The position numbers and the translations under genes are program-made. Positions 1-30,247 of a stretch of DNA of 30,247 nucleotides are shown here, in pieces (within the stretch, counting starts at the first letter, position 1; each line of letters opens with the position of its first letter). The notes beneath the pieces were generated by a model, which saw only the letters and a list, made by a program, of their open reading frames with translations, did no database searches and was not told the DNA's origin. The stretch lies in IMG/VR virus record IMGVR_UViG_3300027861_000142, positions 1 to 30,247 of that record; one strand, 5' to 3'. The stretch is from a virus.

Positions 1-552
1 TGGTGATAGACCTTTACGAGCGTCAATCTGTCCACCTTTTGTGAAGTCGATAGGCTCTGCAACTGTCTGCATGAAGTTAGCAAATACGTTTGTAACTTCG
101 CTTACTGAACCAATGTCCTTTAGATCAATGTCGTTAATTGCTGAACCGATAACAGTATAAGCAACCCCGTCATGTGCTTGAGCGGTAGAACCACCAGCAC
201 CACGTGCAACAACGTCAATTGTCGTTCCGCTTAATACAGTTTTAACTACTACGATCTCAGTACCAATAGAAAGAACGAGTCCTTTAATTAGTCCGACCGT
301 AGAAACTACAGGAAGAGCAGTTGTATCGCTTGTATCAACCCAGTCGCCAGTTGTTCCAGCACGTTGAGTCTCAGAGCGAGAATACACATCAAATTTACGG
401 TTTGATTCATTTTCTGTAAAGTCTCCAAGGTCATTCCAGAAACGACCAAGGTTTACAGGGTTTTTTACAGCACTTGCCGCAACAAGTACGATAGGGTCAG
501 CGATAGAATTTGCATCGCTCATGTCAGTCAGTGTTCCAGTTTCAAAACTCAT
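1..552 (-). CDS. Major capsid protein, SU10-like (DUF5309 type), 3' end cut off
   Basis: Only the first 184 codons are present; the gene runs off the left edge. The protein begins MSFETGTLTDMSDANS. Its middle part (FDVYSRSETQRAGTTGDWVDTS, seen in pieces, then VVARGAGGSTAQAHDGVAYT) and the later stretch GSVSEVTNVFANFMQTV resemble the SU10-type major head proteins. In these an N-terminal arm is followed by a beta-rich insertion with an ARGA-G-TA-AH motif and a conserved N-x-x-Q/F-x-T helix. It should form the icosahedral shell. The start lies 2 nt after the scaffold stop, so the two are probably co-translated, the usual scaffold-capsid order. Family assignment is by recalled motif similarity, not by a search. 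Confidence 0.75.
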   Translation of the reverse strand, partial: MSFETGTLTDMSDANSIADPIVLVAASAVKNPVNLGRFWNDLGDFTENESNRKFDVYSRSETQRAGTTGDWVDTSDTTALPVVSTVGLIKGLVLSIGTEIVVVKTVLSGTTIDVVARGAGGSTAQAHDGVAYTVIGSAINDIDLKDIGSVSEVTNVFANFMQTVAEPIDFTKGGQIDARKGLSP

Positions 553-554
553 AA

Positions 555-1313
555 TTATTCTCCGTTATTTTTCATTTCGTTCGCAAGCGTTGACAACTCA
601 ATCGACTCTTGACGATTTAAAGTCTCACCACCTTGCTGTTTTTTTAGCAAATCATTAAACTTGGCTCTATTGTCCATTGGCGCACCATTTGCACCATGTG
701 CATGGTCAGAACCTGTTTGCTTTTGCCAACTAGGCATGGAAACATTAAGTTTCGCAACAGCTTGTTCTCTGTTTAATCCTGCTTCGATGCCGAGCGTTTT
801 ATTCTCGACAGTCAAATAGGAATTATCAGCTTGACGCTCAAAAAGATTACCACCGATAAGTGAGATCTCTTTTCCTACCGTTTCGCTAAACTCAGATTTA
901 AACCCGTTGATAAACTCATTTTTCTCGTTTCCGTGGATCGTGTTTTGGAATCCTGTAATCTGTTCGTCACGCTCTGCAAGTTGCGTTGTCAGCTGTTCAG
1001 TTGCCACCTTCACTTTAGTTTCGACCAGTTCCTGTAACTTCGCAGGATCAGCTCCGTCTTTTAGTTGAAGTTCTACAACTTCCAATTTACTCTGAATTTC
1101 TAGTTTCCCTTGCTTCTCGGCTTTTAACAGTTCTTTTACTTCGCTCAATTCCGTATCGATGTGCTTTTTCGCACCTAGAACTTTGTCAACATCCTCTTGA
1201 GTCTTTACGTCAATCGAACCACTGAAAACAAATTTCCCTTCTACTTCCTTGAATGAATCTTTGAACTCTTGAGGGACACCCTCTGCCGAATCATACGAAC
1301 TTTTGATAATCAT
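555..1313 (-). CDS. Head scaffolding-like protein (252 aa)
   Basis: Hydrophilic, charge-rich protein with a long predicted coiled coil (about residues 45-130, rich in E, K, L and Q) and a polar tail (SGSDHAHGANGAPMDN-type region). Its position directly before the major capsid gene fits a scaffolding protein that shapes the procapsid and is then removed. I see no protease motif. An in-frame ORF extends upstream to 1418, but ATG 1313 has AAAAGGAAAG at the right distance while the upstream ATG codons have no Shine-Dalgarno sequence. I therefore start at MIIKSS. The start is flanked by two identical GAGGGTGTCCCTC hairpins. Scaffold role is inferred from order and composition. Confidence 0.65.
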   Translation of the reverse strand: MIIKSSYDSAEGVPQEFKDSFKEVEGKFVFSGSIDVKTQEDVDKVLGAKKHIDTELSEVKELLKAEKQGKLEIQSKLEVVELQLKDGADPAKLQELVETKVKVATEQLTTQLAERDEQITGFQNTIHGNEKNEFINGFKSEFSETVGKEISLIGGNLFERQADNSYLTVENKTLGIEAGLNREQAVAKLNVSMPSWQKQTGSDHAHGANGAPMDNRAKFNDLLKKQQGGETLNRQESIELSTLANEMKNNGE

Positions 1314-1341
1314 AACACTTTCCTTTTGAGGGACACCCTCT
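1269..1341 (-). repeat. Two identical 16-bp repeats forming hairpins around the scaffold start
   Basis: The 16-nt sequence AGAGGGTGTCCCTCAA (minus strand) occurs at 1341-1326 in the 5' leader and again at 1284-1269 inside the coding region, 57 nt apart and in the same frame. Each copy folds as GAGGG/CCCTC with a TGT loop. The Shine-Dalgarno and ATG (1313) lie between them. Arms of one copy can also pair with the other copy. Candidate translational operator; no binding protein can be named. Confidence 0.6.
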
Positions 1342-1385
1342 ATTAAATTTGTTGATTCCGAAAACATTTCAGCATCATTATTTTT

Positions 1386-1419
1386 AATATAGCACACTTT
1401 TACTATTGACAAAATCAAT
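1386..1419 (-). promoter_or_regulatory. Promoter for scaffold-capsid, extended -10 type
   Basis: On the minus strand TGC-TATATT (extended -10) lies at 1394-1386, with TTTTGT 17 nt upstream (1414-1409) inside the 11-mer ATTGATTTTGT. The same 11-mer, spacing and TGCTATATTAA occur before the portal gene (6153-6186). It lies just downstream of a terminator, as expected for an independent head-gene promoter. Confidence 0.6.
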
Positions 1420-1430
1420 ATACAAGACGC

Positions 1431-1467
1431 AAAAAAAGCTCAACCATTAATTAAAATGATTGAGCTT
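1431..1467 (-). terminator. Intrinsic terminator, leftward
   Basis: A 13-position stem, AATGATTGAGCTT against AAGCTCAACCATT with one mismatch and loop AATTAA, is followed on the minus strand by a run of seven T (1437-1431). It ends the small-gene operon that finishes at 1493 and separates it from the scaffold promoter. Confidence 0.8.
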
Positions 1468-1492
1468 GAAAGGTTGGATTTAAAATCGAGGC

Positions 1493-1660
1493 TTATTGTA
1501 TTGCTTTTATAAACTCCCGAATCAAATCCCCTTTGCCCTGCACCTCTAAGATTTTGAGTATCGGCTTTCTGAATAGGTCGCCTTGTTTGATTTGTTTTAG
1601 GTATTTGCTTACTTGCGGTTGTGCAAGTCCTGTTGCTTTGCATAGTTCGGTTTGGGTCAT
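1493..1660 (-). CDS. Miniature helix-turn-helix protein (55 aa)
   Basis: Starts MTQTELCKATGLAQPQVSKY and ends IREFIKAIQ. The TELCKATGLAQPQVSKYLKQ stretch (residues 4-23) is a classic HTH: turn glycine at 11, recognition helix QPQVSKYL. The ATG overlaps the stop of the preceding gene (ATGA at 1660-1657), so translation is coupled. A second mini-HTH (15199-15378) starts the same way (MTQKQITEKTGIAQSHVSEI), suggesting a paralogous pair of small DNA-binding regulators. The longer ORF in another frame here (1440-1643) has low-complexity composition and is rejected. DNA target unknown. Confidence 0.75.
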   Translation of the reverse strand: MTQTELCKATGLAQPQVSKYLKQIKQGDLFRKPILKILEVQGKGDLIREFIKAIQ

Positions 1661-1884
1661 AGCTTGCTCTTTGAAAAGTCTATCATATGAAAACTACTTG
1701 AAGCTCTGTTAATAATACTTTTAAACTGGTCAAATTTAATCAGCTTTTTCTCTTGATCTAGCGTTGTCTTGTACAAATCAAAAGCTAAATCATCAATACT
1801 ATCAAATCGTTTTCCCTCTCCAATGTGATTATTTATTACGTGTTTAAAATCGCCTTGAACCTCTGCAAACTCCTTCCTATTCAT
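1657..1884 (-). CDS. Hypothetical protein, 75 aa
   Basis: No family recognised. The start MNRKEFAEVQG is chosen because AAGGAGGACAGT lies directly before ATG 1884. It overlaps the upstream gene by 8 nt and the mini-HTH gene by 4 nt, so it is part of a tightly coupled operon of small genes. Predicted mostly helical and soluble. Confidence 0.65.
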   Translation of the reverse strand: MNRKEFAEVQGDFKHVINNHIGEGKRFDSIDDLAFDLYKTTLDQEKKLIKFDQFKSIINRASSSFHMIDFSKSKL

Positions 1885-2065
1885 ACTGTCCTCCTTCAAT
1901 TAGTGATTCCTTGAACAACTCTATACTACCAAACGGGCAATTATCATCATCTACTGTAGCTATGAGCTCACCCTCTATAAATACACTCAGCTCGTTTTCA
2001 CTTGTAAATATGTCTATTGTAACATGATCCATTGGCTTTTCGTTTAATGTTATCGCGCATGCCAT
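1877..2065 (-). CDS. Hypothetical protein, 62 aa, acidic
   Basis: Starts MACAITLNEKPMDHV after the strong site AAGGAGGTAAAT. The composition is acidic, with alternating beta-like segments (VTIDIFTSENELSVFIEGEL). No family recognised. The 3' end overlaps the next gene by 8 nt. Confidence 0.65.
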   Translation of the reverse strand: MACAITLNEKPMDHVTIDIFTSENELSVFIEGELIATVDDDNCPFGSIELFKESLIEGGQYE

Positions 2066-2084
2066 ATTTACCTCCTTATTGGTT

Positions 2085-2261
2085 TTAACAAAATCGCCTT
2101 CCAAAATCAATCAACACTATCCTTCTTATTTCTGAATTTGGCGGGACGGTATTGACATTTTGATACACATTGTACTTCTTTGTTTTATATTGACAAGGTA
2201 TTACAACACCTCCTTTTTTGTGAATGTAAGGTTCTTCAATTATTAATTGCTCTCTATACAT
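2085..2261 (-). CDS. Hypothetical protein, 58 aa, basic
   Basis: Reads MYREQLIIEEPYIHKKGG and ends VLIDFGRRFC. ATG 2261 is preceded by TGAGGCGATAGT, an acceptable Shine-Dalgarno. It fills the gap between the 92-aa gene and the 62-aa gene with only 19 nt to the next start. No homology recognised. Confidence 0.5.
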   Translation of the reverse strand: MYREQLIIEEPYIHKKGGVVIPCQYKTKKYNVYQNVNTVPPNSEIRRIVLIDFGRRFC

Positions 2262-2282
2262 ACTATCGCCTCATTGGTTGTG

Positions 2283-2296
2283 GGGGCTTTCGCCCC
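2283..2296 (-). other. Intercistronic tetraloop hairpin
   Basis: GGGGC-GAAA-GCCCC on the minus strand: a five-GC-pair stem closed by a GNRA tetraloop, between two cistrons. There is no U-run after it, so it is more likely a message-stabilising or pausing element than a terminator. Confidence 0.55.
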
Positions 2297-2303
2297 GTTG
2301 TTA

Positions 2304-2582
2304 TTAAATATTCTTTTTAAGATATTCTGCAAGTAACTTCCTATCTCGTGGTAGGTTGAACGGCTCACCGAGTCTTGTGTTTCTTGACCTAACACCTGCA
2401 AGACTAACAAATACTTGTTCTGTTCCGTTCGCCATATCATAAACTCTAACTATGCCCTCTGGTTCACCTCCATCATCTTCTGACTTGTAACAAAAATAAA
2501 TAGCAGATTCTCTTTTATCGTTTTCGTCTTTTACATCGTACACTTCGCTAAATACTTTGTTTAGTTTAGTTTCAATTTTCAT
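2304..2582 (-). CDS. Hypothetical protein, 92 aa
   Basis: Starts MKIETKLNKVFSEVYDV after CGAGGACAATGAA. First gene after the promoter at 2622-2647. The middle (ESAIYFCYKSEDDGGEPEGI) looks beta-rich. It ends NLPRDRKLLAEYLKKNI. No family recognised. Confidence 0.7.
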   Translation of the reverse strand: MKIETKLNKVFSEVYDVKDENDKRESAIYFCYKSEDDGGEPEGIVRVYDMANGTEQVFVSLAGVRSRNTRLGEPFNLPRDRKLLAEYLKKNI

Positions 2583-2621
2583 TTCATTGTCCTCGTTTGT
2601 TATTTAGTGTATATAACCAAT

Positions 2622-2647
2622 ATTATAGCAAAATTAATATAAGTCAA
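2622..2647 (-). promoter_or_regulatory. Promoter with extended -10
   Basis: TGC-TATAAT (2630-2622), a consensus extended -10, with TTGACT only 14 nt upstream (2647-2642). The extended -10 probably carries it. It lies between the terminator at 2689-2718 and the 92-aa gene. Confidence 0.6.
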
Positions 2648-2688
2648 TAGTTTTTATAATTATTTTTATATATTTGTTATAAGTACAC

Positions 2689-2718
2689 AAAAAAGCCCCA
2701 CTGTTTAAAGTGAGGCCT
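2689..2718 (-). terminator. Intrinsic terminator, leftward
   Basis: Minus strand AGGCCTCACT-TTAAAC-AGTGGGGCTT forms a 10-bp stem with two G-U pairs, running into TTTTTTG. It ends the portal/minor-head operon after the 59-aa gene. Confidence 0.8.
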
Positions 2719-2741
2719 AGTCGCTTATTCCTTGTCGGGTC

Positions 2742-2921
2742 TTACTTAAATTCTTTCTCGTATTCTATGAATTTCTTTTGATCTGATTTAGAAAGATCGC
2801 TGAAATAATCCTCTTTACCTATCCTGTTTAAAAAACTATACTTTGATTTAAAACTCAAATCATTGATAGATGATCTATTTGCAACCTGCGCAATTCGTCT
2901 ACTCCAATTTGGCTTAATCAT
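2742..2921 (-). CDS. Small basic protein, 59 aa
   Basis: Starts MIKPNWSRRIAQVANRSS with GAAGGTGCTAG before ATG 2921, and its ATG lies inside the last codons of the minor head gene (8-nt overlap). Lysine-, arginine- and serine-rich, ending FIEYEKEFK. No family recognised. Its place at the end of the portal operon suggests a head-associated or regulatory role, which is inference only. Confidence 0.6.
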   Translation of the reverse strand: MIKPNWSRRIAQVANRSSINDLSFKSKYSFLNRIGKEDYFSDLSKSDQKKFIEYEKEFK

Positions 2922-4701
2922 CTAGCACCTTCAATATTGATCTATTTAGTATTATAAGTTCATTATCCTTTACGCTTCTTATTGCGTCATATCCATTTGA
3001 CGTTGCTAGTCTACCTACATCACTTATCACTAGAGAAAGTCCGTCTTCACCAGCCTTACCTAGTATTTTTGCATATTCAGATTCAAACAACTTGCTTGCG
3101 TCTTTTAAATCAAGAACTTTTGCATCTTTAGGTACAGCTATAGATAGGACGTTTTTTCCATAACTATTTGCAGTATTTAAAGCATTATCACCAAAAGCCG
3201 AGTATGTACCATTTCCAAGCCTTCCTATCCCCCCGTAATAATTACCACTCTTAAATTGTTCTTTGAATTTACTCTCAGTAACGCCTCGATAAACTATATC
3301 GTGATCTTTTGATAAGTCTCCAAACGACTTTTTACTTACAAGGCTAGGTTTTTGTGTGAATCCTTGCTGTTTAGCCATATCTTCCAAAATAACATCCTTT
3401 GTGCTATTTCTGCTTTTAATCATCTTCTCTTCAAAGGCTATTGGGTTTTTATTTGCTTGCTTGTATTCATTGAACTCAGTTATGCTAGTGTTCTTTGCTT
3501 TGAAAGTTGGTTTCTTGACATTTGGCAATGCCTTACCTCTAGAATTGATACCAGCCTTTTTGAACGCATTCTTATCTAATTGGTATAATTCTTTCGTTGT
3601 GTAACTTTTCCCAGTAGGATCAACAAATCTTGATAATGGTGTTCCGTTTCTAAATAACTCCGCCTTGGTTCGCCCTAGTGCTTCATTTTGAAATGATTTA
3701 CTTTGGGTCTTCAACCATTGCGAATAATTCATTTTATCTGACACTTGACCGATAGCTTTCTTCTTCCATGCGTCACGCTCTTGCTTTATGGTTGTACCGT
3801 TTTCTCTTGCATCTCGCCTGAAATCTTTCTCACGTTCTTTTCTTGTTCTAGTGTCGCTCACGTATGGCCTAGTCGATTCAATATCAATACCATCAATAAA
3901 TGGAACGTATGTTGATCGGCAGTTAATATGAGCTGGCAATGAAGGTTCATACCCTTGTTTGTATATATTGCCATCACGACTTGCACAAATGCTGCTTGTA
4001 CGTCCATCCAAGGTTGCAGAGTACTGTAACTTGTCAATTGTATCACTATTCTCTTCAAACAGCATCCGCTTACTTTCATTCTGAACGCCATTTATCGTGG
4101 TTCTTACCACACCGCTATTCGTATTATTATTATTAATATAATTCCGCGTATCTTGCAGGATCCCATCTGTATAATCAAGTTTAGCACTACCAAATATCGA
4201 CCGCTGAATTTGCGCCCGAGTTAATCCACTATCGAGTCCATCCGCAACCGTTGTCATAATTCTATCAGTGTCGTCAACCGATAGCTTGGAATAGATCTGG
4301 TTGAGTGTTTTGCCCAAGAACGGTTGACGCTCCACCATCTTTGCAATTGATGCTGCAGAACTCAAAGCAAGTGATCTACCGCCTAAATCCTCAACTCCAT
4401 TTGCAAACCAAAGCTGTTCTTTTGTGGCGAGTTCAATCATGTCGGTCTGATACTTCGCGTCTGCGTCCATTATTGCACCACCGCGCAATTTATAAACCTT
4501 ATTGCGCAACACCGCTAAATCATCCTGCTGTTTCTTCGTGAGTTTGTATAGCTCGTTTTTCTCCAGCCATGACTCAAGCTCACCACGTAACTGTGAATTG
4601 TTTTTGTTAATGATTGCTATTTGTTCAGCGCCTAGTTGAGGCACAAGGCGCTGCAAAAAGACCTGGTGCCTTATTATTATACTCTCAAGTGTGTCAGCCA
4701 T
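2914..4701 (-). CDS. Minor head protein (Mu F / SPP1 gp7 type) fused to ADP-ribosyltransferase-like domain
   Basis: 595 aa. Residues 1-280 match the head-morphogenesis family: helical N-terminus, then the signature region TLDGRTSSICASRDGNIYKQG (about 230-250, seen in pieces) and LPAHINCRSTYVPF (255-268), where Cys and His residues are typical. Residues 280-460 form a basic linker. Residues 465-595 look like an ADP-ribosyltransferase: YRG at 471-473 (NAD-binding Arg), NGTYSAF at 497-503 (STS-like position), YGKNV near 514, GYDAI at 570-574 and DNELIILNRS at 579-588, holding the candidate catalytic Glu. The start overlaps the portal stop (TAATG). Such a C-terminus could be carried in the virion and injected. 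ART activity is inferred from motifs. Confidence 0.8.
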   Translation of the reverse strand: MADTLESIIIRHQVFLQRLVPQLGAEQIAIINKNNSQLRGELESWLEKNELYKLTKKQQDDLAVLRNKVYKLRGGAIMDADAKYQTDMIELATKEQLWFANGVEDLGGRSLALSSAASIAKMVERQPFLGKTLNQIYSKLSVDDTDRIMTTVADGLDSGLTRAQIQRSIFGSAKLDYTDGILQDTRNYINNNNTNSGVVRTTINGVQNESKRMLFEENSDTIDKLQYSATLDGRTSSICASRDGNIYKQGYEPSLPAHINCRSTYVPFIDGIDIESTRPYVSDTRTRKEREKDFRRDARENGTTIKQERDAWKKKAIGQVSDKMNYSQWLKTQSKSFQNEALGRTKAELFRNGTPLSRFVDPTGKSYTTKELYQLDKNAFKKAGINSRGKALPNVKKPTFKAKNTSITEFNEYKQANKNPIAFEEKMIKSRNSTKDVILEDMAKQQGFTQKPSLVSKKSFGDLSKDHDIVYRGVTESKFKEQFKSGNYYGGIGRLGNGTYSAFGDNALNTANSYGKNVLSIAVPKDAKVLDLKDASKLFESEYAKILGKAGEDGLSLVISDVGRLATSNGYDAIRSVKDNELIILNRSILKVLDD

Positions 4702-6113
4702 TAAAGACTAGTCCCTTGTTGCTCTTCAATCTCCTTCACTAACTCCTCATCGTCAAGAATATCCGCGACCGTCAACCCTTGCTTTTTCAAGATGTTAAAG
4801 AAGGCCTCCTGTGACATGCTCCCGCTACGAACAAGTAGTTGCATTTTAACCAAATCATCGGCCGTATAAGCAACATCACTAAACGATGTGTTAGCTTCGA
4901 TATTCACATCATCAGGATTATCACCGACCCATTCCGCACCGATTTTTAGCAACTGCTCAACACCTTCAGCGCATGTATTAGCAAGCGTTTTCAATGATGC
5001 TGTGCTTGTCTCAATTCGAGTAGCAAGAGCAATACCAGATTCGACGCCTTGATTTTTGAGATTGAATCCTAACGATTCACAGATATTCGTCAATCGTTCA
5101 ACATGTTTTAGCGACGGCTCTGTTCCTTCAACTCCAGCGGTTAAATACTTCCCGTCAGCCTCAGAAGCATTGGTGATAATTGCCGTTCCATTTCCAGTGC
5201 TGTAGTGATTGTTTTCATCGACTCCAGTTAGCATAAGCGTAGACTTTCCACCCCAGTTGATATTGTCACTGTATAGCGCTGTTGCTTGAAACAATCTGAT
5301 CGAAGCGTCTGACAGTGATTCAAGGTATGGTTCCTCAAGGTCATAACCCAATCTAACAACATTAATTACAATGAATGGGATTTTGTCGATTGTTTTCTCT
5401 TTGACGAAAGGTCTGTTGTACGAGCCATCAACAAATCCATCATCTGCAAGCCCTAAATCCTCATATTTACAATCCTCGTTTGTGGTCTTGTACTGCGAGT
5501 AAATCCCGTCTTGTTCAATGTAGAGAATTAAGAATACAGGTTTTTTATCAATAATCTCATCAGTTGCCAGCTTAACCCAATCCGCGACTTTCTCACCCTT
5601 GTCATTCATAACCAAATGCCAATCTTGAATCGTCTCAGCCTTGTAGATTCCGATGTTGAATGGTTCTACCGATGTTCCACCAGCGTTAAGATACAGCCCA
5701 ATCCGAGAGACAACCATTTGCTCAGAGTTCGTGATATTCATAACCTTGGCAAGGCTTTCCATGTTCGAGGTCGCGTCGTCTTTCATGTACTCAAGTGATG
5801 CAGGCAAATCAATTTGTGGAGGTTGATTTTGAATCATTCCAAGCCCTTGGTCGTGCGTCTCTTGCGGGTAACCGTACCAATCAGCATAAAACAAATAGTC
5901 ACTGTATCGTTGCTGTCCGAATCTATGTCTCCTCATACCTTCAGAAGGTCGCATGTATTGAGCGAATCCCGAGAACATTGATAAATTACCACAGTCTGGT
6001 TGAAATTTCCCGCTTGATTGATTATACGCTTTTTGCTTCATGTGCTCAGAGTCAAGCATGGTATCGCGCATCTTTTCCCAGATGGGTATGTATTTTGATA
6101 ATTTCGGATTCAT
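4701..6113 (-). CDS. Portal protein (DUF4055 type)
   Basis: 470 aa, the usual size for a portal. It starts MNPKLSKYIPIWEKMRDTM after AAGGAACAAAGCC. Features typical of DUF4055 portals are visible: QIDLPASLEYMKDDAT (about 110-125), the wing segment with IPFIVINVVRLGYDLEEPYL (about 245-265), then LSDASIRLFQATALYSDNI, a helix-rich stem region with GIALATRIETSTASLKTLA, and an acidic C-terminus. Twelve copies would form the ring through which DNA enters and leaves. The next gene is the minor head protein, with one-base start/stop sharing. Confidence 0.8.
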   Translation of the reverse strand: MNPKLSKYIPIWEKMRDTMLDSEHMKQKAYNQSSGKFQPDCGNLSMFSGFAQYMRPSEGMRRHRFGQQRYSDYLFYADWYGYPQETHDQGLGMIQNQPPQIDLPASLEYMKDDATSNMESLAKVMNITNSEQMVVSRIGLYLNAGGTSVEPFNIGIYKAETIQDWHLVMNDKGEKVADWVKLATDEIIDKKPVFLILYIEQDGIYSQYKTTNEDCKYEDLGLADDGFVDGSYNRPFVKEKTIDKIPFIVINVVRLGYDLEEPYLESLSDASIRLFQATALYSDNINWGGKSTLMLTGVDENNHYSTGNGTAIITNASEADGKYLTAGVEGTEPSLKHVERLTNICESLGFNLKNQGVESGIALATRIETSTASLKTLANTCAEGVEQLLKIGAEWVGDNPDDVNIEANTSFSDVAYTADDLVKMQLLVRSGSMSQEAFFNILKKQGLTVADILDDEELVKEIEEQQGTSL

Positions 6114-6152
6114 TGGCTTTGTTCCTTGAATTAATTGTATATTGATTTGATT

Positions 6153-6186
6153 AATATAGCATTATTAAATAATATACAAAATCAAT
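6153..6186 (-). promoter_or_regulatory. Promoter for portal operon, extended -10 type
   Basis: Minus strand ATTGATTTTGT (6186-6176), 17-nt spacer ending TGC, then TATATTAA. This is identical in the 11-mer, spacing and -10 to the scaffold promoter at 1386-1419. It lies between the terminator at 6199-6231 and the portal start. Confidence 0.6.
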
Positions 6187-6198
6187 GTCAAAAGGCAC

Positions 6199-6231
6199 AA
6201 AAAAGCCCGCTTAAATTAATAGGCGGGCTTT
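6199..6231 (-). terminator. Intrinsic terminator, leftward
   Basis: AAAGCCCGC/GCGGGCTTT stem (arms 6202-6210 and 6223-6231) followed by TTTTTTG on the minus strand. It separates the coiled-coil gene region from the portal operon. Confidence 0.85.
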
Positions 6232-6304
6232 GGATCCGGGCAGGGCACGTAGTTCAAGGTATTATCATTCAGACTTAGCGGTTACGAATGACAGAGCCTC
6301 GGAG

Positions 6305-6529
6305 TTATTTGAATATAGCGGACTGCGCGAAGGTTAGTATTGTTCTGCGTTTGTCGGCAGTCAACTCTCTATATACCGCTAAGTAATAATCTGTTGTCGC
6401 ATGAATAAAACCTAATCCTACCGCTACAGTTTCAACCTGTGGAATCGTACACTGAATTCGAGGTACGTGTTTTGTGTCCTCGATAATCGCGCAGGTATTC
6501 AATTGAATTATGAGTGATAGAATTAGCAT
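6305..6529 (-). CDS. Hypothetical protein, 74 aa, possibly leaderless
   Basis: Starts MLILSLIIQLNTCAIIED: a hydrophobic first 13 residues, then a soluble part ending ELTADKRRTILTFAQSAIFK. There is no Shine-Dalgarno before ATG 6529. A candidate promoter (6535-6563) would place the transcript start almost on the ATG, so the message would be leaderless. Alternatively the promoter makes a small RNA of about 320 nt ending at the 6199 terminator and the ORF is accidental. No family recognised. Confidence 0.45.
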   Translation of the reverse strand: MLILSLIIQLNTCAIIEDTKHVPRIQCTIPQVETVAVGLGFIHATTDYYLAVYRELTADKRRTILTFAQSAIFK

Positions 6530-6534
6530 GTTTT

Positions 6535-6563
6535 AATATTGGTTTATTTGGTTATGATTTCAA
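6535..6563 (-). promoter_or_regulatory. Candidate promoter containing the shared operator-like 15-mer
   Basis: TTGAAA (6563-6558), 17-nt spacer, AATATT (6540-6535). The spacer holds GTTTATTTGGTTATG (plus-strand reading, 6542-6556), which differs at one base from the sequence in the spacer of the early leftward promoter at 24119-24133. A small inverted repeat (AACCTAATTTAGGTT) lies just upstream. Confidence 0.45.
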
Positions 6564-6611
6564 CCTAAATTAGGTTATTTTTTGTAGCACGTTTAATTTA
6601 GTTTTGATGCG

Positions 6612-7493
6612 CTACAGAACGTATTGCTTTGCAACTCTAGTCACATGACCAATCTCGTTTATTGCTTTTTTTAACTCAGTTATAACTCCTTTCTGCCTCA
6701 ACACCTCTCCATTAATACACTCTATTTTGTTATCCTTATCAGCAAATAAAAAACGGTTATTTTCCAATTTTTTCTTTAATTCTTCAATCTCATTGTGTAA
6801 CTCTTGGTTTATATCGCATAATCCTTTGTAGCTTTTTCTTGATTTAGCAATCTCTTCATCTTTAATCCGCAACATTGTCATAAATTCATTGCGATTGAAT
6901 TCTATTTGCTTATGTTTTACTTTGAGTTCCTTGTTTAATTCTTCGATTTGATGAATCATTACAATTCGCTCACCCTCTTTACTTCCGATTAATACCGCTT
7001 CCTTTGGGGTATCTTTCAAATCTTCAAAAGATGGAAAGTTATGTGTGTGGATTTGAGGTTTAACAGAGCTATTGTCATTTATTGCAACATCAACAGGAGT
7101 CACCTCGCCTGTTTTTAGGTTGAGTTCGGGGAGGTTCTTTTCTTCAAACGCATTATAACCTTCATTTGTTGAGCGGTAGGAGCACCAAATATATAATGGT
7201 AAACGTCGGCTCATGTTTGCTAATTCTTCGTACATTTCTTTTGAATTAATACTAACTTTATAATTTGGATTAACAGCAGATGTTTGATTCTTTATCACCT
7301 CCCGCGCCTCGTCGCAGATTAGTTTGACTGGGCGGATGTTGTTGTTCTTATAATATCTATACGAATCCACACAACAAACGTGTCCTTTTTTATTTTCAGC
7401 CAAACCGATGTAATCAGCTTTTGTCCACTCTTGACTCATCATTGTATCTCCGTGATAAACCTCCACCTCTTGACCATTCTCAAACTCTTGCAT
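6612..7493 (-). CDS. Coiled-coil protein with N-terminal SH3-like segment (293 aa)
   Basis: The start MQEFENGQEVEVYHGDTMM is chosen because CAGGAGAACAAA precedes ATG 7493; the ORF remains open to 7547 without a site. The N-terminal 60 residues (VEVYHGD, WTKADYIGLAENKKGHVCC, YYKNNNIRPVK) resemble a small beta-barrel found at the start of other phage proteins of unknown role. Residues 170-275 are a long coiled coil. The stop lies inside an imperfect hairpin arm (TGTAGC). It follows the 24-aa membrane miniprotein and belongs to the attenuated operon starting at 7784. Function unknown. Confidence 0.7.
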   Translation of the reverse strand: MQEFENGQEVEVYHGDTMMSQEWTKADYIGLAENKKGHVCCVDSYRYYKNNNIRPVKLICDEAREVIKNQTSAVNPNYKVSINSKEMYEELANMSRRLPLYIWCSYRSTNEGYNAFEEKNLPELNLKTGEVTPVDVAINDNSSVKPQIHTHNFPSFEDLKDTPKEAVLIGSKEGERIVMIHQIEELNKELKVKHKQIEFNRNEFMTMLRIKDEEIAKSRKSYKGLCDINQELHNEIEELKKKLENNRFLFADKDNKIECINGEVLRQKGVITELKKAINEIGHVTRVAKQYVL

Positions 7494-7507
7494 TTTGTTC
7501 TCCTGTT

Positions 7508-7582
7508 TTAATAAATAATAATTACTGCTATAATCTGAATTACACACATAGCCATGATAGAAAACTTTTGTTTTTCACTCAT
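7508..7582 (-). CDS. Membrane miniprotein, 24 aa
   Basis: Reads MSEKQKFSIMAMCVIQII then AVIIIY: seven polar residues followed by one transmembrane helix. ATG 7582 is preceded by AGGAGGTGTGGGG, one of the strongest ribosome sites in the window, which supports it being real despite its length. It lies directly after the leader terminator (7601-7638), so its expression needs read-through or antitermination. Role unknown. Confidence 0.55.
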   Translation of the reverse strand: MSEKQKFSIMAMCVIQIIAVIIIY

Positions 7583-7593
7583 CCCCACACCTC

Positions 7594-7722
7594 CTAAAAT
7601 AAAAAAGCCCCACATATCCGAGGGAGGATAATAGGGGCGTAAATTCGTTTATTATTCAATCCCTCAATTGAAATAGTTGTAGCTCCTTTTTTGGTAGAAG
7701 GAATAACTAATTGAGTGTTCAT
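7594..7722 (-). CDS. 42-codon leader ORF running through the terminator
   Basis: Starts MNTQLVIPSTKKGATTIS and ends RICGAFLF. Its codons continue across the whole terminator hairpin and U-run, and its TAG stop overlaps the first base of the AGGAGG site of the next gene. A ribosome translating it would melt the terminator, so it could act as an attenuation leader peptide. Its own ribosome site is weak (GTGGTTAAAAAC) and the ATG lies between arms TTGAGT/ACTCAA. It may instead be a plain small gene. Confidence 0.45.
   Translation of the reverse strand: MNTQLVIPSTKKGATTISIEGLNNKRIYAPIILPRICGAFLF
7601..7638 (-). terminator. Leader terminator with SD-complementary loop
   Basis: Outer stem GCCCC/GGGGC, 3x3 internal loop, inner stem TATCC/GGATA, loop TCCCTC, then TTTTTTATTTT. 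The loop pairs with GAGGG in the loop of hairpin H1 (7655-7672: TTCAAT/ATTGAA, loop TGAGGG), and CCTCC in the inner arm and loop can pair with the GGAGG of the following ribosome site. Confidence 0.75.
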
Positions 7723-7755
7723 GTTTTTAACCACATATACTAACTCAACACCCCT

Positions 7756-7784
7756 ATCTTAACACGCTTTTCTCGCCCTGTCAA
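7756..7784 (-). promoter_or_regulatory. Strong sigma70 promoter after terL
   Basis: TTGACA (7784-7779), 17-nt spacer, TAAGAT (7761-7756) on the minus strand. It starts just downstream of the terL stop and drives the leader with the 42-codon ORF. Confidence 0.75.
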
Positions 7785-7789
7785 TAGGT

Positions 7790-9271
7790 TTAGCAATAAT
7801 CTTGGGATCTGGTGGTGATAACCTCTTCTAAAAAGTTCTCAGCTATTGCGGTTAATACGTCAGGTGCATCATCATGGTCATTTGCTCTGAATAACTTCTT
7901 GAATTTAATTACGTCTTTGTAAAAGTCTGGCCACTTGGACTCCCAACCAATAGGCATTATTATACGCTCTTGTACTGTCGCACTATTTGAGATGATGCGA
8001 GCCTCTTTGTTTTCAGACTGGTGATACCAATCAACAACACATTGTTTATTGAAATAATCACATTTAAGTAAATCCTTTACTTTCCTAGCAAAGTTCTTAC
8101 CACCATTATTACTTTCTATGTCTGACTTTCTAACACCACCATCATGTAGCATTTTGGCGGTCAAAGGTTCTGTTTCTTCCATTCCTTTCTGAGTATAAAT
8201 AACATCCTTAACATATGCATAACCGCTTTTTGACTCATCCCAGTTTACAGAACATAGGTAATCATCTCCTGCATCCGCTGTGTCTGTGTTATTGCGTTTA
8301 ATTAATATGTCATCTGGTAACTTCTTATATGTTTGAAATCCGTTAGAATAAAGCAACCCTTCTTTATTACTTGGGTTTCCCTGATGTAATGAATCAAACA
8401 TCAATGGGTCTTTAGCTCTGGAACGCTCTAATTTAGGCAGTGAGTGCCGTTCTGGCCATAACGCTTCACCTATCTCGCGTTTATCTATCTCTGTTGGCTC
8501 TGTTGTCTTGATAGCTTCAAAATTAATCTTAAACCAAACGTCTTGATTTTTATATTCTTCAATATCATCAAGAGACTTTATATTTATCACTGGCTCTTTA
8601 GATTCTACAAAGCCAACCAAATCATCTTCATCCCATCTCGTAAATACTATTAATTGCTGTGAGTCGTTGTGCAGCCGTGTGTCTGCTGTGGAGTTGTACC
8701 AATCTTTTACATTCTCACGTATTAATGGAGACTTAGCCTCTTTCCAGTCTTTGTATAAATCATCCATTAAAAGAACATCAACAGGATCACCAGTTAAGCC
8801 ACCTTGGTAACCTACGTTCTTTAAGAATCCATCATGTCCGACTATCTCCATTTCTTCGGCTGTATTAGAATACTGTGATTGTTTCCCTTCTGGGGTTAAT
8901 CGCCCAAATATTTTAATATACTTTTCATCAGCCAATAATTGCTTTACTTTTCGCCCAAACTTACGTGCTTTTGTGGCTGAATAACAAACGGTTGCTATTT
9001 TTAAATCGGGATCGCGTCCAATCATCATAGCAGGAACATTAATGGATGAGCCTTGAGATTTACCGTGTTGAGGTGGACATGATATAATAAGTTTCTTGAT
9101 ACGTCCATCAACGAACGCATCAAGAATAGAGTAATAGTTTTTATGGAATTGTGTATCTTGGAATTTTGGCATTGTGTAACGCGCAAAGGCTAAATTATAA
9201 TCCTTTGCATATTTAATACGCTCATCATCCTGTATCTTTTGAGCTTCTACTATTTTACTTGTAGTCGTCAA
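7790..9271 (-). CDS. terL: Terminase large subunit
   Basis: 493 aa, full length. The ATPase half has Walker A PPQHGKS (66-72), Walker B VLLMDD (166-171) and the motif VFTRWDEDDL (209-218). The nuclease half has acidic residues in NNTDTADAGDD (328-337), ESNNGG (386-391) and HDDAPDVLT (466-474), the RNase H-like site that cuts the concatemer. It pumps DNA into the procapsid through the portal. The start overlaps the small-subunit stop by 17 nt. The nearest downstream gene set is separated by its own promoter. Confidence 0.95.
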   Translation of the reverse strand: MTTTSKIVEAQKIQDDERIKYAKDYNLAFARYTMPKFQDTQFHKNYYSILDAFVDGRIKKLIISCPPQHGKSQGSSINVPAMMIGRDPDLKIATVCYSATKARKFGRKVKQLLADEKYIKIFGRLTPEGKQSQYSNTAEEMEIVGHDGFLKNVGYQGGLTGDPVDVLLMDDLYKDWKEAKSPLIRENVKDWYNSTADTRLHNDSQQLIVFTRWDEDDLVGFVESKEPVINIKSLDDIEEYKNQDVWFKINFEAIKTTEPTEIDKREIGEALWPERHSLPKLERSRAKDPLMFDSLHQGNPSNKEGLLYSNGFQTYKKLPDDILIKRNNTDTADAGDDYLCSVNWDESKSGYAYVKDVIYTQKGMEETEPLTAKMLHDGGVRKSDIESNNGGKNFARKVKDLLKCDYFNKQCVVDWYHQSENKEARIISNSATVQERIIMPIGWESKWPDFYKDVIKFKKLFRANDHDDAPDVLTAIAENFLEEVITTRSQDYC

Positions 9272-9683
9272 ACTCTTTTTGCCTTTTAACTATATTGTTT
9301 ATAGCTTCTCTTTTTTGATCTTCTGTTAATTCAATCTCTGTATTGTAGTTAGTATTATCAACCTCAGTCTTATCCTTCCATCCCATATTTTTTAGGGCGA
9401 AAATGGATCCAGTACAAGCTTTACCATCAAGCCTTCTTTCATAATCAGCCTCAACCATCATCTTAGCTCTTTTTATAGTGTAAGTAAACTCTGGCTTTTT
9501 CTCGTACTCATATATAGACTCTCTACTACAAAACCCCAAGGCTAATGCTAATCCTGTTATCAAAGCAGGGCGGTATTGCTCAACACCATCTCCATCTACA
9601 TAAACAAGCCCTTCAAAGTAACTTGTTATTAAATCTTGCATCTCTTCTGCTGTCTCAAATTTTGGAGGTCTACCACCTGCCAT
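9255..9683 (-). CDS. terS: Terminase small subunit
   Basis: 142 aa. The N-terminus MAGGRPPKFETAEEMQDLIT is typical of small terminases of this type (GRPPKF, then the helix xxMQxLIxxYF). Next are the YRPALITGLALALGFCSRESIYEYEKK helices (seen in pieces; HTH-like, about 38-65), LDGKACTGSIFALKNMGWKDKTEVD (about 87-111) and a polar C-terminus. It recognises phage DNA and loads TerL. ATG 9683 has AGAGGTGTAGGT upstream. Overlap with terL implies coupling. Confidence 0.9.
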   Translation of the reverse strand: MAGGRPPKFETAEEMQDLITSYFEGLVYVDGDGVEQYRPALITGLALALGFCSRESIYEYEKKPEFTYTIKRAKMMVEADYERRLDGKACTGSIFALKNMGWKDKTEVDNTNYNTEIELTEDQKREAINNIVKRQKEFDDYK

Positions 9684-9702
9684 ACCTACACCTCTTTAAA
9701 AT

Positions 9703-9776
9703 TGGAGCTACATACAGGAATCGAACCTGTGTCCCTAGCAAACTATGGGCTTGCTCTACCACTGAGCTAATGTAGC
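9703..9776 (-). tRNA. tRNA-like gene, anticodon arm non-canonical
   Basis: 74 nt with encoded CCA. Acceptor GCTACAT pairs perfectly with ATGTAGC; the D arm is GCTC-AGTGGTA-GAGC; the T arm is ACAGG-TTCGAAT-CCTGT. The 17 nt at the normal anticodon-arm position (AGCCC ATAGTTT GCTAG) do not form a stem. A shifted fold, GCAAG-CCCATAG-TTTGC, gives a 7-nt loop with CAT centred but lacks U33, overlaps the D stem by two bases and leaves a long variable region. So the body is a tRNA but the identity cannot be assigned. It could be a degraded tRNA, a decoy, or an unusual one. Confidence 0.7.
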
Positions 9777-9864
9777 CTGTTATATTTATAAAATTAATCT
9801 ACCTAATGTGCGCCTTGCCCGCCCCGACCTAAGTACTGTTTCCGTTTGTAATTTAACCCCTCAA

Positions 9865-10032
9865 CTATCCTTTGTCAAATTTGGCTAATTCAGCTAACAT
9901 CTCCTCAATCCTACAATCCTTCATCTTAATGGTGTTCAGCAATCCGCGAATAGTTGCATTGGTTAACGCGTTGTATGCCGTGAACATTAGCCCTAACAGA
10001 ATTAAAGTTCCAACAAAAAAATAAATCATCAT
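9865..10032 (-). CDS. Small membrane protein, 55 aa
   Basis: MMIYFFVGTLILLGLMFTAY at the N-terminus is a transmembrane helix, followed by a short amphipathic helix (KDCRIEEMLAELAKF). ATG 10032 overlaps the stop of the zinc-ribbon membrane gene (ATGA), so they are translated together. No family recognised. Confidence 0.65.
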   Translation of the reverse strand: MMIYFFVGTLILLGLMFTAYNALTNATIRGLLNTIKMKDCRIEEMLAELAKFDKG

Positions 10033-10256
10033 ACCTCATCCCCACACACAGGACACTCGAATTTATTAGCATTAAAACGTGCTGTCATTATCCAAAGCGG
10101 CACAACAACAATCGTACTCAACCAAAATGTAAGCAGACCAGATATAACCCACATCAGCAAAAAGCCAAAGTGAGCCGCACAACCTATATTTGGCTCATCC
10201 CTCACAGCTCTTACATTGCGATCACAATATTCGCACCATCTTTGTTCAGTTGACAT
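10029..10256 (-). CDS. Membrane protein with split CxxC zinc ribbon (LITAF-like layout), 75 aa
   Basis: CEYC (8-11) near the N-terminus and CPVC (68-71) near the C-terminus flank a hydrophobic stretch (about 25-58, one or two membrane segments, HFGFLLMWVISGLLTFWL then STIVVVPLWIM). CxxC-hydrophobic-CxxC is the layout of LITAF-type zinc ribbons that sit on a membrane surface. Start TAATG overlaps the preceding stop, with GGTGAATA upstream. Function unknown; membrane tethering is inferred. Confidence 0.65.
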   Translation of the reverse strand: MSTEQRWCEYCDRNVRAVRDEPNIGCAAHFGFLLMWVISGLLTFWLSTIVVVPLWIMTARFNANKFECPVCGDEV

Positions 10257-11131
10257 TATTCACCAACCTTGGTAATATTATAACAAAATTCCTGCGCTCT
10301 CTTTTCCTGCTCCTCGAAGAACTCATGCATCCCGTTTATCCTGTCATAACAATCCTCAAGCTCTTGCTCTAGCTCTTTGATTCTGATTTGCTCTTGGGTT
10401 TCTTGAGGCTTAATGCGGTAAACAAGAATATCAACATCTTTAATAGTTGTCATGTGGTGTATAAACTCGGTTAAATCGCTATGTTGAATTGGTAACCATT
10501 CTTCATGATGATTATTATACTCAATGTTTTCAAAATCAGATTCTGTTAATTCGTTTAATGTTTTTCCATCAATCAAATAGTCATCATACCCATCACCATT
10601 CCACTTCTTACCATTCTTCATCTCTTCAAATTTGAGCTGTTTGATTTGGTCTGGTGTGGCTTTTATTATATCGTACTCAGCTATCCATCTGTTAACTTTA
10701 AAGTCAAATTGACTCAAGCTGTTAACTCTTGATAATCCATGAAATACACCTTCTTTAGTTGGGTCACCAAGCCTTCCGAAAACATTAGTATTGTCACAAT
10801 ACCCCACCACGTCCCCACGCTTAAACTTAGGCTTAACGCTATCAAGCTCTTCTTGGGTTGCAGGGCGGAAAATCTTAGAGTATGAACCAAATGAACACTC
10901 GCCAAGATACTGTCTTATTTGTGGATTTTTTGTGCAATCATCAGAATAATACCACTTCCCCTCTTTCAGCTTTAGGCGGTAGGCTATAGAATTATATATT
11001 CTACTAAACTTTACGGCAGGATCCCATTTTTCATCGAATGCAATTAAATCCGACAATAGTTCACTCCTAAATAACTCCTGCTCTTCATCACTCAACAATC
11101 CAAACGGTACTTTATTTGTTAACATGTTCAT
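10256..11131 (-). CDS. Hypothetical protein, 291 aa, under kissing-loop leader control
   Basis: Starts MNMLTNKVPFGLLSDEEQEL. The N-terminal half has repeated small beta-type segments (WYYSDDC, KIFRPATQEELDSVKPKFKRGDVVGY). The middle is acidic and the C-terminal 40 residues form a coiled coil (IRIKELEQELEDCYDRING). No enzyme motif seen. ATG 11131 lies 8 nt after AAGGAG, which is inside hairpin H3 of the upstream leader. Its stop overlaps the LITAF-like gene, so the leader also governs the two membrane genes. Function unknown. Confidence 0.7.
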   Translation of the reverse strand: MNMLTNKVPFGLLSDEEQELFRSELLSDLIAFDEKWDPAVKFSRIYNSIAYRLKLKEGKWYYSDDCTKNPQIRQYLGECSFGSYSKIFRPATQEELDSVKPKFKRGDVVGYCDNTNVFGRLGDPTKEGVFHGLSRVNSLSQFDFKVNRWIAEYDIIKATPDQIKQLKFEEMKNGKKWNGDGYDDYLIDGKTLNELTESDFENIEYNNHHEEWLPIQHSDLTEFIHHMTTIKDVDILVYRIKPQETQEQIRIKELEQELEDCYDRINGMHEFFEEQEKRAQEFCYNITKVGE

Positions 11132-11137
11132 TTTTCT

Positions 11138-11254
11138 AACTCCTTCACCTAGTTAATTAAAAAGCCCGCTTACATCTAATCGAGGTGAAGTCGACTAGCG
11201 CAAACGGGCTAAACTCAAATATCTTATTCAGCCCTTCACCTGCTGTTATTATCT
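11138..11254 (-). promoter_or_regulatory. Three-hairpin leader with complementary loops (module 2)
   Basis: From the expected transcript start near 11254. H1 is CAGC[AGGTGAAGG]GCTG (11245-11229). H2 is CTAGTCGA[CTTCACC]TCGATTAG (11198-11176), inside the terminator stem AGCCCG/CGGGCT. H3 is AACT[AGGTGAAGG]AGTT (11154-11138), which holds the Shine-Dalgarno. The 9-nt loops of H1 and H3 are identical and the H2 loop is their perfect 7-nt complement. GGGCT just after the H1 loop can also pair with AGCCC of the terminator as an antiterminator. Seen in sequence; folding not computed. Confidence 0.75.
11158..11210 (-). terminator. Leader terminator of module 2
   Basis: AGCCCG (11210-11205) and CGGGCT (11168-11163) form the outer stem around H2, followed by TTTTTAATT on the minus strand. 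It sits between promoter 11261-11289 and the ribosome site of the gene at 11131, so it must act by attenuation. Confidence 0.75.
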
Positions 11255-11260
11255 TCTACT

Positions 11261-11289
11261 AGCTTACATTGTTTACTAACTATTGTCAA
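11261..11289 (-). promoter_or_regulatory. Promoter for leader module 2
   Basis: TTGACA (11289-11284), 17-nt spacer, TAAGCT (11266-11261). The spacer end TAAACAATGTA matches the early leftward promoter at 24109-24137 (AAACAATGTATAA). It overlaps the 3' end of the rusA gene. Confidence 0.6.
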
Positions 11290-11716
11290 TAAGCAAATTA
11301 TCAATTTCCTCAAACTCTATCTCAATTCGCGGCTCCAATCCCCATAGCTTTTTTGTATCTGCATTATGACAAATTAATTGATCAGCCTCATACACAATCC
11401 CGCTCAACGCATCAATTAAGCCTTTGAATAGATTATCTGTAACATCTGGCTTCGTTGTCTTATAAATATAGCCACCGCGCTCTAAATGCTCTTTTTCTGC
11501 CTTTTTAAATCCTTTCAAACTCTTGCTAAAAACAAACACAGCTCGTTTAATCCTTACCGCACCTCTCATCATTTCAAAACCTGCTGGCAGTTGCGCTATT
11601 GCAATATTCTCAATACAGCGTTTCCATCTCGTCACATCTGGCTTTTGATATGCTCGGCCTCTGCTGAATCTACATGATTGAATTGCTTTTGGCTCTATGT
11701 TAAATATTAAATTCAT
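11276..11716 (-). CDS. rusA: RusA-family Holliday junction endonuclease
   Basis: 146 aa, close to the family length. The catalytic region KPDVTDNLFKGLIDALSG (89-106) plus YEADQLI (109-115) gives D91, D94, K98, D102 and D112, the expected acidic set and lysine of RusA. It resolves recombination and replication branches before packaging. ATG 11716 has AGGTAAGAAATAAGC upstream. The end of the gene carries the promoter of leader module 2. Confidence 0.9.
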   Translation of the reverse strand: MNLIFNIEPKAIQSCRFSRGRAYQKPDVTRWKRCIENIAIAQLPAGFEMMRGAVRIKRAVFVFSKSLKGFKKAEKEHLERGGYIYKTTKPDVTDNLFKGLIDALSGIVYEADQLICHNADTKKLWGLEPRIEIEFEEIDNLLIDNS

Positions 11717-11744
11717 GCTTATTTCTTACCTCTCACCCTTCGAT

Positions 11745-11891
11745 TTACGGATTAATCTTACAGGCATAGTTACCTTTCGGAGCTTTCTTTTTATTCTCCA
11801 TTACTCTGTCGAGGTGCGACTTTTCTTTCTTGTACTCCTCGGTCAATCTTGCTTCGTGCAGAATCTTTTTTAGTTCGCGTTGTGTTTTCAT
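11745..11891 (-). CDS. Small basic protein, 48 aa
   Basis: Reads MKTQRELKKILHEARLTEEY and ends GNYACKINP; strongly basic and helical. ATG 11891 is preceded by AAGGTGTGAT. It lies between the DUF1737-like gene and rusA, 22 nt after the former. No family recognised. Confidence 0.55.
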   Translation of the reverse strand: MKTQRELKKILHEARLTEEYKKEKSHLDRVMENKKKAPKGNYACKINP

Positions 11892-11913
11892 ATCACACCT
11901 TGGTTATTTGGAA

Positions 11914-12081
11914 TTATCTAACTTTAACTAATGCCTGTGTATACACCATAAAACTATTAGCTGTTTTACACATTGATACACCACCAGTAACGACCCATTC
12001 TTTGGAAGCCAATAGCTCGTTTACTTTTGCTTCTAAGTTCTCTCTTCTAATGTTCTCAAGTATCTTATATACTTTTTCCAC
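11914..12081 (-). CDS. DUF1737-type small protein, GTG start (55 aa)
   Basis: The body VYKILENIRRENLEAKVNEL, ASKEWVVTGGVSM and YTQALVK matches the small DUF1737 pattern (a helix, then W-x-x-x-G-G-V/I and a short strand ending Q-A-L/M). The open frame extends to 12117 only with a TTG codon. GTG 12081 has GGGAGGTGGAAT directly upstream, so I start there. Role of the family unknown. Confidence 0.65.
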   Translation of the reverse strand: MEKVYKILENIRRENLEAKVNELLASKEWVVTGGVSMCKTANSFMVYTQALVKVR

Positions 12082-12168
12082 ATTCCACCTCCCCCATAGT
12101 TTCCCGATACCCCCCAAACGAATAGGTAATCGGATTAATTTAATATTTCTTTGCGTAACTCACGAGTT

Positions 12169-12648
12169 CTATCCTAAAACAGGCTTGTTGTAGTGAGTTT
12201 CTACAGCTTTCTCCCTGGCCTTTATAGCCTCTTCTTTTGAACTAAAAGCTCCAAGGTGGATATTCTTTCCATTTAGGGTTATTCCTGCCTTCCATTTCTT
12301 GATGGCCTTAGGGTAGAAATACACGCCAGTAACTCCAGTTGTGTTTGACTTGTACTTAATCTTATTGAACATATTACCTTGATGAGTTGTGTTCTCTAGG
12401 TTGGACTTCTGGTTGTTAAGTGTGTTGTGATCTAAATGATCTACTACAAGTCCACTTGGTGTCCTCATCACTCTTCTATGCATTCTCTCTTGCGTCCAGT
12501 TGCCATCTTTATCTTTAACTGTCCTTCTCGCATAAAAAGATAAACTTTTATCACACTTGTAAGCGTGCCATTTGTGTTTGTTTAATTCCTCAAAATCCTC
12601 ATCGTCGACTAATGCAAATTTACATTGCGTTAACTTAATCTTCTTCAT
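12169..12648 (-). CDS. HNH homing-type endonuclease with AP2 DNA-binding domain
   Basis: 159 aa. The HNH core VVDHLDHNTLNNQKSNL (68-84) gives H71, H74, N75 and N78/N79. It is followed by an AP2/ERF-like domain TGVTGVYFYPKAIKKWKAGI (104-123) and LGAFSSKEEAIKAREKA (132-148). These are free-standing homing endonucleases common in phages. The start MKKIKLTQ is chosen because GGAGTACCAGTCT precedes ATG 12648; the ORF is open to 12684. It has its own promoter and an attenuator leader whose third hairpin contains this ribosome site. It sits between a YopX gene and a DUF1737 gene, like an inserted cassette. Confidence 0.9.
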   Translation of the reverse strand: MKKIKLTQCKFALVDDEDFEELNKHKWHAYKCDKSLSFYARRTVKDKDGNWTQERMHRRVMRTPSGLVVDHLDHNTLNNQKSNLENTTHQGNMFNKIKYKSNTTGVTGVYFYPKAIKKWKAGITLNGKNIHLGAFSSKEEAIKAREKAVETHYNKPVLG

Positions 12649-12749
12649 AGACTGGTACTCCATAATAAAAAAGGGTCTCCGCATTGAATAGTACCAGTAT
12701 TCAACACAAAGACCCTCAAATTATAAACATCGTCGTCTCTGGTACAGAC
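12647..12749 (-). promoter_or_regulatory. Three-hairpin leader with complementary loops (module 3)
   Basis: H1 is GTCT[GTACCAG]AGAC (12749-12735), right at the expected transcript start. H2 is TTGAATA[CTGGTAC]TATTCAA (12704-12684) within the terminator. H3 is ATGGA[GTACCAG]TCTAT (12663-12647), spanning the Shine-Dalgarno and the first two bases of the HNH start codon. Loops of H1 and H3 are identical and exactly complementary to the 7-nt H2 loop. Same design as 11138-11254 with unrelated sequence. Confidence 0.75.
12667..12716 (-). terminator. Leader terminator of module 3
   Basis: AGGGTCT (12716-12710) pairs with AGACCCT (12678-12672) around hairpin H2, then TTTTTT on the minus strand. The HNH ribosome site starts only a few bases later, so read-through is required for expression. 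Confidence 0.8.
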
Positions 12750-12755
12750 ATTTAT

Positions 12756-12783
12756 ATAATAACATTGTTTTAATTATATTCAA
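12756..12783 (-). promoter_or_regulatory. Promoter for HNH leader, extended -10
   Basis: TTGAAT (12783-12778), 16-nt spacer ending TGT, TATTAT (12761-12756). The spacer includes TAAAACAATGT, similar to the promoters at 11261 and 24109. Confidence 0.6.
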
Positions 12784-12871
12784 GTAACTACACGCTCTTG
12801 CAGAAAGTCCTTAAACTTAATTACACTCTTTTGTTTTGGTAACTACAAAGCTGTGTAACAATCGGACGGCT

Positions 12872-13291
12872 TTACGATTCGTATATGTTTCCGATCACTT
12901 CAACTTCAAAAACAGCACACATATTATTTTCATCAAAACAACAAAGATAGCAGTCATTATTGCAACCCGTCGTTACCTCAAACATATAATCATTGAACTC
13001 AACAACACCATCAAACTCCTTTTCTCTTGATTCTGAAATCTCTAGAACATGAACTTTATCGCCCTCAAAAATAAGAGTACCGTCTTTATCCTTTAATCCA
13101 GTGCATTGACCTACAGTCTTTGGCTCAACTGAATAAGCCGTTAACACATTCTCTCTGTAGTTATTTTCGAGTTCTGTTAGCTTAGATTCAAACACATTTA
13201 TAAAAGAATCGTCTTCATGCCAATTATAGAATCCAGTGCGCCATTCACCAGTTTCTATGTCTCGACCTCTGAATGTCAGTCTATCTTTCAT
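12872..13291 (-). CDS. YopX-family protein (139 aa)
   Basis: Starts MKDRLTFRGRDIETGEWRTG. The YopX signature is clear: F-R-G/A-x-D/N-x-x-x-x-x-W near the N-terminus, then VGQCTGLKDKDGTLIFEGDK (about 80-99) and the C-terminal FEVEVIGNIYE. YopX proteins are common in phage early regions with no established activity. A second copy is at 26387-26692. It lies downstream of a 200-nt leader with several hairpins; the ribosome site (ATGAGAAAAT) is weak and next to a GTCCG/CGGAC hairpin, so translation may be controlled. Confidence 0.85.
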   Translation of the reverse strand: MKDRLTFRGRDIETGEWRTGFYNWHEDDSFINVFESKLTELENNYRENVLTAYSVEPKTVGQCTGLKDKDGTLIFEGDKVHVLEISESREKEFDGVVEFNDYMFEVTTGCNNDCYLCCFDENNMCAVFEVEVIGNIYES

Positions 13292-13491
13292 ATTTTCTCA
13301 TTGTCCGAAATACGGACGTAATTAATTAAAAACAAATTCCACCGCGCCAGTGCTCATCTCAATGTGTTAGATTATCGCGATTTCCTTTGAGTTTTCGCTT
13401 CCCTGCGTGAATTAACAAATCAATAGGGGTTTGATTATGCCAGTAGTAGAAATACTGGCAACTATGCAGGGTTACAAAAGTTTATGTTAGT
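13292..13491 (-). other. Structured 200-nt leader upstream of yopX-like gene
   Basis: No convincing protein gene. Minus-strand pairings: CCCTGC...GCAGGG encloses GCCAGTA[TTTCTAC]TACTGGC and AATCAA[ACCCCTA]TTGATT, a possible three-way junction. Then come GCGA...TCGC and GTCCG[TATTT]CGGAC just before the ribosome site. A second ACTGGC (in GCACTGGCGC) could compete for the GCCAGT arm. I do not recognise a known riboswitch. Confidence 0.45.
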
Positions 13492-13797
13492 TTAAAATAT
13501 AGAAAGCACGATATTGTGATCTTCTGGGACTTCTGACTTAGCAACTCCGTAAAAATCCAAAACAGAATCACGTAGTTTTTCGTTTCTCTCTCCAGAATAA
13601 ATTATTATTCTCTCTAGGTCACCATCATAATCACACTCTTCTGTTATATACCCGTCATATACTTCTATATCTATTTCTTCTCCAATTTTACACAAGTCAC
13701 TTTTGACACCATAGAATGCGCGATTACTACATCCAAATTCAATTTTAAAATATGGAGCTGGGTTAACTATTTTGGCTTTTTTAGGTTCTATATTCAT
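13492..13797 (-). CDS. Hypothetical protein, 101 aa
   Basis: Starts MNIEPKKAKIVNPAPYFKIE with AAAGGTAACCTAA upstream. Two Cys (FGCSNR, DLCKIG) and an acidic middle (EECDYDGDLERIIIY). No family recognised. It follows the HNH gene by 5 nt. Confidence 0.65.
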   Translation of the reverse strand: MNIEPKKAKIVNPAPYFKIEFGCSNRAFYGVKSDLCKIGEEIDIEVYDGYITEECDYDGDLERIIIYSGERNEKLRDSVLDFYGVAKSEVPEDHNIVLSIF

Positions 13798-13802
13798 TTA
13801 GG

Positions 13803-14297
13803 TTACCTTTGATTTTGTTTATTAATTATTTTTTCAACTCTATTAGCGTGAATATCTCCGTGACACTCAATGCAACACCAAACTACATCCAATGGCTTGT
13901 TGTAGTCATGGTGATGTCCTTCTATATTTTTTTTATCACACCCACATATAGAGCAAACAACAGGTCTTATTATTGTGTTTTTATTTAATTCTTTTGATAG
14001 CTTACCTTGCGCTCTTCTCTTGTGTTTGTTCCTTTTCGCCCAACTTCTTTTTGACTCTCTTGATCTTTCTGTCTTTCTGTATTCTTCTTGATAATTTTTG
14101 TTTTTATATCTAGCCCCACTTTTCTCGTATCTCTTCTTTTCATAGTCTTTATAGTGTTCTACATTGTCAATCCTGTTTTTCTTAACTTCTTTTTTACTAC
14201 ACTCTTTACATTTGTTTAAGCGACCATCTTTCGTTTGTGGGTGTTTGTAAAACTCACTTAATTCTTTTTCTTCACCACACTTAAAACACTTTTTCAT
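13803..14297 (-). CDS. HNH endonuclease with N-terminal zinc ribbon (164 aa)
   Basis: The N-terminus MKKCFKCGEEKELSEFYKHP supplies C4 and C7, with C30/C33 (NKCKECSKK) completing a zinc ribbon. Residues 40-108 are a very basic linker. The C-terminus has CSICGC (115-120), EGHHHDYNKPLDVVWCCIEC (127-146, seen in pieces) and HGDIH, a recombination-endonuclease-VII/HNH type core with structural Cys pairs and catalytic His. AGGAGGATGA lies directly before ATG 14297. It sits between ssb and an unrelated gene, with a repeat at its upstream junction suggesting insertion. Likely a homing endonuclease. Confidence 0.85.
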   Translation of the reverse strand: MKKCFKCGEEKELSEFYKHPQTKDGRLNKCKECSKKEVKKNRIDNVEHYKDYEKKRYEKSGARYKNKNYQEEYRKTERSRESKRSWAKRNKHKRRAQGKLSKELNKNTIIRPVVCSICGCDKKNIEGHHHDYNKPLDVVWCCIECHGDIHANRVEKIINKQNQR

Positions 14298-14313
14298 TCA
14301 TCCTCCTTTTATT

Positions 14314-14371
14314 AAAACGGTATAACTCACAGTAATACCGTTTTAATAAATATCAATGCTTAAAACGGTAT
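14314..14371 (-). repeat. Sense/antisense/sense 10-mer at the ssb-HNH junction
   Basis: On the minus strand ATACCGTTTT occurs at 14371-14362 (the last codons and stop of ssb) and again at 14323-14314 just before the HNH ribosome site. Its complement AAAACGGTAT lies between them (14344-14335). The middle copy can pair with either flank, giving two mutually exclusive 10-bp hairpins. Confidence 0.7.
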
Positions 14372-14923
14372 AGAATCTTCCACTTCAATATTTCCAGCTA
14401 AATTTTGCACTGGTTGCTGTGGAGGAGCCATGTTCGCTGGCTGTTGTTGATATGGTGCTTGCGGAACCTGTGGCGCATATTGTGGTTGCGCGACTGGTTG
14501 CGGTGTAGCGTATTGCTGAACTTGAGGTTGCGCTACGGGTTGTTGCGGTGCTACTGCGTTAACTGGTTGTTGAACCTGTGGCTGTGCAATCTGAGCTTGT
14601 GCTTGTTCTTGCGTTCCAAATGCAGGTGCAGGAGCTGGCTGTTGCGGTTGCTCGCCTGCGTTCTCAATAAACGAACCTGCCAAGCTTGTAAAGTAACGCC
14701 CTTCCCATTCGCGGCAATTGATAAACCCAGACACCTTAACCATTTGCCCGACTTGGTGACTCTCTGGGCGAGCAATCTTCTCACCGCTCCACTCAATACA
14801 AACTGGATTTACATATTCACCGTTTTGCTCTGATAAAATTAAATTACGCTTTTGGAATCCTTTCTGTCCAAATTCTTCAATCGCTCCGATATCTGTTATT
14901 ACTGCTGTTATCTCAAATTTCAT
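14360..14923 (-). CDS. ssb: Single-stranded DNA-binding protein (DUF3127-like OB fold)
   Basis: 187 aa. Residues 1-90 form an OB-type domain: MKFEITAVITDIGAIEEFGQ, then KGFQKRNLILSEQNGEYVNP, GQMVKVSGFINCREWEGRYF (each seen as a segment). Residues 92-175 are an unstructured Gln/Pro-rich linker with many QPQ/VQQ/APQ units. The tip EVEDSIPF is the acidic hydrophobic tail by which SSB proteins recruit partners. It coats replicating DNA. ATG 14923 has ACGAGGAGAGTAGAAAA before it. The last codons take part in the hairpin described at 14314-14371. Confidence 0.85.
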   Translation of the reverse strand: MKFEITAVITDIGAIEEFGQKGFQKRNLILSEQNGEYVNPVCIEWSGEKIARPESHQVGQMVKVSGFINCREWEGRYFTSLAGSFIENAGEQPQQPAPAPAFGTQEQAQAQIAQPQVQQPVNAVAPQQPVAQPQVQQYATPQPVAQPQYAPQVPQAPYQQQPANMAPPQQPVQNLAGNIEVEDSIPF

Positions 14924-14927
14924 TTTT

Positions 14928-15212
14928 CTACTCTCCTCGTAATTGTTTAATTATTTTATTCAAAATTACCATATCACCAAATGCAGTTGCACTATGTAAG
15001 CATTTACTCAACTCATCCGCAATAACCATATCCCTTTCATCTCGATCAGAATCACACAAATTGCTGTGCATCTGATTTTCTTCCTGATTCTGTAACTCCT
15101 CCGCCTGCTCTCTAATCTTCAACCGCTGAACATCTCGACCTCGTTTAAGTATTCCATTTTCTCGAAGCAATAACTGGCATTGCTTGCACGCTATTTCTTC
15201 AAACTTTTCCAT
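14928..15212 (-). CDS. Hypothetical coiled-coil protein, 94 aa
   Basis: The start MEKFEEIACKQCQLLLRENG is chosen for AAAGGAGGTGAAA before ATG 15212. C9 and C12 form a CxxC; the rest is helical and charged. It overlaps the mini-HTH gene by 14 nt and ends 4 nt before ssb, so it is expressed with it. No family recognised. Confidence 0.65.
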   Translation of the reverse strand: MEKFEEIACKQCQLLLRENGILKRGRDVQRLKIREQAEELQNQEENQMHSNLCDSDRDERDMVIADELSKCLHSATAFGDMVILNKIIKQLRGE

Positions 15213-15378
15213 TTTCACCTCCTTTATTGTCGTCAACTATCACAATTCGCCTACCTGTAGCCTTTAAAACAAGGCTAACACGCTTCGGCACAAATGACAA
15301 GGTTCTAATCGCCTTTAGAATTTCGCTGACGTGGCTTTGCGCTATTCCTGTTTTCTCTGTTATTTGTTTTTGGGTCAT
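15199..15378 (-). CDS. Miniature helix-turn-helix protein, second copy (59 aa)
   Basis: Starts MTQKQITEKTGIAQSHVSEI, an HTH with turn glycine at 11 and recognition helix QSHVSEIL. The second half (FVPKRVSLVLKATGRRIVIV) is basic. It resembles the protein at 1493-1660 in the first 25 residues (MTQ--x-TG-AQ--VS--LK-I). GGGAGCTAAACT precedes the ATG. Possibly a short regulator or a DNA-recognition module; target unknown. Confidence 0.7.
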   Translation of the reverse strand: MTQKQITEKTGIAQSHVSEILKAIRTLSFVPKRVSLVLKATGRRIVIVDDNKGGENGKV

Positions 15379-15381
15379 AGT

Positions 15382-15594
15382 TTAGCTCCCGTTATATTTT
15401 GTTGCTTCTTTTAAGAGTTCGATAACTTCTAGTGCTTCGCTGAATGTCATAACAACCCTCGAACACGATTCGTCATCTTCAAAATCTGAACCCTGCTCGA
15501 TGTAATAAAACATCTGCTTTGTTCTTCTGCCTAGATTGCTCTCTTCTTTTACAACTCTCGTTAATCCAAGTTTTTCACTTTCAAAAGTTTTCAT
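15382..15594 (-). CDS. Hypothetical protein, 70 aa
   Basis: Starts MKTFESEKLGLTRVVKEESN; ATGA overlap with the preceding gene means coupled translation. Acidic centre (GSDFEDDESCSR) and a helical end (SEALEVIELLKEATKY). No family recognised. Confidence 0.6.
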   Translation of the reverse strand: MKTFESEKLGLTRVVKEESNLGRRTKQMFYYIEQGSDFEDDESCSRVVMTFSEALEVIELLKEATKYNGS

Positions 15595-15935
15595 ATATCT
15601 TTTATGCTCGCTTTAAATGGGTTATCAACATCTCTAGTTATGCAGAATGAAATTTCATATTCATTGTTTTTGACTGGCTTAAAGTAAACAAAATTTCCTT
15701 TATGAACTCGACAAGATGAATCTGTTATTTCAATAGTTCTATTTTCTACGAATTTGATCAATTCTTCTTTTGTTGATTCTGTTTCACCAATAAAGATGGA
15801 GTGAGTTGTTTCAACTTGCCTTCTCGATGCGCAGTTCGCATCAATTAATGTTTCAGTTTTGACAATTTTAATCACATTGAACCTAATATCTTTCAGCGTG
15901 TGGTCTTTTGATTTGAATTTAATTTTAGTTAACAT
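15591..15935 (-). CDS. Hypothetical protein, 114 aa
   Basis: Starts MLTKIKFKSKDHTLKDIRFN after CTAGAGGGTTAAAA. Alternating beta-type segments throughout (THSIFIGETES, GNFVYFKPVKNNEYEISFCI). No family recognised; followed by a coupled 70-aa gene. Confidence 0.65.
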   Translation of the reverse strand: MLTKIKFKSKDHTLKDIRFNVIKIVKTETLIDANCASRRQVETTHSIFIGETESTKEELIKFVENRTIEITDSSCRVHKGNFVYFKPVKNNEYEISFCITRDVDNPFKASIKDI

Positions 15936-15953
15936 TTTTAACCCTCTAGTTTT

Positions 15954-16046
15954 TTAATTTAATTTCAATAGAACAACCGCAATCTCATTTTCTTTCTTTT
16001 CGTTGATTACCACGGCTTTGTTTTTTAATGAGCATTCAATAAGCAT
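15954..16046 (-). CDS. Possible 30-aa protein with hairpin-buried start
   Basis: Reads MLIECSLKNKAVVINEKK then ENEIAVVLLKLN. The ATG lies at the apex of a perfect 10-bp hairpin (16030-16055, GAGCATTCAA/TTGAATGCTC), so initiation would need the hairpin to open. The ribosome site is poor (CTAGAGCATTCA). The composition looks coding, and the ORF fills the gap before the 114-aa gene. Uncertain. Confidence 0.35.
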   Translation of the reverse strand: MLIECSLKNKAVVINEKKENEIAVVLLKLN

Positions 16047-16055
16047 TGAATGCTC
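16030..16055. other. Perfect 10-bp hairpin without U-run
   Basis: GAGCATTCAA-TGCTTA-TTGAATGCTC on the minus strand, followed there by ATTAAAAAAC, not T residues. On the plus strand the T-run precedes the stem. So it is not a terminator in either direction; it could protect the message or control the 30-aa ORF. Confidence 0.55.
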
Positions 16056-16067
16056 TAGGTTAACTCT

Positions 16068-16262
16068 TTAAGCAGAAAGTGACTTTTTAAGACGCTCGAA
16101 GCGCATTGGAGATAACTTTAATTCGGAAACACTTAAAGCAATATTGAAAGATTCAATAGCGTGTGATGTTGTTTGTGTTGACAACTTTTTTAAAACGTCA
16201 ACAAGTATAGCTATTGATGATTTGTTTAGTTTTTCTTTTAGTGCTGTTAGTTCGTTGGTCAT
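16068..16262 (-). CDS. Hypothetical helical protein, 64 aa
   Basis: The start MTNELTALKEKLNKSSIAIL is chosen because GGAGAATTGAAA precedes ATG 16262; the frame extends two codons further only with TTG. All-helical pattern, ending SPMRFERLKKSLSA. First gene after a weak candidate promoter at 16310-16336. No family recognised. Confidence 0.6.
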   Translation of the reverse strand: MTNELTALKEKLNKSSIAILVDVLKKLSTQTTSHAIESFNIALSVSELKLSPMRFERLKKSLSA

Positions 16263-16309
16263 TTTCAATTCTCCGTTTAGTTTGTATTAACATCTTGTTT
16301 ATACCTCTA

Positions 16310-16336
16310 ATATTATCCCGTTATTCGGTATATCAA
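16310..16336 (-). promoter_or_regulatory. Weak candidate promoter
   Basis: TTGATA (16336-16331), 15-nt spacer, TAATAT (16315-16310). The spacer is short, so only tentative; it lies in the 110-nt gap between the gene ending at 16373 and the start at 16262. Confidence 0.3.
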
Positions 16337-16372
16337 CACATCAAACTAAAAAAGATTGAAGAAAGTTTGAGC

Positions 16373-16549
16373 CTATATCCCAAGATGCTTATTCTTGTCC
16401 AAGATCGCCGCGTCAAGCTCATCAATCCGCGCTAAGTCACTGTCGCGGGGCACATAAACAATTCCATGCTTTCTGAGTTTGTCGTGTTTTTCTCTCATAT
16501 CACTGAGCTTTTCATGTCTCTCGATTTCAAGCCTATACAGTGTTTTCAT
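16373..16549 (-). CDS. Hypothetical charged protein, 58 aa
   Basis: Starts MKTLYRLEIERHEKLSDMRE and continues as a charged helix to DAAILDKNKHLGI. The ATG lies inside the end of the zinc-ribbon gene (17-nt overlap); a TTG further up is the only other start. Translation is probably coupled. No family recognised. Confidence 0.55.
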   Translation of the reverse strand: MKTLYRLEIERHEKLSDMREKHDKLRKHGIVYVPRDSDLARIDELDAAILDKNKHLGI

Positions 16550-16682
16550 TCTCAATATCTGCTTTCTTGTCGCACTTTTCACAGTAATCAAAACCGCGCT
16601 TGATTATGATTTTGGTTGTCTGATTTTCGTGACCACACTCACATATCCACCATCTTGTGATTCTTTCGTATGTTTTAGTCAT
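16533..16682 (-). CDS. Small zinc-ribbon protein, 49 aa
   Basis: Starts MTKTYERITRWWICECGHEN and ends ADIENENTV. CEC (14-16) and CEKC (34-37, from DYCEKCDKK) are a rubredoxin-like zinc ribbon. AAAAGGATATGTGA precedes ATG 16682. It lies between the helicase gene and the 58-aa gene. Confidence 0.65.
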   Translation of the reverse strand: MTKTYERITRWWICECGHENQTTKIIIKRGFDYCEKCDKKADIENENTV

Positions 16683-16721
16683 TCACATATCCTTTTAAAT
16701 TTCTGTTTATAGTTTTGCTGG

Positions 16722-18056
16722 TTAAATTTTCGGTTGTTCTCTTTTTATTGGATCATCTGATTCTCTATATCCTTTCATCTCTACAAAATCAACAGCCGGA
16801 ACCTTCAAGCCAAGATTAACACCGCTAAACTGTGAACCTAGTCTTTGCTTCTCATTGTAAAATTCAGTGTGAACCATTCCGTTTTCAGCTTCTACACCAT
16901 CTTTTTTATACAGGAACGATATTATATGCCCTTCTTGCTCAAGTGCAGACGCTCCTTTCAGATTGTTTAAATGAGGTTTCCCGTTTATGTCACGATTAAG
17001 CTGTGCGAGTAGAACACCTGCAACCTTGTGTCGTTTATACATGGCGTTTAAACCTTCTGTATTGTGCTCAATGATTTCATGCTTTGGCGCGTTCTTCATC
17101 CACCTTGGAGCTTTCATGTTCTGAATATAATCAGTTACGTGAAAATCAATTTGCCCATATCTGTCAATTATATCAGCCGTGATTTCGTCAATCTGTGAAA
17201 GATCATGGATATAATCATCACACCCAAAGAAGTGTATGTTTTCCCACACCTTAGCAAACATTTCATACGCTCGAATAACGCGCATTTGAAGATTACTATT
17301 AAGTTCATCCCAGTTAAACTTGAACTCGTTATACGCAACACCAGTCTCCTGAGCAATCATTCTCTCAAATAGTTCCTCCTTGCTTGATTCCTTAACAAAA
17401 AAGATACACCGTTTTCCTGCAAGTATCGCATTTCTAACAACTGTTAATCCCATTGCTGTTTTACCGTGACCAGGCTTTGCACCTATAATGTGCATTTGAC
17501 CGCGCTCGTGTTGAATGCGTGAATCAATAAACTCGACACCGTACTCAACTAACTTATCTTTGTTCGTTCCTTCTCTTATCCCTGTTAAGCTGTTTTTCAT
17601 CATATCTTTTGATGTTTTGCGCTTTCTACGCTTTCCGTAGGTTAATGAATTTGTAGTCTCTAGTAGGAACTTTTCCGACTTGGTTACAACGTCATCACCT
17701 CGAGTCATATCATTAATAAACTCTTGAGCGTTATTAATCGCATCCCTACGATACGCCAATAATTTCAAATCATTAATCTTATAGCTCATCTTCTGGTTAG
17801 TCTCGAACTTATAAGTCAAAATGTCAGTCAGAGCGTCATCGCTCACCAAACTGCGGCTAACCAAGTGCATAGGGCTTGCAAGTGTGTTTTGCTCAACACA
17901 TGAATTAATTGCACTGAATACCGCTTTTGCGCAATCATCAAAGAAGAAAGATTCACTCATATCATCAATGAATTTTGCCTGTAATTCAAACTTCTCAATG
18001 TTTAGTAATTTTCCCAGTACTGTTTTCTCTAGCTCTATGTTGTGCGGTTGAATCAT
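16722..18056 (-). CDS. dnaB: DnaB-type replicative helicase
   Basis: 444 aa, the DnaB size. An N-terminal helical domain (starting IQPHNIELEKTVLGKLL) is followed by the RecA-type core with Walker A GAKPGHGKT (192-200), FVKESSKEELFERM, the strand HVTDYIQNMKAP in the Walker B position (usually VIDYLQ; here a TDY variant), LLAQLNRDINGKPHLNNLKG (motif H4-like) and a C-terminal region ending SDDPIKREQPKI. It unwinds the fork. ATGA overlap with the preceding 69-aa gene, which may be its loader or accessory factor; this last is inference. Confidence 0.9.
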   Translation of the reverse strand: MIQPHNIELEKTVLGKLLNIEKFELQAKFIDDMSESFFFDDCAKAVFSAINSCVEQNTLASPMHLVSRSLVSDDALTDILTYKFETNQKMSYKINDLKLLAYRRDAINNAQEFINDMTRGDDVVTKSEKFLLETTNSLTYGKRRKRKTSKDMMKNSLTGIREGTNKDKLVEYGVEFIDSRIQHERGQMHIIGAKPGHGKTAMGLTVVRNAILAGKRCIFFVKESSKEELFERMIAQETGVAYNEFKFNWDELNSNLQMRVIRAYEMFAKVWENIHFFGCDDYIHDLSQIDEITADIIDRYGQIDFHVTDYIQNMKAPRWMKNAPKHEIIEHNTEGLNAMYKRHKVAGVLLAQLNRDINGKPHLNNLKGASALEQEGHIISFLYKKDGVEAENGMVHTEFYNEKQRLGSQFSGVNLGLKVPAVDFVEMKGYRESDDPIKREQPKI

Positions 18057-18262
18057 ATGCTTACCTTTGTTGAATTTCCAATTCTGTCTATTTCGTCCAT
18101 CACATCGCGATAGTTACTAGCATCTATGTCGATATGTGAAAGCTCTTGTAATCGTTCACAAGTTAACCGCAATAGCTTCTGTGCTATCTTTCTACCGTTC
18201 TTCAAGTCGCGTTTATCAGCGTAGTGGTTCATTAATTCGATTAATTGTTTTTTATTCTGCAT
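18053..18262 (-). CDS. Small helical protein between replication genes, 69 aa
   Basis: The start MQNKKQLIELMNHYADKRDL is chosen for AAAGGTGGTAATCCTT before ATG 18262. Helical and basic. It overlaps the winged-helix gene by 11 nt and dnaB by 4 nt, so the three are made together. Position suggests a helicase-loading accessory factor; no motif shows it. Confidence 0.6.
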   Translation of the reverse strand: MQNKKQLIELMNHYADKRDLKNGRKIAQKLLRLTCERLQELSHIDIDASNYRDVMDEIDRIGNSTKVSI

Positions 18263-18983
18263 AAGGATTACCACCTTTGTAGTAACCTTGTTTAGCCCAA
18301 TTTGATAACAACCCGCCAACCGAGAACGAATCCCTCTCTTGGAATTTTAAGTTTCCTTTTTTTGTAGGTGCTGTCATGTCGTGAAAGAAGTATTCTAAAT
18401 ATTCTCTTGAATAACCTTTACCATGGCCTTTAGCTCTATTGTCATTTGATTTTATAATCTCATCCCACAGTCGATCTTTATCCCAGTTTGTATATATATC
18501 ATTTTTTGATTTTTTATCTACATTGGTAATTTCTTGAGGAAATAAATCATCTGTATTATTCTTTAATTCTAAGCTCTTTAATTCTTTAGTAGTCGTTAGA
18601 GGTTTGTTGTCAGTTTGTTGGACGTTTGTTATCGGTTTGTTAGCTGTTTGTTGCTGACTTTGGTAAGTATCATAGTTGCAAACAGTTATCTTTGTTGTAA
18701 TTCGCTTCACTTCTTCAACGATAATCATCCCATCATTGGTTAAATGTTTAAAAAATGTTCTTACTTTTTGGACGCTCCATCCTTTTCCAAACATCTTACA
18801 CCAGTTTTTTATCGAATATGCCGACTGGCCTCTATTACAAATTACTGGTGTTCCACTAAATACAAAACCCTTTTTCTCGTGATTAACTTCCATTAATATA
18901 ACCACCCAAGCCTTGAAGTATTGGTCATTATCAAAAACCCAATTCCGTTGTATTGAACGATGTAGTTTTATCCATCCCGACAT
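18252..18983 (-). CDS. Winged-helix replication initiator/replisome organiser-like protein
   Basis: 243 aa. The N-terminus MSGWIKLHRSIQRNWVFDND is the standard opening of phage replication proteins with an N-terminal winged helix (GWIKLHRSI-x-x-W). It continues with CNRGQSAYSIKNWCKMFGKG, KVRTFFKHLTNDGMIIVEEV (each a segment) as the DNA-binding part to about residue 125. A Gln/Asn/Thr-rich linker follows, then a C-terminal helical region with WDEIIKSN and SNWAKQGYYKGG, as in DnaD/DnaT-like proteins. It probably binds the origin and recruits DnaB, encoded two genes downstream. Confidence 0.75.
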   Translation of the reverse strand: MSGWIKLHRSIQRNWVFDNDQYFKAWVVILMEVNHEKKGFVFSGTPVICNRGQSAYSIKNWCKMFGKGWSVQKVRTFFKHLTNDGMIIVEEVKRITTKITVCNYDTYQSQQQTANKPITNVQQTDNKPLTTTKELKSLELKNNTDDLFPQEITNVDKKSKNDIYTNWDKDRLWDEIIKSNDNRAKGHGKGYSREYLEYFFHDMTAPTKKGNLKFQERDSFSVGGLLSNWAKQGYYKGGNPYAE

Positions 18984-18985
18984 AA

Positions 18986-19213
18986 TTACTCACCTATTTG
19001 TTTTTCTATCTCTTTTAAGAGAGATTGTGCCACACAATGAGGAACCACAATGCCTTTTATAAAACAGTTTGATTGCTTTATAAGATTACTATCATCTTCC
19101 CATTTGTCTATTGACACTTTCGTCTCAAAATCAACTTGAAGATTAAGTTCTATTATTAATTCTGAGAGAAACTCTGTGAATTCTTTGATTTGTTGCAAGT
19201 TTGGTTTTTCCAT
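18986..19213 (-). CDS. Hypothetical protein, 75 aa
   Basis: Starts MEKPNLQQIKEFTEFLSELI after ATAGGAGTAGTATACA. N- and C-terminal helices around a central beta part (SNCFIKGIVVPHCV). It stops 2 nt before the replication initiator gene. No family recognised. Confidence 0.65.
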   Translation of the reverse strand: MEKPNLQQIKEFTEFLSELIIELNLQVDFETKVSIDKWEDDSNLIKQSNCFIKGIVVPHCVAQSLLKEIEKQIGE

Positions 19214-19243
19214 TGTATACTACTCCTATAATTTGTTCATACG

Positions 19244-19259
19244 CCCTGTTAGCGCAGGG
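19244..19259. other. Intercistronic hairpin
   Basis: CCCTG/CAGGG with a six-base loop between the ribbon-helix-helix gene and the 75-aa gene. The T-rich tract (TTGTTTTTATTT) follows it on the plus strand only, against the direction of the genes here. Confidence 0.45.
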
Positions 19260-19265
19260 TTGTTT

Positions 19266-19406
19266 TTATTTATCTTTCTTTGTTGACTGCTCTAGACGCA
19301 TCACCATCTCTTGCGATAATGACCGATAATTTTTATCAGCTTCCTTTTGCATCTTTTCTTTAAACTCTTTTGAAACTCGAAACGCTACTGTAATTTCTTT
19401 AGTCAT
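19266..19406 (-). CDS. Ribbon-helix-helix (Arc-like) protein, 46 aa
   Basis: Starts MTKEITVAFRVSKEFKEKMQ; the short strand ITVAFRV and two helices (SKEFKEKMQKEADKN, SLSQEMVMRLEQS) are the Arc/CopG fold that binds DNA as a dimer through the strand. Preceded by CAAAGGAGGTCTATT. Its gene follows two terminators and a weak promoter, so it may be transcribed separately. Probably a repressor of early phage genes; target unknown. Confidence 0.8.
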   Translation of the reverse strand: MTKEITVAFRVSKEFKEKMQKEADKNYRSLSQEMVMRLEQSTKKDK

Positions 19407-19426
19407 AATAGACCTCCTTTGCATAT

Positions 19427-19454
19427 AAAATATATACTTTGTTTAATTTTGCAA
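19427..19454 (-). promoter_or_regulatory. Candidate promoter for ribbon-helix-helix gene
   Basis: TTGCAA (19454-19449), 16-nt spacer, TATTTT (19432-19427). It lies directly after a terminator (19465-19492), which argues for a promoter here, but the -10 match is weak. Confidence 0.35.
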
Positions 19455-19464
19455 ACACTACTTA

Positions 19465-19492
19465 CAAATAAAAATGCCACTTTTCTAATGGC
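19465..19492 (-). terminator. Intrinsic terminator, leftward
   Basis: GCCATT-AGAAA-AGTGGC (one G-U pair) followed by ATTTTTATTT on the minus strand. Second of two terminators in tandem after the methyltransferase operon. Confidence 0.65.
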
Positions 19493-19549
19493 CTTGCTTG
19501 GGTTGGGTTAATATAGCTTTTCAACTATTTAGCCATAAAAAATCTACAT

Positions 19550-19590
19550 AAAAAAACCCCAAGCGAGGCTGGCGGGCACTATCAAGGGGT
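19550..19590 (-). terminator. Intrinsic terminator, leftward
   Basis: ACCCC (19590-19586) with GGGGT (19560-19556) and a long internal loop, followed by a run of T on the minus strand (19556-19550). Placed just after the 68-aa zinc-ribbon gene. Confidence 0.65.
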
Positions 19591-19614
19591 ATCGAATTTA
19601 AAATTGTATGCAAT

Positions 19615-19821
19615 CTACAAATATATTTCTCTAAGCTGTGACGAATGGCATAAATCGAAAGATAAATCAAAGCTATCCCACGGTTTAGCATGTCCTCCGC
19701 TGTTGTTTTTGTTTGCGTATTTGCTTTTGCATTTTTTACACTTTCCATATATTGAATCGTAAAAATTAGCTTGATTTGTATCACCGCAGACTTTGCAAAG
19801 TTTCATTTTCTTTTTAGCCAT
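19615..19821 (-). CDS. Short zinc-ribbon protein, 68 aa
   Basis: MAKKKMKLCKVCGDTNQANF with C9/C12 and GKCKKCKSKY (C28/C31) form a zinc ribbon like that at the start of the HNH protein 13803-14297 (CFKCGEEKELSEFY...CKEC). No nuclease core follows, so it may be a stand-alone ribbon or a relic of an HNH gene. It ends shortly before the terminator. AAGG lies before the ATG. Confidence 0.6.
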   Translation of the reverse strand: MAKKKMKLCKVCGDTNQANFYDSIYGKCKKCKSKYANKNNSGGHAKPWDSFDLSFDLCHSSQLREIYL

Positions 19822-19834
19822 TATATAACCTTAT

Positions 19835-22093
19835 TTAAACACCGAACAAATCATGTTCGGTCATTGATGTTTCAGCTTCTTTTAAATTCATTACAGCGAC
19901 ATTATAATATGATTCTTTAAGTTCTGAACCAATAAACCTGCGCCCCATTCTTAGTGCTTGATCTCCTTCTGAACCAATTCCAGTAAATGGACTAAATACT
20001 AATTCATCAGGATTACTCCATAACCATGTGGCACGCTCAATAACATCTAATTGCAACGGGCATATGTGGCGTTCATCTTTTCCATCTCTTGCTGATCGGT
20101 ATTGCAGTGTTCTGCTTTGGTTTATATCCATCCATACGGGAGAAGCGTAACGTCTCCATCTTTCATGGCTTAGATTTCCATGCAGTGGTTCGTTTTCTCC
20201 TGCAAATGTATCGAGACCAGCATCATGCGCAACTGGTATTACGCTGTCACCTTTCTTGCGCATTGCTATTAGGTAATCTGGAATACCTGCTCTTGATTTA
20301 AGGCTATCTTTACAAAGTTGTTTATGCATTAATCCGTGTGCTTTTGTTCGTGTTGCTTCAACTAAAGGATCTTTCCATATACAGTGCTCTGAGTGAAAAA
20401 TAAAACCCTCATCCTCAAACATTTTAATTAATTGACCTCGGAAGTTTTTAAGCCCCATATACCCATCTCTCTCTTTCATTGCAGGTATATTCATGCAATG
20501 GAACGCAACAACTCTACCTGCCTTAGTTATACGATACATTTCCCTAACAAGGTATTTAAATTGTGTATAAAATTCGCTATCATTTCGAGCGTTACCCATA
20601 TCCCTATTACTATCAGAATAAGTATAAAGTGATGCGAATGGTGGAGAAAATACAGTAAAGTCAACGCTATCCGATTCTATACGGCTTGCAAGTTCAACAC
20701 AGTCAGCATTGTGTATTTCAAATCGTTCTGACTTTGTAGAAACCTCGACATATTCTTTATTAATCTTTTTTACGTCACCATGAATATCTTTTGTGTTTAT
20801 ATCTTTCATATTTTTAACCATCTCCAGAGCCATTTTTTCGGCATCTTTTTCTTTTCTTTTAATATTCTCAACAACAGCACCTTCAATATCAGAAGTTACT
20901 ATATGCACATTTACGTCTTCTTTTTGACCAAACCGCCAACAACGCCTAACGGCTTGATAATATTGCTCAAAACTATCTGATAATCCAAGAAATATAACAT
21001 TGTTACAATTCTGCCAATTCATCCCCATACCTGCAATCTTTGGCTTAGTTACAATGTCTTTTATGTCACCAGAAGCAAATGATAACATTCTATCAGATTT
21101 CACATGGTCTTTATCTGAGCCTTGAATATTAATCATTCCATCAACCATATCACATACTTTCTTGGCTTCATCATTTAAGTTACACCAAACTAACCACTGT
21201 TTATCTGGATTATTGTTTATTATATCAACGGCTTTTTTGCATCTATCATCGATTGTATCTCGTCTTGCTGATTGACGTTCTGATAATGTTCTAGCTTCCA
21301 TTTGGAATAAAAAATCACCAGTGCATTCAGTTTCAACAACAACCTGATTAACTTTTAATTCAGGTAATATAAAATTATCGTCAGAATAACCAAGGTCTGA
21401 AGGCTTGCGTATCATAACAGCCCATTTGCAAATCCACTCCCAGAAGTCCTCAGAAGCGTGACCTTTTAATCGCCATTTCTGAGTCTCACCGCCATCATGT
21501 ATGAAAAACATAGCAAGCATCTCAGCGCGTGTCATATTTCCTAAAAACTCAGAATGATTACCAAGCTCCATAAAATCATTTGGCGCAGGTGTTGCAGTAC
21601 ATGCTAATCTAAAGTTAATTTCATACGCAAGTTCAATAATTTTATTCCTAATCTTTCCAGAGTAGTTCTTTAGAATTGAGCTTTCATCAAGAACGATCCC
21701 AGAGAATGTGGCATTTGATATTTCAAAGTGATCCATCTTCTCGTAGTTTGTTATATTGACACCTTTTTTTATTTCACTCATATCATTTGCATGGTTGACT
21801 TTAATACCAAACTTTGCACCTTCTCTTACGGTTTGCTCTGCAACAGCTAATGGTGCAAATATTAATACATCACCTTTAGCATACTCATGTACTTGGTGTG
21901 CCCACTCCAACTGCATTAATGTTTTACCCATTCCGCAATCTGCAAATATAGCTGATCTACCTTTGCGTAATGCCCACTTCACAATGTCACGCTGATAATC
22001 AAACATATTATTATTTAGTTTACTATCACATATTTCAAAACCTGTGAACTCGTTTTTAAATTGCTTTGATTTTAAAAATTCTTCATACTTCAT
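19835..22093 (-). CDS. SNF2-type helicase fused to beta-class DNA methyltransferase (752 aa)
   Basis: N-terminal helicase: Walker A DCGMGKT (52-58), motif II LDESS (135-139), motif III TATPAPND (166-173) and C-terminal lobe motif VI QAVRRCWRFGQ (380-390), typical of SNF2/superfamily 2. C-terminal methyltransferase: catalytic SPPF (483-486) comes first and the AdoMet-binding FSPFTGIGSEGDQALRMGRR (700-719) last, the order of beta-class N4-cytosine/N6-adenine enzymes. No restriction nuclease domain is visible, so it probably modifies phage DNA to resist host restriction. It could also be a translocating methylase resembling Type I/III or DarB-like proteins. ATGA overlap with the preceding RHH gene suggests linked expression. 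Confidence 0.85.
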   Translation of the reverse strand: MKYEEFLKSKQFKNEFTGFEICDSKLNNNMFDYQRDIVKWALRKGRSAIFADCGMGKTLMQLEWAHQVHEYAKGDVLIFAPLAVAEQTVREGAKFGIKVNHANDMSEIKKGVNITNYEKMDHFEISNATFSGIVLDESSILKNYSGKIRNKIIELAYEINFRLACTATPAPNDFMELGNHSEFLGNMTRAEMLAMFFIHDGGETQKWRLKGHASEDFWEWICKWAVMIRKPSDLGYSDDNFILPELKVNQVVVETECTGDFLFQMEARTLSERQSARRDTIDDRCKKAVDIINNNPDKQWLVWCNLNDEAKKVCDMVDGMINIQGSDKDHVKSDRMLSFASGDIKDIVTKPKIAGMGMNWQNCNNVIFLGLSDSFEQYYQAVRRCWRFGQKEDVNVHIVTSDIEGAVVENIKRKEKDAEKMALEMVKNMKDINTKDIHGDVKKINKEYVEVSTKSERFEIHNADCVELASRIESDSVDFTVFSPPFASLYTYSDSNRDMGNARNDSEFYTQFKYLVREMYRITKAGRVVAFHCMNIPAMKERDGYMGLKNFRGQLIKMFEDEGFIFHSEHCIWKDPLVEATRTKAHGLMHKQLCKDSLKSRAGIPDYLIAMRKKGDSVIPVAHDAGLDTFAGENEPLHGNLSHERWRRYASPVWMDINQSRTLQYRSARDGKDERHICPLQLDVIERATWLWSNPDELVFSPFTGIGSEGDQALRMGRRFIGSELKESYYNVAVMNLKEAETSMTEHDLFGV

Positions 22094-22227
22094 AACTTTT
22101 TACCTCTCACTCTTAAATATTCACCTAAGTTACTGAAACCTGCTTCTTTTGCCTTTCGTCTTAATTCTTCTTTTTCGTTTTCAGTTACTCGGATTTGAAT
22201 AACTTTGTTTTTCTTTTCTTGTTCCAT
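22090..22227 (-). CDS. Ribbon-helix-helix/MobC-like small protein, 45 aa
   Basis: MEQEKKNKVIQIRVTENEKE gives a strand (VIQIRVT) and helix, then LRRKAKEAGFSNLGEYLRVR, the pattern of RHH proteins (A-x-x-x-G-x-S-x-x-x-Y-L-R). AATAGGAGGTAAA precedes the ATG. First gene of the operon with the helicase-methyltransferase, so possibly its autoregulator. Confidence 0.75.
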   Translation of the reverse strand: MEQEKKNKVIQIRVTENEKEELRRKAKEAGFSNLGEYLRVRGKKL

Positions 22228-22249
22228 TTTACCTCCTATTTTAGATTGT

Positions 22250-22278
22250 TTTATACTATTAGCGTATATACAATGTAA
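22250..22278 (-). promoter_or_regulatory. Promoter for RHH/methyltransferase operon
   Basis: TTACAT (22278-22273), 17-nt spacer, TATAAA (22255-22250) on the minus strand, directly after the terminator at 22297-22326. Confidence 0.6.
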
Positions 22279-22296
22279 TTACAAATCAATACAAAT

Positions 22297-22326
22297 AAAA
22301 AGGCTATTTTAATCAATAAGCCTTTT
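22297..22326 (-). terminator. Intrinsic terminator, leftward
   Basis: AAAAGGCTTATT-GATT-AAAATAGCCTTTTT with a strong stem and T-run on the minus strand. It ends the operon that begins at promoter 24109-24137. Confidence 0.85.
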
Positions 22327-22337
22327 GGGTGGGGTGG

Positions 22338-22505
22338 TTATTTTTCTCCAAGTATATGTTCAATTGTTCTATATTCGCGCTCGTCACATTCATTATCAAC
22401 AGGAGTTTTCAACTTATAGCACCCTCTTGAGTTCTCCCACGAGTTCTCGCCTTCTGACTCTTTCAGGTGGTCGCAGTCGTTGCAAATTGAATTGTCGTTA
22501 CTCAT
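22338..22505 (-). CDS. Cysteine-rich small protein, 55 aa
   Basis: Starts MSNDNSICNDCDHLKESEGE; C8 and C11 form CxxC, and further Cys occur in RGCYKL and DNECDE, giving four Cys in a likely zinc site. ATGA overlap with the preceding gene. It ends just before the operon terminator. No family recognised. Confidence 0.6.
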   Translation of the reverse strand: MSNDNSICNDCDHLKESEGENSWENSRGCYKLKTPVDNECDEREYRTIEHILGEK

Positions 22506-22726
22506 TTTTCAATCTCCTCGAATAAATCCGCGTGCAAGTCTTTTGAGTCCTGAACGCGTTTGTTTTTTATGTCTGTTTTAAGCAATTCTAACGTGTTTAG
22601 AAATGATTCCTTGTTGTGAACGCGACTGTCGAAAAAATGATTACCCACGTTTCTGAATGATAACTCATGAATCGACATTAAATCGAATATCATTTCCATC
22701 GTTTGGACTTCGTTGAGTTTAATCAT
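22502..22726 (-). CDS. Hypothetical protein, 74 aa
   Basis: Starts MIKLNEVQTMEMIFDLMSIH and is largely helical, ending KDLHADLFEEIEK. ATG 22726 overlaps the previous stop (ATGA) with AGGACAAACT before it. No family recognised. Confidence 0.6.
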   Translation of the reverse strand: MIKLNEVQTMEMIFDLMSIHELSFRNVGNHFFDSRVHNKESFLNTLELLKTDIKNKRVQDSKDLHADLFEEIEK

Positions 22727-23217
22727 AGTTTGTCCTGTCTAATTCTGGACTCCAAGAAATCAATAACTTTCAATTTCTCGCCTTTATTCAACTCTGAAAG
22801 TTTAAGCATTTCCGCAAAGTCGTTTAAAAGCTCAATTGCAGGATCGTTTGGCTTGGTGTTGAATGTTGGTGATAGCATCGGCTCATGGTTGTTAATATCG
22901 CGCCAGTCAGTACAATCTCCGTTGTCGTCGTAGCTTAATCGCGTTGCTATCTTGCAATCCATTTCTCCTATTCTGTTTGAACATTTCGCGCATGACTTTT
23001 CTTGCTTCTCTTTCATAAGGTCTACTCCGATTTGCATTACTTCATTATGTGTTTTTATCATTGATTTGTATCGTTCTGTTTTCTTGCAGTTTTCGCAGGT
23101 TACTTTTGTTGGGTCGATTGTTTCAACATTATCATTATCAACCGTTATACCGCATTCAGTTTTTGCCTTTGTGAAATCAAAAACGCTATTGCGTTTAAAC
23201 AAGTGCACTTTACTCAT
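22723..23217 (-). CDS. Hypothetical zinc-binding protein, 164 aa
   Basis: The start MSKVHLFKRNSVFDFTKAKT is chosen for GAGGTGATAACA before ATG 23217. Cys clusters CENCKK (about 41-44) and CAKCSNRIGEMDC (about 76-88) plus a later Cys (GDCTDWR) suggest one or two zinc ribbons, with a helical C-terminus (ELNKGEKLKVIDFLESRI). No family recognised. Confidence 0.65.
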   Translation of the reverse strand: MSKVHLFKRNSVFDFTKAKTECGITVDNDNVETIDPTKVTCENCKKTERYKSMIKTHNEVMQIGVDLMKEKQEKSCAKCSNRIGEMDCKIATRLSYDDNGDCTDWRDINNHEPMLSPTFNTKPNDPAIELLNDFAEMLKLSELNKGEKLKVIDFLESRIRQDKL

Positions 23218-23392
23218 TGTTATCACCTCTCATTTCATAATCATCAATTATAGAACCGTGTCGCTCCATCTTAGAGCGTAGTAGCTCACATTTCTTTTCG
23301 TGATGCAATTGCTCATCATTAAATCGCTGTTGTAGTTCTGGCAGCTTTTTCTTGCTGTACTCATATTGCTCTTTTGGGTTTACGATAAACAT
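23210..23392 (-). CDS. Hypothetical coiled-coil protein, 60 aa
   Basis: Starts MFIVNPKEQYEYSKKKLPEL and consists mainly of a charged helix; AATAAAGGAGAAAGAAA precedes it. It overlaps both neighbours. No family recognised. Confidence 0.6.
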   Translation of the reverse strand: MFIVNPKEQYEYSKKKLPELQQRFNDEQLHHEKKCELLRSKMERHGSIIDDYEMRGDNNE

Positions 23393-23733
23393 TTTCTTTC
23401 TCCTTTATTTGATTTGTAATTAAATCCAAATGCTTTCCAATTTTCACCATCAATAACATCTTTATATGATTTGGCTTTTTTGATTATCCATTCATTTAGG
23501 TTAGCGTTCTTTATCCCCATAATAAAGAAATCATCAACACCTTTGTCTTTTATTGTACCATCTGAATAAGTTGTGTATCGGCCGTTAACAATCACTGTAA
23601 GCGATGGATGGTAGCTCCCGATTTTAGTAATTATAACAATGTCACCAACGAATAATTCACTATCGCATGAGTCAATAATTGGTGTTTTTGTTCCACACTT
23701 TCCATTTAGGCAATTTCCACTGTAAACATTCAT
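23380..23733 (-). CDS. Hypothetical protein, 117 aa
   Basis: Starts MNVYSGNCLNGKCGTKTPII after TTTAAAGGAGAAAGAAA. A central small beta-barrel-like segment (LFVGDIVIITKIGSYHPSLT) and a polar C-terminus. No family recognised. Confidence 0.65.
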   Translation of the reverse strand: MNVYSGNCLNGKCGTKTPIIDSCDSELFVGDIVIITKIGSYHPSLTVIVNGRYTTYSDGTIKDKGVDDFFIMGIKNANLNEWIIKKAKSYKDVIDGENWKAFGFNYKSNKGERKCLS

Positions 23734-23745
23734 TTTCTTTCTCCT

Positions 23746-23871
23746 TTAAAATGGTGAACCTGTTGTTAAATCATTATAATGTGCGATTCCGACCAAGAAC
23801 AGAACTACTATTACCACGGTCGAAAAAACAAACGCCATGTCAATAATCGCTGTTTTTGTTTTCTGTTTCAT
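23746..23871 (-). CDS. Small membrane protein, 41 aa
   Basis: MKQKTKTAIIDMAFVFSTVV then IVVLFLVGIAHYNDL: basic N-terminus and one transmembrane helix (about 9-31). AAAAGGATATTAAA lies before ATG 23871. Expressed as the second gene from the early leftward promoter. Role unknown. Confidence 0.65.
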   Translation of the reverse strand: MKQKTKTAIIDMAFVFSTVVIVVLFLVGIAHYNDLTTGSPF

Positions 23872-23883
23872 TTTAATATCCTT

Positions 23884-24072
23884 TTAAAGGTATGGTAATT
23901 GATCTGTTATATATTCTTTATTGCGTTCGCTTAAATCACGAAAGTCTATCTCGTGACCGTTCATAGTAATATACACATCAGACCAGTACCAACGCTTTCT
24001 GTATCCGCAGTCGTCATAGTCTTTACTTGCGCTGATCTCGATTTCGTTTCCGCTTATTGTGTGGCCTTGCAT
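23884..24072 (-). CDS. First early leftward gene, hypothetical, 62 aa
   Basis: Starts MQGHTISGNEIEISASKDYD, aromatic-rich middle (CGYRKRWYWSDVYITM). AACGGAGGAAACGAG precedes the ATG. First gene after promoter 24109-24137. No family recognised. Confidence 0.7.
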   Translation of the reverse strand: MQGHTISGNEIEISASKDYDDCGYRKRWYWSDVYITMNGHEIDFRDLSERNKEYITDQLPYL

Positions 24073-24108
24073 CTCGTTTCCTCCGTTATTTAATTAGTGT
24101 ATGCTCTA

Positions 24109-24137
24109 TTTATACATTGTTTATTTGGTTGTGTCAA
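24109..24137 (-). promoter_or_regulatory. Early leftward promoter, near-consensus
   Basis: TTGACA (24137-24132), 17-nt spacer, TATAAA (24114-24109). Its -35 lies within the spacer of the rightward promoter 24125-24153. The spacer carries GTTTATTTGGTTGTG (24119-24133, plus reading), also present at 6542-6556, and two direct TTATTTG repeats (24121, 24140) are likely operator half-sites. Confidence 0.8.
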
Positions 24138-24153
24138 TATTATTTGTTATAAT
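24125..24153 (+). promoter_or_regulatory. Early rightward promoter, extended -10
   Basis: TTGGTT (24125-24130), 17-nt spacer ending TGT, TATAAT (24148-24153). It shares DNA with the leftward promoter, so one bound protein could affect both. A second weaker candidate, TTGTTT-16-TATAAG (24213-24240), lies nearer the first gene; the 126-nt leader otherwise shows no gene. Confidence 0.65.
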
Positions 24154-24279
24154 TTTCTATATTTTATTCGTTTTAATTTTTATTTGTACTTTCTTTTTGA
24201 TATTGGTTGCAATTGTTTTGATAATGAATTAAGATATAAGCAGAGACAGGCAATTAAGCCAAAAACAAGGAGGTCTCAA

Positions 24280-24519
24280 ATGCTTAATCTTCTTATGAGT
24301 AAAACTAAATCTTTTGTTGTATCTGAAAAACAAGGCTTAGACTTAAAGGTTTTTTGTCTTGAAAATGAATGCAATAACTTTCAAGAAATAATAGAATCAA
24401 TTGGATTTGTTAGACGCGTTGTTGAGTTTAAGGGTTCAACTGAGGCATTTGGTATTTGGAATTTAAATGGATTTCAAATATCTTATCATGGTGAAAAAAA
24501 GTGGAGTTTATCTTATTAA
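24280..24519 (+). CDS. First rightward gene, hypothetical, 79 aa
   Basis: Starts MLNLLMSKTKSFVVSEKQGL after AAACAAGGAGGTCTCAA; the open frame extends upstream to 24097 but without a ribosome site, and that part overlaps both promoters. The C-terminal part (FKGSTEAFGIWNLNGFQISY) looks beta-rich. No family recognised. Confidence 0.65.
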   Translation: MLNLLMSKTKSFVVSEKQGLDLKVFCLENECNNFQEIIESIGFVRRVVEFKGSTEAFGIWNLNGFQISYHGEKKWSLSY

Positions 24520-24526
24520 TAATATA

Positions 24527-24546
24527 GGGTGATTTAAAACTCACCC
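24527..24546 (+). other. Intercistronic hairpin
   Basis: GGGTGA-TTTAAAAC-TCACCC between the 79-aa gene and the HTH gene; no T-run follows. Possibly processing or stabilising. Confidence 0.5.
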
Positions 24547-24566
24547 AACAATACAAAGGAGAAAAA

Positions 24567-24773
24567 ATGAGCAACACAAAACTAAAATGCGCGATTGTCT
24601 ACGCTGAGAAATCAGTATCAGGACTGGCGAAAGAAACAGGGATTCATGAGCAGACAGTCAGGCGGGCGATTAATAACAAGAATGTGACTGTAAATAATGC
24701 AATCAAGATCGCCAAAGCTTTAAATTGCAAAGTAGAAGATGTTTTTAGTATTAATGAAAATGGAGGTAAATAA
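24567..24773 (+). CDS. Cro-like helix-turn-helix regulator, 68 aa
   Basis: Reads MSNTKLKCAIVYAEKSVSGL, with HTH SGLAKETGIHEQTVRRAINN (about 18-37) and the XRE-type third helix region AIKIAKALNCKVEDVFSINE. Length and fold match Cro/CI-type single-domain regulators. Expressed from the rightward promoter, whose DNA it is well placed to bind. AAAGGAGAAAAA precedes the ATG. Best candidate for the factor acting on the divergent promoters, by position. Confidence 0.8.
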   Translation: MSNTKLKCAIVYAEKSVSGLAKETGIHEQTVRRAINNKNVTVNNAIKIAKALNCKVEDVFSINENGGK

Positions 24774-24774
24774 G

Positions 24775-24942
24775 ATGAGTAGTACATTGAATTATCCGAA
24801 GAATATAGAGGGTGAATTATTTTACTTTGAAGATAAATCAGAAGCAACAAGAGCGTATAATCTATCCATATCAAAAGAGAGAGAGAATTGGAGTTGTGTA
24901 TTAAGTCTACTTTACGCGCATAATTTTGCGTTTGATAATTAA
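24775..24942 (+). CDS. Hypothetical protein, 55 aa
   Basis: Starts MSSTLNYPKNIEGELFYFED one base after the HTH stop; TGGAGGTAAATAAG is its ribosome site inside that gene. Ends LLYAHNFAFDN. No family recognised. Confidence 0.6.
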   Translation: MSSTLNYPKNIEGELFYFEDKSEATRAYNLSISKERENWSCVLSLLYAHNFAFDN

Positions 24943-24962
24943 ATTAAATAAGGAGAAGTAAG

Positions 24963-25478
24963 ATGAGTAATGAAAGTAAAACGCATTTCAAGAAGGTATT
25001 TAATAGCCCTTATCTAAGCAGTTCTGATATTGTCGAACCAACAACGCTAACAATTGCAAGAGTTGTTATTGAAAAGGATAAAACCAAGAAAACAAAAGAC
25101 TCATTTAACACTTGTTATTTCGTTGAAAAGGAGATACGACAAGGCGAGAAACTAAAGCCTTTAATTCTTAACGTGACCAACTCAAAGACTATTGCAAAGC
25201 TAGTTGGATCACCGTTTATAGATGATTGGGCTAACTCACTGATTACAGTTTATGTCGATCACAACGTAAAGAATCGCGGTCAAGTTGTTGATGGCTTGCG
25301 TATTAGTCCAGTTAAGCCAGTTATTGAAAAGCCTTGGTTAACCAAAGATGACAATCAAGGATGGATTAATGCTGTTCAATCATGTCGCGCTACTGGAAAT
25401 CTTAACGAGGTTATTAAATATGTTAATCTATCAGAGGTAGATGCTAACCTTATAATACAAGAGGCTCAAAATGTTTAA
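24963..25478 (+). CDS. Conserved recombination-module partner, 171 aa
   Basis: Starts MSNESKTHFKKVFNSPYLSS. The pattern FNSPYLSSSDI, IARVVIEKDKTKKTKDSFNT and LILNVTNSKTIAKLVGSPFI is one I associate with a phage family regularly encoded next to YqaJ-type exonucleases. The N-terminal part looks like a beta-barrel and the C-terminus (about 120-171) contains helices. It overlaps the exonuclease gene by 8 nt. Possible roles are a single-strand DNA-binding or annealing partner; no annealase motif is visible, so this is inference. Confidence 0.7.
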   Translation: MSNESKTHFKKVFNSPYLSSSDIVEPTTLTIARVVIEKDKTKKTKDSFNTCYFVEKEIRQGEKLKPLILNVTNSKTIAKLVGSPFIDDWANSLITVYVDHNVKNRGQVVDGLRISPVKPVIEKPWLTKDDNQGWINAVQSCRATGNLNEVIKYVNLSEVDANLIIQEAQNV

Positions 25479-26094
25479 ATTTATTGACGTTGAACAAAAT
25501 ACAGATGAATGGTTCGCATTACGTGGAGGCAAATTAACAAGCTCTAAAATGGGTTGTGTTATGGCTAATCTCGGAAAGGCTTTTGGAGAACCTGCAAAAA
25601 AATACGCTGTCAATATCGCCATTGAGCAAATAACAGGTAATCCAATTGCCTCTACTTTTTCCAACGAGCACATGGAGCGGGGTCACGAACAAGAGCCTAT
25701 AGCCAGAATGTTATACGAGCAACAAAAGTTCTGTAAGGTCACAAACGGCGGATTCTTTGAGTCTGATTTTATCGGATGTTCTCCAGATGGATTAGTAAAT
25801 GATGATGGAGTAATTGAGATTAAATCCGTAATAGCTCCAGTGCATTTTGCATCAATTAAACGCGATACAGTTAATCCTGCTTACAAATGGCAATGTATTG
25901 CTAACCTTTATTTTACTGGTCGCGAATGGATTGATTTTGTTAGCTTCTGCGCAGACTTTCCAACTGGAAAACAATTGTTCATTCACCGCATGTTTAGAAC
26001 TGAATACACAGAAGAATTTGAAATGATTGATGAGCGAATTGAATTATTCAAAATGCTTGTTGAAGGTTCAAAACTAATTATAAACGGTAAATAA
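25471..26094 (+). CDS. YqaJ/lambda-exonuclease-family nuclease
   Basis: 207 aa. Starts MFKFIDVEQNTDEWFALRGG, the family opening (Q-x-x-x-E-W-x-x-x-R-x-G-x-x-T-S-S). The catalytic PD-(D/E)xK residues are D106 in CSPDGLV and E116/K118 in VIEIKS, with GHEQEP (71-76) as the conserved upstream Glu motif. It resects double-stranded ends for phage recombination. ATG lies in the end of the partner gene, so the two are co-translated. Confidence 0.9.
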   Translation: MFKFIDVEQNTDEWFALRGGKLTSSKMGCVMANLGKAFGEPAKKYAVNIAIEQITGNPIASTFSNEHMERGHEQEPIARMLYEQQKFCKVTNGGFFESDFIGCSPDGLVNDDGVIEIKSVIAPVHFASIKRDTVNPAYKWQCIANLYFTGREWIDFVSFCADFPTGKQLFIHRMFRTEYTEEFEMIDERIELFKMLVEGSKLIINGK

Positions 26095-26098
26095 CAAT

Positions 26099-26132
26099 TG
26101 TAGCACGAATAATCAATTTTAGTCGTGCTACA
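26099..26132 (+). other. Perfect 10-bp hairpin after exonuclease gene
   Basis: TGTAGCACGA/TCGTGCTACA with a 14-nt loop, no T-run. It lies between the exonuclease stop and the zinc-ribbon ribosome site (GGAG). TGTAGC/GCTACA also forms the hairpin at the end of the 6612 gene, with a different centre. Confidence 0.55.
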
Positions 26133-26148
26133 TAATGGAGATTTAAAA

Positions 26149-26394
26149 ATGTCAAAACCATACAAAACCAAGCCCCACAAATGCCGCGACTGTGGAACGA
26201 CTAAACCTGCTGATTTTAAGCATAACAGGAAGAGCCAATGTTATACCTGCTACAAGAAGAGCCAATGCAAAGGAACTGCTCATGTTGAGGCTTATAAGGT
26301 AATGAGCACGGATGAGCAAAAAGAATTCGGAGACAATGCGACTAAGGTAATGCGTGAAAATTTAAGAATCAGAAGGGAGTTGCTTTATGGATAA
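26149..26394 (+). CDS. Zinc-ribbon protein, 81 aa
   Basis: MSKPYKTKPHKCRDCGTTKP: C12/C15, then SQCYTCYKKSQC (C31, C34) form a ribbon like that of the HNH and 68-aa proteins (K-C-x-x-C-x-x-x-K-x-x-x-x-F). The C-terminus is a charged helix. The start is chosen for TGGAGATTTAAAA; the open frame begins earlier inside the hairpin. Likely nucleic-acid binding. Confidence 0.65.
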   Translation: MSKPYKTKPHKCRDCGTTKPADFKHNRKSQCYTCYKKSQCKGTAHVEAYKVMSTDEQKEFGDNATKVMRENLRIRRELLYG

Positions 26395-26692
26395 GTTTAA
26401 ATTTAGAGCATGGAATAATGAGTTAAAAAGTTACGGATATTTTAATATAGGTGGACTACCTAAATGGAAATCAGTAACAAGAGGCAATATGACTTATAAT
26501 TATAGCGGTTTAAATTGTGCTGATATTGTTGAGCAGTCAACAGGATTAAAAGATAAGAATGGAAAGTTGTACTACGAGGGCGACAAATATATAGGATGTG
26601 ATGGTGAGTTATATATCATAGATGACATACATGGTTTTTGTTGTTTTGAGGATGCTGAATCGTGCGAAATAATAGGAAATATCCATGAATAA
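26387..26692 (+). CDS. YopX-family protein, second copy (101 aa)
   Basis: MDKFKFRAWNNELKSYGYFN, then VEQSTGLKDKNGKLYYEGDK (about 50-70) and the ending CEIIGNIHE are diagnostic of YopX. Smaller than the copy at 12872-13291 because of a shorter middle part. AGAAGGGAGTTGCTTT precedes the ATG, which overlaps the zinc-ribbon gene by 8 nt. Confidence 0.85.
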   Translation: MDKFKFRAWNNELKSYGYFNIGGLPKWKSVTRGNMTYNYSGLNCADIVEQSTGLKDKNGKLYYEGDKYIGCDGELYIIDDIHGFCCFEDAESCEIIGNIHE

Positions 26693-26744
26693 CGATTACT
26701 GGACAGACGAGAACGCAATTCCGCGACCGTATGAAATTGATTAA
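26685..26744 (+). CDS. Possible 19-aa protein
   Basis: Reads MNNDYWTDENAIPRPYEID. AATAGGAAATATCC before the ATG is a good ribosome site and the ORF starts in the last codons of the YopX gene, as its neighbours do. Too short for composition to help. Confidence 0.4.
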   Translation: MNNDYWTDENAIPRPYEID

Positions 26745-26762
26745 TAAGTAAAGGAGAAAGAA

Positions 26763-27119
26763 ATGATTAACACAATAACGAGTTACAGTGACGCGGAGCA
26801 ATTAGCAGACTTTCAGAACGGTGTGCTGGCTTGGGCTGACTACATCGACCTGATTGAAGAGGGTTGTATTGACAAGCAGATAGGCAAAATCAAAGAAGAG
26901 GTTAACGAATACCAAGAGGCTATTAAAGCGGGCGACTTTGAACACGCAGGTGAGGAGCTTGCTGATATATTCGTGACTTGCATCGTGTCGGCTGAGCAGA
27001 ATAATATTAAACTGATTGATTATCTTCACCCTGTAATTAAAAAACTGATATCAAGGCAAGATACAGGCCGAATAATAGACGGCAGTTTCATAAAATCTGA
27101 GGATTTGCCAAATGAATAG
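26763..27119 (+). CDS. MazG-like nucleotide pyrophosphohydrolase
   Basis: 118 aa. The MazG metal-binding pattern is visible: KIKEEVNEYQEAI (about 42-54) gives EE-x-x-E, and HAGEELADIFVTCIV (about 61-75) gives the E-E-x-x-D half. The enzyme would hydrolyse NTP/dNTP to the monophosphate; in phages it may alter nucleotide pools or the stringent response. AAAGGAGAAAGAA precedes the ATG. Overlaps the next gene by 8 nt. Confidence 0.8.
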   Translation: MINTITSYSDAEQLADFQNGVLAWADYIDLIEEGCIDKQIGKIKEEVNEYQEAIKAGDFEHAGEELADIFVTCIVSAEQNNIKLIDYLHPVIKKLISRQDTGRIIDGSFIKSEDLPNE

Positions 27120-27273
27120 TTGCGACAAATGCTACCACGTCGAACAATTGCCCACAGGAGAATGTTATTGCACCGTGGATCTCGAAGATGTTGAATCAGA
27201 TGACGTATTTGAGTGCTTTGTAAGTCGTTCAGAGATGTTTGATGATGAGAATATAATTGAGTTCGACGATTGA
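27112..27273 (+). CDS. Cysteine-rich acidic protein, 53 aa
   Basis: MNSCDKCYHVEQLPTGECYC: C4/C7 and C18/C20 form a likely zinc site; the rest is highly acidic (EDVESDDVFECF, MFDDENIIEFDD). GAGGATTTGCCAA precedes ATG. Last gene of the rightward block. Confidence 0.6.
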   Translation: MNSCDKCYHVEQLPTGECYCTVDLEDVESDDVFECFVSRSEMFDDENIIEFDD

Positions 27274-27274
27274 C

Positions 27275-27305
27275 AAAAAAGCCCGTAGCGTTTAAACTAC
27301 GGGCT
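27275..27305 (-). terminator. Terminator between tail and early blocks
   Basis: AGCCCGTAG/CTACGGGCT with an 8-nt loop. On the minus strand it runs into TTTTTTG, stopping transcription from the tail genes. On the plus strand only GAATTTTAG follows, so it may also weakly end the rightward block. Confidence 0.85.
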
Positions 27306-27310
27306 GAATT

Positions 27311-27484
27311 TTAGTCATCGTCAGGATGTTCAGAAGATGCTTTGTTTAGCACCTTTTCCACGACTTCAAACAGTTTGTCATCGTGCTCATTTTCTGAGTC
27401 CTCAACGACCATTTCAATAACTGCCATTGCCACCTTATACACCAGATTCCACGGCAATAGTTTTAAGATTAATGATACATTCAT
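27311..27484 (-). CDS. Hypothetical protein, 57 aa, acidic C-terminus
   Basis: MNVSLILKLLPWNLVYKVAM, then acidic DSENEHDDKL and SSEHPDDD. The first 25 residues are amphipathic or hydrophobic, so a membrane-associated (holin-like) role is possible but unproven. AATAAAGGAGGTGTCAAA precedes ATG 27484. Confidence 0.6.
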   Translation of the reverse strand: MNVSLILKLLPWNLVYKVAMAVIEMVVEDSENEHDDKLFEVVEKVLNKASSEHPDDD

Positions 27485-27553
27485 TTTGACACCTCCTTTA
27501 TTGTTTTAAGTTACGTTTGCTCAATCCTGCGAAATGCTGTGATGTGATTAGTT

Positions 27554-27838
27554 TCATTTGTTAACCAATCCGCTATCTTTAAGCTCATACACAATTTTCC
27601 TCAATTTTTGAGTATCAGTAGTTTTTCGCTTTTTGTGTTCATTCAAGTCAATCTGGAGTTTATCAATCCTGCGATGAACAATCTCTTTGCATTCGTGACA
27701 CTCTTTCTTTGTTGAGAAGTCTTTTTGAATACCATTAACAACTTCAAGCACTGCATTGCGTATAGCTAACTTCACCACGTAATAACCGCATACCACAATA
27801 CCTGCTATGATCGGCCAAAATTCAGCTATTAGTTGCAT
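27554..27838 (-). CDS. Membrane-anchored coiled-coil protein, 94 aa
   Basis: The start MQLIAEFWPIIAGIVVCGYY is preferred because AGGATGAAAACA puts AGGA 8 nt before it; an ATG three codons upstream (27847) lies right on the AGG. One transmembrane helix (about 7-26), then a helical charged tail with CHEC (46-49). The position after the tail-fibre genes and the topology (membrane anchor plus coil) resemble i-spanin or holin-like lysis proteins, but no partner is seen. Confidence 0.65.
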   Translation of the reverse strand: MQLIAEFWPIIAGIVVCGYYVVKLAIRNAVLEVVNGIQKDFSTKKECHECKEIVHRRIDKLQIDLNEHKKRKTTDTQKLRKIVYELKDSGLVNK

Positions 27839-27895
27839 TGTTTTCATCCTGTTTATTTATCTCCTGCATTAATTTAGCATTGATTATTTATTTAT

Positions 27896-28216
27896 CTATT
27901 GAATTACGTTCTTACGGGCATTCTCGCGACCGTCAAGAATTGTCTGAGGAATTGCTTCCCCTGTTTCTTGAAAGCGTATAATGTACCAATCAGTGTTTGA
28001 AAGATACGCCCGCTCCTGTGCGTTAATTGCTATCTGTGGATTGACTTCTGGCTCAATATAAAGCTCAATGTCATTTCCTTCGACTTCTGACCATTGCTGA
28101 ACAATATCCTGCATTGAACCTGTCGAATTAACAGGGACGGACATATTAATTCCCTCCCCTGTTACCTGCCAAGTTTCACCGCGGTCAATTACTTTTTCAA
28201 TTTTGTTTATATTCAT
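27896..28216 (-). CDS. Tail-fibre assembly-like protein, 106 aa
   Basis: Starts MNINKIEKVIDRGETWQVTG. The C-terminal half AYLSNTDWYIIRFQETGEAI then PQTILDGRENARKNVI is the pattern at the end of many tail-fibre-associated small proteins (T-D-W-Y-x-I-R-x-x-E-x-G-x-x-I-P). It lies directly after the fibre gene, where chaperones usually sit. AGGAGGGTAAAAA precedes it. Confidence 0.65.
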   Translation of the reverse strand: MNINKIEKVIDRGETWQVTGEGINMSVPVNSTGSMQDIVQQWSEVEGNDIELYIEPEVNPQIAINAQERAYLSNTDWYIIRFQETGEAIPQTILDGRENARKNVIQ

Positions 28217-28227
28217 TTTTTACCCTC

Positions 28228-30247
28228 CTATAGGTATGATGATAGTTTAATTAAATTAACATTATTCTTTAGTCTAGTTGCGTCTCCAATAACCAAGCCA
28301 GCGGCACCAGTGGTGTTTATTTGAATGGCGTATCCATCATTTGATGCGACAGATATACCTGTAATAGCAACGAGCGCTCCTGTACCTTTCGTTACTTCAT
28401 AATTAGCAACGCTACCCAAATCAACAGAAGGAGTAGTTCTCATTTTATCAAAGGATATGTTAAAATTAGCATTGCTTGATGATATAACTTGTCCCACGTT
28501 TTTAGGGCTAATCTCCCTATAATACCTCTCACAATTATACGTCCCGTCAACCACGGCAGGAACCTTTATATACTTATCGCCTTCTATTAATTGAAATTCA
28601 CCTATCTCAACTGTTCTTCCTTGTGTTTCTGTCCAGTTTGTTGAGTTTGTTGAAGTGTAATAAGCTCCAGCTTGCCAAGTATCAATACTTGATGTCTCGT
28701 AATTTCCCCTGTTGTCTCCTGCAATTGTTACCTGTAGACCCATTCCGTTGTCAATTTGATCAACAGTTCCTGCCTCTAGAGGTATTGTTTTATTTATTAT
28801 TTCAGTAACGCCACTAATTACGGGGAACTCCACTATATATGAACGTGTTTGGTCACAGTTGTGTATTGCAATGCTTAATGTTCCAGTAAAATTTGTTTTA
28901 ACTGGAAAAGCTATATTAATATTTTTGCCGTTCAGTTCGTAAACGCTTTTAGCTTCAAACCTTCTCATGTAGCAAAATACGCTATTCGTTCCAGTTAAAT
29001 CATTAGCGGCTGTTATAACGCTCATTAGGTAACTAAACTGATTTAATAATTGACCGCGTGTTATATTTATTATAGAATTACCGCCAACAATAACAGCCCT
29101 AACCATATTAGCTGTAAAATATCCTAACTCACCGAACGTAATAGAGTAAACTGTTGCGTGATCCCATCGCTGGTGCGCTCCGTTAATTGCATAGTTCTTT
29201 AACTGCTCGGTCATCGCGTCTGCGTATTCATCATCGGTTTCCGCGTCATTAACTCTTAGAAACTTTCCAGCTTGTCCCGTTCTCGTACTAGGAGTGTCAG
29301 TAAGCCCTAGATATGTTGTAATTCCAGAACCACCACCTCCACCACCCGCAACATTGTTAGGAACGAAACCGCGTAAGTCTTTATAACCGTCTGGAAAGTT
29401 GTATGTTGTTGTGCCACCAGAGCGCCTGATAGTGAATCGAGCAATAAGAAAGCCAACACCTCTAAACTCGTTTGGAATTGAATAATCTGTGTAATTGGAT
29501 AAGTCTCTAAGCGCATTGTCTTCTGAATTATAGCCGCCACTAGGCTTGTTTATAAAGATATGTGAAGGCTCTCCAGATTTATTTGCAACACCCCATAGAA
29601 CCACGTTTGACCAGTCGTTGCTCCAGCTTGAACCGTCTGAATACGTTGTTATATCTCCAAGGCTTGACAATGGAGAGTAAAGCGTTGTTTCATCATTTGC
29701 AACGCGGAAAACATCGGAAATAGACGTGTCAAATGCAGGCACACTTTGTAGATGTAGTTGCCATGCTTTACCCGCAGTTACCGCTATAAAAGCATCACCA
29801 GTTAAGCCTGACAAAGTTGCCTCGCATCCGCTATCCCACTGACAATTCAACTGCCTCAAGCGTTCAGTCATGTGTAAGATATGCCCGTTGTTATCTTCTT
29901 TCTTAATGTGGTCATTTATGTTTTGATTTCTCAAAGCGCCGTATGTCTGAACTAAAGCAGGAGTTTCTAGAACGTCGTAGCTAATCCTGCAATGTTCAAT
30001 TGATGGAAAGCCAGTGGATGATACGGTTAGAGCCTTTGTTGTGATTGGAATATACACAAAGTTCTTTTGTGTGTCACCTGCTACCGATGCACCTATAAGC
30101 TCAATAATTGCGGGAATTGTTGTGGTGTCAAATGTGTGAAAACCATCACTAAACAGGCATGTTAAATTCCTGCTATCATCTACATTCTCAAGCAGTCCTG
30201 TGATTTCTGAACCGTTACTTGTTATTGTGAAATTAAATGTTTCTCGA
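28228..30247 (-). CDS. Tail-fibre/receptor-binding protein, 5' end cut off (672 aa visible)
   Basis: The frame has no stop from 28228 to the right edge, so the visible protein starts upstream of the window; the codon at 30057 is an internal GTG. The visible N-terminus is beta-rich (ETFNFTITSNGSEITGLLEN). A glycine run GGGGGGSG separates it from TYLGLTDTPSTRTGQAGKFL and RVNDAETDDEY, a linker typical of phage fibres. The C-terminal half is Asn/Thr-rich with repeated beta segments. It should recognise the host surface. The next gene is the assembly-like protein. Confidence 0.75.
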   Translation of the reverse strand, partial: RETFNFTITSNGSEITGLLENVDDSRNLTCLFSDGFHTFDTTTIPAIIELIGASVAGDTQKNFVYIPITTKALTVSSTGFPSIEHCRISYDVLETPALVQTYGALRNQNINDHIKKEDNNGHILHMTERLRQLNCQWDSGCEATLSGLTGDAFIAVTAGKAWQLHLQSVPAFDTSISDVFRVANDETTLYSPLSSLGDITTYSDGSSWSNDWSNVVLWGVANKSGEPSHIFINKPSGGYNSEDNALRDLSNYTDYSIPNEFRGVGFLIARFTIRRSGGTTTYNFPDGYKDLRGFVPNNVAGGGGGGSGITTYLGLTDTPSTRTGQAGKFLRVNDAETDDEYADAMTEQLKNYAINGAHQRWDHATVYSITFGELGYFTANMVRAVIVGGNSIINITRGQLLNQFSYLMSVITAANDLTGTNSVFCYMRRFEAKSVYELNGKNINIAFPVKTNFTGTLSIAIHNCDQTRSYIVEFPVISGVTEIINKTIPLEAGTVDQIDNGMGLQVTIAGDNRGNYETSSIDTWQAGAYYTSTNSTNWTETQGRTVEIGEFQLIEGDKYIKVPAVVDGTYNCERYYREISPKNVGQVISSSNANFNISFDKMRTTPSVDLGSVANYEVTKGTGALVAITGISVASNDGYAIQINTTGAAGLVIGDATRLKNNVNLIKLSSYL

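Follow-up and report, generated by a model that had tools for sequence, protein, structure and literature searches.

Phages that control genes by antisense RNA usually rely on extended pairing, or encode the antisense RNA in a gene of its own. In the immunity system of phage P4, the CI RNA pairs with seqA upstream and with seqC downstream and thereby forces termination (PMC4825925). The same source describes IsrK of Gifsy-1: one promoter gives rise to a short terminated RNA and to a translationally inactive long mRNA, and the read-through mRNA is itself the target on which the terminated leader acts in trans (PMC4825925). In pT181-type attenuators an RNA-RNA contact governs the terminator and the ribosome site together, and orthogonal variants have been obtained by altering a kissing hairpin (PMC5435934). 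The terminator loop of Listeria LhrC takes part in the binding that blocks the SD (PMC4132741), and for the T4 homing endonuclease genes I-TevI, mobE and segB a ribosome-site hairpin over the SD is established (PMC2988022). IsrK, pT181, LhrC and the T4 endonuclease hairpins each have one part in common with the leaders described below, the closest parallel to which is, by analogy, phage P4 immunity (CI RNA, seqA-seqB-seqC, timm).

The leaders are located in a viral record of 30,247 bases (IMG/VR IMGVR_UViG_3300027861_000142), the whole of which was analyzed and is referred to as the window. Two unrelated genes of this uncultured phage each have a layout of three hairpins (H1, H2 and H3) upstream of them, in both cases on the minus strand. 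Leader 1 (12749-12647) is located upstream of a gene for an HNH endonuclease, and leader 2 (11245-11138) before an orphan gene encoding a protein of 291 aa. The predicted sigma-70 promoter of leader 1 (minus strand, 12756-12783; TTGAAT-16-TATTAT) is a consensus match only, with 9 of 12 matching positions and a TG ahead of the -10 (extended -10), and it would place the transcript start near 12749, which is the first base of H1. Following H1 (12735-12749; GTCT[GTACCAG]AGAC), H2 (12671-12717) has the form of an intrinsic terminator, with 20 pairs, a 7-nt loop (CTGGTAC) and then a T-tract. H3 (12647-12663; ATGGA[GTACCAG]TCTAT) lies over the SD (GGAG) and the start codon (ATG 12648-12646, with GGAG upstream), so that the SD of an endonuclease gene is covered by a hairpin here, as it is in T4. 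The three hairpins, which a sequence-only reading had placed at 12647-12783, were all found there on the minus strand, with the claimed loop identity (7/7) and loop complementarity (7/7), and the complementarity between H2 and H3 reaches 9 nt. The word GTACCAG occurs three times in the window when both strands are counted, always within leader 1. A multi-target sRNA was rejected as a candidate, the window having no GTACCAG outside leader 1, and so was an insertion with target duplication, which leaves the complement in the loop unexplained. The fold of leader 1 has a z of -4.4 and its centroid contains H2 and H3. H1 (4-5 bp) is weak and absent from the 121-nt centroid; it is present in the minimum-energy structures of the whole leader and of the ~80-nt RNA.

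A frame of 11 codons (ATGTCTGTACCAGAGACGACGATGTTTATAATTTGA) runs on the minus strand from ATG 12751 to TGA 12716 at the foot of H2, which would allow attenuation by a leader peptide, the translation of the frame (12751-12716) setting terminator formation. As the frame has no SD in front of it and no counterpart in leader 2, this explanation is highly improbable and was dropped. For an antisense RNA from the opposite strand, as pT181-type attenuators have, the surroundings of leader 1 offer a single promoter-like site on the plus strand (12751-12780, 9/12), which is directed away from the target. The downstream gene (minus strand, 12169-12648) encodes 159 aa from ATG 12648. A program-made list of open reading frames puts its start at 12684, inside the terminator; we favour ATG 12648, with which the homologues and the SD agree. 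The protein had been read as an HNH-AP2 protein, of which the HNH part stood (Pfam HNH_3, E 2e-7) and the AP2 part did not, no AP2 domain being found by Pfam at E = 1 or better.

In leader 2, all three hairpins are again on the minus strand. The H1 stem CAGC/GCTG (11229-11245) encloses the loop AGGTGAAGG; H2 (11163-11210) has 20 pairs with one bulge, the loop CTTCACC and a T-tract; and in H3 (11138-11154) the stem AACT/AGTT encloses a second AGGTGAAGG, the SD (AAGGAG) lying in loop and stem. The order of the loops is thus AGGTGAAGG, CTTCACC, AGGTGAAGG, and H3 sits 6 nt before ATG 11131. The fold has a z of -3.0, with H2 certain and with H1 and H3 weak by energy. A possible promoter (minus strand, 11261-11289) combines a perfect TTGACA (11289-11284) with a weak -10 (TAAGCT, 11266-11261) at a spacer of 17; the consensus scan omits this site and gives TAAACA-16-GATAAT (11275-11248) for leader 2. 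The downstream gene (minus strand, 10256-11131) encodes a 291-aa protein for which no recognisable relative was found in Pfam, PHROGs or phage records. Its fold is not predictable (model pLDDT 48), and a long C-terminal helix is predicted at low confidence.

Elsewhere in the window, a perfect inverted repeat (GCCAGTA-N7-TACTGGC, 13439-13459) is located upstream of a YopX gene, inside a promoter-like site (minus strand, 13461-13434, 10/12), and may be an operator. The phage has two YopX-family genes (12872-13291 and 26387-26692) on opposite strands. At 27289-27295, a terminator-like hairpin that is usable in both directions separates convergent genes.

Comparison of the two leaders revealed near-equal measurements despite no apparent sequence in common. 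The lengths in leaders 1 and 2 are 15 and 17 nt for H1, 47 and 48 nt for H2, and 17 nt in both for H3, while the linkers measure 17 and 18 nt between H1 and H2, and 7 and 8 nt between H2 and H3. In both leaders the H1 loop equals the H3 loop, the H2 loop is their perfect complement, and H3 overlaps the ribosome site. No terminator in the window is stronger than the H2 hairpins, that of leader 2 ranking first and that of leader 1 second, and their loops are unpaired with a predicted probability of at least 0.9. The energies of loop pairing, calculated for duplexes and not for kissing complexes, lie near -9 kcal/mol when 7 bp are counted and between -10.5 and -12.4 kcal/mol when the whole complementary stretch of 8-9 nt is included. 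Hairpins, complementarity, geometry and the terminator-like form of H2, as well as the unusualness described below, can be seen directly in the DNA. The design had been said to recur at 11138-11254 with other bases, and the hairpins of leader 2 at 11245-11138 bear this out. We infer from the equal spacing of two terminators of 20 bp with 7-nt loops that there is either a shared constraint or a very old duplication, to both of which it points.

The window was scanned for three successive hairpins that carry a word, its complement and the word again, where a T-tract follows the second hairpin and the third lies at a start codon. Exactly two matches were obtained, namely leaders 1 and 2. Order-2 Markov shuffling gave on average 0.0095 matches per window over 2000 shuffles (0.05 per window in a first run of 60). 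Judged by the ungapped score of the scan, a single one of the 2000 had a match whose H2 stem was comparable to the weaker of the two observed, and two matches occurred in none. Other DNA totalling 2.65 Mb contained 349 terminators, none of which had a loop that was neither AT-only nor repeat-derived and that was complementary over at least 7 nt to both sides; one AT-only loop had 7-nt complementarity on both sides, and repeat- or AT-rich loci reached 6/7. Because this DNA had been selected through loop patterns and protein relatives, and not at random, the figure is a background estimate and not a census. A further 1.6 Mb of phage DNA, partly overlapping the other DNA examined, contained no case of the layout. 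A chance origin of the two leaders is excluded, in line with the earlier judgement that two cases in one genome make chance unlikely. Together with the second copy and the matching linkers and stems, these tests also give good support to the proposal that the leaders are RNA control elements whose defining trait is their architecture and not their sequence. They bear as well on the view that an ordinary terminator, insulating the gene from upstream transcription, merely stands next to an ordinary weak ribosome-site hairpin, the loops having no function in pairing. Both terminators are strong, and the homing endonuclease genes of T4-like phages are known to have terminators as well as ribosome-site hairpins (PMC2988022), but a complementarity of 7-9 nt to both sides, found twice, and the common geometry would be left unexplained, so that we regard this view as unlikely.

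We consider it rather probable, judging from the nucleotides, that each leader is a self-contained riboregulator in which an attenuator and a ribosome-site lock use one common kissing address of 7-8 nt. Promoter use, termination, kissing, its action in cis or in trans, and a repressive outcome are the steps that we infer for it. Transcription would begin at or just ahead of H1, and most polymerases would halt at the 20-bp terminator H2, freeing an RNA of ~80-95 nt with H1 and an exposed H2 loop. Read-through transcripts would contain H3, by which the ribosome site would be held. Taking one partner at a time, the H2 loop of the same molecule or of released copies could then lock this site by pairing with the H3 loop, or could pair with H1. 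Being identical in loop sequence, H1 and H3 would compete for H2: H1-H2 kissing would free the ribosome site or slow terminator formation, and H2-H3 kissing would shut off translation. The pairing of H2 with H3 would cover AGUACCAGU, between the SD and the AUG, in leader 1, and AGGUGAAG, overlapping the SD, in leader 2, and the distinct loop words would keep the two modules of the phage apart. The most natural reading of the direction of control is repression that may be relieved by H1. Rough helix lengths suggest that the linker of 17-18 nt is just long enough for H1-H2 kissing in cis. By rough helix geometry an intact H3 would be out of reach of the H2 loop of its own molecule over 7-8 nt; H2-H3 pairing would then occur in trans, by the released RNA, or with H3 opened. 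Points against the riboregulator are this constraint on locking in cis, the weakness of H1 in both leaders and of H3 in leader 2, and that no homologous leader was found.

The identity of the H1 and H3 loops and the position of H3 at the ribosome site would also suit binding of a protein or a small molecule, as by a translational repressor or in a riboswitch, with the complementarity of H2 being secondary. This complementarity is nevertheless perfect in both leaders, and Rfam gave no family at gathering score, with only chance-level matches at permissive thresholds. Nor was a conserved aptamer, as expected of a riboswitch, found: there is no Rfam family and the leaders share no apparent sequence. 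Since the loops of leader 2 differ, a second ligand would be needed as well, and we judge such ligand binding to be improbable.

Returning to the riboregulator, we compared it with P4. In the P4 genome (NC_001609), the corresponding elements are TTCACAGG at 8651, CCTGTGAA at ~8464, a terminator-like hairpin at 8431-8404, and TTCACAGGAGG at 8384 before the ATG. They were found by a separate complementarity search; the triplet scanner does not flag P4, since its spacing is wider than the scanner limits. The order recovered fits the arrangement seqA, CI, seqC described in PMC4825925. P4 and both leaders have a word, a complement, a terminator, and the word at the ribosome site and start codon, the complement being carried by an RNA between two targets. 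In both leaders two copies of the target word flank the complement, the downstream one at the ribosome site, and the terminator between the complement and the downstream target is H2 itself. The P4 spacings of about 188 and 80 nt and the pairing are longer than those in the leaders, and seqB is in a separate processed RNA, whereas in the leaders the complement is the loop of the terminator. The downstream genes differ, and no sequence similarity was detected: blastn against phages gave only chance matches of 31-34 nt, none in P4, and neither blastn nor Rfam related the leaders by sequence to any described family of antisense RNAs or to the immunity regions of the P4 type. As this relationship was not found and the action of the RNA is predicted, we do not class the leaders as members of P4 immunity; by analogy, they resemble a miniature of the P4 plan in which one hairpin provides both the complement and the terminator.

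The matching word order, with a third copy at the ribosome site, and the short H2-H3 linker raise the question whether kissing takes place mainly in trans. The terminated RNA of ~80 nt would then be an antisense immunity RNA like the P4 CI RNA, silencing the same gene on incoming or freshly copied phage genomes. This is a possibility that we hold to be doubtful: the controlled genes (an HNH nuclease and an orphan) are not evident switches of replication or lysis, the open reading frames scanned include no recognisable integrase or repressor, and the P4 CI RNA is processed and has a separate terminator, whereas here loop and terminator are one hairpin.

The other systems differ from the riboregulator in other ways. 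IsrK activates by refolding, whereas the leader loop would block the ribosome site, and the excerpt of its description (PMC4825925) has no loop triplet like that of the leaders. Unlike the leaders, pT181 works through an antiterminator helix and a separate antisense RNA encoded in cis, its ribosome site being part of the terminator stem, and LhrC is an independent multicopy sRNA with a separate mRNA target. For the T4 hairpins, neither a three-way loop complementarity, nor a complementary terminator loop, nor a 5' copy is described (PMC2988022). The T4 systems are further characterised by a late promoter inside the hairpin or right behind it, through which late transcripts avoid the hairpin. 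The combined layout was not found in the literature searched, from which subscription papers were mostly absent, so that this is weak evidence for novelty.

Relatives of the leaders were sought by loops and by proteins. Loop-specific scans of viral contigs gave 62 loci for leader 1, 61 for leader 2 and 23 for SD-type loops, none of them with the hairpins, and that of genome contigs for leader 2 gave at least 120 loci, with the hairpins in none among the matches listed. Against viral contigs, the HNH, 291-aa and portal proteins had no homologue. The layout was present in none of 23 relatives of the terminase (at most 65% identity) and in none of 80 relatives of the helicase-methylase, and was absent from the whole 33-kb record (G005) of the relative that shares most genes. 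Likewise, no such leader precedes the 11 HNH homologues inspected (up to about 43% identical), several of which begin right behind an upstream gene. As these homologues lack such a leader and no relative was found, the layout is a property of this phage and not of the HNH family. The link to homing endonucleases that had been suggested is not supported by these results or by leader 2, which precedes an orphan gene. The absence of relatives is no proof of rarity, because near relatives of the record may be missing from the searched data.

Tentatively, the leaders may represent a new kind of phage riboregulator: a cassette of ~105 nt with a fixed geometry and a freely exchangeable address of 7-8 nt, in which the terminator's own loop is antisense to an upstream decoy and to the ribosome site, and of which mutually orthogonal copies occur in one genome. 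If this is true, an attenuator, an antisense loop, a decoy and a ribosome lock within about 105 nt would correspond in nature to the kissing-loop regulators that have been engineered, and such elements could keep their shape without a conserved sequence, which homology searches would miss.
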